From: Jiangella endophytica
GTDB taxonomy: Bacteria; Actinomycetota; Actinomycetes; Jiangellales; Jiangellaceae
Assembly: GCF_003427025.1 (NCBI RefSeq)
Contig: NZ_QVAI01000014.1
Span: forward strand, 1 to 64,000
DNA: 64,000 nt
Direction: 5' to 3'
The position numbers and the translations under genes were made by a program. The number at the start of each line of letters is the position of its first letter. The stretch's first letter is position 1. The notes beneath the pieces are model-generated. The model was not told where the DNA came from. It saw only the letters and a program-made list of their open reading frames with translations, and did not search any database. Shown here in pieces: positions 1-64,000 of the stretch.

Positions 1-595
1 GAACTCCCAGTCGCGACCGTCACCAGACGCCGCCGAACTCCCAGTCGCGACCGTCACCAGACGCCCGTCCCTCACCGTCGCCAGACGCCGCCGTCGCCCC
101 ACCGTCGTCAGACTCCCAGTCGCTCACCGTCGCCTGACGCCCCGTCCGCCTGACAGCGCAGGCTCTTGGTGGAGTCGGTGATGGGTGTCGGTGCCCGCCC
201 GTAGGGTGGGCCCCTCCCAGCCGGGCGGGGTCTGGACCCGGCGTCGCGCCGCGGCACGAGCCACGGTGCTCGACGGCAGACGCCGCCCGCGATCGAGGAC
301 GGGGCCCCTCGCCCCCGCGCCAGCGCGTACCGCATGCCCACCGCCCGCCAGCCCACGGCGCGGCACGCTCGCCCCCGCGCCCGCGCGTACTGCACGCCGA
401 CCGCCCGCGCACCGCGGCGCCGGCACCCTCACCCCCGGCCCGCGCGAGCTGCACGCCTACCCGCCAGCGCGGGACCGCACGCCCACCGCCCGCGCACCGC
501 GGCGCCGGCACCCTCACCCCCGGCCCGCGAGCTGCACGCCTACCCGCCAGCGCGGGACCGCATGCCCACCGCCCGCGAACCGCGATACGGGCCTC
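1..595. repeat. Repeat-rich non-coding stretch downstream of the FGGY kinase gene
   Basis: No convincing gene is seen here. Positions 1-31 and 35-65 are identical direct copies beginning GAACTCCCAGTCGCGACC, followed by degenerate partial copies to about 150. From about 320 to 595 a second family appears: a GC-rich unit of about 84 bp occurs at about 400-484 and 485-567, with partial copies on either side. Open frames cross the region on both strands, but they encode only Arg/Pro/Ala-rich low-complexity sequence, as expected of a GC-rich repeat. The function is unknown. Confidence 0.7.
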
Positions 596-2065
596 TCACC
601 CCCGGGCGAGCGCGTGCTGTACGTCCGCCGTCCGCTCGTGCAGCTCGCGATAGAGCGGGAACAGGCGGTCGTACACCTCGGCGTCGGCGGGGTCGGGCGC
701 GACGGTGACGCCGCCGCCGTTCCATGCCGTGTCGCGATCGGCGACGCCGAGTGCCACCGCGGCGAACTTCGCGTCGCCGTAGGCGGCGCCGACCGTGACC
801 GCGGGCACCTCCTGCGTCACCCCGGCCGCGCTGCTGACGATGCCGGTCCACAGGTCGCCCTGCGTCCCGCCGCCGACCGCGACCACCCGTTTCGCCTCGA
901 CACCGGCGGCGGCGAACTCGCCCAGGTTGTGCCGCACGCCGAACGCGGTCGCCTCGAGCAGCGCCCTGTAGACGTGGCCGGCGCCGTGGCGCAGCGACAG
1001 TCCGGCCAGCACCCCGCGGGCGTCCGGGTCGGCGAACGGGGTCCGCTCGCCGTCGAAGTAGGGCAGCGCCAGCAGGCCGTCCGAACCGGCCGGCACCGCA
1101 GCCGCGTCCGCCAGCAGGGAGGCGTACGGCCGGCCGCCGGTGAGGTCGCGGAACCAGCCGGTGATCGACCCGGAGCTGGCCATGCCACCGGCCAGCGTGT
1201 GCAGGCCCGGGTGCTGGCCGGCGGTCCCCCACAGCTGGGGATGGGCGACGGGCGAGGACGTCACGGCGATGAAGAACATCGTCGAGCCGTACATGATCAT
1301 CACGTCGCCGGGCTGCCTGACGTCGACGCTCTCGGCCTCGGCCCAGGCGTCGATGGTGCCGACGGCGACCGGCGTGCCGGCCCGCAGCCCGGTCGCGGCC
1401 GCCGCGTCCGCCGTCACGTGACCGGCGATGTCCGTGGGCCAGCGCAGCGACGGCAGCGCCAACCCGGGCGCGACGACGTCGGCCCATTCGGCGATCCACT
1501 CGCCGCGGTGCCGGTCGTACAGCGGCTGGGCCTGGTTCGCCGAGTGGTGGTCGAGGACGTACTCGCCGGTCAGGCGGTACACGACGTAGCCGTTGGCCAT
1601 GAAGAAGTACCGCGCCCGGGCCCACACGTCGGGCTCGTTCTCGCGGATCCAGGCCAGCTTCGGCCCGGCCGACTGCGACGACAACCGCGACCCGCACCGC
1701 TCCAGTACGGCGTCCTCGCCGAGACGCGACGACAACGACGCCGCCTGCCCGACGGCGCGGGTGTCGACGCCGTAGAGGATCGCGGGCCGCAGCGGCACCC
1801 CGTCCGCCCCGGCCACCAGCGCCGTCGGCCCGATGCCGCTGACGCACACCGCACCGATGGACCCGGCGGGGAACCGCTTCGTCAGCCGCCGGCTCAGTTC
1901 GCACACGTCCGCCCACCAGACGGCGTCGGCGTCCTGCTCGACCCAGCCGGGCCGCGGCCGCTGGGTGTCGTGCTCGACGACCTCGACGGCGACCACCTCG
2001 CCGCCGGTCGACGCCAGGACGGCCTTGCTGCTGGCCGTCCCGATGTCGATGCCGAGGACGAACAC
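596..2065 (-). CDS. FGGY-family carbohydrate kinase (pentulose/xylulokinase-like)
   Basis: A 489-residue cytoplasmic sugar kinase, the usual length for xylulokinase/ribulokinase relatives. The N-terminal phosphate loop [13 protein letters not shown] is at residues 5-17, a GERTPF segment is near residue 341, and the C-terminal nucleotide-binding motif [12 protein letters not shown] is near residue 400. The GTG start at 2065 lies only 2 nt after the isomerase stop codon, so the two genes are probably co-translated. FGGY enzymes phosphorylate ketoses such as xylulose, ribulose and fuculose. I infer that this one acts on the ketose made by the adjacent isomerase, possibly D-ribulose. The exact substrate cannot be read from the sequence. 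Confidence 0.85.
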
Positions 2066-2067
2066 CC

Positions 2068-3477
2068 CTACCCGCCCAGTCGCTGGAAGTCGACGTCCAG
2101 CAGCCGGCAGACCTGCTCCAGCTCGGCCACGTAGTCGCCGGGGACCGCGTGGATGTGGTTGGCACCGAACCGGGACAGGAACTCGTCGGCCGGGACGTCC
2201 ATGCGGGTGAACGCGTGCGGCCACTCGAACGTCGACTGCCGCGCGAGCTGCTCGTTGACCTCGTCGCCGTAGTCCTCGAATGCGCCGCGCACCACCTGCA
2301 TGCGGTAGCGGCCGCTGTGCCGGGTCAGCCGGGCCAGCGTCATGTCGCCGGGCGCCGCGATGTGGTGCACGGACGCGCCGCCGGCCGGGAAGAAGAACAC
2401 CTCCGGGTACAGGTGGACGCGGCGCAGATTCTCGGCCGGGTCGTCGCTGCGGGCGGCGTACCAGGTGGCGTGCTGGCCGGAGTTGGCCATGTCCCAGATG
2501 TCGCGGTCGGCGTGGTAGTGCCGCACGTCGGCGAAGAGCACCGGGTCGCCGGAGATCAGCTTCAGGATCTGCATGGTCAGCGCGGCGTCCATGTCCGACT
2601 CCGTCGCGGTGACGTGGGTCGCCTTCGGACCCTCCCAGTCGTACGGGTCGTTGAGGAACGCCTCGGTGATGTCCATGGTGGTGAAGTGCGTCGTCAGCTC
2701 CGGCTGGCCCTTGATGCCGGAGAAGTCGAGGTTCCACTCGTCGATCAGCTCACGCACCGCGTGGTACGAGCGGATCTGCCGCTCCAGCAACTCGGGGGTG
2801 AGCTGCTTGCCGTCGTAGTGGACGTTGGCGTGCTTCTCCAGCCACTCCCGGCCGGCCCTGGCGCGCGACGCCTCGACCAGCTCGGACCGGCGGACGATCT
2901 CCCACTGGTCGATCTCCTCGACGTCGACGCCGAAGGTCGCCAGCCACTGGTCGGTGTTCGCGACGGCGGTGTACATGCCCATCGGGCGGCCGCCGAACCG
3001 GCCGAACGTGCTCCCTCGCAGCCCGCCGACCGCCTGCGCCGCGCGGACGTGGACGAGCAGCCGCTCCAGCGTCGCCGGGTCGGCGACGTCGCCCCAGACC
3101 CGGCCGTGGACGCGGCCGATCTGGTCCAGCGCGCCGCCCGCGGCCAGCATGCCGACCATGCCCGGCTGCACGGGGTCGATGTTCGACAGCAGCACCAGCG
3201 GCCCCGGAGTGGCGTCGGCGGCGAGCATGGAGAAGTGCGGGAACGCCCACACCGAGTAGTTGAAGATCGTGACGTCGGGCCGTGCCTCGGCGACCAGCCG
3301 CGCCTGGCTGGACGCCAGCTCGTTGGTCCACACCAGCTCCGGCGCCCGGACCACCTCGTGCCCGGCGCCCTCGAGCGCCGCGGCGATCGCGTCCTCCGAC
3401 GAGCGGGCCCAGTCCGCGATGTCGCGGTGCACGAAATCGCGTCCGTCGGAGATCGTCAACAGGCCGATACGTGCCAC
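2068..3477 (-). CDS. L-fucose/L-arabinose isomerase family protein
   Basis: A 469-residue protein of the fucose/arabinose isomerase superfamily, which interconverts aldoses and ketoses with a divalent metal. The N-terminal Rossmann-like part (MARIGLLTISDGRDFVHRD) precedes a C-terminal region with HYHADRD and acidic residues suited to metal binding. Fucose isomerases of this kind also accept D-arabinose and give D-ribulose; whether this one does is inferred from the island context. The GTG start has a GGGAG ribosome site about 7 nt upstream. The gene is the first of a two-gene unit with the FGGY kinase and has its own promoter and a LacI-type operator upstream (3509-3553). Confidence 0.8.
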   Translation of the reverse strand: MARIGLLTISDGRDFVHRDIADWARSSEDAIAAALEGAGHEVVRAPELVWTNELASSQARLVAEARPDVTIFNYSVWAFPHFSMLAADATPGPLVLLSNIDPVQPGMVGMLAAGGALDQIGRVHGRVWGDVADPATLERLLVHVRAAQAVGGLRGSTFGRFGGRPMGMYTAVANTDQWLATFGVDVEEIDQWEIVRRSELVEASRARAGREWLEKHANVHYDGKQLTPELLERQIRSYHAVRELIDEWNLDFSGIKGQPELTTHFTTMDITEAFLNDPYDWEGPKATHVTATESDMDAALTMQILKLISGDPVLFADVRHYHADRDIWDMANSGQHATWYAARSDDPAENLRRVHLYPEVFFFPAGGASVHHIAAPGDMTLARLTRHSGRYRMQVVRGAFEDYGDEVNEQLARQSTFEWPHAFTRMDVPADEFLSRFGANHIHAVPGDYVAELEQVCRLLDVDFQRLGG

Positions 3478-3508
3478 GAGGCCACTCCCATCACGTCGTC
3501 CACAAGCA

Positions 3509-3520
3509 GAAATCGATTGC
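3509..3520. promoter_or_regulatory. LacI-type operator 1, before the isomerase gene
   Basis: GAAATCGATTGC, an almost perfect palindrome around the central CG shared with three other sites at 3659, 7458 and 8561. It overlaps the inferred transcription start of the isomerase-kinase operon. The central CG is characteristic of LacI/GalR operators. Confidence 0.8.
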
Positions 3521-3524
3521 CCAC

Positions 3525-3553
3525 ACGCTAGGCGAGGCCCCCTCCAGTGTCAA
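3525..3553 (-). promoter_or_regulatory. Promoter of the isomerase-kinase operon
   Basis: Reading the minus strand there is a perfect -35 TTGACA (3553-3548), a 17-nt spacer and a -10 TAGCGT (3530-3525). The expected start point near 3518 falls inside the palindrome at 3509-3520, so a bound repressor would block initiation. Confidence 0.75.
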
Positions 3554-3615
3554 CGCCGGGCCTACCCCGTCACCAGCGATGTCCTGCCATTTCGGCATAC
3601 ATCCAGTCCAGAGTG

Positions 3616-3644
3616 TTGACCGCACTGTTGCGCGGCGTTAACCT
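3616..3644 (+). promoter_or_regulatory. Promoter of the binding-protein/GH172 operon
   Basis: -35 TTGACC (3616-3621), 17-nt spacer, -10 TAACCT (3639-3644). The predicted start is near 3651, just ahead of the palindrome at 3658-3671. It is divergent from the isomerase promoter. Confidence 0.7.
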
Positions 3645-3657
3645 CTGCGTCACAGCA

Positions 3658-3671
3658 AGCAATCGATTGCT
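3658..3671. promoter_or_regulatory. LacI-type operator 2, before the binding-protein gene
   Basis: AGCAATCGATTGCT is a perfect 14-bp palindrome that lies in the 5' leader, 11 nt before the ATG at 3683. It shares the AATCGATT core with operators at 3509, 7458 and 8561. Confidence 0.8.
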
Positions 3672-3682
3672 GAGGAGCGGGC

Positions 3683-4564
3683 ATGCCATCTCCACCCGGT
3701 CACCGGTCCGGACTCCCGTCCGGGCCCGGCCCCGGCCTCGATCCCGCACCCACCCTCGCCCCGAGACCGTCCCGACGGCGCTTCCTCGGCCTGTCCGCGG
3801 CACTGACCGGAGCGATCACCGCGCCCGGCCTGCTGAGCGCGTGCGGCGGCCGATCCGCGTCGGCGTCGGAACCGCTGCAGTTCTGGAACTTCTACGCGCC
3901 CGCACCGAACGAGGACCCGGCTCTGCTGGCCCGGGCCGGCTGGATGCACGACACCGTCGACCGCTGGAACGCCGAGAACGAGCAGCAGATCGAGCTCGTC
4001 TACGCGGCGGCCCTCGGCAGCGAGAAGCTGGCCACCGCGTTCTCCGCGGGCGAAGGCCCGGACATCTTCCTGATCAGCCCCGGTGACATCGCCCGCTACC
4101 TCAACGGGAACGTGCTGGCCGAGATCACCCCGCACCTGACCCAGGAGGCGGTGGACGACTTCTTCGCCGACAACATGGCCACGCGCATGATCGGCGACAA
4201 GGTCTACGCCCTGCCCATGGAGATCGAGCCGCTCGCGCTCTACTACAGCCGGCCGGCGTTCGAACAGGCCGGTCTCTCCGAGGGCGATCTGCCGGCCACC
4301 TGGGACGACCTCATCGCCGTCAGCGACCGGCTCGTGTCAGCCGGCCAGGGCGGCCTGGTCTTCCCGACCACGCAGGACTACTACCAGAACTTCGTCTGGT
4401 ACCCGTGGATGTGGCAGGGCGGCGGCGAGGTCGTCAGCGGAGGCGGCGGCCTCAGCGGCTTCGACTCCGACGGCGCCACCGTCGCCGCGGTGCCGACCCT
4501 GCTGGCGTTCGCGATCTTCCAGCGGCGCATCGTGGAGTCCATCAAGACCTCCGGTATGAAGTGA
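3683..4564 (+). pseudogene. Truncated sugar-ABC binding lipoprotein fused to the tail of a MalG-type permease
   Basis: A 293-residue frame. Residues 1-54 hold a twin-arginine/lipoprotein signal: SRRRFLGLSA at 30-39 and lipobox LLSAC with Cys54. Residues about 60-265 look like the first half of an extracellular sugar-binding protein (QFWNFYAP, GEGPDIFLISPGD, KVYALPME). Family members are usually over 400 residues. From about residue 268 the chain switches to AAVPTLLAFAIFQRRIVES and ends SGMK, which is the C-terminal signature of a MalG/CarB-type ABC permease, not of a binding protein. An in-frame deletion has probably removed the rest of the binding protein, the first permease and nearly all of the second (junction about 4470-4485). 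The product is unlikely to support transport. Confidence 0.75.
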
Positions 4565-4590
4565 CCCCGCTCGACGACGAAGGAGTGCCC

Positions 4591-5688
<1,098 letters not shown>

Positions 5689-5689
5689 C

Positions 5690-7450
5690 GTGCCCGGGCG
5701 GCCGGACCCGGCGGCGATCGGCCGCCGGGCCGTGCTGCTCGGCGGTGCGGCCGCGGCGGCGGGCTGGTCCGGGCTGACCCCGGGCGGACGGCAGCTCGCG
5801 GCGGCGGCTCCGGTTCCGCCGCCGAGCGGGCCCGCCCGTGCGCTGCCGCCGCTCACCAGCACCTTCTTCGCCACCGCGACGGTCGCGTACCAGCGCGAGC
5901 TGGCCACCCCGAGCGACGGCGACCTGTGGCCGGCCACCTGGGCCGACGACGGTGCGCTGTACTCGGCCAACGGCGACGGCCGCGGTTTCTCCGACCAGCC
6001 GTGGTCGGACATCGTCGTGAACCGCGTCGACGGCACCCCGGCCACCGGCATCAGCGGCGCCCGGCTGCCCGCGGGCGACCAGGTCGCGCCGATCTGGGGC
6101 GACCCCGCGCGGTTCAACCGCAAGCCCACCGGCATGGTGGCCGTCGACGGCGACGGTGACGGCCGCGACGAGCTCTACTTGGCCGTGCAGGACCTCCGGC
6201 ACGGCGACGGCGCGTTCGACGAGGCGCCGACGGCGACCATCGTACGCTCCACGGACTACGGCCGCACCTGGCAGTGGGACGCCGCGCCGATGTTCACCGG
6301 CCACGTGTTCACGACGGTGTTCTTCCTCGACTTCGGTCAGAGCAACAGCGGCGCGTCGGCGCTCGGGCCGGACGACGCGGGGTACGTCTACGCGTACGCG
6401 CTGGATCGGAACTGGCGCGACTCGTTCACCGGCATCGTCGCCGACCCGCTGGACCTGTGGCTGGCCCGGGTGCCCGTCGGCGCGGTCACCGACCGGTCGG
6501 CCTGGCGGTTCTTCGCCGGCCTCGACGGCGACCGGCCGGTGTGGAGCGACGACATCGACGCGCGGGCCGCCGTGCTGCACGACGAGCGTCGTGTGCGCCC
6601 CGGTGTGGTCACCCCGGACGGCAACTCCGTGCTCTCCCAGGGCTGCGTCGTGCACAACCCGGCGCTGGGCCGCTACCTGTACCTGTCGTGGACCGAGCAC
6701 ACCTTCGAGTTCTACGAGGCGCCCTCGCCGTGGGGGCCGTGGCGGCTGTTCCTGCACAAGGACTTCGGGCCGTACCCGTGGTGGGGCGACGACCCCGGCA
6801 CGCCCGGCCCGAAGAACGGCGGGTACGGCACCGTGGCGCCGTCGAAGTTCATGAGCGCCGACGGCCGGGAGTTGTGGGTGCAGGCCAACTGGTTCGTCGG
6901 CGTCGGTCACCCGTCGAACACCTACCACTTCTCGCTGCGCCGGCTCCGCCTCGAGCCGTACCGGACGACCGAGCCCGCGAATCCGCGCGATCCCGGCCGC
7001 AACCTGGCCCGCGACGAGCCGGGCGCCGTCGTCGCCGACACGACGTCGCACTACGGGCACGATGCCTACCTGGCCGACGGCCGCGCCGACCTGAGCGAGG
7101 ACAGCTGGAACGGGGCGGCGAAGGACACCGACTGGTGGGGCTACACCTGGCCGCGCGCTCTGAACGTCAACCGGGTCGTCTACACGACGGGCGGGATGTT
7201 CCCCGACGGCGGCTGGTTCGACCTCGCGGACGGCGGCCCGCGTGTGCAGGTGCGCCGCGAGCACGTGTCGCACGACGTCACCGGCCTGGCCGCCGACCCG
7301 CCCTACCCTGCCGACGACACCGCCGGACCGTTCCGGACTTTCACGTTCACCTTCGACGACACCTGGGGCGACGGCGTGCGGCTGATCGGCCGCCCGGGCG
7401 GCGCCGCGCGGTTCACCTCGGTCGCGGAGCTGGAGGTGTACTACGGATAA
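5690..7450 (+). CDS. Secreted (Tat) beta-propeller-like protein related to DUF4185 proteins
   Basis: A 586-residue protein whose N-terminus (GRRAVLLGGAAAAAGW, about residues 11-26) is a twin-arginine export signal. Residues about 65-430 have blades resembling sialidase/DUF4185 propellers, with an Asp-box STDYGRTW near 186 and repeated aromatic/Gly turns. Residues about 440-586 look like a carbohydrate-binding beta-sandwich ending in SVAELEVYYG, as in discoidin-type modules. The GTG start overlaps the end of the GH172 gene region by operon layout, with a 1-nt gap. I infer a secreted glycanase or glycan-binding protein acting with the nearby GH172 and DUF4185 enzymes. The exact family is uncertain. 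Confidence 0.65.
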   Translation: MPGRPDPAAIGRRAVLLGGAAAAAGWSGLTPGGRQLAAAAPVPPPSGPARALPPLTSTFFATATVAYQRELATPSDGDLWPATWADDGALYSANGDGRGFSDQPWSDIVVNRVDGTPATGISGARLPAGDQVAPIWGDPARFNRKPTGMVAVDGDGDGRDELYLAVQDLRHGDGAFDEAPTATIVRSTDYGRTWQWDAAPMFTGHVFTTVFFLDFGQSNSGASALGPDDAGYVYAYALDRNWRDSFTGIVADPLDLWLARVPVGAVTDRSAWRFFAGLDGDRPVWSDDIDARAAVLHDERRVRPGVVTPDGNSVLSQGCVVHNPALGRYLYLSWTEHTFEFYEAPSPWGPWRLFLHKDFGPYPWWGDDPGTPGPKNGGYGTVAPSKFMSADGRELWVQANWFVGVGHPSNTYHFSLRRLRLEPYRTTEPANPRDPGRNLARDEPGAVVADTTSHYGHDAYLADGRADLSEDSWNGAAKDTDWWGYTWPRALNVNRVVYTTGGMFPDGGWFDLADGGPRVQVRREHVSHDVTGLAADPPYPADDTAGPFRTFTFTFDDTWGDGVRLIGRPGGAARFTSVAELEVYYG

Positions 7451-7457
7451 TTGCTCG

Positions 7458-7469
7458 GAAATCGATTCC
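7458..7469. promoter_or_regulatory. LacI-type operator 3, before the lacI-type gene
   Basis: GAAATCGATTCC, one mismatch from palindromic, lies between the end of the propeller gene and the regulator gene, 53 nt before its GTG. This suggests that the repressor controls its own gene. A possible -10 TAGGAT is at 7479-7484. Confidence 0.7.
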
Positions 7470-7521
7470 ACCCTGGATTAGGATCTAACGACGCCAGCGG
7501 TCGGCGAGGGAGGGGGTCCGG

Positions 7522-8523
7522 GTGGTCACGATCTACGACGTCGCCCGCCACGCCGGGGTCTCGGCGGCCACGGTCTCGCGCGTGCTCAACGGCCACACCC
7601 AGGTCGACCCCGCCCTGGCGGAGCGGGTCACGTCGTCCGTCGCCGAGCTGGGCTACCGCCGCAACGCCGTCGCCCGCAACCTGCGCCGCAGCCGCACCAC
7701 GCTGTGGGCGGTCATCATCTCCGACGTCGAGAACCCGTTCTTCACCGCCATGGTCCGCGGCGTCGAGGACATCGCGCTGGCCGCCGGGTACTCCGTCGTG
7801 CTCTGCAACAGCGACGAGAACCCGGAGAAGGAGTCCAACTACATCGCCGCGGCGCTCACCGAGCAGATGGCCGGCGTCATCATCTCGCCGTCGTCCAACC
7901 GCGTCGACGACGTCAAACTGCTGCTCGACGCCGGCTGCCCGGTCATCGTCATCGACCGCGAACTGCAGGGGCCGCGCACCGACACCGTCCTGGTCGACAA
8001 CGAGCACGGCGCCGAACTGGCCACCACCCACCTCGTCGAGCAGGGCTACCGCCGCATCGCCTGCATCGGCGGGCCACGCTGGCTCAGCACCGCCACCTCG
8101 CGCTACGACGGCTACCGGCGCGCGCTCGCCACGGCCGGGCTGCCGCTGGACCCCGCGCTGGTGCGGTACGCCGACTTCCGCGAGCGCGGCGGCTACGAGG
8201 CCATGGCGTCGCTGCTCGACGACGGCGCCGAGCCCGACGCGCTGTTCGCGGCGAACAACCTCATGACGGTCGGCGCCCTCGAGTGCCTGGTGCAGCGTTC
8301 GCGCGCCATTCCGTCCGACATCGCCGTGGTGGGCTTCGACTCCATCCCGTGGGCCGACCTCATCCGGCCCACGCTGACGACGGTGGCGCAGCCGGCCTAC
8401 GAGGTCGGCCGGCAGGCCGGCCAGCTGCTCACCCGGCGGCTGACCAAGCCCGGCGCCGACGTCACCCGCGTCGTGCTGCCCACGGAGCTGCAGGTGCGGG
8501 CCAGCTCGATCCGGCAGGCCTGA
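7522..8523 (+). CDS. LacI-family transcriptional repressor of the glycan island
   Basis: A 333-residue regulator. The N-terminal helix-turn-helix (VTIYDVARHAGVSAATVSRV, then LNGHTQVD) and hinge (RRNAVARNLRR) are textbook LacI/GalR. Residues about 60-330 form the periplasmic-binding-like ligand domain (VIISDVENPFFTAMV, VVGFDSIPWADLIRP). Four copies of an AATCGATT-centred palindrome flank or precede the surrounding transcription units, including this gene, which points to local and autogenous repression. The inducer is presumably a sugar released from the target glycan; it cannot be named from sequence. The GTG start has a strong GAGGGAGGGGG site upstream. Confidence 0.9.
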   Translation: MVTIYDVARHAGVSAATVSRVLNGHTQVDPALAERVTSSVAELGYRRNAVARNLRRSRTTLWAVIISDVENPFFTAMVRGVEDIALAAGYSVVLCNSDENPEKESNYIAAALTEQMAGVIISPSSNRVDDVKLLLDAGCPVIVIDRELQGPRTDTVLVDNEHGAELATTHLVEQGYRRIACIGGPRWLSTATSRYDGYRRALATAGLPLDPALVRYADFRERGGYEAMASLLDDGAEPDALFAANNLMTVGALECLVQRSRAIPSDIAVVGFDSIPWADLIRPTLTTVAQPAYEVGRQAGQLLTRRLTKPGADVTRVVLPTELQVRASSIRQA

Positions 8524-8529
8524 CCGCCC

Positions 8530-8559
8530 TTGACCCGCCGGCATCGGCACTCCTAGGCT
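8530..8559 (+). promoter_or_regulatory. Promoter of the DUF4185 gene
   Basis: -35 TTGACC (8530-8535), 18-nt spacer, -10 TAGGCT (8554-8559). The perfect palindrome at 8560-8573 starts immediately after the -10. Confidence 0.65.
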
Positions 8560-8573
8560 GGAAATCGATTTCC
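8560..8573. promoter_or_regulatory. LacI-type operator 4, before the DUF4185 gene
   Basis: GGAAATCGATTTCC is a perfect 14-bp palindrome with the AATCGATT core seen at 3509, 3658 and 7458. It covers the expected start point of the DUF4185 gene. Confidence 0.85.
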
Positions 8574-8602
8574 GAGCCTGCGCCGACGTCGAAGGAGACC
8601 TC

Positions 8603-9694
8603 GTGCGACCCCTGATGACGACCGTCACCGGCGCCGGCGTGGTGCTCGCCGCCGCCCTCGTCGCCTCCGCCGCCGAGCCCGAGTCCGCGTCACCGGCCGA
8701 CGGCGTGGGCGTCACGCGCGGCGAGCCGGTGGCGCTGCTCACCGGCGCCGGCTCGATCAACGAGACCGCCGCGAACTACCAGGTGCACGCCACCGACCTG
8801 GGCATCATGTGGGACAACGACGCCGGCGAGGTGCTGATGGCCTTCGGCGACACCTACGGCGAGGGCTGGGGCGGCAACGGCGCCGGGCCGCGCGAGGCGG
8901 ACTGGCGCTGCAACGTGCTGGCGACGTCGTCCGACCGCGACCTCGCCGACGGCATGGCGTTCGACACCATGGTGCAGGACCGCCCCGGCCACGCCGGCCA
9001 GCTGCTGGACTGCCTGAAGCAGAACGGCGTCGAGGAGACGGTCATCCCGACCGCCGGCATCGCGGTCGACGGCCGCAGCTTCATCCACTACATGTCGGTG
9101 AACCACTGGGGCCCGGCCGGCACCTGGTTCACCAACCACTCCGGCATCGCCTGGTCCGACGACGACGGCGAGACGTGGACGAAGGACCCTGACGCCGTCT
9201 GGCCGAACACGCCGGAGTGGGACAACGACTTCCAGATGACCGCATTCGCCCGGCACGGCGGCCACGTCTACCTGTTCGGCACGCCGAACGGCCGCTGGGG
9301 CGACGCGCACGTGGCCCGCGTCGCGGCCGGCAAGGTGCTGGACAAGGACGCGTACCGCTACTGGGACGGAGCCGGCTGGTCGCGTTCGGAGGCCGCCGCC
9401 GCGCCCGTCGCCGAGGGCCCGATCGGCGAGCTGTCCGTGCAGTACAACGAGTACACCGGCCGCTGGCTGATGACCTACCTCGACGAGTCGCGGGCCCAGA
9501 TCGTGCTGCGCGACGCGCCCCGCCCGACCGGCCCCTGGGGCGACGAGCAGGTCCTCGTCGACGGCGCGGAGTACCCGGCGCTGTACGGCGGCTTCCTGCA
9601 CCCGTGGTCCAGCGGGCCGGACCTGTATTTCGCGCTCACCCAGTGGGGTCCGTACAACGTGACGCTGATGCGCTCGACACTCACACCGCGGTGA
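8603..9694 (+). CDS. Secreted DUF4185 (GH183-like) protein, putative endo-D-arabinanase
   Basis: A 363-residue protein with a signal peptide (GVVLAAALVASAA, residues about 12-24) and a single DUF4185 propeller domain from about 45 to the end. Visible marks are HATDLGIMWDNDAGEVLMAF, the GDTYG turn, an Asp-box SDDDGETW near residue 185 and NDFQMTAFA. DUF4185 proteins are classed in GH183, whose studied members are endo-D-arabinanases that cut arabinogalactan or lipoarabinomannan. The GTG start is preceded by GAAGGAG. It has its own promoter and operator, so it belongs to the LacI-type regulon. Its stop overlaps the convergent gene by 14 nt. Substrate assignment is by family, not by visible residues. 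Confidence 0.8.
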   Translation: MRPLMTTVTGAGVVLAAALVASAAEPESASPADGVGVTRGEPVALLTGAGSINETAANYQVHATDLGIMWDNDAGEVLMAFGDTYGEGWGGNGAGPREADWRCNVLATSSDRDLADGMAFDTMVQDRPGHAGQLLDCLKQNGVEETVIPTAGIAVDGRSFIHYMSVNHWGPAGTWFTNHSGIAWSDDDGETWTKDPDAVWPNTPEWDNDFQMTAFARHGGHVYLFGTPNGRWGDAHVARVAAGKVLDKDAYRYWDGAGWSRSEAAAAPVAEGPIGELSVQYNEYTGRWLMTYLDESRAQIVLRDAPRPTGPWGDEQVLVDGAEYPALYGGFLHPWSSGPDLYFALTQWGPYNVTLMRSTLTPR

Positions 9695-10391
9695 CGGCGG
9701 CGAGGCTGACGTCGAAGCCGGCGCCGTCGTCGTCGCCGCCGAGTTCGCGCAGCAGCACACAGATGCCGGTCTCGACGTCGAGGGCGACGGAGAACTCGTC
9801 GGCGAACGCGCGGTCCTCCGGCTCCGGCCCGCCCTCGGCGCGCAGCAGCCCGGCCGCGACCTCGCCGAACAGCAGCGCGCAGCAGGTGCAGCGCGGGTCG
9901 TACCCGGCGGTGGGCCGGACAGTGGCCTCGAGGGTGTCGCGGCCCTCGCGGACCGTCTCGCGCACCGACAGCACGTCGACGCCGCCGGACAGCTCGACGG
10001 GGTCGAGCATGGCGACCCACAGGTAGTTCTCGTACATCGGGTCGTCGTAGGCCACGGTGACGTCGGACGGCCGCCGGGCGACCAGGCCGTCGGGCCGGCG
10101 CACCGGCTGCGGAGCCTCGGGGTCGAGCGGGACGGTGATGACCGGCTGTTCCACCGGCGACCCGTCGGAGCTGCCGACGAGCACCAGCCCGCGCTCGGCG
10201 GGGGTCTCGTCGACCAGGTGCTCGGTGCCGTCGGGCTCGACGACGCGCATGCGGCCGGGCCGGTCGATCCAGGCCCGTACCGCGTGGTCGGCCGTGATGG
10301 CGTCGCCGACGAGCGTGCGGGTCAGTTCCACCGACCGCCACCGCCACGGCGACGAGCGCGCGAGGGCGCGGAAGGTCTCGTCGTCCACCAT
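9681..10391 (-). CDS. Uncharacterised protein
   Basis: A 236-residue protein I do not recognise. No signal peptide or membrane segment is visible. It begins MVDDETFRALARSSPWRWRS, is rich in charged beta-strand-like segments and carries a short CTCCALLFG segment near residue 165. The ATG at 10391 is the first sensible start. Its 3' end overlaps that of the convergent DUF4185 gene by 14 nt, which suggests a stable, old gene order. It lies 44 nt downstream of isocitrate dehydrogenase on the same strand and may be read through from it. Confidence 0.6.
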   Translation of the reverse strand: MVDDETFRALARSSPWRWRSVELTRTLVGDAITADHAVRAWIDRPGRMRVVEPDGTEHLVDETPAERGLVLVGSSDGSPVEQPVITVPLDPEAPQPVRRPDGLVARRPSDVTVAYDDPMYENYLWVAMLDPVELSGGVDVLSVRETVREGRDTLEATVRPTAGYDPRCTCCALLFGEVAAGLLRAEGGPEPEDRAFADEFSVALDVETGICVLLRELGGDDDGAGFDVSLAAVTAV

Positions 10392-10435
10392 GCGGCCGAG
10401 CCTAGGCGCGACCCGGCCGCACGGCGACGCGGTTT

Positions 10436-11653
10436 CTAGACCAGGCGCTTGGCGAGGTTCTCGTCGAGCGCGCCGAGGAAGTCCTCGGTGGTCTTCCACT
10501 CCTGGTCCGGGCCGACCAGCAGGGCGAGGTCCTTCGTCATGACGCCGGACTCGACGGTCTTGATGATGACGTCCTCGAGGGTCTCGGCGAACGCGGTGAC
10601 CTCGGGGGTGTTGTCGAGCTTGCCGCGGTGCTTGAGACCGCCGGTCCACGCGTAGATCGAGGCGATCGGGTTGGTGGAGGTCGGCTTGCCGGCCTGGTGC
10701 TGGCGGTAGTGCCGGGTGACGGTGCCGTGCGCGGCCTCGGCCTCGACGGTCTTGCCGTCGGGGGTCATCAGCACCGACGTCATGAGGCCGAGCGAGCCGA
10801 AGCCCTGGGCGACGGTGTCGGACTGGACGTCGCCGTCGTAGTTCTTGCAGGCCCAGACGTAGCCGCCCTCCCACTTCAGTGCGGCCGCGACCATGTCGTC
10901 GATGAGGCGGTGCTCATAGGTGAGCCCCGCCTGCTCGAACTCGGCCTTGAACTCGCGCTCGAAGACGTCGGCGAAGATGTCCTTGAAGGCGCCGTCGTAG
11001 GCCTTGAGGATGGTGTTCTTCGTCGACATGTACACCGGGTAGCCGCGCTGCAGGCCGTACGCGAACGAGGCCCGGGCGAAGTCCTCGATGGACTTGTTGT
11101 AGTTGTACATGCCCATGGCCACGCCGCCGTCGTCGCCGTAGTTCGCGACGACGTGCTGGATCGGCTCGGAGCCGTCGGCCGGCGTGAAGGTGATGGTCAG
11201 CTCGCCGGCGCCGGGCACCTTGAAGTTGGTGGCCTTGTACTGGTCGCCGTGGGCGTGGCGGCCGATGATGATCGGCTTGGTCCAGCCCGGGACCAGGCGC
11301 GGGATGTTCGAGATGATGATCGGCTCGCGGAACACCACGCCGCCGAGGATGTTGCGGATGGTGCCGTTGGGCGAGACCCACATCTTCTTCAGGCCGAACT
11401 CCTCGACCCGGGCCTCATCGGGCGTGATGGTGGCGCACTTGACGCCGACGCCGTGCTCCTTGATGGCGTTGGCGGCGTCGATGGTCACCTGGTCGTCGGT
11501 GGCATCACGGTGCTCGATGCCGAGGTCGAAGTAGCGCAGGTCGATGTCGAGGTACGGGTGGATCAGACGATCCTTGATGAACGCCCAGATGATCCGCGTC
11601 ATCTCGTCGCCGTCGAGCTCGACGACGGGCCCGGCTACCTTGATCTTCGCCAT
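10436..11653 (-). CDS. icd: NADP-dependent isocitrate dehydrogenase (eukaryotic-type homodimeric)
   Basis: A 405-residue enzyme converting isocitrate to 2-oxoglutarate with NADP in the TCA cycle. It opens [20 protein letters not shown] and carries [20 protein letters not shown], the substrate-binding Ser/Asn/Arg segment of type II isocitrate dehydrogenases, then [12 protein letters not shown]. Length and motifs match the homodimeric type of eukaryotes and many actinobacteria rather than the monomeric form. It lies in a same-strand run with malate dehydrogenase and citrate synthase, so three TCA steps are clustered. A purine-rich AGGAG lies upstream of the ATG. Confidence 0.95.
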
Positions 11654-11708
11654 GATGTCAGCAACTCCTGGATGAGAATGTTTGTCTCGACGTCAAGATA
11701 ACAGACGG

Positions 11709-13085
<1,377 letters not shown>

Positions 13086-13089
<4 letters not shown>

Positions 13090-14213
13090 CGCTTCGAGAT
13101 CTCCACCCACTGCTGGTCGTGCGGCCCGGTGTAGTCGCTGTCGGGCCGGATGAGGCGATTGTCCTCGTGCTGCTCGATGACGTGCGCCGTCCAGCCGCTC
13201 ATCCGCGAGATCGCGAAGACCGGCGTGAACAGGTCGGTCGGGATGCCCAGCGCGTGGTAGACGCTGGCGGCGAAGAAGTCGACGTTCGGGTACAGGCCCT
13301 TCTCGTCGAGCACCACCTGCTCCATGCGGCGGGAGAACTCGTAGTAGCGGCCGTTGCCGGTGAGGTCGGCCAGCTCCTCGCTCATCTTGCGCAGGTGCGT
13401 GGCGCGCGGGTCCTCGGTCTTGTAGACGCGATGGCCGAAGCCCATGAGCTTGCGGCCGGCGGCCAGCTCGTCGCGGACGAACGCGTCGACCTCGTCCGCC
13501 TCACCCTCGATGGAGGTGAGCGTCTTCATGACGGCCTCGTTGGCGCCGCCGTGCAGCGGGCCGCGCAGCGCGCCCATGGCACCGGTGATGGCCGAGTGCA
13601 TGTCCGAGAGCGTGGCGGCGATGACCCGAGCGGTGAACGTCGACGCGTTCATCGTGTGGTCGGCGTGCAGCACCAGGCACTCGTCGAAGATCTCCGCGGC
13701 CCGCGGCGCCGGCCGCTCGCCGGTGATCTGCAGCAGGAAGTTGCCCGCGATGCCCAGCTCGGGGTCGGCCGCGGGGACCTCGCGGCCGGACCGCTGCGCC
13801 TCGTAGGACGCCACCAGCACCGGCATCTGCGCGACCAGCCGGGTGGCCTTGCGGCGGTCCGCCTCGATGGACGGGTCGGCGGCGTCGGGGTCGTCGATGG
13901 CCAGCGACGACACCAGCGTGCGCAGCGCCTCCATCGGGGTGCCGCTCGTGACGACGTACGGCAGCAGCGTGGTGGCGACCGCGCCGTAGCGGCGGCCGTC
14001 GGCCAGTTCGGCCATCAGGCCGTCGAGTTCGGCCTGGGTGGGCAGCGTGCCCCGCTGCAGCAGATGGACGCACTCCTCGAAGGAGATGCGCCCGGCGATG
14101 TCGTGGATGTCGTAGCCGCGGTAGGAGAGCCGACCCGCTCGCCCGTCGATGTCGGAGATCGACGTGGACGCGGCCACGACGTCGGCGAGACCGCGCGGAG
14201 ACTTCTCTGCCAT
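13086..14213 (-). CDS. Citrate synthase (or 2-methylcitrate synthase)
   Basis: A 375-residue enzyme condensing acetyl-CoA with oxaloacetate. Active-site segments are clear: LHADHTMNAST, GPLHGGANEAVM and MGFGHRVYKTEDPRA, giving the catalytic His residues, with FTPVFAISRMSGWTAH near the end. The short length is that of the dimeric type shared with 2-methylcitrate synthases, so propionyl-CoA could be an alternative substrate. The ATG at 14213 has GAGGAGG about 9 nt upstream. It is coupled to the DUF3017 gene by a 4-nt overlap and lies in a run with mdh and icd. Confidence 0.9.
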
Positions 14214-14287
14214 GAAATGAGTCCTCCTCAAGGGGAAGAACGAACCGGCACAAGGCCGCCGATCCGCTCGCCGGGCGTAGGTCCGGC

Positions 14288-15157
14288 CTACGCGGGGACG
14301 GCGGCCTCGGCCGCCTCCACGACGTTGGCCAACAGCATTGCACGAGTCATGGGGCCGATGCCGCCGGGCATCGGCGCGAGATGGCCGGCGACCTCGCGCA
14401 CCTCGGGCGCGATGTCGCCGGTGTAGCGCCCCTTGCCGTCGGGCCCGACGACGCGGGTGATGCCGACGTCGAGGACGGCCGCCCCCGGCTTGATCATGTC
14501 GGCGGTGACGAGCCCCGGCACGCCGGCCGCGGCGATGACGATGTCGGCCCGCCGCACCGTGCCCGCGAGGTCGCGGGTGCCGGTGTGGCAGATGGTGACG
14601 GTGGCGTTCTCGCTGCGCCGCGAGAACAGCAGGCCCATCGGGCGGCCGGCGGTGACGCCGCGTCCGACGATCACCAGCTCGGCGCCGTCGACGGGGACGT
14701 CATAGCGGCGCAGCAGCTCGAGGCAGCCGCGTGGCGTGCACGGCAGCGGTGCCGGCTGCATGAGCACGAGCTTGCCGAGATTCTGCGGGTGCAGGCCGTC
14801 GGCGTCCTTGCCGGGGTCGACGGCCGACAGCACCCGTTCCTCGTCCAGGCCCTTCGGCAGGGGCAGCTGGACGATGAAGCCGTGGCAGGCGGGGTTCTCG
14901 TTGAGCTGGGCGACGGCTGCCTCGACCTCGGCCTGAGTGGCCGTGGCGGGGAGCTCGACCTGGAGCGACTCGATGCCGACCTCGGCGCAGTCGCGGTGCT
15001 TGCCGGCGACGTAGGCGTGACTGCCGGGGTCGTCGCCCACCAGCACCGTGCCCAGCCCCGGCACCACGCCGCGCTCGCCCAGGGCCTTCACCCGGGCGGT
15101 GAGCTCGGAACGGATGGTCGCCGCCGTGTTCTTGCCGTCGAGAATCTTTGCGCTCAC
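14288..15157 (-). CDS. folD: Bifunctional methylene-THF dehydrogenase / methenyl-THF cyclohydrolase
   Basis: A 289-residue FolD. The catalytic region has [17 protein letters not shown] (Tyr and Lys of the cyclohydrolase site), [13 protein letters not shown] and the dinucleotide-binding [14 protein letters not shown]. It converts 5,10-methylene-THF to 10-formyl-THF, the donor used by PurN and PurH encoded just upstream on the same strand. The GTG at 15157 gives the usual family length. Confidence 0.95.
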
Positions 15158-15200
15158 GTATCTGATTCTCGCATGGCCCGAACCGGCGGCCGACCGGTGC

Positions 15201-15374
15201 TCAGCCGCTCTTGCGGCGGAACATGCGCTGCGTCTTCGCCGCGTCCTCGTGCGACGGGCCGGTGCCGGACGCTTGGTCGTCCGGGTGCTCGTGGTCGGCG
15301 GACTTCTTGCGATCGAGGGCCTCGCGCATCTTGGCCTTGAGATCGTCGTTCCCGCCGGACTTCTTGGCTGCCAT
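15201..15374 (-). CDS. DUF5302 family small protein
   Basis: A 57-residue, highly charged, probably disordered protein ([20 protein letters not shown] at the start, FRRKSG at the end), as in actinobacterial DUF5302 proteins. It has no membrane segment. It sits between purH/SH3-protein genes and folD on the same strand. Function is unknown. Confidence 0.75.
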
Positions 15375-15460
15375 GCTCGTCACCCTACCCCCCGAGCCCC
15401 GGCCGACATCGTCGGTTTCCAGGGCCCGGCGCCGAGGCGGTGCGGCGTGCCGCTCGCGCC

Positions 15461-15820
15461 TCAGGTCGCGGCGGGGCGACGGAGCACCGAATGTGGCACC
15501 CACCCCGCGCGACCTGCGGAGTTCACGCACCAGCTCCACGCCGACCCGGGGTCGTCCTGGGTCACGGTCAGCTCCTCGCCGGCCGCGACCGGCAGCTCCT
15601 GGGTGTCGTAGCCGTGCACCACGGTCGCCCTCGGCCGGTCGTCGCTCAGCAACCGCTCCGGCACCCACCCGGACCCGGACGCCGTCGTGACGAACACGAA
15701 CGCCGGCCAGGTCGTGTCGCGCTCGCCCACCTCGACCACGTCGCCGGGGACGACCTGGATCGCCGGGCGAGCCGGGATCTCGTGGTCGGCGGCGGCGACG
15801 ACCTGATCGGCGGGCGCCAT
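15461..15820 (-). CDS. SH3-like domain protein (two tandem SH3-type repeats)
   Basis: A 119-residue cytoplasmic protein with two SH3-like repeats. Each has a PGDVVEVG or AAGEELTVT strand and a Trp-Val-Pro finish (GWVPERLL near residue 52, GWVPHSVLRR near the C-terminus). Its ATG overlaps the purH stop by one base (TGATG), so the two are translationally coupled. No catalytic motif is seen; a binding or scaffold role is possible. Confidence 0.7.
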   Translation of the reverse strand: MAPADQVVAAADHEIPARPAIQVVPGDVVEVGERDTTWPAFVFVTTASGSGWVPERLLSDDRPRATVVHGYDTQELPVAAGEELTVTQDDPGSAWSWCVNSAGRAGWVPHSVLRRPAAT

Positions 15821-17382
15821 CAGTGGAAGAAGTGCCGCGTGCCGGTGAAGTACATGGTCACGCCGGCCTCGCGGGCGGCGGCCACGACCTCCTCGTCGCG
15901 CACCGAGCCGCCCGGCTGGACGACGGCGCGCACCCCGGCCTCGGCCAGCACCTGCAGGCCGTCGGGGAACGGGAAGAACGCGTCGGAGGCGCCGACGGAG
16001 CCGGCGGCGCGCTCGCCGGCACGGGTCACCGCGAGCCGCGCGGAGTCGACCCGGTTCACCTGGCCCATGCCGACGCCGACCGCGGCGCCGCCGCTGGCCA
16101 GCAGGATCGCGTTGCTCTTCACTGAGCGCACGGCGCGCCAGGCGAACGCGAGATCGGCCAGGGTCGCGTCGTCGACGGGCTCACCGGCGGCCAGCGTCCA
16201 GGTGGCGGAGTCGTCGCCCGGTGCGTCGACGCGGTCGGCCTGCTGCATGAGCAGACCGCCGGAGATCGCCCGGGTCTCGACCGGCGCGGGGTCGGCCGCG
16301 GCGACGCGCAGCAGCCGCACGTTCTTCTTCTGCGTCAGCAGGTCCAGGGCGCCGGGCTCGAAGTCGGGCGCGACGACGACCTCGGTGAAGATGGTCGCGA
16401 TCAGCTCCGCCGCCTCGGCCGTGATCGGGCGGTTCGCGGCGATGACGCCGCCGTACGCCGACACCGGGTCGGTCGCGTTGGCCTTGCGGTGTGCGTCGGC
16501 GATGTCGGCGCCGACGGCGATGCCGCACGGGTTCGCGTGCTTGATGATCGCGACCGCCGGTTCGGCGAAGTCGTGTGCCGAACGCCACGCGGCGTCGGCG
16601 TCGACGTAGTTGTTGTACGACATCTCCTTGCCGTGCAGCTGCTCCGCGCCGGCCAGCCCGGGCGCGCCGAAGCCGCTGCGGTAGAGCGCCGCGGCCTGGT
16701 GCGGGTTCTCGCCGTAGCGCAGCACGGCGCTGCGCTCCCAGGTGCCGCCGATCCACTCGGGGAAGACGGTGCCGTCGGCCGGCGGCGCGACGACGCTGCC
16801 CAGCCAGGACGCCACGTGCACGTCGTACGTCGCGGTGTGGGTGAACGCCTGCAGCGCCAGCCGCTGCCGCTCGCCCAGCGTGAACCCGCCGGCCTCGACG
16901 GCGGCCAGCACCTCGCCGTAGCGAGCGGGGTCGACGACGACGGCGACGTTGGCGTGGTTCTTCGCAGCGCCGCGGACCATGGACGGCCCGCCGATGTCGA
17001 TCTGCTCGATCACGTCGTCCGGGCCCGCGCCGGAGGCGACGGTCTGCGCGAACGGGTAAAGGTTGCTGACCAGCAGCTGGAACGGCTCGATGCCGAGCTC
17101 CTCGAGCTGCGTGCGGTGGCTCTCGAGACGGACGTCGGCGAGCAGGCCGGCGTGCACGTTCGGGTGCAGCGTCTTCACCCGGCCGTCGAGGCACTCCGGG
17201 AACCCGGTGAGCTCCTCGACCGCGGTCACCGGCACCCCGGCGGCGGCGATGCGGGCCGCCGTCGACCCCGTCGAGACGATCGCGACGCCGGCCGTGTGCA
17301 GGCCGCGGGCCAGCTCCGCCAGCCCCGTCTTGTCGTAGACGCTGATGAGCGCGCGCCGGATCGGCGTACGAGCCTCGCTCAC
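15820..17382 (-). CDS. purH: AICAR transformylase / IMP cyclohydrolase
   Basis: A 520-residue bifunctional enzyme for the last two steps of IMP synthesis. The N-terminal MGS-like cyclohydrolase domain begins [20 protein letters not shown] and includes [14 protein letters not shown]. The C-terminal transformylase domain has the [12 protein letters not shown] motif near residue 280. The GTG start overlaps the purN stop by 4 nt (GTGA), so purN and purH are coupled. The formyl donor comes from FolD encoded downstream. Confidence 0.95.
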
Positions 17383-17984
17383 GGGATGGTGACCTTTCTC
17401 TCGTTGATGGTCCAGCCCTCGCGGGCCAACCGGCCGATGTAGTCGACCAGCTGGGCGCGCTCGGCGACCTTGATCCGCTCGGTGAGCGTGTCCTCGGTGT
17501 CGTCGTCGTGCACCGGGACGGTGACCTGCGCGACGATCGGGCCGGTGTCGACGCCCGCGTCGACGAAGAACAGGGTGGCGCCGGTGACCTTGACGCCGTA
17601 GGCGAGCGCGTCGCGGGGGCCGTGGATGCCCGGGAACGACGGCAGCAGCGCATTGTGCGTGTTGAGGTAGCGGTCGCCGAACCGGCTCAGGAACGCCGGA
17701 CCGACCAGCTTGAGGAAGCCCGCCGAGACGACGAGGCCGGGCGTGTGCTCGGCGGTCCGTTCGGCCAGCGCGCGGTCCCAGTCGGCCCGCTCCGGGTGGT
17801 CCTTCACCCGTTCGACGAACGTCGGCACGCCGGCGTCGGCGGCGAGGTCGAGCGCGCGGATGCCGTCACGGTCGGCGCCGACGGCCACCACCGTCGCACC
17901 GTAGGAAGGGTCGGCACAGGCGTCGAGCAGGGCGGCGAGGTTGCTGCCGGTACCCGACACCAGCACCACGATCCGGCAGGTCAC
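17379..17984 (-). CDS. purN: Phosphoribosylglycinamide formyltransferase
   Basis: A 201-residue GAR transformylase. The phosphate-binding loop [16 protein letters not shown] is at the start, the catalytic [12 protein letters not shown] (His) is near residue 108, and the [11 protein letters not shown] Asp segment is near 144. The GTG at 17984 gives normal family length; a possible earlier ATG would add a Gly/Arg-rich tail with no homology. A family-1 palindromic repeat lies just upstream (18042-18113), between this gene and the preceding DUF6350 gene. Confidence 0.93.
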
Positions 17985-18041
17985 CCGGCGACAATACCGT
18001 CGGCCCGCGGCCCGCCCGCCCCAAGCCCCACCCCCAGCCAT

Positions 18042-18113
18042 GTTGATCTTGGAGTTGTTCGGCCACTACGGACCGATTCGCCCGATGGATGGCCGAACAA
18101 CTCCAAGATCAAC
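18042..18113. repeat. Family-1 palindromic element, copy 1
   Basis: Perfect 24-bp inverted repeat: 18042-18065 (starting GTTGATCTTGGAG) pairs with 18090-18113, around a 24-nt loop. Copies occur at 26134-26204 and 39851-39929. The right arm reaches into the end of the DUF6350 gene and supplies its CGT-TGA ending. It could act as a transcription terminator for that gene, but no T-tract follows. Confidence 0.9.
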
Positions 18114-19527
18114 GTCCGGTGGGTGGCGGAGGGGGTGGCGAGGGGTCGTCGCCGGCGGCAGCCGGGTCCGCGACGGCCTCGGCGGACGGGGCGGCGTCCA
18201 CCGGTTCGGCGTCGGTGCCGGCGTCGTCCGGCTCGTCCGTCGCCTCGTCCAGGTTCACGTCGTCGCCGTCGTCGGGGTCGGCGTCGGGGTCGGCGTCGAG
18301 GTCGGCATCGGGGTCGGCCGGGCCCCGGCGGAACCGCAGGACCAGGACGGCGACCGCTGCGGGCACCGAGACCAGCCCGAACGTCGCCGCCGCGACCTCC
18401 CACGGCACCGGGCCGAGGACGCTCAGCCGCTCCGCGCCGGCCGACCCGCCGGACAGCAGCGCCAGGACGGCCATCGCGATGCCCGCGATCGCCGCGGCGC
18501 CCACCGTCACGCCGAGCGCGGACCCCAGCCGCACGCCGGTGTCCTCGTCGTCGCCCGGCACCGGGACCGGGCCGAGCCGCCGGTGTACCAACAACCCGGC
18601 GAGCAGGCCGGCCAGCACCGGACCGGCGACCACGAGCCAGGTGAGGGAGCCGGGCAGCTCCGACGGCAGTGCGCCGAGTACCGGAACGGCCGGCACCAGG
18701 CCGAGCGTGACCCCGTCGGGCGCCACCGAGGTGGCCGTCCCGACCGCGAAGCCGGGTCCGAGCGCGAACGCCGCGGACCACACCACCAGGTTCGGCACCA
18801 GCAGCGCGCTGCCCACGATCAGCAACGTCGCGCCCAGCGGGCCGGCGTCCAGGGCGGTGGCGAGGTCCCCGATGCGGCCGGTGTGGGCGACGAGGCTGAC
18901 CCCCATCAGCACTGCGCCCACTCCGACCAGCCCCGCCACCGCCACGCCCGCGCCGGCCAGTGCCGCGCGCATCAGAGGTGGCACCCGCCACCACCAGTCG
19001 GCCAGCAGCCCCGATTCGTGCGCCACCCCGGCCGTCACCGCGGCGGCGGACCACAGCGCCGCCCAGAGCACCGCCTCGATCGGGTCGCCGGCGACGCCGG
19101 GCGTCGTCGAGAACCCCGCGATGATCGCGGCGCCGACGACGTAGGTGACCACGGCCGGCACGACGACGGCGACCGCGCCGCGCGTCGTCGCGACCCCGGC
19201 CGAGTGCGCCGCCCACCGGGCGGACCGGTGCAGCAGCAGCACGAACAGGAGCGTGAGGCCGAGCGGGGCGAGCGTGAACGACCCGTCGCCGACCTCGAGG
19301 CCGGCACGGTGCGCCGTCAGCCAGACCCGGGAGGCGAACCGCAGCGGATCGCCGAGCGGGCCGACCGCGCCCTCGGCGATCCACACCGCCACCCCCGGCA
19401 GGACGCACAGCGCGAACCCGGCCAGCAGCGCCCAGGCCGTCGCCACGATCGCCGCCAGCCACGGGACCCGTGATCCCCACGCCGGCTCGTCGCGCCGGAG
19501 CAGCGGTCGGGTCAGCAGGTCGGCCAC
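18109..19527 (-). CDS. DUF6350 (PerM-like) polytopic membrane protein
   Basis: A 472-residue integral membrane protein with about ten hydrophobic segments (for example AAIVATAWALLAGFALCVL near residue 30). This matches the actinobacterial DUF6350 family, which includes the mycobacterial cell-division factor PerM and is typically found next to purN. The last 70 residues are an acidic, repeat-like Asp/Pro tail ending in PPPPPPTGR. The stop codon TGA lies inside the arm of the family-1 palindrome, which may have shortened or replaced the original C-terminus. A role in division or envelope integrity is inferred from family only. Confidence 0.75.
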   Translation of the reverse strand: MADLLTRPLLRRDEPAWGSRVPWLAAIVATAWALLAGFALCVLPGVAVWIAEGAVGPLGDPLRFASRVWLTAHRAGLEVGDGSFTLAPLGLTLLFVLLLHRSARWAAHSAGVATTRGAVAVVVPAVVTYVVGAAIIAGFSTTPGVAGDPIEAVLWAALWSAAAVTAGVAHESGLLADWWWRVPPLMRAALAGAGVAVAGLVGVGAVLMGVSLVAHTGRIGDLATALDAGPLGATLLIVGSALLVPNLVVWSAAFALGPGFAVGTATSVAPDGVTLGLVPAVPVLGALPSELPGSLTWLVVAGPVLAGLLAGLLVHRRLGPVPVPGDDEDTGVRLGSALGVTVGAAAIAGIAMAVLALLSGGSAGAERLSVLGPVPWEVAAATFGLVSVPAAVAVLVLRFRRGPADPDADLDADPDADPDDGDDVNLDEATDEPDDAGTDAEPVDAAPSAEAVADPAAAGDDPSPPPPPPTGR

Positions 19528-19646
19528 GTCTCCATCGTCACCGGAAAAGGCACGCGAATCGGCGGCACCACGCCGTACATGCCCTGATCAGCTGCCTTTT
19601 CCTCGCGCGGAATACGAGGAAACGCGCCCGATCGCCGAATAAGTCG

Positions 19647-19673
19647 TGCAACCGTAGGGCGCACTCACGGGTC
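19647..19673 (+). promoter_or_regulatory. Possible ECF-type promoter before the first sigma gene
   Basis: TGCAACC at 19647-19653, 17-nt spacer, GTC at 19671-19673. The CAACC -35 type is typical of ECF promoters and would fit autoregulation by the adjacent sigma factor. Short motifs like this can occur by chance. Confidence 0.35.
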
Positions 19674-19718
19674 CTCCTGGGTGTAAGCGGACAGCGACGG
19701 GCACAGGGAGGTATCGGT

Positions 19719-20192
19719 ATGCGCGAACCCGCGGACTTCGACGCGTTCTACGACGCCACGAGCCGCCACGTGCTGCATCAGCTCTATGCCCTGACCGGTG
19801 ACCTCGGCCTGGCCCGCGACTGCACCCAGGAGGCGTACGCGCGGGCCTGGCGGCACTGGCCCGCCGTGAGTGCCGCCACCAGCCCGGACGCCTGGGTCCG
19901 CGGTACCGCGTGGCGACTGGCGTCCGGACGGCGGCGCGGCGGCACGCGACGACGCGCGACCCCGTCCGGCACCGGGTCCGCGGACGTCGTCGAGGCGCTG
20001 CGGCGGCTGCCGGAGAAACAGCGCTACGCGATCGTCGTCCGGTACCTCGCCGGCGCGTCGGTCGCCGACATCGCGGCCGAGACCGGAACGTCCGCCGCGA
20101 CGGTCGAGAACCGTCTCGCGAAGGCTCATGCCACCCTGGCTCGCATTCTTCCCTGCGATATCGCCGCTCTCACCGGAGGCCACCGTGTCTGA
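19719..20192 (+). CDS. ECF-type RNA polymerase sigma factor (first of a tandem pair)
   Basis: A 157-residue extracytoplasmic-function sigma factor. Region 2 spans about residues 6-75 (FDAFYDATSRHVLHQLYALT, CTQEAYARAWRHW) and region 4 about 90-145 with the helix-turn-helix VADIAAETGTSAATVENRLA. A ribosome site CAGGGAGG precedes the ATG. Its stop overlaps the start of the membrane sensor gene by 8 nt. A second, similar sigma/sensor pair follows directly. The linker between regions 2 and 4 is unusually Arg-rich. Confidence 0.88.
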   Translation: MREPADFDAFYDATSRHVLHQLYALTGDLGLARDCTQEAYARAWRHWPAVSAATSPDAWVRGTAWRLASGRRRGGTRRRATPSGTGSADVVEALRRLPEKQRYAIVVRYLAGASVADIAAETGTSAATVENRLAKAHATLARILPCDIAALTGGHRV

Positions 20193-21627
20193 CAGCCACG
20201 ACGACAGCCTTTCCCGGCGCTTGTCGTCGCTCGATTCGGACCTTGCGGGCATCTCGCTGCCCGGTCCGGCGGCCGCCCGGCGACGCGCCGCACAGCGGAC
20301 CCGGCACCAGGTCACCGGCGGGGTGCTGGCGAGCGTCGCGGCGGTCGCCCTGGGCGTGTTCGCGGTCAGCCCGCCCGATTTCGTGGCGTCCCCGAACCCG
20401 GCCGGCCCGCCGTCAGACTCGCCCACCGCGACGACCACACCGACGACATCGACACCGTCTCCGTCTCCGTCGCCGTCCACGCCGCCGGTCGAGCCCAGCC
20501 CGGACCCGACCGGCAACGGCGGGAACGGCGACGACGGGACGAGCTCGCTGGCCGTCCCGCCGGGCACGCTGATCGACCTCGAGTACCTGATCCGCGGCCA
20601 GGAGTCGCCGTCCGACTGGGTCGAGGTCCCAGCGGGTGGCAGCTGGCTGCCCTGCATGCCGGCGGCCGGTGACGGTGCCGAGGCGGTGGCGTTCCAGGTC
20701 GAGGACTACTACCGGGTCGAACACATCGTGGAGCCGGCCGGCGCCGATGCCGAGGCCCGGCTCGCGGACCTGCGCGACGACATCACCGCGTGCGCGGAGG
20801 GTGGCGACCACGCTCTCATCCAGGTCTGGCAGGTGAGCGGCGTGGGCGACGAGACCTACCTGCTGGCCTGGCAGGGCCCGCCGAGGACCGAGGAGACCCA
20901 GACCTACGTGGAGGCGACCCTGACCCGCGCCGACGGCTTCGTCGAGATCGTCGTCCGGGGCGGCGCGGGCCAGGACTACAACGGCGTACCGCAGCCGGAC
21001 GACGCGGTCGAGGTGATCAGCCGGCTGTGCGCCGTCGCGGAGGTCGAGTGCCCGTCGGATCCGGAGCGCGAGCGGCTCTACCCGGAGCCGGCGAGCGACC
21101 TGCCGGGCTGGCTGACCGCCGACGACCTCGCCGAGGCCGGACTCACCAGCCTCACCGAGGGCAGCGAGGTGGTCGACGACTCCTCCGAGTTCGGTGTGGA
21201 CACCTACGAGTACGTCGGCCTGCCGCGCGACCCGTTCGCCGACGGCGCCGAGTCGCTCGAGCAGCGGTTCTACGTCGATCCGCTGGAGGTCGGCGGCCCG
21301 CAGCTCAACCAGCTGCGCGCACACTTCCCCGACGCCGAGACCGCCCGCGCGCACTACGAGGCGCTGGTGGCCGAGGCCGACCAGTTCACCCAGGAGGGTG
21401 ACGTCATCACCAACACCGGCACCGTCGCCGGCGACGGCGACGGCGACGGCGACGGCTACGAAGGCACCACCTGGCGGATGGAGAGCCCCGGCCTCGCGTT
21501 CGTCTACGGCGCGGCCGTGCGCGACGACGTCGTCACCGTCATCGTGTACCTGGTCGATCTCGAGGACGTCGGCGCCGACCAGGTGCGGCAGCTGCTCGAC
21601 CTCGCCGCGCAGCGGATCGGCGGGTGA
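20185..21627 (+). CDS. Single-pass membrane protein with extracytoplasmic sensor-like domains (putative anti-sigma partner)
   Basis: A 480-residue protein: a short cytoplasmic head (residues 1-40, SDSHDDSLSRRLSSLDSDLA), one transmembrane helix (GGVLASVAAVALGVFAV, about 41-60), a Pro/Ser/Thr linker and two roughly 150-residue extracytoplasmic modules. The first module has four cysteines (LPCM, ITAC, RLCAVAEVEC), a pattern like PknH-type sensor domains. The GTG at 20185 overlaps the sigma gene, the usual arrangement for an anti-sigma factor. No zinc-binding HxxxCxxC motif is seen in the head, so it is not a standard ZAS anti-sigma protein. The function is inferred. Confidence 0.65.
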   Translation: MSDSHDDSLSRRLSSLDSDLAGISLPGPAAARRRAAQRTRHQVTGGVLASVAAVALGVFAVSPPDFVASPNPAGPPSDSPTATTTPTTSTPSPSPSPSTPPVEPSPDPTGNGGNGDDGTSSLAVPPGTLIDLEYLIRGQESPSDWVEVPAGGSWLPCMPAAGDGAEAVAFQVEDYYRVEHIVEPAGADAEARLADLRDDITACAEGGDHALIQVWQVSGVGDETYLLAWQGPPRTEETQTYVEATLTRADGFVEIVVRGGAGQDYNGVPQPDDAVEVISRLCAVAEVECPSDPERERLYPEPASDLPGWLTADDLAEAGLTSLTEGSEVVDDSSEFGVDTYEYVGLPRDPFADGAESLEQRFYVDPLEVGGPQLNQLRAHFPDAETARAHYEALVAEADQFTQEGDVITNTGTVAGDGDGDGDGYEGTTWRMESPGLAFVYGAAVRDDVVTVIVYLVDLEDVGADQVRQLLDLAAQRIGG

Positions 21628-22151
21628 CGACGATGGCCGCCGACACCACCGACTTCGACGAGTTCTACAACGCCACCCACCGCCGGGTGCTGCACCAGAT
21701 GTACGCCATGACCGGCAACCTCGCCGACGCGCAGGAGTGCACCCAGGAGGCGTACGCCCGGGCCTGGCAGCGGTGGAAGACGGTCAGCCAGGCCAGCAGC
21801 CCGGAGGCGTGGATCCGCACCGTCGCCTGGCGCATCGCCGCCAGCCGCTGGCGCAAGGCGAAGAACGGCGTCACGGCGCTGGTCAAGCACGGTGTGCCGG
21901 ACCACACGCCGGCGCCGGACCCCGATCACGTCGCGCTGGTCACGGCGCTCAAGCAGATCCCGGAGAGCCAGCGGCAGGCGATCGTCCTGCACCACCTGGT
22001 CGGGATGAGCGTCGACGACATCGCCGCCGAGACCGGTTCGCCGAGCGGCACCATCAAGGCGCGCCTGTCGCGGGGGCGGGCGGCGCTGGCGGAGCTGCTC
22101 ACCGACACCGGCGACACCGCCGGACTCCAGGCGGGAGGTGAAGCGTCGTGA
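21624..22151 (+). CDS. ECF-type RNA polymerase sigma factor (second of a tandem pair)
   Basis: A 175-residue sigma factor strongly similar to the one at 19719. Region 2 has FDEFYNATHRRVLHQMYAMT and CTQEAYARAWQRWK; region 4 has VDDIAAETGSPSGTIKARLS. The GTG overlaps the preceding sensor stop by 4 nt and its own stop overlaps the next gene by 4 nt, so all four genes form one coupled operon that arose by duplication of a sigma/sensor pair. Compared with its sister it has a longer C-terminal tail. Confidence 0.88.
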   Translation: MTTMAADTTDFDEFYNATHRRVLHQMYAMTGNLADAQECTQEAYARAWQRWKTVSQASSPEAWIRTVAWRIAASRWRKAKNGVTALVKHGVPDHTPAPDPDHVALVTALKQIPESQRQAIVLHHLVGMSVDDIAAETGSPSGTIKARLSRGRAALAELLTDTGDTAGLQAGGEAS

Positions 22152-23608
22152 CCGATCGGTTCGACGACGATCTCGAACGCCGGCTCGCGGGCCTCTCGGC
22201 CGACCTCGACGGCGTCTCGCTGGACGGCCCGTCGGCCGCGCGTCGACGGGGCACCCGGCGGAGCCGGCACCAGGTGACCGGCGGCGTGCTGGCCGGTGTG
22301 GCGGCGGTCGCGGCCGGCGTGCTCGTGCTCAGCCCGTCCGAGTTGACGACGACGCCGGAACCGGCGCCGCCGGCCAGCCTGTCGACGATGGCGCCAGGCC
22401 CGACGACGACGGCGCTCGAGCTGAGCGCCGCGCTGCTCACACCCGAGGACGTCGCCGGCGACTCCGGGACCTGGGCGACAGGCGACCAGCCCGGCCCCGA
22501 GGTCGCCTGCGACCCGGCCGGCAACCTCGACACGATGAGCTCGCTCCAGGAGCACGCCGAGACGGCGCTCACCGCCGGCACGACGACGATCCGCCAGGAC
22601 CTCGTGCGGCTCGGTCCCGGGAGCGAGGCCACCGGGCTGCGCGACGATCTCCTCAGCTGCCTGCCCGAACGCGGCGCCGCCGAAGGACCCGCGACCACCG
22701 ACACCCTCAGTTTCGTCGGCGTCGGCGACGAGGGCTGGATCGTCCGGTACTACGCCGACCCGGCCGACCAGCAGGCCGACGCCGTCACCATCGCGATCGT
22801 GCGCAGCCGCGACGTCGTCAGCGTCACGGTCCGCGTCGAGCCGGCTGCCGACACCGCCGGCGGCGAACTGGACACCGCCACGCCCGAGGCGGCGGCGGCG
22901 CGGATGTGCGACGTGCTGTTCGGCGACGCCTGTGTCAGCGACGACGCGCACACCGAGGAACTGACCGTGACCGATTCCACGGACGGGTCGAGCGGGCCGG
23001 CCGCCCCGCCGGCGGCCCCCACGGAGGAGGCGCCGACCGGCGATCCGACCACCCCGGCCGAAGAGCTGCTCCAACTCGCCGACGATCCGTTCCTCACCGA
23101 GGAGGACGTCGCCGAGATCGGGAGCGCCACCGGCTTCGTCCGCCAGCCGGAGATGGACGTCGACCTCGCCGTGGCGCCGTGTCTGCAGGACCCGATGGAC
23201 TACGGCGCCATCACCGTCCCCGCACACGGCTACAACCACGAGCTCGACGCCTCGCTCTTCGAGTGGGTGGGGCTGATGCCGGACGCCGCCTCGGCGATCC
23301 GCATGGTCACCGCGCACACCACCCTGACCGACTGCGGCGATCCGGGCGAGGACCGGGAGCAGACGGTGGGCGAGCCGGTCGCCGTCGACGTGGAAGGCGC
23401 CGACGACGCCGTCGTCTGGACCGTCGAGAGCACCCCGACCGCGGACAACCCCGGCTCGTCGTCATCGTTCGCCGGCATCGGGGTCGCCCGCGTCGGCAAC
23501 ATCGTCGTCGCGGTCGCGTTCGGCTCGATGGACGACCCGTCCGGCGGCGACTGGCCCGGCGTCGCGACCGGCCTGCTCGCCTCCGCGATGGAGCGGGCGG
23601 TGGGCTGA
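22148..23608 (+). CDS. Single-pass membrane protein with extracytoplasmic sensor-like domains, paralogue of the protein at 20185
   Basis: A 486-residue paralogue. The head is FDDDLERRLAGLSADLDGVS, the transmembrane helix VTGGVLAGVAAVAAGVLVLS at about 41-60. Two extracytoplasmic modules follow: the first, opening LLTPEDVAGD, has four cysteines (VACD, LSCLPE, RMCDVLFGDAC); the second (LTEEDVAEIG) has two (VAPCLQDP, LTDCGDPG). A Pro/Ala/Thr linker separates them. The GTGA overlap with the sigma gene supports co-regulation. It may sense an envelope signal and release the sigma factor, but no known anti-sigma motif is visible. Confidence 0.65.
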   Translation: MTDRFDDDLERRLAGLSADLDGVSLDGPSAARRRGTRRSRHQVTGGVLAGVAAVAAGVLVLSPSELTTTPEPAPPASLSTMAPGPTTTALELSAALLTPEDVAGDSGTWATGDQPGPEVACDPAGNLDTMSSLQEHAETALTAGTTTIRQDLVRLGPGSEATGLRDDLLSCLPERGAAEGPATTDTLSFVGVGDEGWIVRYYADPADQQADAVTIAIVRSRDVVSVTVRVEPAADTAGGELDTATPEAAAARMCDVLFGDACVSDDAHTEELTVTDSTDGSSGPAAPPAAPTEEAPTGDPTTPAEELLQLADDPFLTEEDVAEIGSATGFVRQPEMDVDLAVAPCLQDPMDYGAITVPAHGYNHELDASLFEWVGLMPDAASAIRMVTAHTTLTDCGDPGEDREQTVGEPVAVDVEGADDAVVWTVESTPTADNPGSSSSFAGIGVARVGNIVVAVAFGSMDDPSGGDWPGVATGLLASAMERAVG

Positions 23609-23629
23609 GGGCGTCGTACGCTGCCGGTC

Positions 23630-24862
23630 ATGGAGCGCACCGACGCCGAGGCCCTGGACCGCAACGACCCGCTGGCCCACCTGCGCGACCGGTTCGAGCT
23701 GCCGGACGGGCTGATCTATCTGGACGGCAACTCGCTCGGCCCGCTGCCGCGCGGCGTCGCGGACCGGGTCGGCCGGCTGGTCGGCAGCGAGTGGCGCGAC
23801 GACCTCATCACGTCGTGGAACACGCACGGCTGGTACGACCTGCCGGCGAGTGTCGGAGCGAAGCTCGAGCCGCTGCTGGGCGCCGAGCCGGGCACCGTCA
23901 CCGTCGGCGACTCCACCAGCGTGCAGCTGTTCAAGCTGCTCGTGGCGGGCGCGCGGCTGCGGCCGGATCGGCGGGTCGTCGTCACCGAGCCGGGCAACTT
24001 CCCCACCGACTCCTACGTCATCGACGGCGTCGCGCGCCTGCTCGGACTGACGGTGCGGTGGTGGTCCGCCGCGGATCAGCCGCTGGAGGACGTCCTGGAC
24101 GACGACGTCGCCGTGGTCTCGCTGTGCCACGTCGACTACCGGCTCGGACGCATGCACGACGGCGCCGCCGTCACCCGGGCCGTGCACGACGCCGGCGCCG
24201 TCGTGCTGTGGGATCTGTGCCATTCGGCCGGCGCCGTCGCCGTCGACCTCGCCGGCTGGGGCGCCGACCTCGCCGTCGGCTGCGGCTACAAGTACCTCAA
24301 CGGCGGGCCCGGCTCGCCCGCGTTCGGCTACGTCGCGCCGCGCTGGCTCGGCAGCGTCGAGCAGCCGATCACCGGCTGGTTCGGGCACGCGACGCCGTTC
24401 GCGCTGGAACGCGGCTACCGGCCGGCCGACGGCATCCGGCGGCTGCTCAGCGGCACGACGCCGGTCATCGGGACGGCGGTCCTCGACGCCGCTCTGGACG
24501 CGTTCGGCGGCGTCGCCATGGCCGACCTGCGGCGCAAGTCGCTGGCCCTGACCGACCTGTTCCTGGCGCTGGCCGACGAGCGGCTGGCCGGGCACGGCGT
24601 CGAGGCCGAGGTGCCACGCGAGCACGACGCCCGCGGCTCGCAGCTGTGCCTGCGGCTGCCCGGGGCGTACGGGTTCGTGCAGGCGCTGATCGCCCGCCGC
24701 GTCGTCGGCGACTTCCGCGAGCCCGACCTCGCCCGGTTCGGCGTCGCGCCGCTCTACACCCGGTTCACCGACGTGTACGACGCGGTCGAGCACATGGCCG
24801 CCGTCCTGGCCGGCGACGAGCACCGCCGCCCGGAGAACGTCGCCCGCGCCGCCGTCACCTGA
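23630..24862 (+). CDS. kynU: Kynureninase
   Basis: A 410-residue PLP enzyme that splits kynurenine to anthranilate and alanine. Visible marks are IYLDGNSLGPLPRGV at residues 29-43, WNTHGWYDLP, TVGDSTSVQLFKLL, the Asp segment LWDLCHSAGA and the PLP-lysine motif GCGYKYLNGGPGSPAF near 219-234. No other kynurenine-pathway gene lies nearby. Its 3' end overlaps the convergent DHFR-like gene by 8 nt. Confidence 0.92.
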   Translation: MERTDAEALDRNDPLAHLRDRFELPDGLIYLDGNSLGPLPRGVADRVGRLVGSEWRDDLITSWNTHGWYDLPASVGAKLEPLLGAEPGTVTVGDSTSVQLFKLLVAGARLRPDRRVVVTEPGNFPTDSYVIDGVARLLGLTVRWWSAADQPLEDVLDDDVAVVSLCHVDYRLGRMHDGAAVTRAVHDAGAVVLWDLCHSAGAVAVDLAGWGADLAVGCGYKYLNGGPGSPAFGYVAPRWLGSVEQPITGWFGHATPFALERGYRPADGIRRLLSGTTPVIGTAVLDAALDAFGGVAMADLRRKSLALTDLFLALADERLAGHGVEAEVPREHDARGSQLCLRLPGAYGFVQALIARRVVGDFREPDLARFGVAPLYTRFTDVYDAVEHMAAVLAGDEHRRPENVARAAVT

Positions 24863-25433
24863 CCCGGTCGTACGTCGCGATGATCACGCCGGTCGTGGTC
24901 GGAACCGACTTCACCAGCTCGAACGCCGCCAGCCGCGCGCCGTCGCCGAACAACCGGGCGCCCTCGCCGAGCACCAGCGGGTGGATCGACAGCACGAACT
25001 GGTCGACGAGATCGAGCCGCAGCAGCGTCCGCACCAGCTCGCCGCTGCCCAGAACGCCGATGTCGCCCGGTTCGCGCTCCTTGACGGCGGCCAGCTCGCC
25101 CTCGCCGATGAGGACGGAGTTCTCCCAGCTCAGCGGCTCGGTCAGCGTGGTCGACACGACGTACTTGGTGGCGGCGTTCAGCACCGGCGTGAACGGGTTG
25201 CCGTCGGTCTGCTTCGGCCAGAAGCCCTCGAACTGCTGGTACGTGACCCGGCCGAACAGCAGCGGCCCACCCTTCGCCATGCCCTCCCCCATCTCCCGCA
25301 TGGCCACCTCGTCGGAGTAGGGCGCGCCCCAGCCGCCGTGCCGGAAGCCGCCGCGGGTGTCCTCGTCGGGCGCGGCGGGAGCCTGCATCACTCCGTCGAG
25401 GGTGACGTTCTCGATGACGACGATCTTGCCCAT
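24855..25433 (-). CDS. Dihydrofolate reductase family protein (RibD C-terminal-like)
   Basis: A 192-residue cytoplasmic protein of the RibD-C/DHFR-like group: IVVIENVTLDGVMQAP at the start, LLFGRVTYQQFEGFWP in the middle and GSGELVRTLLRLDLVDQF near residue 135. Such proteins bind NADPH but rarely replace true DHFR; the substrate is unknown. The ATG at 25433 has GGGGAGG upstream. It is divergent from a TetR regulator 54 nt away, which probably controls it. Confidence 0.82.
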   Translation of the reverse strand: MGKIVVIENVTLDGVMQAPAAPDEDTRGGFRHGGWGAPYSDEVAMREMGEGMAKGGPLLFGRVTYQQFEGFWPKQTDGNPFTPVLNAATKYVVSTTLTEPLSWENSVLIGEGELAAVKEREPGDIGVLGSGELVRTLLRLDLVDQFVLSIHPLVLGEGARLFGDGARLAAFELVKSVPTTTGVIIATYDRVR

Positions 25434-25459
25434 GAGTTGCCTCCCCGGCATAGAAATGA

Positions 25460-25474
25460 ACTAAACGGTGTAGT
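25460..25474. promoter_or_regulatory. Candidate TetR operator between divergent genes
   Basis: ACTAAACGGTGTAGT: inverted ACTA/TAGT arms separated by 7 nt in the 54-nt gap between the DHFR-like gene and the tetR-type gene. Its position and AT-rich flanks fit an autoregulatory operator. Confidence 0.45.
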
Positions 25475-25487
25475 AAAGTCTAGGCAC

Positions 25488-26138
25488 ATGAGCGAACCCG
25501 TGGTCAAGAGCGAGGGCCGGTCCGCCCGCAAGCACCGCGACATCATCGAGGCCGCCACCGAGGTCTTCCTGGCCCAGGGCTACGCCGGCACCAGCATCGA
25601 CCAGATCGCCGCACGGGCGGCCGTCTCCAAGCCGACCGTCTACAAGCACTTCTCCGACAAGCAGGCACTGTTCACCGCGATCGTCACGCACACCGTCGAC
25701 GAGGCGGCCGAACCGGTGCACGCCGAGGTCACGAGCCTGCGCGACACCGGCGACGTCGCCGCCGACCTGCGCGACCTCGCCCGCCGGCAGCTGTCCATGG
25801 TCATGCGGCCGCAACTGCTGCGACTGCGGCGGCTGGTCATCGGCGAAGCCGGCCGCTTCCCCGAGCTGGGCCGGCTGTTCGCCGAGCGCGGGCCGGCGCG
25901 CACGATGGCCGGCCTCGCGGCGGCGTTCCGCGGGCTCACCGAACGCGGCCTGCTCGCCGCCGACGATCCCGGCCTCGCGGCCGCTCACTTCAACTGGCTG
26001 GTGATGTCGGTCCCGCTGAACCACGCCATGCTCACCGGCGACGACACCCCGCCGCCGGCCGCGGAGATCGAGCGCTACGCCGACGAGGGCGTGCGGGTCT
26101 TCCTCGCCGCCTACGCCCCACCCACCCCAGGACGTTGA
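25488..26138 (+). CDS. TetR-family transcriptional regulator
   Basis: A 216-residue regulator with an N-terminal TetR helix-turn-helix (TSIDQIAARAAVSKPTVYKH, residues about 33-52) and an AefR-like C-terminal domain (LRRLVIGEAGRFPELGRLF). It is divergent from the DHFR-like reductase gene, its probable target. The TGA stop codon lies in the left arm of a family-1 palindrome starting at 26134, giving the Pro-Gly-Arg-stop ending. Confidence 0.88.
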   Translation: MSEPVVKSEGRSARKHRDIIEAATEVFLAQGYAGTSIDQIAARAAVSKPTVYKHFSDKQALFTAIVTHTVDEAAEPVHAEVTSLRDTGDVAADLRDLARRQLSMVMRPQLLRLRRLVIGEAGRFPELGRLFAERGPARTMAGLAAAFRGLTERGLLAADDPGLAAAHFNWLVMSVPLNHAMLTGDDTPPPAAEIERYADEGVRVFLAAYAPPTPGR

Positions 26139-26204
26139 TCTTGGAGTTGTTCGGCGTTACGGTCCGGTTTGTCCGATAGATGGCCGAACAACTCCAAGAT
26201 CAAC
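26134..26204. repeat. Family-1 palindromic element, copy 2
   Basis: Perfect 22-bp inverted repeat: 26134-26155 with 26183-26204, loop 26156-26182. The arms are identical to copy 1 and the loop is similar (TACGG.CCG.TT.G.CCGAT). It lies between convergent genes. The left arm provides the TGA stop of the TetR gene; the right arm is read in frame by the broken minus-strand gene. Confidence 0.9.
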
Positions 26205-26548
26205 TTGGTTGGTACCGTGGGTCGGCGCCGTGAACCGCACCTTGGCGGCGTCGGTCGTGGAGACGACGTAGCGGCGCTGCCGGTCCTTCCTCGCCGACCT
26301 CAGGTTGGACGGGGTCACGCAGAGCGGCTCCCCCGCCCTCGGCACGCCGTCATCGATGTGGACGGGACGAACGCGAGCTCCTTCGCACCCGGCACGTAGC
26401 CGGCCACGAACGAGTGGATCGTGTGCTCGGCGACGAGATACTCGTTCTGGACCGAGCCGTAGCCGTCGCCGAAGACGATGCGGTAGCGGCCGGGGGTGGT
26501 CACAGCGCTGTCGAACAGCCGCCGCAGCTCGGCGGCGAACACGCTCAC
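26157..26548 (-). pseudogene. Frameshifted uncharacterised gene downstream of sucD
   Basis: From a GTG at 26548 (GAGGG upstream) the reading begins VSVFAAELRRLFDSAVTTPG and runs to about 26365 (AGYVPGAKELAFVP). The natural continuation, VHIDDGVPRAGEPLCVTPSN, lies in another frame, so about one base is missing near 26361-26370. The corrected product would be about 110-125 residues and ends by reading through the palindromic repeat to a stop at 26157. I do not recognise the family. It may be a real mutation or a sequencing error. Confidence 0.6.
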
Positions 26549-26573
26549 GTGCCCTCGCTCCGCGGGCAGAGAT

Positions 26574-26603
26574 CGGCCGGGCCACCCGAAGGCGGCCCGG
26601 CCG
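26574..26603 (-). terminator. Possible hairpin terminator after sucCD
   Basis: 10-bp perfect GC stem CGGCCGGGCC (26574-26583) / GGCCCGGCCG (26594-26603) with a 10-nt loop, 25 nt beyond the sucD stop. No clear T-run follows on the minus strand, but TTTCT follows on the plus strand. Confidence 0.5.
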
Positions 26604-26627
26604 AGTTTCTCCCGATCCCTGATGGTC

Positions 26628-27527
26628 TCAGAGCTTCTCGTAGATCTCCCGCATGAGCCGCGCGGTCTCGCTCGGGGTCTTGCCGACGGCGACACCGGCG
26701 GCCTCGAGGGCCTCCTTCTTCGCCTGCGCCGTGCCGGACGAGCCGGACACGATGGCGCCGGCGTGGCCCATGGTCTTGCCCTCGGGCGCCGTGAAGCCGG
26801 CGACGTAGCCGACGACCGGCTTCGTGACGTGCTCCTTGATGTAGGCCGCGGCCCGCTCCTCGGCGTCGCCGCCGATCTCGCCGATCATGACGATCGCCTT
26901 GGTCTCCGGGTCGGCCTCGAACGCCTCGAGCGTGTCGATGTGCGTGGTGCCGATGACCGGGTCGCCGCCGATGCCGACGGCCGTGGAGAAGCCGATGTCA
27001 CGCAGCTCGTACATCATCTGGTAGGTCAGCGTGCCGGACTTGCTGACCAGGCCGATCGGGCCGGCGCCGGTGATGTCGGCCGGGATGATGCCGGCGTTGG
27101 ACTTGCCGGGGCTGATGACGCCGGGGCAGTTCGGTCCGACGACGCGGGTCTTGTTGCCCTTCGACTGCGCGTAGGCCCAGAACTCCGCGGTGTCGTGCAC
27201 CGGGATGCCCTCGGTGATGACGACCAATAGGCCGACGCCCGCATCTACCGCTTCAACGACGGCGTCCTTGGTGAACTTCGGCGGGACGAACGCGACCGAC
27301 ACGTTGGCGCCGGTCTTGTCCATGGCCTCGGCGACGGTGCCGAAGACGGTGAGCACGGCGTCAGGGCTGAACTCGGTGAAGTCGAGCTCCTGGCCGGCCT
27401 TGCGGGCGTTGACGCCGCCGACGATCTTCGCGCCGGCCTTGAGCATCCGCTGCGTGTGCTTGGTGCCCTCAGCGCCGGTGATGCCCTGGACGATGATCCT
27501 GCTGTTCTCGTCGAGGAAGATTGCCAT
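26628..27527 (-). CDS. sucD: Succinyl-CoA synthetase, alpha subunit
   Basis: A 299-residue CoA-binding subunit. It begins with the [20 protein letters not shown] CoA-binding fold, has [14 protein letters not shown] and the phosphohistidine segment [17 protein letters not shown] near residue 250. With SucC it forms succinate, CoA and nucleoside triphosphate in the TCA cycle. It lies 14 nt downstream of sucC. Confidence 0.96.
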
Positions 27528-27541
27528 GACTCTCGTCGCCC

Positions 27542-28741
27542 CTACTTCGCTGCCGCGAGCTCGGCCGCGCGTCGCGCGGCGCCGTCCATGGTGTCGACCT
27601 GCTCGATGAGGCCCTCGGGCGCCTTGGCCGCGAACTCCGACAGGATGCGCCGGCCCTCGACGGCGTTGTTGCCGTCGAGGCGGACGACCAGCGGCTTGGT
27701 GACCTCGTCGCCACGGCTCTCGAGCAGATCGAACGCGTGCACGATGCCGTTGGCGACGGCGTCGCAGGCGGTGATGCCACCGAAGACGTTGACGAAGACG
27801 CTCTTGACCTCGGGGTCGGACAGGATGATCTCCAGGCCGTTGGCCATGACCTCCGCCGACGCGCCGCCGCCGATGTCGAGGAAGTTGGCCGGACGAATCG
27901 GACCCGACCCCTGATCCAGTTCAAGGCCCGCGTAGGCGACGACGTCGAGCGTCGACATGACCAGGCCGGCGCCGTTGCCGATGATGCCGACCTCGCCGGA
28001 CAGCTTGACGTAGTTGAGGTTCTTCTCCTTGGCGCGCGCCTCGAGCGGGTCGGCGGCGGCCTTGTCCTCGAACTGCGCGTGCTCCTCGTGCCGGAACTCC
28101 GCGTTCTCGTCGAGGCTGACCTTGCCGTCGAGCGCGACGACCTTGCCGTCGGGCGTCTTCACCAGCGGGTTGACCTCGACAAGCGTGGCGTCCTCGCTGG
28201 TGAACACGGTCCAGAGCTGCTGCAGGATGGCGATGACCTGGTCGCGGACGTCGGGACCGAATCCGGCGGCGTCGGCGATCTCGGCCGCCTTCGCGGCGTC
28301 GACGCCGGCGATGGCGTCGACCGGGATGCGCGCCAGCGCCTCGGGCCGCTCGACCGCCAGCTGCTCGATCTCCATGCCGCCCTCGACGCTGGCCATGGCC
28401 AGGAAGGTGCGGTTGGCGCGGTCGAGCAGGTAGGAGACGTAGTACTCCGCGTCGATGTCGCTGGCCTGGGTGACGAGCACCCGGTGGACCGTGTGGCCCT
28501 TGATGTCCATGCCGAGGATCGCCCCGGCCTTCTCGGCGGCCTCGTCGGGGGTCTCGGCCAGCTTGACGCCGCCGGCCTTGCCACGGCCGCCCGTCTTCAC
28601 CTGCGCCTTGACGACCACCTGGCCGCCGATCTCGGCCGCCGCGGCACGCGCGTCGTCGGCCGTCTCGACCACGGACCCCGGCAGTACCGGGACCTCGTGC
28701 TTGGCGAAGAGCTCCTTCGCCTGGTACTCCATCAGGTCCAC
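27542..28741 (-). CDS. sucC: Succinyl-CoA synthetase, beta subunit
   Basis: A 399-residue ATP-grasp subunit. The start [20 protein letters not shown] matches the family, so I chose the GTG at 28741 (AAGGGATGG upstream) over the internal ATG at 28732. The ATP-grasp core includes [18 protein letters not shown]; the C-terminal half has [18 protein letters not shown]. It forms an operon with sucD. Confidence 0.95.
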
Positions 28742-28867
28742 GCGAATCCATCCCTTGTGTCGGCCGCGATTCGAGGGCAGCCTATCCGCGCTCGCCCGCA
28801 GCCACACCGAGAGGGTCGATGCCGGCGCCTTGACCTGCAGCACGCTCGAACTCCTAGCGTCCGGCGC

Positions 28868-29917
28868 ATGCGCTATCGACTGCTCGGACCGACCGGCCTG
28901 CGGGTCAGTGAACTCGCCCTCGGCACCATGACCTTCGGCGACGACTGGGGCTGGGGTGCCCCGGCCGGCACCTGCCGCAAGATCCTCGACACCTACGCGG
29001 CCGCCGGCGGGAACCTCGTCGACACGGCGAACAACTACACCGACGGTTCGTCCGAGTCGATCCTCGGTGAGCTGCTGACCGGACGCCGTGACGAGTTCGT
29101 GCTCGCGACGAAGTACAACTCGCTCACCCGCCCGGGCGACCCGAACGCCGCAGGCAACCACCGCAAGAACCTCGTGCAGTCGGTGGAGGCGAGCCTGCGC
29201 CGGCTGCGGACCGACCGCATCGACGTGCTGTGGGTGCACGCCCGCGACGTGTTCACCCCGGTCCCGGAGGTGATGCGGGCGCTGGACGACCTGGTGCGGG
29301 CCGGCAAGGTGCTCTACGTCGGCGCGTCGGACTGGCCGGCGTGGGAGGTCGCGCAGGGCGTGACACTGGCCGAGCTGCGCGGCTGGTCACCGTTCGCCGG
29401 GGTGCAGGTCCGCTACAACCTGCTGGAGCGCACCGTCGAGCGGGAGTTCGTCCCGATGGCGGAGTCGCTGGGCCTGAGCGTGCTCGCGTGGGCGCCGATG
29501 GCTGCGGGCCGGCTCACCGGCAAGTACCTCGACGGCGGCAGCGGCCGGTTGGACACCCACGACTGGGACAACCGCGACGACCACAACGCCGACGCCGTGG
29601 TCCGCGCCGTCGTCGAGATAGCCCGCGACGGCGGCTGGACGCCCGCGCGGGTCGCGATCGCCTGGCTGCTGTCACGGCCGGGCGACGTCGTCCCGATCGT
29701 CGGCGCGACGTCGGAGGCGCAGCTGACGGACAGCCTGGGCGCGCCCGGTGTACGGCTGCCGGAGGAGGCGCTGGCCCGGCTGGACGAGCTGAGCCGGGTG
29801 CCGCGCGGGTTCCCGCACGACTTCCTCGACTCCCCCGGCATCCGCGAGATCGTGTACGGCGACCGGTGGCGGCAGCTGGACGACCGCCGCGGCACCGGCC
29901 GCCACCTCCTGAGCTGA
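28868..29917 (+). CDS. Aldo/keto reductase
   Basis: A 349-residue NADPH-dependent TIM-barrel oxidoreductase. Catalytic residues are visible: Asp and Tyr in [12 protein letters not shown], Lys in VLATKYN and His in VLWVHARD. It resembles the YajO/tas-type reductases. It is divergent from sucCD and its stop directly abuts the stop of the next convergent gene (no spacer). The substrate cannot be inferred. Confidence 0.9.
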
Positions 29918-32900
29918 TCAGCCGACCGTCACGGCCTGGCTCGCGGTGACGCCGTTCACCGTCACCGTGACGGTGGCGCCGCCGGACCGCAGCCCCTGGA
30001 TCGTGCCCGCCGCCGGGTCGACGGCGACGACGGCCCAGCGCGGCGCCTCGTCGGCCGGGCCGACGTGGACGCCGGTGCCGCCCCACTGCGCCGACACCGG
30101 CCACTGGACCGGCACGGTCCGCGCACCGTCCTGCTCGACCGCCGCCGACACCTCGCCGGTCGTGCCCGCGGCCAGCGACGCCGGCGCCTGCAGCGCGATC
30201 GCGTCGACCCGGGCCCGGACCTCGGCCCGCAGCCAGTCGTCGTCGTTGCCCTCGCCCTCGGCCGGGTCCAGGCCGAGCAGCGTCCAGCCGGTGAAGCCGC
30301 CGTTGTCCGGGGTCGAGGACGGGCCCTTGCCGGAGTTGCCGTTGACGATGAACGGCACGCCGTCGACCGAACCGGCGTCGAACACGCCCACGTGGGCGCC
30401 GACGAACGCCGCGGACTTGCCGCTGTCCGCCTCGAAGCCGGCCAGCCAGGTCTCCAGCATGGCGGCCTCACGGCGGTCGGCGAGCTGGCTGTTCGCCGTC
30501 GGCAGCGGGTCGTTCGGCGGGTGGTGGGCGAAGACCAGCACACCGGTCACGTCGTCGTCCGCGGCGGCCTCGTCCAGCGCGTCGCGCAACTCCGCCAGCT
30601 GATCGAACCCGCCACCGCGCAACGTGCCGAACGCGGAGTTCAGCGTGATGATCCGGGTGCTGCCGTCGGCGGTGGGCAGATCGACGGTGTGCTGGGTGGC
30701 GCCGAACTCGTCGATGAAGTTGGCGATCGGGCCGCCCTGCACCTCGTGGTTGCCGGGCACGTAGTACCAGGGGAAGCCGACGCCGGCCAGTTCCTCGTCC
30801 AGCACCCGGCGAGCGAGGTCGAAGTCGATCGGCGCCGCCTCGTCGACCAGGTCACCGTTGATGACCAGCGCGTCCGGGTCCTCGGCGACGATCTCGCGGA
30901 GCGTGCGGCGGGCGGCCGCGACGATGTCGCTGTCAGGGTCGCGCCCGACGAACTGGGAGTCGCTCATGACGGCGATGCGCTGGCCGGCGTCGTCGGCGCT
31001 GCCGTTGGTGACGATGACCGGATCGGCGAACCGCTCGGTGGCCGGCAGCTCGACCTCGGGCGCGATCTCGACGGTGATGTCGCTGAACGACGTCTCGCCG
31101 GTGTAGCTGCGCGCGCCGGAGGCCTCGACGGCGTAGACGTCGCGGAACCGCAGCGGGTACGCCGTTCCCGCCGGGACCGGGAAGCTGAGCTGCTGCCAGC
31201 CGGTGAACGTCGTGTAGCCGCCGTTCAGCGTGAGCAGGGTGCCGTTGGGGTCGTAGACGCGCATCCGGATCCAGGTGCCCTGGCCGTCGCCCTTCACCCA
31301 CGCCTTGATGTTCTGCGGCTGCCCGGGCAGGGCGAACTGCGCCGGAGGAGCCGCGTACGCGGCGCGGGTGTTCGGCCCGGTGAAGTCGTACGTGAGCCGG
31401 ACACCGTCGCGGCCGTCCGGACCCTCCGTGGGGGCGATGGCGCCGGTGGCTCGGGCGAAGCTGACCGTCCAGCCGGCGGCGTCGCCGAACGTCGCGACCG
31501 GGACCTCGGTCAGGCCGACGGTGACGGCGACACTGGTCTCGACGCCGGCGGCCTCGAGCGTGACCAGCGCCGAGCCGGTCTCGACCACCGGCCGCACGCT
31601 GAAGCCGTCGCCCTGCGGCACCAGCTCGACGACGCCCTCGCCACCGGTGACGGTGACGTCGGCGGGCTCGATCGGCGCGCGGTAGCCGTCGACGTCGTAC
31701 CCGGTGAGCGCCAGACTGCCGGTGCTGTCGGCGCCGGCCAGCGGGAGCAGCGTGGCGGTCGGCTCGAGCCGCCGCAGCTCGCCCAGCACCGTGATGCCGA
31801 GTGCGCCCGTCGCGCCCCGCAGGTCGGCGAGCACGTCCGCGTCGCCCGGACGGAGGCCGGTGACGACCGCGCTGTCCGGGGTGGCGCCGCGCAGCACCGA
31901 CGCGACCCTGCGGTCCGACGTCGACCACCGCGGCCGTCCGTCGACCGGCGCGAACGTCTCGTCGTGGCCGAGCGCCTCGACGGTGCGGGTGAGGCCGGGG
32001 AAGACGCGGTCGGTGTTCTCGGCGTCGCCGGCCAGGACGCGGAAGCCGTCCAGCTCGCCGGTGCCCTGGGCCGCGAACAGCGCCAGGCCGTTGGCGACCG
32101 ACCGCTCACTGCCGTCGGACGGGGTGTTGACGACGGTGCGGTCGTCGGTGCCGGGGTCGCGGACCACGAGCGTGGACGAGCCGCCGCCGTCGATGTTCAG
32201 CGCGTCGTAGGCGCCGAGGTCGGACATCAGCTCGGCGAACTCGCCGAGCGTCATGCCGCGCGAGTGGGCCTGCTTGCCGTCCAGCGACACCAGATACATG
32301 GTGCGGCCGTCCTCGGACAGCCCGATGGCCGTCCGTGCGGCCGGTTCGGTGTCGTTGAAGCTCCGCTGTACGCCGTCCTCGACCAGCAGGTGGTTACCGC
32401 CGACCGCGACCACCACGTCCTCGAGGTTCGAGCGCGGAGCGTAGGAGACGTCGACGGTGTCGCCCGGCTCCAGCGCGAGCAGGGATGTGGCGCCGGCGTC
32501 GCGGCCGACCAGAACGACGGTGTCCGGAGCGATCGGGCCGGCGCCCAGCGTGGTGCCGACCGCCGTGACGACGCCGTCGACGACCGTGGCCTCGGCGCGG
32601 CTCGTGGCGGAGCCGACCGTGTTCGCGCGGGTGTAGCTGCCCCACTGCGACGTGAAGACGCCGATGCCGTTCGCCGGCAGGCCGAACGTGTTCACGCCCG
32701 CCAGCCGCAGGTTGACGCCGTCGCCGGTGACCGCGGTGCCCTCGAGGAAGACCTGGGCGAGCGCGGCGGCGCCGCTGCTGGACACGGCGAGCGCGTTCTC
32801 GTGGCCGGCGGTCGGCCCGGTGACCACGCCCTCGTCGCGGCTCACCCCGGCGCCGAGCGGCGCGTTGGAGTTGTTGATGTCGTAGAAGTCGCCGTTGATC

Positions 32901-33241
32901 GCGGCGGTCGCGCCGCTCGCCTCGGCCAGCGACCGGACGGTGGCGGTCTTCGTCACCTCGCCGGAGTACTGGTAGTCCAGCGTGACGCCCGAGTCGAGGT
33001 CGACCTCGAGGATGCTGCCGGCGTTCCAGCCGCCGTCCTCGAGCCGGGAGAACGTCGTCAGCTCCATCCCCGGGGCGATGGTCTGCCGGCCGGTGTCGGC
33101 CAGGACCGACTCGCCGGGACGGGTGAGGTCGCCCGGTTCGACGGCGACGGCCGCCGGGACGACGAGCAGGCCGCTGGTGAGAAGGGCGGCGGCGAGGGCG
33201 GCGGTGCGCGCACGATCACGTCGATTCAGCACGGAGTTCAC
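29918..33241 (-). CDS. Large secreted phosphodiester glycosidase / metallophosphoesterase fusion
   Basis: About 1107 residues. A signal peptide (TAALAAALLTSGLLVVPAAV) is near the start. Residues about 80-390 form an NAGPA-type phosphodiester glycosidase domain (GDFYDINNSNAPLG near 124, LNIDGGGSSTLVV near 350). Beta-sandwich regions follow. A calcineurin-like metallophosphoesterase lies at about 750-960 (MSDSQF, VINGDLVDE, YVPGNHEVQG, FAHHPP). A C-terminal Ig-like module ends VTVNGVTASQAVTVG. It is secreted and probably removes phosphodiester-linked sugars or phosphates outside the cell. The start codon is uncertain: GTGs at 33274, 33241 and 33232 are all possible. Confidence 0.8.
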   Translation of the reverse strand: MNSVLNRRDRARTAALAAALLTSGLLVVPAAVAVEPGDLTRPGESVLADTGRQTIAPGMELTTFSRLEDGGWNAGSILEVDLDSGVTLDYQYSGEVTKTATVRSLAEASGATAAINGDFYDINNSNAPLGAGVSRDEGVVTGPTAGHENALAVSSSGAAALAQVFLEGTAVTGDGVNLRLAGVNTFGLPANGIGVFTSQWGSYTRANTVGSATSRAEATVVDGVVTAVGTTLGAGPIAPDTVVLVGRDAGATSLLALEPGDTVDVSYAPRSNLEDVVVAVGGNHLLVEDGVQRSFNDTEPAARTAIGLSEDGRTMYLVSLDGKQAHSRGMTLGEFAELMSDLGAYDALNIDGGGSSTLVVRDPGTDDRTVVNTPSDGSERSVANGLALFAAQGTGELDGFRVLAGDAENTDRVFPGLTRTVEALGHDETFAPVDGRPRWSTSDRRVASVLRGATPDSAVVTGLRPGDADVLADLRGATGALGITVLGELRRLEPTATLLPLAGADSTGSLALTGYDVDGYRAPIEPADVTVTGGEGVVELVPQGDGFSVRPVVETGSALVTLEAAGVETSVAVTVGLTEVPVATFGDAAGWTVSFARATGAIAPTEGPDGRDGVRLTYDFTGPNTRAAYAAPPAQFALPGQPQNIKAWVKGDGQGTWIRMRVYDPNGTLLTLNGGYTTFTGWQQLSFPVPAGTAYPLRFRDVYAVEASGARSYTGETSFSDITVEIAPEVELPATERFADPVIVTNGSADDAGQRIAVMSDSQFVGRDPDSDIVAAARRTLREIVAEDPDALVINGDLVDEAAPIDFDLARRVLDEELAGVGFPWYYVPGNHEVQGGPIANFIDEFGATQHTVDLPTADGSTRIITLNSAFGTLRGGGFDQLAELRDALDEAAADDDVTGVLVFAHHPPNDPLPTANSQLADRREAAMLETWLAGFEADSGKSAAFVGAHVGVFDAGSVDGVPFIVNGNSGKGPSSTPDNGGFTGWTLLGLDPAEGEGNDDDWLRAEVRARVDAIALQAPASLAAGTTGEVSAAVEQDGARTVPVQWPVSAQWGGTGVHVGPADEAPRWAVVAVDPAAGTIQGLRSGGATVTVTVNGVTASQAVTVG

Positions 33242-33365
33242 CCCATCGATGCCTGACGACCCGCCATCGAGCACCGGGCCGCAACTCGGTGAATTTCCGG
33301 CAAACCTTACCGAGTCAGGGCATAGCAGTGCTATCGGTGGAAAGGATTTTCAGGACGAGCGGGAC

Positions 33366-33779
33366 TCAGGACGCCTGAGCGCGGTCACGCAGAGTGTCGA
33401 CCCACTCGACGATCTCCAGGGTCGAGGCGCCCGGGGTGAACACGCGGGCGACGCCGAGCTCGGCCAGCAGCGGGATGTCGGCGTCGGGAATGATGCCGCC
33501 CCCGAACACCACGATGTCGGCGGCCTCGCGCTCGGCCAGCAGCTCGAGCACGCGCCTGAACAACGTCATGTGCGCGCCGGAGAGGATGGACAGCCCGATG
33601 GCGTCGGCATCCTCCTGGATGGCCGCCTCGACGATCTGCTCAGGCGTCTGGTGCAGCCCGGTGTAGACGACCTCGACGCCGGCATCGCGCAACGCGCGCG
33701 CCACCACCTTGGCGCCGCGGTCGTGCCCGTCGAGACCGGGCTTCGCGACCACGACGCGCAGAGGACGCCCCTCGGCCAT
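33366..33779 (-). CDS. Stand-alone cobalamin-binding domain protein (methylmalonyl-CoA mutase small-domain type)
   Basis: A 137-residue protein equal to the C-terminal B12-binding domain of methylmalonyl-CoA mutases, with the DGHDRGAK motif carrying the cobalt-ligating His at residues about 18-25 and the SGAHM and GGGIIPD segments. No mutase catalytic subunit is in the window, so its partner lies elsewhere. The ATG at 33779 has GGAGGTAG upstream. Confidence 0.88.
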
Positions 33780-34083
33780 GACTACCTCCAGGAACACCAC
33801 TGATCCGACGGATGTTCATGACAGTACCTGCAGACGAGACCGGCACCGTCCGTTCGGTGGAGGCGGACTCCTCAGGTTGGACGAACGTTGCCCGATGTGA
33901 TGCAGATCACATGTCACAGAGCGTTACGAACCTTGCATCGGCAAGGTTGATCAAGGTTTCCCCGTCGGTCGAGGTCACGACCCGATTACGGGCTACGCAG
34001 CGTCGCTTCCAGCGTCACAGTGCGTGATCACCACGCAAAACGCTGAGGAGGAGGCGTTTGGCAGGACCCCTAGGGGGCGGTTA
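33780..34083. other. 304-nt leader between the B12-binding gene and the LytM peptidase gene
   Basis: This gene-free stretch holds a Crp-type site (33896-33911), an 8-bp hairpin AACCTTGC/GCAAGGTT with a 4-nt loop (33929-33948) and nothing else I can identify. It separates divergent genes, so promoters in both directions are expected. I looked for a c-di-AMP (ydaO-type) riboswitch and do not see its conserved blocks. Confidence 0.5.
33896..33911. promoter_or_regulatory. Crp/GlxR-type cAMP receptor binding site
   Basis: TGTGATGCAGATCACA matches the TGTGA-N6-TCACA consensus exactly and extends to an 18-bp palindrome (33895-33912). It lies 172 nt before the LytM peptidase ATG. Actinobacterial Crp regulators often control cell-wall hydrolase genes. 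Confidence 0.7.
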
Positions 34084-34860
34084 ATGTCCTCCGAGTCCTT
34101 ACCCCCGGCGAAAGGTCCTGGCGTGTCGCAACGCTCCGGCAGCGGGCGTCACCGTAGCCGCCGCAGGCACGTCAGTGTCCCGTCGGTGGTCGGCTCCGTA
34201 GCGGTAGCAGCAGCGGCCTCTGGCGCCCTGGCCATGCCTCACGCGGTCGGGTCCACGGACAGCGCCGACGGGCTCAACGCCGTCGCGCAGCGCCCCCAGG
34301 AGACGGGACACCCGACCGAGGGTGGCGCGCTCGACAGCCTGGTCGCCGCTGAGCAGTCGCTCGCGGCCGAGACCGGCGAGGTGGCCCAGGAGGCGCACAG
34401 CCGCATCGTCGAGCAGCAGCGCATCGAGGCCGCCGAGGCGGCCGCCCGCGCTGAGCGCGAGGCCAAGCGCTGGCTCCTCCCGGTCGACGACTACCGCATC
34501 ACCGCCGGCTTCGGCGCCGGCGGCTCCATGTGGTCCAACCGGCACACCGGCCTCGACTTCGCCGCACCGACCGGCACCGAAGTACGGTCGCTCTCGTCCG
34601 GCGAGATCATCTTCGCCGGCTACGACGGCCCGTACGGCAACAAGATCGTCATCCGTCACTGGGACGGCACCGAGACCTGGTACTGCCACCTTTCCCGCTT
34701 CGTCCTCCGCTCCGGCGAGGTCGCCCCCGGTGAGGTCATCGGCCGGGTCGGCTCCACCGGCAACTCGACCGGGCCGCACCTGCACCTCGAGGTCCACCCC
34801 GACGGCGGCGACCCGGTCAACCCCCGCTCCTGGCTCGAGGAGCAGGGCGTCAACGTCTGA
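34084..34860 (+). CDS. M23-family (LytM) peptidoglycan endopeptidase
   Basis: A 258-residue exported protein. A basic head (RHRSRRRHVSVPS) precedes a hydrophobic signal/anchor (VVGSVAVAAAASGALAM), then a coiled-coil rich in Glu/Ala (VAQEAHSRIVEQQRIEAAEA), then a zinc LytM domain with HTGLDF and HLHLEV (zinc ligands) in the last 120 residues. It cleaves peptide cross-links in peptidoglycan. I chose the ATG at 34084 over a GTG at 34024 because the latter lacks a ribosome site. A Crp site lies upstream. Confidence 0.88.
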   Translation: MSSESLPPAKGPGVSQRSGSGRHRSRRRHVSVPSVVGSVAVAAAASGALAMPHAVGSTDSADGLNAVAQRPQETGHPTEGGALDSLVAAEQSLAAETGEVAQEAHSRIVEQQRIEAAEAAARAEREAKRWLLPVDDYRITAGFGAGGSMWSNRHTGLDFAAPTGTEVRSLSSGEIIFAGYDGPYGNKIVIRHWDGTETWYCHLSRFVLRSGEVAPGEVIGRVGSTGNSTGPHLHLEVHPDGGDPVNPRSWLEEQGVNV

Positions 34861-35748
34861 CGCTTCCTCAGTTCTTTCGTACCCACCCGGCGCGTTCACA
34901 TGCGCCCCGGTTCGTCGGCGTTCGTACCGTTCGCCGCTGTGCGCACCGTTCGCCGTCGCGCCACCGTTCGCCGTCGCGCCGTTCGCCGTCCCCCTGCTGC
35001 CCCATTCTCTTGCCGCGACCGCGCGCCTCAAGCGGACTGACGGGCGCTTCGCGCCGGCGATGACCGCTTGACCCGCGGCCACGCGGTCTAAGAACGGGCA
35101 GCTATCAGGGGTGGACGGGGCGAGTCTGGACACGCCTCGAGGCGCACTGGCGTGGCCCAGGGATCCAGCGGGTCCGGTGCCCAGGATCCAGTGGCCGCCA
35201 TGGTCCAGGATCCAGCGGGTGCAGGGTCAGTCGTCGGTCTGGCTACCGCGAGCCCCTGGCCCGGCCGCACCCACCGCCGGCCTGACCGCCGCCAGCCGTC
35301 GGCTCGGTCGCGCCCGCCGTCGGCCCGACCACTGCCGGCCGTTGACCCGCTCCGTTCACGTCGGCGTGCTCCGTGGTGAGAACGGTGATCAAGAAGCGAC
35401 CCACAAGAGCATTGGAAGCACGAAACGCCCGTGAGCACCGGTTCACGCACCACTTCACCAGGCGTTCTCCCACTCCACCAGGCATGCACGCCTCGCAGAG
35501 CGGGAGAACGCCTAGTGAAGTAGGCGATCGTTGATGATCATCGCTGTCCACAAGCCACCAACGGCACCACCGCCACCACCGGCACCAGCAGCCCCAACGG
35601 CACCGGTGGCGTCGAGGCGACGGCCGCCGATGAGCCGGTCGACGTCCGCGCACGACCGTGGCGTCGGCTGCGGAGCACGAGGCGTGCCCGCACGGACACC
35701 CGACCAACGCCACGAACCACGGCCAACGCCGCGGACGACGACGGCGAA
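34861..35748. other. 888-nt gene-free stretch with short repeats
   Basis: No convincing gene is seen. It contains tandem-like CCGTTCGCCGT units (34926-34990), three copies of CAGGATCCAG.GG (35157-35220), a family-3 palindrome (35452-35521) and a 12-nt GTTGATGATCAT (35530-35541) identical to the arm of family-2 elements. A Pro/Ala-rich open frame from 35531 has no gene-like features. The region may be a decayed gene. Confidence 0.6.
35452..35521. repeat. Family-3 palindromic element, copy 1
   Basis: 20-bp arms 35452-35471 and 35502-35521 with one mismatch, containing GGCGTTCTCCC and its complement. The inner part CTCCACCAGGCATGCACGCC is shared with the copy at 52496-52553. Confidence 0.75.
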
Positions 35749-37509
<1,761 letters not shown>

Positions 37510-37584
37510 GTCGCGCCAAGCTTACTTTCCCTCGTGGGACTCGCCGCGGCCCGGGACCTCGCCGGTAGGCATCGGCCGAGTCCC

Positions 37585-37782
37585 TCACGCCGGGCAGTAG
37601 TGCCGGTTCTTGCCGCCCACCTGCTCGAGCCGGTGCTCGGACATCGGGTGGTGACACAGCGGGCACTCGACCTCTCGCACGGTGCGCGGCGGCGCGTCGT
37701 CCTGCCGGCCGAGGTCGGCGGGGCCCAGCAACGGCATCAGCACCTCGGTGAGCCGGCCGTACCACGGCAGCTTCCTCTTCAT
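37585..37782 (-). CDS. Small Cys-rich (zinc-ribbon-like) protein
   Basis: A 65-residue protein with ECPLCHHPMSEHRLEQ and a terminal RHYCPA, giving CxxC plus a further Cys and several His that could bind zinc. The start MKRKLPWYGRL is clear. It is divergent from a MarR-type gene across a 48-nt gap with a palindrome and may be co-regulated. Function is unknown. Confidence 0.65.
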   Translation of the reverse strand: MKRKLPWYGRLTEVLMPLLGPADLGRQDDAPPRTVREVECPLCHHPMSEHRLEQVGGKNRHYCPA

Positions 37783-37792
37783 GCCTTAATAG

Positions 37793-37804
37793 TTAGCACA
37801 CTAA
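37793..37804. promoter_or_regulatory. Candidate MarR-type operator
   Basis: TTAGCACACTAA, a TTAG/CTAA inverted repeat in the gap between the divergent zinc-ribbon and MarR-type genes, in AT-rich surroundings unusual for this DNA. Confidence 0.55.
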
Positions 37805-37830
37805 TCAATCGCGTGCGATAGAGTGTGACC

Positions 37831-38277
37831 ATGACGACAGACCTCGGTGACGATCCGCTGGCCCTGGACCGGCAGGTCTGTTTCGCACTGGCCGTCGCCG
37901 CCCGCAGCGTCATCGGGCTGTACCGGCCGCTGCTCGAACCGATGGGCCTGACCCATCCGCAGTACCTCGTCATGCTCGCGCTGTGGGAGCGCGAGCCGCG
38001 TTCCGTCAAGGACCTCAGCGCCACCCTGCAGCTGGAGTCCGCCACGCTGTCCCCGCTGCTCAAGCGGCTGGAGGCGGCCCACTACGTCTCGCGACGGCGC
38101 AGCGCCGACGACGAGCGGCTGCTGGTGGTCGAGCTGACGGACGCCGGCCGGGCGCTGCGCGACGAGGCCGAGAAGATCCCCTACGCCATCGTCGAGCGGC
38201 TCGGCATGCCGGTGTCGGAGCTGGAAGACCTGCACGCCTCGCTCACCCGGGTCATCGCGGCGACGTCTCCGGGGTGA
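37831..38277 (+). CDS. MarR-family regulator (OhrR-like)
   Basis: A 148-residue winged-helix regulator. RQVCFALAVAARSV near residue 14 places a Cys where OhrR peroxide sensors have their reactive Cys. The wHTH follows (SVKDLSATLQLESATLSPLL, RRRSADDERLLVVELT). No ohr gene is nearby, so the target is uncertain, but the divergent small protein shares its promoter gap. I prefer the ATG at 37831 to the GTG two codons earlier. Its 3' end overlaps the convergent XRE-cupin gene by 26 nt. Confidence 0.85.
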   Translation: MTTDLGDDPLALDRQVCFALAVAARSVIGLYRPLLEPMGLTHPQYLVMLALWEREPRSVKDLSATLQLESATLSPLLKRLEAAHYVSRRRSADDERLLVVELTDAGRALRDEAEKIPYAIVERLGMPVSELEDLHASLTRVIAATSPG

Positions 38278-38848
38278 GGTCGACGGCGTCCAGGTGCGCC
38301 CGCTGCCCCTCGCGGTCGAGGATGGTGAGCACGTCCGCCGGCCCCTCGTGCGCGACGATCGCGTGCGGCGCCATGGTCGAGAACTGCGCCGCCTGACCGG
38401 CCGCCACCAGGATCACCCGCTCGCCCAGGTACAGCCGGATCGTCCCGGACAGCACCGTGAACCAGTCGTGGCCCGGGTGCACGCGCAGTCGCTTCGGCCG
38501 GGTCAGCCGGGTGATCCGCATCTTGGCGACGGTGAGCCCGTGCGGCCCGTCGTCACGTGACAGCTGCCAGATCGTCGCGCCGTGCTGACGGTCGTGCCGC
38601 GGCCGGATGACGACGTCGGCGTCGTCGACCGGCTCGACCAGCTGGTCGAGCGTGGTGTCCAGCGCACGGGCGATCGGCACCAGCTGGTCGATCGAGATGC
38701 GCCGTCCGCCGGTCTCGATGCGGCTCAACGTCGACGGGCTCAGGTGGCAGCGGGCGGCGAGCGCGTCCAGCGACCATCCCTTGGCCTGCCGCAGCCCGCG
38801 GATCCGGGCCCGGATCACGGCGTCGACGTCCGGCTCCTCTTGCGTCAT
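38252..38848 (-). CDS. XRE-family regulator with C-terminal cupin domain
   Basis: A 198-residue regulator: an XRE helix-turn-helix at about residues 12-65 (KGWSLDALAARCHLSPSTLS) and a cupin sensor at about 115-180 (HPGHDWFTVLSGTIRLYLGE). The ATG at 38848 is preferred; the preceding frame has only a TTG. It is divergent from a methyltransferase gene 48 nt away, its likely target. Its 3' end overlaps the MarR gene by 26 nt. Confidence 0.88.
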   Translation of the reverse strand: MTQEEPDVDAVIRARIRGLRQAKGWSLDALAARCHLSPSTLSRIETGGRRISIDQLVPIARALDTTLDQLVEPVDDADVVIRPRHDRQHGATIWQLSRDDGPHGLTVAKMRITRLTRPKRLRVHPGHDWFTVLSGTIRLYLGERVILVAAGQAAQFSTMAPHAIVAHEGPADVLTILDREGQRAHLDAVDLTPETSPR

Positions 38849-38896
38849 CGGCAAGACTCTATGCGATCAGCGCACTGGTCGCCTACCGTCACCGGT

Positions 38897-39712
38897 ATGA
38901 GCCACGATCACCACCACGACGACACCTCGTTCGCCGACCTGCTCGACCTCGACGGCGACGTGCTGCACGAGTACTGGGCCGACGCGCTGAGCTTCGTACG
39001 CCGTGCGGCCGGCGACGACCAGCGGCAGCGCATTGTCGACCTCGGCGCGGGGACCGGCACCGGCACGCTGCGGCTGGCGCACCGCTTCGCCGGGGCCGAG
39101 GTGATCGCCGTCGACGCGTCGGCCGAGATGCTGCACCGCGTCCGCGCCAAGGCGCTGGACCAGGGGCTGGCCGACCGCGTCACGACGATCCACGCCGACC
39201 TCGACGAGGGCTGGCCGGTCCCGGGCCCGGTGGACGTCACCTGGGCGTCGCTGTCCCTGCACCACCTGGCCGACCCCGACCGCGTCCTGCGCGACGTCCA
39301 CGCCGCGACCCGGCCGGGCGGGCTGATCGCCGTCGCCGAGTTCCCGGTCCAGATCCGGTTCCTGGCGGACGAGGCGGGCTCCGCGCTGGAGACGCGGTTG
39401 CTGGAGCTGTTCGGGCGGCATCAGGCCGAGCGGCTGCCGGAGCTCGGTTCGGACTGGGCGGCGCGACTGACGGCGGCCGGGTTCACGCTGCTGGACGAGC
39501 GGACGTTCGACATCGACCTCGCGCCCGCCCCTCCGGCGGCCGCCGACTACGCGGCGATCTGGTTCGGCCGGGTGCGGCGCCACGCCGACGACCTCGACCC
39601 CGCCGACGCGGCCGCCCTGAGCGCGCTGCTCGACGGCGACGGTCCCGGCTCGCTGCGCCGCCGCGAGCTGCGGATCCGGGGCGCCCGGACGGTCACCCTC
39701 GCCCGCCGCTGA
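38897..39712 (+). CDS. Class I SAM-dependent methyltransferase
   Basis: A 271-residue methyltransferase. It begins with a His-rich MSHDHHHDDTSF, then the SAM-binding VDLGAGTGTGTLRLAHRF at about residues 47-64, VIAVDASAEML (acidic post-motif) and TWASLSLHHLADPDRVL. Substrate unknown. The divergent XRE-cupin regulator suggests control by a small molecule. The His-rich N-terminus may bind metal. Confidence 0.82.
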   Translation: MSHDHHHDDTSFADLLDLDGDVLHEYWADALSFVRRAAGDDQRQRIVDLGAGTGTGTLRLAHRFAGAEVIAVDASAEMLHRVRAKALDQGLADRVTTIHADLDEGWPVPGPVDVTWASLSLHHLADPDRVLRDVHAATRPGGLIAVAEFPVQIRFLADEAGSALETRLLELFGRHQAERLPELGSDWAARLTAAGFTLLDERTFDIDLAPAPPAAADYAAIWFGRVRRHADDLDPADAAALSALLDGDGPGSLRRRELRIRGARTVTLARR

Positions 39713-39733
39713 CGCCCCCACCCGCCCCTAGCC

Positions 39734-39852
39734 ACGTTGACGCCTCACCCACGTTGACGCCTCACCCACGTTGACGCCTCACCCACGTTGACGCCTCACC
39801 CACGTTGACGCCTCACCCACGTTGACGCCTCACCCACGTTGACGCCTCACCC
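39734..39852. repeat. Seven tandem 17-bp repeats
   Basis: ACGTTGACGCCTCACCC repeated seven times without change, then a truncated eighth ACGTTGA that merges into the family-1 palindrome at 39851. It lies between convergent methyltransferase genes. Perfect identity suggests recent expansion. Confidence 0.95.
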
Positions 39853-39929
39853 ACGTTGATCTTGGAGTTGTTCGGGTATCCATCGGGCATTTCGGACCGC
39901 AGACGCGAACAACTCCAAGATCAACGTGG
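39851..39929. repeat. Family-1 palindromic element, copy 3 (inverted)
   Basis: Perfect 24-bp arms 39851-39874 and 39906-39929 (core GTTGATC at 39855). The loop, read on the minus strand, matches copies 1 and 2 (CGGTCCG...GCCCGATGGAT), so this copy is inverted. The right arm supplies the Pro-Arg-stop ending of the minus-strand methyltransferase. Confidence 0.9.
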
Positions 39930-40694
39930 CTGGGTGGGGGTGCGGGCGCCGGCGAGCAGGTGGATCGACAGGTGCGGCGCCGCGTGCTCGGCGATCCGCG
40001 CCGTCCGCAGCGCGAGGTCGTTGAGCGTGGTGTCCTCGCGCGCGGCCGCCCCCAAGGGCCCTTCGATGCCGGCGACGACGACGTCGGTCAGGCCGGCGGC
40101 CGACAGCTCGCCGCGCAGTTCCTCCGGATCGTGGTTGTAGGAGACCAGGTCGAACTCGTTGCCGCGGTCGTCGTGTCCGTGCCGGAGCACGGCGTCCAGG
40201 TGGCGCTGGATCTCCGGGTCGGCCAGCTCGCCGCGTGCGGCCCGGACGGCGGGCTTGGCCCACCGCGACATCGCGGCAGCCACGACGACGCCGCCGGGCC
40301 GGCACACGCGCCGCGCCTCGGCCAGGGCCTGGAGCCGTCCCGGCGCCTCCGGCAGGTGGTAGAGCGGCCCGAGGAGCAGCACGGCGTCCATGGAGCCGTC
40401 GGGCTGGGGCAGCTCACGGGCGTCGCCCACCTCGGCCCGCAGGCCGCGGGCGCGCGCCTGCTCCACGTGCCAGGGCACGAGGTCGACGACCTCGACCCGG
40501 TGGCCGAGCTCCTCCAGCCACTCCGCGTAGCGCCCGGATGCGCCGCCGACGTCGAGCAGCCGGGCGGGCGGGTCCGGGAGCCAGCGCAGCAGCAGTTCGC
40601 ACGTGCGCTCCCACTCCACCCGATTGCGCTCGGACAGCATGCGGCCGTCCTCGTCGCCGGCCTCGTACACCGCGCGCAGGTCAGCTCCAGCCAT
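39921..40694 (-). CDS. Class I SAM-dependent methyltransferase
   Basis: A 257-residue methyltransferase: ARLLDVGGASGRYAEWLEEL (SAM-binding) near residue 44, DARELPQPDGSMDAVLLLGP and a C-terminal SIHLLAGARTPTQPR tail. The stop codon TGA is part of the family-1 palindrome. Substrate unknown; it resembles small-molecule methyltransferases. The nucleotidyltransferase gene lies just upstream on the same strand. Confidence 0.83.
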   Translation of the reverse strand: MAGADLRAVYEAGDEDGRMLSERNRVEWERTCELLLRWLPDPPARLLDVGGASGRYAEWLEELGHRVEVVDLVPWHVEQARARGLRAEVGDARELPQPDGSMDAVLLLGPLYHLPEAPGRLQALAEARRVCRPGGVVVAAAMSRWAKPAVRAARGELADPEIQRHLDAVLRHGHDDRGNEFDLVSYNHDPEELRGELSAAGLTDVVVAGIEGPLGAAAREDTTLNDLALRTARIAEHAAPHLSIHLLAGARTPTQPR

Positions 40695-40704
40695 GTCGCC
40701 GAAC

Positions 40705-41322
40705 CTACCCGGACCGCCGGTTGAGCGCCGTCCGCCACGGATGCTCCGGCAGGGTCAGCGCGAGCGCTTCGTCCAGCCACGTCCGCGCCGCCCGGTCGAG
40801 CACGGGGAGCACGACGGCGGCGTCGATCTCGTCCCTCGGCCGTGGCCGCTTCGCCTTGTAGAACAGCTGGATCTCCGGGCGCAGGTACGGCAGCCCGTCC
40901 GCGTTGCGCCGCCCGATCGACGCGACCGGCGCGCGCAGCCGCCCGTCGCGCCGCGACGTCCACACCCCGCCGGCCGCCTCGTCGATCATGAACTGCAGCT
41001 CCCAGGCCGGCGACGACGGACGCCGGCACCAGATGTCGTGGACATGCCCTGGCAACGGCTCGCCGGGCGGCCAGGGCCGCAGCCGCCCGGGCGGATCGGC
41101 GGCCCACAGCTCCCAGCCCGCCAGCGCGTCGTGCAGCTCGTCGGCCGCCGGGCGCAGCACCAGCACGTCGACGTCGCTGTGCGGCCGCCAGGACCGGCCG
41201 ACGGCCAGCTCGAGGGCGTACCCGCCGGCGATCCACCACGGCCCGGCCCAGCCGGCCAGCTCGGCGGCGACGGCGGACGGGGTCAGCGGCGCCCAGCGGT
41301 CCAGCGGCGGATGGTCCGGCAC
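40705..41322 (-). CDS. Nucleotidyltransferase-fold protein (aminoglycoside adenylyltransferase-like)
   Basis: A 205-residue protein with the nucleotidyltransferase signature: WWIAGGYALELAVGRSWRPH followed by SDVDVLVLR, giving the metal-binding Asp pair near residues 48-52. The C-terminal half (LRPEIQLFYKAKRPRPRDE) resembles the AadA/LinB-like group. It could be an antibiotic-modifying enzyme or a relative of unknown substrate. The GTG at 41322 lies 8 nt after the ispE stop. Confidence 0.75.
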   Translation of the reverse strand: MPDHPPLDRWAPLTPSAVAAELAGWAGPWWIAGGYALELAVGRSWRPHSDVDVLVLRPAADELHDALAGWELWAADPPGRLRPWPPGEPLPGHVHDIWCRRPSSPAWELQFMIDEAAGGVWTSRRDGRLRAPVASIGRRNADGLPYLRPEIQLFYKAKRPRPRDEIDAAVVLPVLDRAARTWLDEALALTLPEHPWRTALNRRSG

Positions 41323-41330
41323 GACACGTC

Positions 41331-42218
41331 TCAGCCGACGTCCGCCGGGCCGGTGACGGCGACGGCGCGGGCACAGGTGCCCGAGGCGGCGAGGTCGACG
41401 GCCAGGGCGCCCGCGGACACCGCGTCGCGGGCCAGGAAGACGCACGTCGGGCCGGAGCCGGACACGATGCCCGCGAGCGCGCCCGCGGCGTGGCCGGCCT
41501 TCAGTGTGTCGCGCAGCGCCGGACGCAGCGCGAGCGCCGCCTCCTGCAGGTCGTTGTGCAGCAGCCCGGCCAGCGCGTCGACGTCGCCGGCGGCGAGCGC
41601 CGCCAGCAGCTCGCCGGGCACCGACGGCGCCGGCACCTTGCGGTCCGAGCGCAGGTCGTCGAGGTGCCGGTAGACCTCGGGGGTGGACAGGCCGCCGTCG
41701 GCCGTGGCCAGCACCCAGTGCAACGGAGCGCCGACCGGCATCGGACGGAGCCGCTCACCGCGCCCCGTGCCGACGGCCGTCCCGCCGGCGAGGGAGAACG
41801 GCACATCGCTGCCGAGCCCGGCGGCGACGGCGGACAGCCGCGACTCAGGCAGCCGCAGCCCCCAGAGCCGGTCGCAGGCCAGCAGCGCGCCCGCGGCGTC
41901 GGCGCTGCCGCCCGCCAGCCCGGCGGCGACCGGGATCTCCTTGTGCACGCGCAGCAGCGCGCCGCTGCGCAGCCGGGCCTTGCGGGCCAGCGCGCGGGCG
42001 GCACGGACGGCGAGGTTGGATTCGTCGGCGGGAGTGTGCTCGGCGTACGGCCCGGTGACGTGGACGGTGACGGCGTCGGCGTGGACGGCGGAGACCTCGT
42101 CGTAGAGCGAGACGGCGTGGAAGACGGTCGCGAGCTCATGGAAGCCGTCGGAGCGGACCGGACCGACGGAGAGCATCAGATTGATCTTCGCCGGGACGCG
42201 GGCGATCACCTTCAGCAC
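41331..42218 (-). CDS. ispE: 4-(Cytidine 5'-diphospho)-2-C-methyl-D-erythritol kinase
   Basis: A 295-residue GHMP kinase of the MEP isoprenoid pathway. It starts VIARVPAKINLMLSVGPVRS, has the ATP-binding PVAAGLAGGSADAAGALL near residue 95 and GIVSGSGPTCVFLA near 260. The GTG start at 42218 gives usual length; a GTG three codons later is possible. It lies downstream of rsmA, the conserved actinobacterial order. Confidence 0.93.
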   Translation of the reverse strand: MLKVIARVPAKINLMLSVGPVRSDGFHELATVFHAVSLYDEVSAVHADAVTVHVTGPYAEHTPADESNLAVRAARALARKARLRSGALLRVHKEIPVAAGLAGGSADAAGALLACDRLWGLRLPESRLSAVAAGLGSDVPFSLAGGTAVGTGRGERLRPMPVGAPLHWVLATADGGLSTPEVYRHLDDLRSDRKVPAPSVPGELLAALAAGDVDALAGLLHNDLQEAALALRPALRDTLKAGHAAGALAGIVSGSGPTCVFLARDAVSAGALAVDLAASGTCARAVAVTGPADVG

Positions 42219-42245
42219 CAGCGTGACCTTACCGGAAATACCTGC

Positions 42246-43127
42246 TCAAGAGTTCATTTCGGGGCGGGCCACGGCGATCCGGGCGAAGTCGTCCACGGTG
42301 AGCTGTTCGCCGCGTGCGCGAGGGTCGACGCCGGCGTCCACGAGCGCCGCCTCGGCGGCAGCGGCAGAGCCGGCCCAGCCGCTCAGCGCGGCCCGCAACG
42401 TCTTGCGCCGCTGGGCGAACGCGGCGTCGACGACCCCGAAGACGGCTGCCCGCCCGGCGGGGTCGCGGTCGTCGCCCGGACGTCGCTCCAGCAGCACCAG
42501 CCCGGAGTCGACGTTCGGCGCCGGCCAGAACACGTTGCGGCCCACCGCGCCGGCCGGCGAGACCGTCGCGTACCAGGCCGCCTTCACCGACGGGACGCCG
42601 TACGTGCGCGAGCCGGGCGCGGCGACCAGCCGGTCGGCGACCTCCTTCTGCACCATCACCAGCACCCGCGACAAGCTCGGCAGTGTCTCCAGCAGGTGCA
42701 GCAGCACCGGCACGGACACGTTGTACGGCAGGTTGGCCACCAGCGCGGTCGGGGCCGGGCCGGGCAGCGAGTCGATGCGCAGCGCGTCGGCCGGCACCAC
42801 CTCGAGCCGGTCGGCCACGCCCGGCGCGTATTCGGCCACCGTCGACGGCAGCCGCGCGGCCAGCACCGGGTCGATCTCCACCGCCACCACCCGGGCGACG
42901 ACGGGCAGCAGCGCCAGCGTCAGCGAGCCCAGCCCGGGACCGACCTCGACCACGACGTCGTCGGGGCCGACCCCGGCGACCCGGACGATGCGCCGCACCG
43001 TGTTGGGGTCGATGACGAAGTTCTGCCCGAGCGTCTTGGTCGGCCGCAGGTCGAGTTCGGCCGCCAGACGCCGAACGTCCGCCGGCCCCAGGAGTCTGGG
43101 ACCGGCGGACGTCTCGTCGTTCTGCAC
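42246..43127 (-). CDS. rsmA: 16S rRNA (adenine1518/1519-N6)-dimethyltransferase
   Basis: A 293-residue KsgA/RsmA. Visible motifs are [16 protein letters not shown], the SAM-binding [16 protein letters not shown] near residue 60 and the catalytic [13 protein letters not shown] near 125. It methylates two adjacent adenines in 16S rRNA during small-subunit assembly. It sits between rpfB and ispE. Confidence 0.95.
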
Positions 43128-43162
43128 CGCCCGAGCCTATAGCCCGGCGATGGAGAGCCGCG

Positions 43163-44368
43163 TCAGCCGAGCGGGAGGCCCAGCGACCGGGCGCAGGCCG
43201 GCCAGTCGCCGTAGCCGCCGCGGTTGTCGCGGACCTTCTCGGCGATGCGGATCTGCTCGGCCTTGCTGTTCTCGTGCGGGTAGCCGGAGCCGCCGAACGC
43301 GCGCCAGGTGCCCAGCGAGAACTGCAGGCCGCCGTAGTAGCCGTTGCCGGTGTTGATGGACCAGTTGCCGCCGGACTCGCACTGCGCCAGCGAGTCCCAG
43401 ACGCCGCCGTCGACGTTGCCGCCGCCGCCACCACCGCCGCCACCGCCGCCGCCACCGCCGTCGTCCTCAGCCGGAGGCGGCGGCTCCTTGGTGCCGATCA
43501 GCACGACCTGGTCGACCGGAGCCGCGGTGACGGTCTCGGAGACGATCTCCTGGGAGGACAGCTCACCGTCGACGTAGGTGTTCTCCACCACGCGCTCGAG
43601 CGTGCCTTCCTTGCCCTCGGTCTCGACCGATTCGCTGCCCTTCTCGAGCGAATCGTCCTCCTGCTCCGTCACCTCGAACGGGACCGCCTCGGTGACGGTC
43701 GCGGTCTCGACGGTGACCCGCCGGACGGTGACGGCGAGGGAGTCGGCCAGCGCGGTGTCCAGCGCGGGCTCCACGAGGTCGAGGTCGCCGACGGTGATGC
43801 CGGCGTCGGTCAGGGCCTCGTTGACGGTCAGGCCGGTGGTCGTGACCGGGTTGGTCGCGCCGTCGGCGGTGACGGTGATCTCCTTCGGGGTGCGGACCTC
43901 GAAGTCGATGCCGCCGCGGCCGATCGGCTGCGACCGGGCCACCGACACGTCGGCGCCGTCGGCGCGGATGTCGAGGTCGCCCAGGGCCTCGTCGACGGAC
44001 AGCGCGGTGGTCCAGATCTGCTGTTCCTCGCCGTCGACGGTCACGGTGATCTGCCGGGCGTACCGGACCGTGATCTCGGTGCCGTCGTCGATGTCGCTGT
44101 CGAGCGAGGGAATGACCTCGTCCCGGGCGCTCAGTTCGATGTCCCGCTCATCGAGGACGTCCTCGACGCTGCTGCCGAACGTGTGCACGGTCTCGGTCTG
44201 GCCGTCGATGGTGAGGGCGACGGCGTTGTCGAGCGTGATGTAGGCGACCCCGCCGCCTACCAGAGCAGTGACGACGGTGGCGTTGATCGCCAACGTCTTC
44301 GCGGACAGGCGCACTGTGCTCCTCGGTCGTACTGTCCGGTCACGGGACCTCGCGGCACGGCCGGCCAT
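43163..44368 (-). CDS. rpfB: Resuscitation-promoting factor B (DUF348-G5-Rpf)
   Basis: A 401-residue exported muralytic protein. After a membrane anchor (LAINATVVTALVGGGVAYIT, about residues 24-43) come three DUF348 repeats (LTIDGQTETVHTFG, VTVDGEEQQIWTTA, VTADGATNPVTTTG), a G5 domain (about 205-290), a run of 14 glycines, and a C-terminal Rpf lytic transglycosylase-like domain with catalytic Glu in AQCESGGNWSINTGNGYYGG and a second Cys in CARSLG. It cleaves peptidoglycan and supports growth from dormancy. The start is uncertain; the ATG at 44368 fits a signal anchor best. Confidence 0.92.
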   Translation of the reverse strand: MAGRAARSRDRTVRPRSTVRLSAKTLAINATVVTALVGGGVAYITLDNAVALTIDGQTETVHTFGSSVEDVLDERDIELSARDEVIPSLDSDIDDGTEITVRYARQITVTVDGEEQQIWTTALSVDEALGDLDIRADGADVSVARSQPIGRGGIDFEVRTPKEITVTADGATNPVTTTGLTVNEALTDAGITVGDLDLVEPALDTALADSLAVTVRRVTVETATVTEAVPFEVTEQEDDSLEKGSESVETEGKEGTLERVVENTYVDGELSSQEIVSETVTAAPVDQVVLIGTKEPPPPAEDDGGGGGGGGGGGGGGNVDGGVWDSLAQCESGGNWSINTGNGYYGGLQFSLGTWRAFGGSGYPHENSKAEQIRIAEKVRDNRGGYGDWPACARSLGLPLG

Positions 44369-44555
44369 GCGATCCACCCAGCTGTCGTGCGCGTGATCCG
44401 CGCACACCACTCGGCGGACGGCGTGTCCGGCCGTTCTTCTGCCACCCGAAGCTTCCCCGACCCCGGCTAACAATCTCGGGACGCTAACGCATGGCGGGCG
44501 GCCGGACAACTGATACGCGCCCTTGAATCGGACAAATCGCCCGCGCGAGCCGAGT

Positions 44556-44571
44556 TGTGACACTGTGACAC
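44556..44571. repeat. Tandem TGTGACAC pair upstream of rpfB
   Basis: TGTGACACTGTGACAC: two direct 8-bp copies in the 282-nt gap between tatD and rpfB. It could be a regulator site, but the half-sites are direct, not inverted as in Crp sites. Confidence 0.35.
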
Positions 44572-44576
44572 GCCCA

Positions 44577-44603
44577 CGCGGGGCGTCGTCACGCCCCCGC
44601 GCG
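44577..44603 (-). terminator. Possible hairpin terminator after tatD
   Basis: GGGCGT (44581-44586) pairs with ACGCCC (44591-44596) around a 4-nt loop; flanking GC pairs extend the stem with a bulge. It lies about 50 nt beyond the tatD stop in the tatD-rpfB gap. No T-tract is visible. Confidence 0.4.
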
Positions 44604-44650
44604 AAGGACTCCGCCACCCCGCCTGCGTGACCAGCGAAAACAACGTCTTG

Positions 44651-45544
44651 TCACCATGGGCCGAAAGCGCGGTCGGTGTTCGCCTGGAGGGTGTGACACA
44701 CGGTCGCGAGATCCAGCCCGAGCGCCTCGGCGATGAACCGCACGGTCACCGGGACCAGGTACGACGCGTTCGGGCGGCCACGGTAGGGGTGCGGCGTCAG
44801 GAACGGCGCGTCGGTCTCGACGAGCAGATTCTCCAGCGGCGTGACGGCGAGAGCCGCACGCAGATCGGCCGCGTTCTTGAACGTGACCGGGCCGGCGAAG
44901 GACAGGTACCAGCCTCGCTCTGCGACGCGGCGAGCGAACGTCTCGTTCCCCGAGAAACAGTGAAGTACGACACAATCAGGCGTTTCCGCGTCGTCGAGGA
45001 CCCTCAGGACGTCGTCGTGGGCGTCGCGATCGTGGATGGTCAGGGCCAGCCCACGCCGCCGGGCGATCTCGATGTGCGCCCGCAGCGAGTACTCCTGGGC
45101 GGCGCGTCCCTCGGGCCCCGTCCGGAAGTGGTCGAGGCCGGTCTCGCCGATGCCGCGCACCCGCGCGCTGGACCCGGCCAGCCGGTCGATCTCGGCCAGC
45201 GCGTCGTCCAGCCGGCCGGTCGCGGCCAGCTCCGGCGCCTCGTTGGGGTGCAGCGCGATGGTCGCGACGACCGACGGGTACCGCTCGGCGACGTCGACCG
45301 CCCAGGCCGCGCCGGGCAGGTCGCAGCCGACCTGCACGACGCGGGTCACGTTCACCTTCGCGGCGGCGTCCAAAGCCTCCGTGACCCCGAACGCGTCACC
45401 GTCCTCGCCGTCGCCGATGTCCATGTGGCAGTGCGTGTCGGTGACGGGCAGCGGGAGCGGCTCGGGCAGCGGCGGCCGGGACCGGTCGCGCTTGCGGCCG
45501 GCCTCGTCCGTCGCCGACCGCCGCTCGCGGGGTGCGTCGGTCAC
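44651..45544 (-). CDS. tatD: TatD-family metal-dependent deoxyribonuclease
   Basis: A 297-residue TIM-barrel hydrolase: metal-binding DTHCHMDIG near residue 36, GIGETGLDHF, ALTIHDRDAHDD and LVETDAPFLTPHPYRGR near 250. TatD enzymes act as 3'-5' DNases in repair and DNA turnover. The GTG start overlaps the metG stop by 4 nt, so the genes are coupled. A basic 35-residue N-terminal extension is unusual. Confidence 0.92.
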   Translation of the reverse strand: MTDAPRERRSATDEAGRKRDRSRPPLPEPLPLPVTDTHCHMDIGDGEDGDAFGVTEALDAAAKVNVTRVVQVGCDLPGAAWAVDVAERYPSVVATIALHPNEAPELAATGRLDDALAEIDRLAGSSARVRGIGETGLDHFRTGPEGRAAQEYSLRAHIEIARRRGLALTIHDRDAHDDVLRVLDDAETPDCVVLHCFSGNETFARRVAERGWYLSFAGPVTFKNAADLRAALAVTPLENLLVETDAPFLTPHPYRGRPNASYLVPVTVRFIAEALGLDLATVCHTLQANTDRAFGPW

Positions 45545-47124
45545 TGCCCGTCGGCGGCGAGGTCCAGCCGCGGGAACAGCGCGTCGCCCTTGGTGACCTC
45601 GGCGCCCGGGACCAGCTGGCCCCAGCGGCCGGCGTCGGCGACGGGCTGGGCGGCCAGCGCGCCGAGCGCCTTCTCGGCGCCCAGCGAGTCCCACAGCTTC
45701 GCCGTGGCCTTCGGCATGGCCGGGTTCAGCAGCACGGCCAGCGCCCGCAGCGCCTCGGCGGAGGCGTACAGGATGGTGGCCAGCCGCTCTCGCTGGGCGT
45801 CGTCCTTCGCGACCGCCCACGGCTGCTGCTCGGTGATGTAGCCGTTGGCGGCGTCGACCAGCGTCCACACGGCGGCCAGCGCCTCGTGCGGCGCGACGCG
45901 GTCGACGGCGGCGTCGGCGTCCTGGGCGGCCTTCGCGGCGACGGCGGCCAGCGTGTCCTCGGCGTCGGTCGCCGGGCCCGGGGCGGGCAGCGCGCCGTCG
46001 AAGTAGCGTCCGACCATCGCCGCCACCCGCGAGGCGAGGTTGCCCAGCCCGTTGGCGAGCTCCGCCTGGTAGCGCGCGGCGATGTCCTCCCACGAGAACG
46101 AGCCGTCGTTGCCGAACGCGATGGCGCGCAGGAAGTAGTAGCGGAACGCGTCGGAGCCGAACGTGTCGGTGATCTGCGCCGGCGCGATGCCGGTGAGCTT
46201 GGACTTGCTCATCTTCTCGCCGCCGACCAGCAGCCAGCCGTGCGCGAACACCTTCTTCGGCAGCGCCTCGCCGGCGGCCATCAGCATGGCCGGCCAGATG
46301 ACCGCGTGGAAGCGCAGGATGTCCTTGCCGACGAAGTGGATGTCGGCCGGCCAGGTGCGCTCGTACTTCTCCGGGTCCGCCCCGTAGCCCACGGCGGTGG
46401 CGTAGTTGAGCAGCGCGTCGAACCAGACGTAGATGACGTGCGACTCGTCCCACGGCACCGTGACGCCCCAGTCGAACGTCGACCGGGAGATCGACAGGTC
46501 CTGCAGGCCCTGCTTGACGAACCCGAGCACCTCGTTGCGGGCGCTCTCGGGCTGCACGAAGCCGGGATTCTGTTCGTAGAACTCCAGCAGCCGCTCGGTG
46601 TAGGCGGACATGCGGAAGAAGTAGTTCGTCTCGGACAGCTTCTCGACCGGCCGGCCGTGGATCGAGCAGACCAGCTGCCCGGCGTACTCACCGGTGCCCT
46701 CGACGAGGTCGCCGGGCTGCTTGTACTCCTCGCAGGCGACGCAGTAGTAGCCCTCGTAGGTGCCCTCGAAGATCTCGCCGTTGTCGTGCAGCTTCTGGAT
46801 GAACTCCTGCACCCGGGCCACGTGCCGCGGTTCCGTCGTGCGGATGAAGTCGTCGTTCGACGCGTCGATGGTCTGCAGGACCGGCTTCCACGCCTCCTCG
46901 ACGAGCCGGTCGGCCCACGTCTGCGGGTCCGTCCCGTTCGCCTCGGCAGTGCGCAGGACCTTCTCGCCGTGTTCGTCGGTGCCGGTGAGGAACCAGACGT
47001 CCTCCTGGCGCTGACGGTGCCAGCGGGCGATGAAGTCGGTAGCGACGGTGGTGTACGCGTGGCCGATGTGCGGTGCGTCGTTGACGTAGTAGATCGGCGT
47101 GGTGACGTAGAACGCCTTGGGCAT
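45541..47124 (-). CDS. metG: Methionyl-tRNA synthetase
   Basis: A 527-residue class I synthetase. The HIGH-like motif is in YYVNDAPHIGHAYTTVATDF at the start, a Cys-containing connective region (CVACEEYKQPGDL, VCSIHGRPVE) follows, KMSKS is at about residue 307, and there is an anticodon-binding helical C-terminus. It lacks the C-terminal EMAP-like dimerisation domain found in longer forms. I chose the ATG at 47124 because upstream codons lie in the palindromic repeat. It begins the metG-tatD-rpfB-rsmA-ispE block. Confidence 0.95.
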   Translation of the reverse strand: MPKAFYVTTPIYYVNDAPHIGHAYTTVATDFIARWHRQRQEDVWFLTGTDEHGEKVLRTAEANGTDPQTWADRLVEEAWKPVLQTIDASNDDFIRTTEPRHVARVQEFIQKLHDNGEIFEGTYEGYYCVACEEYKQPGDLVEGTGEYAGQLVCSIHGRPVEKLSETNYFFRMSAYTERLLEFYEQNPGFVQPESARNEVLGFVKQGLQDLSISRSTFDWGVTVPWDESHVIYVWFDALLNYATAVGYGADPEKYERTWPADIHFVGKDILRFHAVIWPAMLMAAGEALPKKVFAHGWLLVGGEKMSKSKLTGIAPAQITDTFGSDAFRYYFLRAIAFGNDGSFSWEDIAARYQAELANGLGNLASRVAAMVGRYFDGALPAPGPATDAEDTLAAVAAKAAQDADAAVDRVAPHEALAAVWTLVDAANGYITEQQPWAVAKDDAQRERLATILYASAEALRALAVLLNPAMPKATAKLWDSLGAEKALGALAAQPVADAGRWGQLVPGAEVTKGDALFPRLDLAADGQ

Positions 47125-47149
47125 GCGCCCGATGGTAGCCCCCGCACTT

Positions 47150-47205
47150 CCATGATCATCAACCGCTGGCGACGTCATCGTGTCGCCAGCCGTTGATGAT
47201 CATGG
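47150..47205. repeat. Family-2 palindromic element, copy 1
   Basis: Arms 47150-47173 and 47182-47205 with one mismatch (core CATGATCATCAACCGCTGG) around an 8-nt loop GTCATCGT. It lies between metG and the AbiEi-like pseudogene. The second copy is at 48081-48140 in the same orientation. Confidence 0.9.
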
Positions 47206-47209
47206 GCGA

Positions 47210-48006
47210 GCGGCAGTGCGGGCCGCAGGCGCGCGGCCTTCCGGTCCAGCCACGGTCCTCGAGCACTCGTCCCTGCTCCGCGGCTACCCCGCACGAGTCG
47301 CCGAAGACGTCGGCGTGCCCGTAGCGCAGCGTGGCCCGGCCGTCGGCGGTGGCGCGGTTGTCGCGGTGACGGTCGCGGAACCGGCCTTCGTCGGCGTCCG
47401 ACCCGGCCGTCGAGCTCGACCCGAACCGCGTAGCGGTCGTAGTCGACGTCCACCCAGATGACGCGGCCGCCGGCCATGCGCCGTTGCCGGTGGCCGCAGG
47501 CGCTCCGGGGTGGTCCGGCGGCGCTGGCAGGCCGACGTCACCCAGGTCTCCACCTCCTGCGGACGGCGAGTGGTATCGACCAGGTCGAGGACCGTCTCCT
47601 CGGTGCGGGTGCGCGGTGGCACACGCGTCGGGTGACGGGTCCGGGCCAGGCGGTGCGCATAGTGCACGCGGACGCCGTCGATGCGGCTGCGCACATGCCG
47701 GTCGGCCGGTGCGGTCACGTGCACCACCGGACCCGGATCGTCGCAGAGACCGTCGAGGTACGCGGCCGTCCGGTGACTGGCCACCGCACCCCGGCCCGCC
47801 CGCAGGATCGCCGCCCACACAAGCCCTCGGTACGAGAGCGGGCCCGTGAAGGTGGCGTACACCCGGGCGTGCACGCGCTGCCAACGGCCCGAGCGCACCA
47901 GCCAGCCGATGCGCCGCTGCGTCAGCCCGGCCGCTGCCGCCTGCTGAAGGCTGATCACACCGTCCTGCTGCGCTGCGATCGCGGTCACGTCGGAAGGCAG
48001 TCCCAC
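47210..48006 (-). pseudogene. Broken AbiEi-like / DUF559-type gene
   Basis: The N-terminal part (VGLPSDVTAIAAQQDGVISL, then AAAAGLTQRRIGWLVRSGRW) is an AbiEi-type winged-helix domain and runs to ACQRRRTTPERLR at about 47494. The rest continues in a second frame (GGRVIWVDVDYDRYAVRVEL) from about 47478 and then in a third (ADEGRFRDRHRDNRATADG) from about 47398. The family's middle region, about 50 residues, is missing at the first shift. At least two frameshifts and one deletion make it inactive. Intact relatives are antitoxin-like proteins ending in a DUF559 nuclease-fold domain. It is bracketed by two family-2 palindromes. Confidence 0.8.
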
Positions 48007-48080
48007 GTCGCCGAGCCTCGTCGACGGCCGCGCCGGATGCCAGGGCCGGAACGCGATCTGTGGACAACCCCGCCCCGTCC

Positions 48081-48140
48081 CCATGATCATCAACCGTTGG
48101 CGACGCCATCGTGTCGCCAACGGTTGATGATCATGGGGGT
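48081..48140. repeat. Family-2 palindromic element, copy 2
   Basis: Perfect 26-bp arms 48081-48106 and 48115-48140 (containing CATGATCATCAACCGTTGG) around an 8-nt loop GCCATCGT. Same orientation as copy 1. It lies 6 nt from the end of the LLM oxidoreductase gene and may terminate its transcription. Confidence 0.92.
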
Positions 48141-48146
48141 GTCGGG

Positions 48147-49019
48147 TCAGAGCTTGGGCACGACGGACTGGAAGAACAGCTCGACCTGCCGCCGGGTGTC
48201 GCCGTGCACGGGCCAGAACACGAACGTCTCGAAGCCGAACCGGTCGCGGTAGTCGGTCAGCGCCTCGGCCCAGTGCCCGGCCGAGCCGACCAGCAGCTGG
48301 TCGTTGCGCGGCGCCCGGCCGTCGTCGATGACGCCCATGACGTTGAAGACGCGCCGGACGGTGGACGGGTCGCGCCCGGCGGCGACGGCGGCCGTGTCGA
48401 TCGCCCGCTGCATCGCCGGGACCTCGTCCAGCGACAGGTACGCGTTGGTGGGCAGCCAGCCGTCGGCGTGCCGGCCGGTCAGCGCCAGCATCCGCGGCTT
48501 GAACGAGCCGACCCAGACCGGCGGGACGGGGTCCAGGGCGGCGCCGGCGACCGCCACGGCGTCGCGCAGCTGGTAGTACTCGCCGTCGTGGGTCACCGGG
48601 CGCCCGGACCACAGCCGCCGCAGCAGCGGGATCGCCTCGTCCAGCGCGCCGATCGCCTGGCCGAGCGTCGACCACTGCGCGCCCCAGCCCGGCAGCCCGT
48701 CGTACGGGCCGCCGGCGCCGAGGCCGAGCACGAACCGCCCGCCGCTGGTGTGCTGCAGCGTGGCCGCGCCCTTCGCGATGACGGCAGGCGTGCGGAACGG
48801 CAGCGCCGTCACGTTCGTCGCCACCCGCACCCGCCGGGTCCGCGCCAGCAGCAGCGGGACCAGCGTCCACGCGTCCAGCTCGGACGGCAGGTACGGGTGG
48901 TCGGCGACGGTGACGAGGTCGGCGCCGAGCTCCTCGGCGATGGAGGTCGCCTCGAGCAGTTCCGGGAGCCGGTGGGCCGACGCCGGGAGCGCCGCGCCGT
49001 ACAGGATCGAGTCAGCCAT
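48147..49019 (-). CDS. LLM-class flavin-dependent oxidoreductase
   Basis: A 290-residue luciferase-like TIM-barrel oxidoreductase, FMN- or F420-dependent. It carries VTVADHPYLPSELDAW, VATNVTALPFRTPAVIAKGA and FVLGLGAGGPYDGLPGWG. The substrate is unknown. It lies 17 nt downstream of the UvrA-like gene on the same strand, so they may share a transcript and a role in drug or toxin tolerance, which is only a guess. Confidence 0.85.
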   Translation of the reverse strand: MADSILYGAALPASAHRLPELLEATSIAEELGADLVTVADHPYLPSELDAWTLVPLLLARTRRVRVATNVTALPFRTPAVIAKGAATLQHTSGGRFVLGLGAGGPYDGLPGWGAQWSTLGQAIGALDEAIPLLRRLWSGRPVTHDGEYYQLRDAVAVAGAALDPVPPVWVGSFKPRMLALTGRHADGWLPTNAYLSLDEVPAMQRAIDTAAVAAGRDPSTVRRVFNVMGVIDDGRAPRNDQLLVGSAGHWAEALTDYRDRFGFETFVFWPVHGDTRRQVELFFQSVVPKL

Positions 49020-49036
49020 GACCCCACTGAACAACC

Positions 49037-51598
49037 TCAAGCATGGTTGAGGTCAAGGGTCTTCCGCAGGAACGCGCCGGTCCGTGACCCCTCGGCCGCC
49101 GCGACCTCCGACGGCGTCCCCGCGGCGACCACCCGCCCGCCCGCCGCCCCACCGGCCGGTCCCAGGTCGACCACCCAGTCCGCGGTGCGGATGACGTCGA
49201 GGTCATGCTCGATCGCGACCACGGTGTTCCCGGCGTCGACCAGCCGGCGCAGCACGCCGAGCAGCCGTGCGACGTCGTCGACGTGCAGACCGGTGGTGGG
49301 CTCGTCGAGCAGGTAGAGCGTGCGGCCGGTGGACCGCCGGGCCAGCTCCTTCGCCAGCTTGATGCGCTGCGCCTCCCCGCCGGACAGTGTGGTGGTCGGC
49401 TGGCCGAGCTGCAGGTAGCCCAGGCCGACGTCGTCGAGCAGCCGCAGCCGGCTCATCGCCGCGGGCACGTCGGCGAACAGCTCGACCGCCTCGGCCACCG
49501 TCATGGACAGTGCCTCGGCGATGTCGTGGCCGCGGTACTTCGCCCGCAGGACGTCGCGGGTGAACCGGCGGCCGCGGCAGACCGGGCAACGCACCTGCAC
49601 GTCGGGCAGGAAGTGCATCGACACGTTCAGCACTCCGGCGCCGGTGCACCGCTCGCACCGTCCGCCGGGGACGTTGAAGGAGAAGTGCCCGGCGGTGAGG
49701 CCGCGCTCGCGGGCGCCGTCGGTGGTGGCGAACGCCTCGCGGATCGAGGTGAACGCGTCGGAGTAGGTGGCCGCGTTGGACCGCGGCATCCGCCCGGCGG
49801 CCTGCTGGTCGATCGTCACGACCTTGTCCAGGTGCGCCCAGCCGTCGATGCCGTCGTGGTCGCCGGGCGGGTCGCCGGCGCCGTGGAAGCGCTGCCGGCC
49901 GGCCTTGTCGACGATGTCCAGCACCAGCGACGACTTCCCCGACCCGGACGGCCCGGTGACGGCGACCAGCCGGCCCAGCGGCAGGGCGACCGTGACGTCG
50001 TCGAGGTTGTGCGCGCGGGCGCCGCGGACCACGAGCGCCGGCCCGTCCCCGCGGTCCGTGCTCCCCGACGCGGCGCCGGGCACTCTCGACCGGCCGGACA
50101 GGTACGCCCCGGTGACCGACCCCTCGGCCGCCGCGACCTCGTCCGGTGTGCCCGCCGCGACCACGCGGCCGCCGTCGCGACCGGCACCGGGACCGATGTC
50201 GATGACGTGGTCGGCGGCCCGCAGCACCTCGAGGTCGTGCTCGATGACCAGCACGGTGTTGCCGAGGTCGCGCAGCCGGCGCAGCACGTCGACCAGCCGG
50301 GCGACGTCGGCGGGGTGCAGCCCGATGGTCGGCTCGTCCAGCACGTACAGCACGCCGGTGAGCCCGGATCCGAGCAGCGCCGCCAGCCGCAGCCGTTGCG
50401 CCTCGCCCGCGGACAGACTGGGCGTCGACCGCTCCAGCGTCAGGTACTCCACGCCGACGTCCACCAGCCGGCGCACGCGTTCGTGCAGGTCGGCGACGAC
50501 CGGTTCGGCGAATCGCCACTCGCCGTCGTCGACCCGTGCCCGCAGCGCGTCGATCCAGGCGGCCAGCTCGCCGAGAGGCAGCCGGGCGGCATCGACGACG
50601 GTCAGGCCGGCGACGGTCACCCGGCGGCTCTCCGGCCGCAGGCGGCTGCCCTCGCAGTCGGGGCAGGTCTCCTGGCGCAGCAGCCGCTCGGTCTTCTCGC
50701 GGTAGCCGGTGTCCTCGATGCGGTCGGCGTAGCGGCGCAGCACGGCGGTGGCGACACCCTCGAACCGGCCTGCGGCGACGGTGCGCGGCGGCGCGGTCGC
50801 TGCTCCCCCGACGCTGACGTGCCGGCCGAACTCCGGGCTCTCGACGCCGTGCAGCAGCAGGTCGCGCTGGGCGTCGCCGAGGTCGCGGACCGGCACGTAC
50901 GCGTCGAACTCGAAGCCGTAGTGACGGCCGGCGGCGCGCAGTACCGCGATGTTGCGGTCGGTCGTCACCGGGTGCCAGCCCAGCACCGCGCCCTCGGCGA
51001 CGCTGACACCGTCGTCGATCAGCTTGGAGGTGTCGGGCCGCAGGACGACACCGAGGCCGGTGCACGTCGGGCAGGCGCCGGACGGCTTGTTGAAGGAGAA
51101 GTCGCCCATGACGAGGTCGGGCACCTCGGTGCCGCACGACGGGCAGGCCACGGTCTCGGCGTCGCGAGGCTCGCCGGACTCGTCGTCCCACGGGTCGTCG
51201 TCGCCCTCCTGGTAGCTGGGCGGCAGCGGCGCCGCGCACGAGGGGCAGGGGCGGTGGCCGATGCGCGCCCACAGCAGCCTCAGGTAGGTGAACACCTCGG
51301 TGGCGGTGCCGACCGTGGACCGCGGGCTGCGGTTCGTCAGGTACTGGTCGATGCTGATGGAGGGCGACAGACCGGTGATGGAGTCGACCGGAGCCTTGCT
51401 CACCCAGGCGGTGACCAGGCCCAGCGACTCCAGGTACTGACGCTGTCCCTCGCGGTGCAGCAGGTCGAACGCGAGGGTGGACTTGCCGGAGCCGGACCGG
51501 CCGGTCAGCACGACCAGCCGGTTGCGCGGGATGCCGACGGTGAGGTTCTTGAGGTTGTGCAGGCGGGCGTTCGTGACCCTGATCTCGCCGAAATCCAT
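49037..51598 (-). CDS. UvrA-like ABC ATPase (excinuclease subunit A paralogue)
   Basis: An 853-residue soluble protein with two UvrA-type ABC modules: Walker [10 protein letters not shown] near residue 33 and GPSGSGKSS near 545, signatures [12 protein letters not shown] and [12 protein letters not shown], and several CxxC zinc pairs ([37 protein letters not shown]). At 853 residues it is about 100 shorter than housekeeping UvrA. Such UvrA paralogues are found in DNA-intercalating antibiotic clusters and in drug self-resistance. It is divergent from a two-headed MerR gene. Confidence 0.88.
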
Positions 51599-51699
51599 CC
51601 TTCAATTCTCTCATTGATTCGCTACTTGAGGGTTGGTCGTGATCAGGGCGCTGCCAGCACCGATAAGCTTCAAGTCCGGCGTTCAACAGGAGGTGACCG

Positions 51700-52407
51700 A
51701 TGGCGCTGCGGCCGGTCGACCTCGCGCGCGCCGTGGGCATCTCGGCCCAGCAGGTCCGCAACTACGAGGAGGACGGCCTGCTGCCGCCGGTGCCGCGGTC
51801 GGCGTCGGGGTACCGGCAGTTCTCCGAACGGCACCGCGAGGCGCTGCTCACCTACCGGGCGCTGCTGGCCGGCTACGGCGTCATCGCGGCGCGCTCGATC
51901 ATGCGATCGGTCCACGACGGCGACGTGCCCGGCGCCCTCGCGCTCGTCGACGCCGTCCACGCCGAGCTGCACGACCAGCGCCGGCAGCTGCACCAGACCG
52001 CCGGCGCGGTCGAGGCGCTCGCCGCCGGCGCCGACGACCTGGGCATCGCCGCGGCACGGGGCGGGCCGGGACTACGGGTCGGCGAGGTGGCCCGGCGCCT
52101 CGGCGTCCTGCCGTCGGCTCTGCGCACCTGGGAGGCGTACGGCCTGCTCGCCCCGGCGCGTGAGCCGGGCACGTCGTACCGCACCTACACCCCCGACGAC
52201 GTCCGCGACGCACAGCTGGTCAACCTGCTGCGGCAGAGCCGGTACGGGCTGCCGCAGGTGCGCCTGGTGCTCGACGAACTGCGCCGCACGGGCAGCACCG
52301 ACGCGCTGCGCGCCGTCCTCGCCCATCGACGCGAGCAGCTGACGGCGCGGGCGCTGGCCATGCTCGACGGCGCCGGCCGGCTGCACGCCTACGTGACCAC
52401 CGGCTGA
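51700..52407 (+). CDS. MerR-type regulator with two helix-turn-helix domains (TioE-like)
   Basis: A 235-residue regulator with two MerR DNA-binding heads in one chain: the first at about residues 4-50 (VDLARAVGISAQQVRNYEED, then GLLPPVPRS), the second at about 124-190 (RVGEVARRLGVLPSALRTWE, then AYGLLAPARE), and no recognisable ligand domain. This matches the TioE family. The thiocoraline cluster also encodes a UvrA-like protein, so the pairing with the divergent UvrA paralogue is meaningful. AGGAGGT lies 5 nt before the ATG. Confidence 0.82.
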   Translation: MALRPVDLARAVGISAQQVRNYEEDGLLPPVPRSASGYRQFSERHREALLTYRALLAGYGVIAARSIMRSVHDGDVPGALALVDAVHAELHDQRRQLHQTAGAVEALAAGADDLGIAAARGGPGLRVGEVARRLGVLPSALRTWEAYGLLAPAREPGTSYRTYTPDDVRDAQLVNLLRQSRYGLPQVRLVLDELRRTGSTDALRAVLAHRREQLTARALAMLDGAGRLHAYVTTG

Positions 52408-52495
52408 GCCACCGGGCCCGTCGGCCCGCCGCTCGAGGGATGACTGTGTCCGATCGTCGGTGGTGGGCCGGCGGTGTGCCCGGGATCGCGTACGA

Positions 52496-52553
52496 CACCA
52501 GGCGTTCTCCCGCTCCACCGGGCATGCATGCCTCGGGATGCACCAGAACGCCT
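52496..52553. repeat. Family-3 palindromic element, copy 2
   Basis: CACCAGGCGTTCTCCC at its left end and AGAACGCCT at its right, with 9-bp outer arms (52500-52508 / 52545-52553) and the same inner CTCCACC.GGCATGCA.GCC as the copy at 35452. It lies in the 278-nt gap between the MerR-type gene and ligD-Pol. Confidence 0.7.
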
Positions 52554-52685
52554 CATGATGGCGCGTCTTTCTGACGGCCGCTCAGAGCATGGCCAGCAGC
52601 GGACTGCCAACGTGCGGCCTCCGGTGAACGGCGCCAGCTCCGGCGACCCCGGGCGCAACCGACCAGCGGACCAGAATGGAGGGCC

Positions 52686-53978
52686 TCATTCGGACTCACT
52701 CATCTGGTCGGGCGTGGAGTCGCGGGCGGCTTCCCGCGCCGCCTCGCGGGCCTCCCGGACCGCCGCGCCGGCGTCGGCCCACGGCGTGCCGGCCCACGGG
52801 TCGTAGTCGACCTCGAGCGGCTCCTGCTCGGGCCGGCGGTCGTCGGGCACGTGCTGCAGGTTGAGCCTGATGCGGTACCAGAGCGAGCTGCGCCCGCGCA
52901 TGCCGTCGACCAGGATGTCGGCCGGCTCCAGGTGCGGCACGACGTCGGCGTGCCTGGCCTTCCAGCGCTCGAGGCCGGCCAGCGCCTCGTCCTTGGTCTT
53001 GGCCCGGGCGACCTCGATGAGCGGCATCGTCTGCGTGCGCCGGCCGGTGCCCTTCGGCGGCTTCTCGGCCGGCCCGAGTCGCTCGGCCAGCTCGAGCAGC
53101 GGCTCCAGTGAGCCGGCCGACGTCTCGATGCCGGCCCACGGGTCGCCGATTTCGGCGAAGCGCCGCGGCGCGGTGGCCAGCGTGTGGTCGCCCGGCCGGC
53201 AGTGCGGCACCTCGTCCCAGTGCAGCGGCATGGACACCCGGGCATCGGCCTTGGCGCGGACGGAGTAGGCGGAGGCGACGGTGCGGTCCTTGGCGTTCTG
53301 GTTGAAGTCGACGAAGACGCCCTCGCGCTCTTCCTTCCACCACTTGGCGGTGGCGATGCCGGGCGCGCGGTTCTCGACCTCGCGGGCCACGGTCTCGGCC
53401 GCCAGCCGCACCTGCCGGTAGGACCAGTGCGGGTCGATGCGCGTGTAGATGTGGAAGCCGCGCGAGCCGGACGTCTTCGGCCACGCGGTGAGCCCGTGGT
53501 CCTGCAGCACCTCGCGCGCGACCTGCGCGACAGCGAGGATCTGCGGCCACTCGATGCCCGGGTTGGGGTCGAGGTCGATGCGCAGCTCGTCGGGACGGTC
53601 GAGGTCGTCGGCGCGGACGGGGTGCGGGTTGAGGTCGACGCAGCCGAGATTGACCACCCAGGCCAGCGCCGCGGCGTCGCGCACGACGACCTCGTCGGCG
53701 GACGTGCCGGAGCGGTAGCGCAGCGTGGCCACCTCGATCCAGTCGGGCCGTTTGTCGGGGGCGCGCTTCTGGAAGAACGCCTCCTGGTCGATGCCCTTGA
53801 CGAACCGCTTGAGGATCATCGGGCGGCCCTCGACGCCGCGCAGCGCGCCGTCGGCCACGGCCAGGTAGTAGCGGACGAGGTCCAGCTTGGTGTGGCCGCC
53901 GTCGGGGAAGACCACCTTGTCCGGATGGGTGATCGTCACCTCACGCCCGGCGACCTCGAGCACCTGCGAGGACGACAT
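52686..53978 (-). CDS. Stand-alone LigD-type primase-polymerase
   Basis: A 430-residue protein of the LigD polymerase domain (PolDom) family used in bacterial non-homologous end joining. Marks are VTITHPDKVVFPDGGHTKLD, the catalytic acid pair in LRIDLDPNPGIEW near residue 133, KTSGSRGFHIYTRI near 165 and VFVDFNQNAKDRTVASAYS. It has an extra C-terminal region of about 120 residues after the polymerase core. Neither Ku nor a ligase domain is in the window. It may add ribonucleotides at broken ends. Confidence 0.88.
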   Translation of the reverse strand: MSSSQVLEVAGREVTITHPDKVVFPDGGHTKLDLVRYYLAVADGALRGVEGRPMILKRFVKGIDQEAFFQKRAPDKRPDWIEVATLRYRSGTSADEVVVRDAAALAWVVNLGCVDLNPHPVRADDLDRPDELRIDLDPNPGIEWPQILAVAQVAREVLQDHGLTAWPKTSGSRGFHIYTRIDPHWSYRQVRLAAETVAREVENRAPGIATAKWWKEEREGVFVDFNQNAKDRTVASAYSVRAKADARVSMPLHWDEVPHCRPGDHTLATAPRRFAEIGDPWAGIETSAGSLEPLLELAERLGPAEKPPKGTGRRTQTMPLIEVARAKTKDEALAGLERWKARHADVVPHLEPADILVDGMRGRSSLWYRIRLNLQHVPDDRRPEQEPLEVDYDPWAGTPWADAGAAVREAREAAREAARDSTPDQMSESE

Positions 53979-54014
53979 GGCACCACCATAGAGCGGCCGG
54001 CCGACAACCGGCGG

Positions 54015-54284
54015 TCACGCCGAGGGCGACGGCACCGCCTGCGGCAACGCGGGCTCCTGCGCCAGCGGCGCCTCGGCCACCGGGTGCTCCACCAGCGCGA
54101 GCACGCGGCTGGCCATGAACCGGGCGGTGCGCACCGGCGTCCCGGAGCGCGTCACCTCCGACACCACGACCACGCCGCGGCTGATGGTGACGTCGACCCG
54201 GCGCCCGGCCTTCGTGGCCACGACCTCGTAGCCGCGCGTGGTGTCGCCGGCGTCGATGACGATCTCGACCCTGTCGCCCCGCAT
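54015..54284 (-). CDS. Uncharacterised small protein
   Basis: An 89-residue protein (MRGDRVEIVIDAGDTTRGYE at the start) with alternating beta strands (GRRVDVTISRGVVVVSEVTR) and a Pro/Ala-rich C-terminus. GGGAGGTG lies 4 nt before the ATG, supporting the start. It lies between LigD-Pol and the divergent PRC-barrel gene. I do not recognise it. Confidence 0.65.
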   Translation of the reverse strand: MRGDRVEIVIDAGDTTRGYEVVATKAGRRVDVTISRGVVVVSEVTRSGTPVRTARFMASRVLALVEHPVAEAPLAQEPALPQAVPSPSA

Positions 54285-54402
54285 GGACACCTCCCACGCC
54301 GCCGTACCTCCACGATGCCACGGGTGACGCGGGCCACGCGTGCGTCCCGGCGCCTGTGGGGTACGGACCGAGGGAGATCGACGTGATCGAAGGGAGTTCC
54401 CG

Positions 54403-54816
54403 ATGACCGCCGAAACCCCGCACACCCTTGTCCGCATGACCGACTCCGGCCTGGCCGTGACCGCCGACGACGACGTCCGCGGCCGCGAGGTCGTGGACCG
54501 CAACGGCGACGAGGTCGGCACCGTCGACGACCTGGTCGTCGACCCGGAGGACGAGAAGGTGCGGTTCCTGCAGGTCGGTTCCGGCGGTTTCCTCGGTCTC
54601 GGCGCGCAGAAGCAGCTGATCCCCGTCGACGCCGTCGTGAAGATCGACGAGAAGGTGCACATCGCCCAGGACCGCGGCCACGTGGCCGGCGCGCCCGCCT
54701 ACGACCCCGACCTCGTGCCCGCCCGGGAGTACTACGAGGAGTTGTACGGCTACTACGGCTACCCGCCGTTCTGGGCGGCCGGCTACGCGTATCCGCCGTA
54801 CCCGTTCTACCTGTGA
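54403..54816 (+). CDS. PRC-barrel domain protein
   Basis: A 137-residue protein with a PRC-barrel at about residues 20-90 (VRGREVVDRNGDEVGTVDDL, GLGAQKQLIPVDAVVKI) and a Tyr/Pro-rich tail (EELYGYYGYPPFWAAG). PRC-barrels in actinobacteria are linked to stress and RNA-processing roles; this one is not assigned. GAAGGGAG precedes the ATG. It is convergent with the antiporter gene, 3 nt apart. Confidence 0.8.
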   Translation: MTAETPHTLVRMTDSGLAVTADDDVRGREVVDRNGDEVGTVDDLVVDPEDEKVRFLQVGSGGFLGLGAQKQLIPVDAVVKIDEKVHIAQDRGHVAGAPAYDPDLVPAREYYEELYGYYGYPPFWAAGYAYPPYPFYL

Positions 54817-54819
54817 CGA

Positions 54820-56448
54820 TCAGTCCGCCGCGGCCGCGGCCTCCTCGTAGTCCAAGCGCTCCAGCTCGCGGCGCATCACCTCGTCGTCCAGTTCGCCGGC
54901 GTCGCGGGCGTCGGTGAGCGCGCGGCGCTGGGCGGCGAGGATCTCGCGGCGGACGGCGAGCATGGTCTCGCGCACCGCCGGCGCGTGCTCGGCCTCCTCG
55001 ACCTCCGCGTCCAGCTCGTCGGCGGAGTGCCGGGCGCGCATCGCCGCGGCGAAACGGTCGCGCATGGTGCCGAGCACGACCGGATCGGTGCCCGGCGGCG
55101 GATGGTCGAGCAGGTCTCGCAAGGTCTGCTCGGCCGCCGCCCGGGCGATCTGACGGGCCCGCCGCACCTCCTCGGACTCCGCCTCCCGCTCGTCCTCGTC
55201 GCTGATGTTCAGCCGCCGGACCAGCAAGGGCAGCGTCGGCGCCTGGATGAGCAGGGTTCCGACGGCGACGACGAACGCGAGCGCCTGGATGGCCGTGCGC
55301 CCGGGAAACGGCTCGCCCGACGCCGTCACGGCCGGCACACCGGCGGCCGCGGCCAGCGTGACCACGCCGCGCATGCCGGACCACGAGATGACCAGCAGCT
55401 GAGCGCGCGGCAGCGGCTGCCACGGGTGCGGCCGTCGTCGTCGCCGCCAGGGGACGCTGAGGTAGCGCCGCCGCAGCGCCCGCTGGCCGTAGGTGAGGAA
55501 CACCCAGAACGGCCGGATCAGCAGCACGGTCAGCAGCACGACGGCCGCGGACAGCAGGTACCGCGGCCACTCGCCGTCGGCCAGCCCCAGATCCTCGAAG
55601 ACGAACTTGAACTGCAGGCCCATGTAGGCGAAGACGAACGCCTCGAGCAGGGTGTCGAGGCTGCGCCAGACCTGCCGGGCCTGCAGCCGAGTCTCGTAGC
55701 CGGCGTTCGCGTCGTGGTGGCCGAGCCAGAACCCGGCCGCGACGACGGCGAGGACGCCGGACGCGTGCAGCTCCTCGGCGAACAGGAACGCCGCGAACGG
55801 CACGACCAGCCCGAGCGCGGTTTCCAGACCGCTCTCGCCCAGCCGCTGCCGGGTCCAGTGCACGCCGGCGGCCAGCGCCAGGCCGACGCCACAGCCGACC
55901 ACCGACGAGTACACGAACAGCAGGACCGCGTTGTCGATGAACGGGTGGCTGCCGGTCGCCGCGGCCACCGCCAGCGTGAAGATCGTCAGGGCGGTCGCGT
56001 CGTTGACCAGGCTCTCGCCGGTCAGGATCGTCATCAGCCGTTTCGGCAGCCCGAGCTTCCGGCCGATCGCCACCGCGCTGACGGCGTCCGGCGGCGCCAC
56101 GACCGCGCCCAGCACCAGCGCCGAGACGACACCGAGCCCGGGCACCACCCAGTTCGCCACCATGCCCGTGACCAGCGTCGACACGATCACCATGCCGACG
56201 CCGAGGGACAGGATCGGACGCAGGTTGCGAGCCAGGCTGTAGACGGAGAAGTCCAGCGCCGCGGAGTACAGCAACGGCGGCAGCACGACGCTGAGGATCA
56301 GCTCCGGCTCCAGCTCGAACCGCGGAAGCCCGGGTACGAACGACACCGCCGAGGCCAGCACCACGACCACGATGGACGGTTGCAGGCCGCGCCGGTTGGC
56401 GACCGCGGTCACCGCGATCGCGCCCACCACCACGAGCAGCAACTGCAT
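54820..56448 (-). CDS. CPA1-family Na+/H+ antiporter
   Basis: A 542-residue membrane transporter with about 12 helices and a hydrophilic C-terminal tail. The proton-binding Asn-Asp is in GESLVNDATALTIF near residue 145, and the conserved SWSGMRGVVTLAAAAG is near 350. The long cytoplasmic tail (about residues 415-542) is charged and helical. It exchanges sodium or potassium for protons across the cytoplasmic membrane. Confidence 0.9.
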   Translation of the reverse strand: MQLLLVVVGAIAVTAVANRRGLQPSIVVVVLASAVSFVPGLPRFELEPELILSVVLPPLLYSAALDFSVYSLARNLRPILSLGVGMVIVSTLVTGMVANWVVPGLGVVSALVLGAVVAPPDAVSAVAIGRKLGLPKRLMTILTGESLVNDATALTIFTLAVAAATGSHPFIDNAVLLFVYSSVVGCGVGLALAAGVHWTRQRLGESGLETALGLVVPFAAFLFAEELHASGVLAVVAAGFWLGHHDANAGYETRLQARQVWRSLDTLLEAFVFAYMGLQFKFVFEDLGLADGEWPRYLLSAAVVLLTVLLIRPFWVFLTYGQRALRRRYLSVPWRRRRRPHPWQPLPRAQLLVISWSGMRGVVTLAAAAGVPAVTASGEPFPGRTAIQALAFVVAVGTLLIQAPTLPLLVRRLNISDEDEREAESEEVRRARQIARAAAEQTLRDLLDHPPPGTDPVVLGTMRDRFAAAMRARHSADELDAEVEEAEHAPAVRETMLAVRREILAAQRRALTDARDAGELDDEVMRRELERLDYEEAAAAAD

Positions 56449-56467
56449 CGTCGAGCAGGTTAGCCCG

Positions 56468-57466
56468 CTACGGGATGTGCTGGACCCCGATCCGCTTGCG
56501 GAACATCCAGTAGACCCAGCTCTGGTAGGCCAGGACGGCCGGCACGAACGGCACCGCCACCCACGTCATCACGGTCAGCGTGTAGTCAGACGACGACGCG
56601 TTCGCGGTGGTCAGGTCGTTCGCCGCGTCCAGCGTGGACGGCAGCACGTCAGGGTAGAGCGCGGCGAACAACGTGGCCGCCGTGGCGGCCACCGCGGCGA
56701 ACGTCGCGACGAACGCCCAGCCCTCGCGGTCGCGCGCGTTGACCGTCGCCCCGGCCGCGATGGCCGCCACCGCGACCAGCGCCGCGACCGCGGCCGGCCA
56801 CGACGGCGTGTCGTCGCGCAGGACCGTCCACAGGAGGAAGCCGGCCACCACCACGGCGACGGGGACCGCGAGCCGGGCGGCCAGCCGCCGCGCCCGGATC
56901 CGGATGTCGCCGACGGTCTTCAGCGCGATGTAGTGAGCGCCGTGCAGCAGCGACAACGAGAGCGTGACGACCCCGCCGAGCAGTGTGTACGGCGTGACGA
57001 TGTCGCCGAGGTCGCCGACGAAGTCGTGCCCGGCGTCCAGCGGCAGCCCCTGCACGAACGCCGCCAGCAGCACGCCCCACACGAACGCCGGGACCACCGA
57101 GCCGACGAAGATCACGAGGTCCCAGCGGTTCCGCCAGGTCTCGGTGTCGCCCTTGGCGCGGTACTCGAAGGCCAGGCCGCGGCCGATCAGCGCGAGCAGG
57201 ATCAGCACCAGCGGCAGGTAGTACGCCGACCACGCCGTGGCGTACCACTCGGGGAACGCGGCGAATGTCGCGCCGACCGCCGTGATGACCCAGACCTCGT
57301 TGCCGTCCCAGACCGGGCCGATGGTGTTGATGAGGACGCGGCGTTCGGTGTCGTCGCGGGCGAACCGGCGGGTGAGGATGCCGACGCCGAAGTCGAAGCC
57401 CTCGAGCGCGAGGTAGCCGATCCAGAGGACCGCGATGAGCAGGAACCACAGGGTGCTCAACTCCAT
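56468..57466 (-). CDS. cydB: Cytochrome bd ubiquinol/menaquinol oxidase, subunit II
   Basis: A 332-residue membrane subunit. MELSTLWFLLIAVLWIGYL and the following GFDFGVGIL are the family's opening. It partners CydA. The ATG at 57466 fits the family start, with GGGGAG upstream; a GTG three codons earlier is an alternative. It lies 14 nt after cydA. No cydDC follows. Confidence 0.93.
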   Translation of the reverse strand: MELSTLWFLLIAVLWIGYLALEGFDFGVGILTRRFARDDTERRVLINTIGPVWDGNEVWVITAVGATFAAFPEWYATAWSAYYLPLVLILLALIGRGLAFEYRAKGDTETWRNRWDLVIFVGSVVPAFVWGVLLAAFVQGLPLDAGHDFVGDLGDIVTPYTLLGGVVTLSLSLLHGAHYIALKTVGDIRIRARRLAARLAVPVAVVVAGFLLWTVLRDDTPSWPAAVAALVAVAAIAAGATVNARDREGWAFVATFAAVAATAATLFAALYPDVLPSTLDAANDLTTANASSSDYTLTVMTWVAVPFVPAVLAYQSWVYWMFRKRIGVQHIP

Positions 57467-57480
57467 GATCTCCACTCCCC

Positions 57481-58950
57481 TCAGTACGCGAAGCTCAACG
57501 GCTTGTCGGCGTCCTCGTCCTCGGCCTCGCGGCCGGCGCCGGGCGGCGCGCCGCCCTCCTCACCCGGTGGCGCGACGTCGGGCAGGCCGGGCCGGGCGTG
57601 CTTGACCAGCAGGTGCACCCAGAGCCAGGTCAGGCCCGCGTACAGGATGGTGAACGCGGCCAGCGAGATGAACACCGTCCGGGCCGTCGTGCTCGGACTG
57701 ACCCCCGACGCCGTGGGCATCAGGCCGAACACCAGCCACGGCTGCCGGCCCATCTCGGTGAAGATCCAGCCGAGCGAGTTGCCGGCCAGCGGCAGCACCG
57801 GCAGGACGGCGGCCGCGCGCAGCGCCCAGCGCGACGTCGGGACCCGTCCGCGTCTGGTCGCCCACAGCTGCCAGAGCGCGATCAGCGCGGCCAGCCCGCC
57901 CATGGTGATCATCATGCGGAACGTCCAGTACGTGACCGGGATGTTCGGGCTGTAGTCGCCCGGGCCGAACTCCTCCTCGTACTGCGCCTGCAGGTCGTTG
58001 ATGCCCTCGACCTCGCCGTCGAACGACCCGGTCGCCAGGAACGACAGCAGCCGCGGCACCTCGATGCTGTAGATCGCCTCGCTGCCGTCGAGCGTGCCGA
58101 TGGTGAACAGCGAGAACGGAGCCGGTTGCTGGGTCTCGTACAGGGCCTCGGCGGCGGCCATCTTCATCGGCTGCACCTCGGTCATGACCTTGCCTTGGAA
58201 GTCGCCGGAGACCGCGACGCCGATGCCGCCGATGAGGACGGTGACGGCGCCGATCCGCAGCGCCGTGCGGAACGCGCCGGCGTCGGACGGCTGGCCGGGC
58301 TCGGCGATCTCCGGGTCGCGCGCACCCTTGACCAGGTGCCACATCGCGACCGCCGCGATCACGCCACCACCGACCATGAACGCGGCGAAGATCGTGTGCG
58401 GGAACGTGACGAGCAGCACCTTGTTCGTCAGCACCGCCCAGATGTCGGTCAGTTCGGCGCGTCCCGCCGCCTCGTTGATCTCATAGCCGACCGGATGCTG
58501 CATGAACGAGTTCGCGGCCAGGATGAAGTACGCCGACAGCAGCGTCCCGCAGGCCGTGATCCAGATCGTCGCCAGGTGGATCTTCGGCGGGATGCGGCCC
58601 CAGCCGAAGATCCAGACGCCGACGAAGACGGACTCCAGGTAGAACGCGAGCAGCGCTTCCATCGCCAGCGGCGCGCCGAACACGTCGCCGACGAAGCGGC
58701 TGAAGTCGCTCCAGTTCATGCCGAACTGGAACTCCTGCACCAGGCCCGTGACCACGCCGACGGCCAGGTTGATGAGCAGCAGCTTCCCGAAGAACTTGGT
58801 CAGCCGCAGCCAGCGCTCGCTCTTCGTGCGCATCCACACCGACTGCATGATCGCGACGAGGAACGTCATGGAGATGGTGAACGGGACGAAGAAGAAGTGC
58901 ACCACCGTCGTGATGCCGAACTGCCAGCGCGCGAGATCCAGCACGTCCAT
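57481..58950 (-). CDS. cydA: Cytochrome bd oxidase, subunit I
   Basis: A 489-residue haem-carrying subunit: VLDLARWQFGITTVVHFFFV with the haem b595-ligand His, NSFMQHPVGYEIN, the quinol-loop SIEVPRLLSF and GWIFTEMGRQPWLVFG. It reduces oxygen to water with high affinity. The short Q-loop is the actinobacterial/Gram-positive type. An acidic C-terminal tail (about 45 residues) is extra. The ATG at 58950 has GAAGGG at better spacing than the ATG at 58956. It is divergent from the BlaI gene. Confidence 0.95.
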   Translation of the reverse strand: MDVLDLARWQFGITTVVHFFFVPFTISMTFLVAIMQSVWMRTKSERWLRLTKFFGKLLLINLAVGVVTGLVQEFQFGMNWSDFSRFVGDVFGAPLAMEALLAFYLESVFVGVWIFGWGRIPPKIHLATIWITACGTLLSAYFILAANSFMQHPVGYEINEAAGRAELTDIWAVLTNKVLLVTFPHTIFAAFMVGGGVIAAVAMWHLVKGARDPEIAEPGQPSDAGAFRTALRIGAVTVLIGGIGVAVSGDFQGKVMTEVQPMKMAAAEALYETQQPAPFSLFTIGTLDGSEAIYSIEVPRLLSFLATGSFDGEVEGINDLQAQYEEEFGPGDYSPNIPVTYWTFRMMITMGGLAALIALWQLWATRRGRVPTSRWALRAAAVLPVLPLAGNSLGWIFTEMGRQPWLVFGLMPTASGVSPSTTARTVFISLAAFTILYAGLTWLWVHLLVKHARPGLPDVAPPGEEGGAPPGAGREAEDEDADKPLSFAY

Positions 58951-58973
58951 CGTCATGCGCCCTTCGGTGCGTA

Positions 58974-59014
58974 CTACGTTCCGTCGTAGATGCTACGACA
59001 TACTGTAGTACTAC
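58974..59014. promoter_or_regulatory. Palindrome cluster between cydA and blaI-type gene (candidate BlaI operator)
   Basis: CTACG/CGTAG inverted arms (58974-58989), CTAC/GTAG arms (58993-59008) and a perfect GTAGTACTAC palindrome (59005-59014). The TAC/GTA-rich sequence resembles BlaI/MecI operators (TACA..TGTA). It sits between divergent genes, so both cydAB and the blaI-type operon could be regulated. Confidence 0.6.
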
Positions 59015-59037
59015 GAGCGGTCGGTAGACTGGGAGAT

Positions 59038-59418
59038 GTGCCAGGACGTGCCCGACTCGGTGAACTCGAACGCGCCGTCATGGAGCAGTTGTGGGCGCTC
59101 GGCGCGCCGGCCACCGTCCGCCAGGTGCACGAGGCGCTGGCCGGGTCGCGCGACATCGCGTACACAACGGTCATGACGGTGCTCGACCGGCTGGCCCGCA
59201 AGGGGTCCGCCGAGCAGATCCGCGACGGCCGCGCCTACCGCTACCGCCCCGCCGTCACCCGCGACGAACTGACCGCCGAGCTCATGCACGAGGCGCTCGA
59301 CACCGTCGACGGCACCGACCGCACGGCGGCGCTGCTGCGGTTCATCGGCTCCGTCTCCGAGGACGACGCGCGGGCGCTGCGCGAAGCGCTGGAGGCGGTC
59401 GAGGGGTCGTCGTCGTGA
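59038..59418 (+). CDS. BlaI/MecI-family transcriptional repressor
   Basis: A 126-residue winged-helix repressor: LGELERAVMEQLWALGAPAT, then IAYTTVMTVLDRLARKGSAE, with a C-terminal dimerisation helix. It normally loses DNA binding when its partner protease (here the M56 protein) cleaves it. The GTG at 59038 follows a TAGACT -10 at 59024-59029 closely, so the transcript may be leaderless. The candidate operator lies just upstream and the M56 gene is coupled by a GTGA overlap. Confidence 0.88.
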   Translation: MPGRARLGELERAVMEQLWALGAPATVRQVHEALAGSRDIAYTTVMTVLDRLARKGSAEQIRDGRAYRYRPAVTRDELTAELMHEALDTVDGTDRTAALLRFIGSVSEDDARALREALEAVEGSSS

Positions 59419-60386
59419 CGGAGACGACGCCCGTTGTCCTGCTCGCCCTCGCGTTGCTGCTCACCGGTCCGGTGCCGGCGCTGCTGGCCCGGGCGTCGTG
59501 GCCGCTGCGGGTGCCGCGCGCGGCACTGGTGCTCTGGCAGGCGGTCGCGCTGGCGGCCGTGCTGTCCGCACTCGGCGCGGGCGCGTCGGCGGGGACGCTG
59601 GTCATGACGCATGCGTCGCCGTCCACCTGGCTGGTGGTGCTGCACGTGGTGGCGCTGCTGCTGACGGTGGTGGTGACGGCACGGTTGCTGTGGTCGGCAC
59701 ACACGCTCGGCATGGCGCTGCGGTCCCGGCGGCGCCGCCAGCGTCACGTCGTCGACCTCGTCGGTCGTTCCGACGGCCGCGCGCCCGGCGCCCTGGTCGT
59801 CGACGTCGCGCGGCCGGTGGCGTACTGCATTCCCGGCGTACGGCCGCGGGTCGTGGTGTCGGCGCCGGCGCTCGATGCCCTGGGCTCGGACGAGACCGCC
59901 GCGGTGCTGGCGCACGAGCGGGCGCACGCCCGGGCCCGGCACGACCTCGTCCTCGAAGGCTTCGGCGTCCTCCACGACGCGTTCCCCCGCCTGGTGCGCA
60001 GCTCGGTCGCGCTGGAGTCGGCCGCCGGCCTCGTCGAGATGCTCGCCGACGACGCCGCCCGGCGACGCAGCGGCCCGGTACCGCTGGCGCGGGCGCTGGC
60101 CCGCATGGCGGACGCACCGGTCCCGGCGGGCGCGCTGGGCTCCGGTTCCGTGAGCCCCGCGGTACGGATCCGCCGCCTGGCCGCCGAGCCGGACGTGCGG
60201 GGCGGCTGGGGTGCGGCCGGCCCGCGTGGTGTGCGAGGCGTGCTGAGTGCGCGGGGCGGGCGCGGCCTGCCGGCGTGGCTGGTCGCGTCGGTGGCCTACA
60301 CGGTCGCCGCCGCGCTGGTCGTCGTGCCGACGATCGCGGTGGCCGCGCCCTGGCTGACGGCGTTGTCGCGCGCCCTCACCCCCTGA
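59415..60386 (+). CDS. M56-family membrane metallopeptidase (BlaR1/MecR1-like)
   Basis: A 323-residue membrane protease with a zinc HExxH motif (AVLAHERAHARARHD near residue 165), about four to five hydrophobic helices in the N-terminal half and one near the C-terminus. Unlike classic BlaR1 it lacks a C-terminal penicillin-binding sensor. The GTG overlaps the BlaI stop by 4 nt, so the pair is probably one signalling unit. Confidence 0.87.
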   Translation: MTETTPVVLLALALLLTGPVPALLARASWPLRVPRAALVLWQAVALAAVLSALGAGASAGTLVMTHASPSTWLVVLHVVALLLTVVVTARLLWSAHTLGMALRSRRRRQRHVVDLVGRSDGRAPGALVVDVARPVAYCIPGVRPRVVVSAPALDALGSDETAAVLAHERAHARARHDLVLEGFGVLHDAFPRLVRSSVALESAAGLVEMLADDAARRRSGPVPLARALARMADAPVPAGALGSGSVSPAVRIRRLAAEPDVRGGWGAAGPRGVRGVLSARGGRGLPAWLVASVAYTVAAALVVVPTIAVAAPWLTALSRALTP

Positions 60387-60494
60387 CGGCCGCCCGGCGC
60401 CGCCTCGGGCAGACCGGCCGAACCGGGAGAACGCCTCGGACGGGCCGCGTAGGTTGAGTCGTGACGGCGTCAACCGAGACCGAAGGAAGCTGCG

Positions 60495-60815
60495 ATGATC
60501 CCTGCCGCGGAGCTCACCGACCCCACCGTCCGTTCTCTCGTCCACGCCATCAACGGCGGCGACCGCGCCGCCTTCCTCGGCCTGCTCACCCCCGACGCCG
60601 TCCTCACCGACGACGGCTCAGAGCGCGACCTCGAGGACTGGATCGACCGCGAGATCTTCACCGTCAACGGTCACCTGGACGTCGAGTCCCAGTCGGCGGA
60701 CGGCCGATCGCTGGTCGCGGCCTACCGCAACGACACGTGGGGCCAGATGCGCACCTCCTGGTCCTTCACCGTCGCCGACGGGAAGATCAGCCTCCTCGCG
60801 ACCGGCCAGGCCTGA
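60495..60815 (+). CDS. SnoaL-like / NTF2-fold protein
   Basis: A 106-residue small protein of the NTF2/SnoaL-like fold (VRSLVHAINGGDRAAFLGLL, TPDAVLTDDGSERDLED, VAAYRNDTWGQMRTSWSFTV). No catalytic role can be assigned. The ATG has GAAGGAAG upstream. Confidence 0.75.
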   Translation: MIPAAELTDPTVRSLVHAINGGDRAAFLGLLTPDAVLTDDGSERDLEDWIDREIFTVNGHLDVESQSADGRSLVAAYRNDTWGQMRTSWSFTVADGKISLLATGQA

Positions 60816-61014
60816 CCCGCCGAGCCGCACCGCGTTCGCCAGCACCCACCGGCCGACGAGCAACCGCCCACCGCGCCAACCTCCGCCGACTCCACGGCGG
60901 CGTCAGAGCTCGTGAGCCCGGCGGCCAGCCGCCTCGCCAGCGTCTGCCGATCGGTGAGTACCCGCCGACTCGACGCGCGCGTACGCAGCCAAGCCGCCCC
61001 AGCGCGGTCAGGCC

Positions 61015-61893
61015 TCAGGCGTCGTCGTCGGCATCGTCGACAGCCTTGGCCGCCACCACCGCGGCGTACACCTCGCGCTTGGGCAGCCCCAGTTCGCGGG
61101 CGACGTCCGCGATGGCCTCCTTGCGACGGATGCCGGCCGCCTCGCGTTCGGTCACCAGCTCCACCGCGTCGGCGGGTGTGACGGTCGCCGAGCGGGGCGG
61201 CGCGCCCTGCACCACCAGCGTGATCTCGCCGAGCGGCCCGTCCACCGCCGCCCACGAGGACAGCTCGCCCAGTGGCCCGCGCCGGACCTCCTCGTGGGTC
61301 TTGGTCAGCTCACGGCACACGGCCGCCGGGCGGTCCGCGCCGAACGCCGCCGCCATCGCCGTCAGCGTGTCGGCCAGCCGGTGCCGCGACTCGAAGAAGA
61401 CCATCGTCCGCTGCTCGTCGGCCAGTGCCGTGAACGTCCGCGACCGTTCCCCGGGCCGCCGCGGCGGGAAGCCCTCGAAGCAGAACCGGTCGACCGGGAG
61501 CCCGCTCACCGCCAGCGCCGTCAGCACCGCCGACGGCCCGGGCACCGACGTCACCCGCACGCCCGCCTCGACGGCCGCCGCCACCAGCCGATACCCGGGG
61601 TCGGACACCGAAGGCATGCCGGCGTCGGTCACCAGCACCACACGCGCGCCGTCGGTCAGCGCCGTCAGCAGCTCCGGCGTCCGCGCGGACTCGTTGCCCT
61701 CGAAGTACGACACCAGCCGCCCGGCGATGGTCACACCCAGCGACGACGCCAGCCGGAGCAGCCGCCGGGTGTCCTCGGCAGCCACCACGTCGGCCGTCGT
61801 CAGTTCGGCCGCCAGCCGCGGCGGCGCGTCGCCGACGTCGCCGATCGGGGTGCCGGCCAGCACCAGGACACCGTCACCCGTCGAGTTCGCCAC
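61015..61893 (-). CDS. rsmI: 16S rRNA (cytidine1402-2'-O)-methyltransferase
   Basis: A 292-residue SAM enzyme of the tetrapyrrole-methylase fold. Marks are LVLAGTPIGDVGDAPPR, VVAAEDTRRLLRL, VLVTDAGMPSVSDPGYRLV and SVPGPSAVLTALAVSGLP. A C-terminal region (RKEAIADVARELGLPKREVY) is extra to the core and common in actinobacteria. The GTG at 61893 has GAGGA upstream. It is divergent from the pmt gene, a conserved arrangement. Confidence 0.93.
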   Translation of the reverse strand: MANSTGDGVLVLAGTPIGDVGDAPPRLAAELTTADVVAAEDTRRLLRLASSLGVTIAGRLVSYFEGNESARTPELLTALTDGARVVLVTDAGMPSVSDPGYRLVAAAVEAGVRVTSVPGPSAVLTALAVSGLPVDRFCFEGFPPRRPGERSRTFTALADEQRTMVFFESRHRLADTLTAMAAAFGADRPAAVCRELTKTHEEVRRGPLGELSSWAAVDGPLGEITLVVQGAPPRSATVTPADAVELVTEREAAGIRRKEAIADVARELGLPKREVYAAVVAAKAVDDADDDA

Positions 61894-61953
61894 CCGCCCA
61901 TCCTCGCGCAACGGTGGGCTCGGCTTCACAGCAAGCACTCGTAGGATGACCCG

Positions 61954-63543
61954 GTGACCCAGACGGTTGACGCCCCCGAGGCCTCCATGCCGGCGAGAGC
62001 CGCGGGCGCGATCCGCGCCCGCCTCGTCCGGCCGATGCCGGCCGACCGCGTCTGGGGCTGGCTCGGCCCGCTGCTGGTCGGAGTGGTCGCGGCGGTGCTG
62101 CGACTGGTCGACCTCGGCCGGCCGAACAAGATCATCTTCGATGAGACGTACTACGCCAAGGACGCCTACTCGCAACTGCTGTTCGGCTACTCGCGCAAGT
62201 TCACCGAGGACGCCAACGAGCGCATCCTGAGCGGCGACCTCGATGTCTTCCTCAACGAGCCGTCGTTCGTCGTGCACCCGCCGGTCGGCAAGTTCCTCAT
62301 CGGCCAGGGCATCCGGGTGTTCGGCATGGACCCGTTCGGCTGGCGCATCGCCGTCGCGCTGTGCGGCGTGGCGACGGTGATCATGGTCGCCCGCATCGGG
62401 CGGCGGCTGTTCCGCTCGACCCTGCTCGGGTGCGTCGCCGGTCTGCTGCTGGCCGTCGACGGCCTGTCGATCGTGATGAGCCGGACGGCGGTGCTCGACG
62501 GCATCCTGGCGATGTTCATCGTCGCGGCGTTCGGCTGTCTGCTCGTCGACCGCGACCAGATGCGAGCCAAATACGCCGACTGGGCCGAGTCACGGCTGGC
62601 CCGCGGGCTGACGGCGCCGGGCGACGGTCCGCTGTTCTGGTGGCGGCCGTGGCGGCTGGCGGCCGGCGTCATGCTCGGCCTGGCCTGCGGAACGAAGTGG
62701 AGCGGGCTGTACGCCGTGGCGGTGTTCGGCCTGATGACGGTGTTGTGGGAGATCGGCGCGCGGCGTGCGGCCGGGCTGCGCAGCCCCGTTCTCAACTCAC
62801 TGCTGCGCGACGGTCCGGTGGCGTTCCTGTCGATGGTCGTCACGGCGGCGTTCGTGTACGTGGTGTCGTGGTGGGGCTGGATCTTCTCGTCGAACGGGTG
62901 GAGCCGGCAGTGGGCGACGGACAACGCACCGTCCGCGTTCGGCACGCTGTTCCCGAGCTGGGCGCGCAGCCTGTGGCACTACCACGCGGAGATGTGGCGG
63001 TTCCATCGCGACCTCAACACTCCGCACGACTACCAGTCCAAGCCGTGGGAGTGGCTCTACCTCGGGCGGCCGGTGTCGTTCGACTACGAGGGGTACGACC
63101 TCGGCCAGGCCGGCTGCAAGGTGGAACGGTGCAGTCAGGCGGTCCTCGCGCTGGGGACGCCGCCGCTGTGGTGGGGCGCCTGCGCGGCGCTGCTGGTGTG
63201 CCTGTGGTGGTGGTTCTTCCGCCGCGACTGGCGGGCCGGGGCGATCCTGGCCGGGTTCATCGCGACCTGGGTGCCGTGGCTGTTCTTCACCGACCGCACC
63301 ATCTTCTACTTCTACGCGGTCGCGATCGTGCCGTTCCTGGTGCTGGCCGTGACGTTCGCGCTGGGGCTGATCATCGGGCCACCGGACGCCTCACCCCGAC
63401 GGCGCGCCGTCGGGGTGGCGATCGCCGGCGGCTACATCCTGATCGTCGTGGCCGTCGCCGCCTGGTTCTACCCGATCCACGTCGACCAGCTGATCTCGTA
63501 CGACGCGTGGCGGTCGCGCATGTGGTTCAGCAGCTGGATCTAG
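61954..63543 (+). CDS. pmt: Dolichyl-phosphate-mannose-type protein O-mannosyltransferase
   Basis: A 529-residue polytopic GT39 enzyme that transfers mannose from polyprenyl phosphate to secreted proteins. The catalytic Asp-Glu is in IIFDETYYAKDAYSQLLFGY near residue 62. About ten membrane helices follow and the C-terminal half has FHRDLNTPHDYQSKPWEWLY. It acts in the cytoplasmic membrane on Sec-exported chains. The GTG at 61954 gives the expected length. Confidence 0.92.
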   Translation: MTQTVDAPEASMPARAAGAIRARLVRPMPADRVWGWLGPLLVGVVAAVLRLVDLGRPNKIIFDETYYAKDAYSQLLFGYSRKFTEDANERILSGDLDVFLNEPSFVVHPPVGKFLIGQGIRVFGMDPFGWRIAVALCGVATVIMVARIGRRLFRSTLLGCVAGLLLAVDGLSIVMSRTAVLDGILAMFIVAAFGCLLVDRDQMRAKYADWAESRLARGLTAPGDGPLFWWRPWRLAAGVMLGLACGTKWSGLYAVAVFGLMTVLWEIGARRAAGLRSPVLNSLLRDGPVAFLSMVVTAAFVYVVSWWGWIFSSNGWSRQWATDNAPSAFGTLFPSWARSLWHYHAEMWRFHRDLNTPHDYQSKPWEWLYLGRPVSFDYEGYDLGQAGCKVERCSQAVLALGTPPLWWGACAALLVCLWWWFFRRDWRAGAILAGFIATWVPWLFFTDRTIFYFYAVAIVPFLVLAVTFALGLIIGPPDASPRRRAVGVAIAGGYILIVVAVAAWFYPIHVDQLISYDAWRSRMWFSSWI

Positions 63544-63547
63544 CCCG

Positions 63548-64000
63548 TCAGATGAGCTCGGCGATGCCCTCGATCAGCAGCCAGACGCCGAACAGGACGA
63601 ACAGCGCGGCGGCACCGACCTGGATCAGCCGCTCGGGCAGCCGCTGACCGAGATAGCGCCCGACGACGATCGCCAGCGCGTCGGCGGCGACCATGCCGAC
63701 CGTCGATCCGATCCAGACACCGACCCAGTCGTTGTCGGCGGCCAGCGTGATGGTGGCGAGCATGGTCTTGTCGCCCAGCTCGGCCAGGAAGAACGCCGTC
63801 CCGACAGCGATCACCGCCGCCCGCGTCGCCCGTTCGGCCTTCCCCTGCTCCTCGTCGGTCAGGCTGTCGCCGCGCCACGTCCAGGCCGCGAAGCCGAAGA
63901 ACGCGACAGCCGCGATGACGTTGATCCAGCCGGTCGGGAGCGCCTCGCCCAGTCCGAAGCCGATCGCGACCGACGCCAGGTGCACGACGGTGGTCGCGAT
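63548..64000 (-). CDS. Gdt1/TMEM165 (UPF0016) family transporter, 5' end outside the window
   Basis: Partial: the start lies beyond position 64000. Visible are the C-terminal 150 residues with the family's acidic motif in FFLAELGDKTMLATI and a related earlier segment (FGLGEALPTG). UPF0016 members move Mn2+ or Ca2+ in exchange for protons. It is convergent with pmt, with 4 nt between stops. Confidence 0.88.
   Translation of the reverse strand: MATTVVHLASVAIGFGLGEALPTGWINVIAAVAFFGFAAWTWRGDSLTDEEQGKAERATRAAVIAVGTAFFLAELGDKTMLATITLAADNDWVGVWIGSTVGMVAADALAIVVGRYLGQRLPERLIQVGAAALFVLFGVWLLIEGIAELI

Follow-up and report, generated by a model that had tools for sequence, protein, structure and literature searches.

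This locus raises the question of how an open reading frame of Jiangella endophytica came to join the front of a sugar-binding lipoprotein to the end of a permease. The window is the whole stretch of DNA that was analysed, 64,000 nucleotides corresponding to positions 1-64000 of contig C6 in a 7.85-Mb genome of 89 contigs (G000). A check of its open reading frames placed a frame of 293 amino acids exactly at 3683-4564, in which residues 1-265 of the lipoprotein (SBP1) are followed in frame by the last 28 residues of a MalG-type permease. The SBP1 remnant (3683-4477, plus strand, codons 1-265 of the substrate-binding lipoprotein gene) was recognized by its Pfam match to SBP_bac_1 and by comparison with relatives, being 77-90% identical over its length to full-length genes of six Jiangella genomes. 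A Tat motif (SRRRFLGL) and a lipobox (LLSAC) were read by eye in its translation. The malG remnant (4478-4564, plus strand) comprises the last 28 codons and the native stop at 4562-4564, to which the stub frame runs; it was placed by its C-terminal identity and by the blastn right flank, which starts at 4471-4475 in the six intact relatives. In a script comparison, the last 27 of the 28 residues after the join were identical to the MalG C-terminus of the intact genome G010 (27/27). The Pfam match and the MalG identity bear out the fusion described in the earlier note, which had put the permease tail slightly shorter, at about 26 residues.

Neither part of the stub is complete. The SBP_bac_1 match extends over protein residues 92-271 and over profile positions 14-194 of 307, against 8-302 of 307 for intact SBP1 of G010; of the permease only the last 28 residues remain, and the Pfam scan gave no BPD_transp_1 match in the stub. 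Since the latter half of the binding-protein profile and the permease domain are both gone from it, the stub was taken as a pseudogene, most likely a recent and non-functional one. Promoter and terminator scans of 3400-5000 returned nothing. Both parts derive from genes of a carbohydrate ABC importer of the CUT1 family (MalEFG type), of which, compared with such importers, no complete component is left at the window locus.

The same locus was compared in a sample of 12 Jiangella genomes, that of the window included. Using SBP1 of G010 as the query, a full-length gene was found in six of the 12 at 83-100% identity (G010 being one of the six) and a partial gene in two, G000 and G004; the remaining four hold only relatives of 37-44%. 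The six are G010, J. muralis (G009), J. aurantiaca (G007), J. rhizosphaerae (G002), J. asiatica (G006) and G003. In each of them SBP1 lies intact at the same place, directly followed by malF and malG (6/6), and in five GH172 comes next after malG, the contig of J. aurantiaca ending just past that gene. Both sides of the join align to this one contiguous locus in six species, a match which, on the alignments, is well beyond chance. Relative to the six, G000 lacks 2358, 2367, 2370, 2370, 2379 or 2382 bp, in every case a multiple of three and a little less than the 2.5 kb or so that had been proposed. The junction was located at 4474-4477 (plus strand) by comparison with the six relatives, inside the range of 4470-4490 suggested beforehand, and three to four bases at the join are common to both parental sequences.

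This is the pattern of an ordinary short-homology deletion, and the stub is best explained as the scar of a single in-frame deletion that removed the C-terminal half of SBP1, MalF and nearly all of MalG, an explanation to which, taken as a whole, we assign a probability of about 0.86. As the frame is kept by chance in one of three deletions, no selection need be invoked. The earlier note had anticipated a transporter removed with its enzymes left behind, which is what the locus contains, and had held that a relative carrying the same fusion would speak against a deletion; the fusion was found in none of the 11 other Jiangella genomes. A search of G000 for further copies of the lost genes found none, the best-scoring other SBP, MalF and MalG reaching 29, 42 and 39%, respectively. 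The loss of SBP1-MalF-MalG is probably recent.

Translation downstream of the deletion was probably spared, judging from the local sequence. From the malG stop to codon 10 of GH172, 96 bases were counted in G000 and 101 in intact G010, and an AAGGAG stretch at 4580-4585 is followed by GTG at 4591, the inferred start of GH172. Because the stub ends at malG's own stop and the spacing to GH172 is near normal, reading of the downstream gene was probably left undisturbed.

D-arabinan is an unusual sugar polymer of mycobacterial cell walls, and the genes around the stub point to its digestion, an identity that the earlier note had not given to the island and that is made here. Upstream, on the minus strand, lie an FGGY carbohydrate kinase (596-2056; FGGY_N and FGGY_C domains) and an L-fucose isomerase-family protein (2068-3477; Fucose_iso N1, N2 and C domains), for which the context suggests the roles of D-ribulokinase and D-arabinose isomerase. 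The kinase scores below all 12 NCBIfam cut-offs listed, xylulokinase being nearest, and the isomerase likewise stays under every cut-off listed, far below those of fucI. Downstream, on the plus strand, GH172 (DUF2961; 4591-5688) is a candidate exo-alpha-D-arabinofuranosidase according to Pfam and to its best solved relative, the exo-alpha-D-arabinofuranosidase 8ic8 (E 7.8e-147, searched with 4633-5685); the next best, the difructose dianhydride I synthase/hydrolase 7v1v, gave E 3.8e-42. No signal peptide was seen on GH172 by eye. It is followed by DUF4185a (5690-7450), a divergent member of the DUF4185 family whose N-terminus looks Tat-like by eye; its weak family match gave 38.9 bits against a cut-off of 39.5 in one scan and 40.4 in another, and it has no solved relative in PDB at E 0.001. 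After a LacI-family regulator (7522-8523; Pfam) comes GH183 (DUF4185; 8603-9694; Pfam E 4.2e-123), a candidate endo-D-arabinanase with a signal-like N-terminus (by eye), whose best solved relative is the endo-alpha-D-arabinanase 8hhv (E 1.1e-97). The Asp altered in the mutant 8ic1 is conserved in the window GH183; 8ic1 is a D51N mutant according to PMC10509167. A genome search gave one GH172 and two DUF4185 matches in G000, all within the island. Among the parts of a D-arabinan locus, GH183 and GH172 were recognized by sequence, the isomerase and the pentulose kinase at family level only, and the ABC importer as the remnants at 3683-4564.

In gene content the island looks built for D-arabinan digestion and fits the pathway of Microbacterium arabinogalactanolyticum as set out in PMC10509167. 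Both loci have GH183, GH172, an isomerase and a kinase, and ExoMA1 (8ic8) and EndoMA1 (8hhv) of M. arabinogalactanolyticum are the best solved relatives of the window GH172 and GH183. According to that account, the M. arabinogalactanolyticum locus includes an ABC importer whose binding protein is of the SBP_bac type, whereas the importer of the window is deleted; set against that locus, the window genome has its GH116 in a second, unlinked operon, frame-shifted, and the Jiangella island has predicted LacI-type operator control. By analogy with Microbacterium, secreted GH183 enzymes would cut the D-arabinan of mycobacterial-type walls, the importer of the intact locus would take up D-arabino-oligosaccharides, cytoplasmic GH172 would trim these to D-arabinose, and the isomerase and kinase would feed D-ribulose-5-phosphate to central metabolism. 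One deletion has stripped the importer from the island, leaving the enzymes in place. That the importer belongs to this pathway is argued by homologues of SBP1-MalF-MalG that adjoin GH172 outside Jiangella too, in Haloactinopolyspora alba (G018, another genus), one MAG and two Streptomyces. The island is an importer mutant made by nature, in a pathway whose predicted target is the mycobacterial type of cell wall, and a second species has lost its importer independently. In the limited collection of literature searched, no publication joining D-arabinose, D-arabinan, LacI and ABC transporter was found, nor one on arabinan or GH172 that mentions Jiangella.

The intact Jiangella islands share gene order and operator sites with the window and differ from it in their complete SBP1-MalF-MalG. 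Protein identities to the window, taken where the contig holds the gene (that of J. aurantiaca ends after malG and that of J. rhizosphaerae after GH172), were 78-98% for the SBP1 stub, GH172, LacI, isomerase and kinase and 75-87% for GH183. DUF4185a, compared without these two species, whose contigs end before it, lies between GH172 and lacI in G000 and G010 and is partly left in G004; J. muralis and G003 are without it at that place, and J. asiatica has a 42-residue match.

The island also carries a shared palindrome, GNAATCGATTNC. A palindrome search of the window gave four copies, all in the island (mean of shuffles 0.01), at 3509-3520, at 3659-3670 just upstream of the SBP1 start, at 7458-7469 and at 8561-8572. 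Its palindromic form and the LacI gene of the island suggest that it is a LacI-family operator, of which that regulator would be the reader. In the whole genome it occurs at six places, the four of the island and two outside it (C16:36427 and C16:36606), and the reversed-pattern control gave none in G000. Across the 12 Jiangella genomes GNAATCGATTNC was found at 2-12 places per genome, with no reversed-pattern controls, which makes it usable to map the predicted regulon genus-wide and to seek further D-arabinan genes in actinobacteria. As an event the deletion is ordinary, and what adds modestly to its interest is the locus, together with the regulon that this operator defines.

In G000 the two outside sites precede an unlinked operon on C16, SBP2-MalF2-MalG2-membrane protein-GH116. 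SBP2 is present in seven of the 12 Jiangella genomes, that of the window included, at 93-95% in the six others, and is only about 28% similar to part of SBP1; SBP1 and SBP2 are two candidate binding proteins for D-arabino-oligosaccharides. The pair of sites precedes SBP2 in G000, G010, J. muralis, J. rhizosphaerae, G008 and G004, and a single site does so in G005. For GH116 of G010, the best solved relative was the exo-beta-D-arabinofuranosidase 8ic6 (E 3.1e-112; next 1.9e-23). GH116 of G000 (L074:5798-8376, on C16, minus strand) is split over two frames, whereas the gene is in one frame in G010, J. rhizosphaerae, J. muralis, G004 and G005 (the first four also aligned separately). The break in G000 is either a real lesion or a base-call error; counting it, this genome has damage to two parts of the predicted regulon, importer 1 and GH116. 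In G008, GH116 (L086:5593-6218) is in pieces, a large hole having taken most of its catalytic part, and the predicted regulon has a lesion in that genome as well. The best-scoring MalF relative left in G000 (C34:441069, 42%, L062) was considered as a substitute importer and not preferred. The locus has no operator site, and a tblastn search of L062 with the proteins of the island matched relatives of MalF, MalG and LacI and nothing else. L062 has 26 open reading frames of at least 260 amino acids; among the seven of these that were scanned were a LacI, a lectin/CBM protein, an AbiEi-like protein and two solute-binding proteins, and the other two had no match.

The importer has also gone from the same island in G004 (L033), with other endpoints. 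There, SBP1 matches to about residue 350 with a frame change and is followed by DUF4185a at residue 413; no GH172, MalF or MalG matches remain in that island, and GH183 of G004 is interrupted by a gap from residue 231 to 264. Lost in G004 but present in G000 are the malG tail, GH172 and the DUF4185a front; conversely, G004 keeps a part of SBP1 lost in G000. As each genome retains what the other lost, neither deletion derives from the other and the two losses are independent. A phylogeny built from the isomerase, the kinase and the SBP stub makes G010 the sister of G004 (support 0.999) and places G000 in a group with J. aurantiaca and J. rhizosphaerae (0.919), the importer being intact in all three neighbours; a tree of two housekeeping genes, made without J. 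aurantiaca and J. rhizosphaerae, also joined G004 and G010 (0.993). G004 has a second cluster of D-arabinan type (L063:5305-15446, on G004:C3) with a GH172 94% like that of the window, a LacI, DUF4185 genes and a different importer, and a cluster of the same kind occurs in G005 (L064, on G005:C227); one operator site lies inside this type of second cluster.

Two readings would do away with the deletion or with the loss of function. The first is an assembly error, by which an importer present in the organism was dropped from the contig. The 89 contigs and an estimated contamination of 2.47% would allow such an error, but the lost genes are nowhere else in an assembly rated 99.99% complete, the malG stop and GH172 lie about as far apart as usual, and three to four shared bases are probably too short to collapse a k-mer assembly, which makes mis-assembly very improbable. 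A smaller chance still is given to the fusion as a functional new protein, e.g. a membrane-held half binding protein. Start, stop, frame, Tat motif and lipobox are all kept, and the dN/dS of the stub on the window branch is low (0.14-0.17, bootstrap limits 0.05-0.40); against it, the binding protein lacks the latter half of its profile, the fusion occurs in one of 12 Jiangella genomes, and one of three random deletions keeps the frame anyway. In this test of low power and wide limits no relaxed selection was found on the stub along the window branch; the low value agrees with a recent loss, and it could also be seen if some function had been kept. Branch values were likewise obtained for the isomerase (0.05-0.11), kinase (0.11-0.14), GH172 (0.14-0.16), LacI (0.07-0.15) and GH183 (0.25-0.44, limits 0.13-1.02, with 0.24 in G010 and 0.41 in J. 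muralis), DUF4185a being left out.

Given the deletion, what remains to be weighed is how the island now stands. Where the earlier note had spoken of another transporter or a relic, the unlinked SBP2 operon is a concrete candidate for the former, and the GH116 frame-shift is evidence for the latter as well. The shared operator sites argue for importer 2 being part of the same predicted regulon, and no other importer is as good a candidate for serving the island; whatever uptake remains may, less certainly, be carried by this operon. That SBP2-MalF2-MalG2-GH116 supplies import in trans, so that importer 1 was redundant and could be lost, we put at even odds. In its favour, the G000 sites that lie outside the island are all in front of this operon, SBP2 is widely kept at high identity, the GH116 gene of the operon has a G010 homologue resembling an exo-beta-D-arabinofuranosidase, and both genomes that lost importer 1 carry SBP2. 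This last point is uninformative, however, because five of the eight SBP1-bearing species have SBP2, and by hand calculation 10 of 28 draws would give it to both losers. Moreover, the frame-shifted GH116 suggests that the operon may itself be decaying, and G004 has a third importer inside its second cluster. The wider picture, a two-locus D-arabinan regulon under one LacI-type operator, in which the island importer is replaced in trans by that of the GH116 operon and importers are modules lost, swapped and duplicated independently of the enzymes, is put forward tentatively, at slightly under an even chance. Early decay of the pathway is a serious rival, possible although distinctly short of probable: the whole would be a relic that lost its importer first, with GH116 frame-shifted and the other enzymes still without lesions. 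The two frames of GH116 in G000 against one in five relatives, the lack of a second cluster of GH172 and DUF4185 enzymes in G000, unlike G004, and the several lesions in the same island of G004 argue for it. Against it stand the full length, relative to other species, of the kinase, isomerase, GH172, both DUF4185 genes and LacI, the unraised dN/dS of kinase, isomerase, GH172 and LacI, that of GH183 being like other branches (0.24-0.41), and the retention of all four island operator sites.

A further arrangement was observed in G008 (L067, G008:C1:2245000-2262000), where the same chromosomal position holds an isomerase, a kinase and a GH183 92-98% like those of the window, but neither the importer (SBP 34%) nor GH172 (34%) corresponds, which amounts to an exchange of modules within the island.
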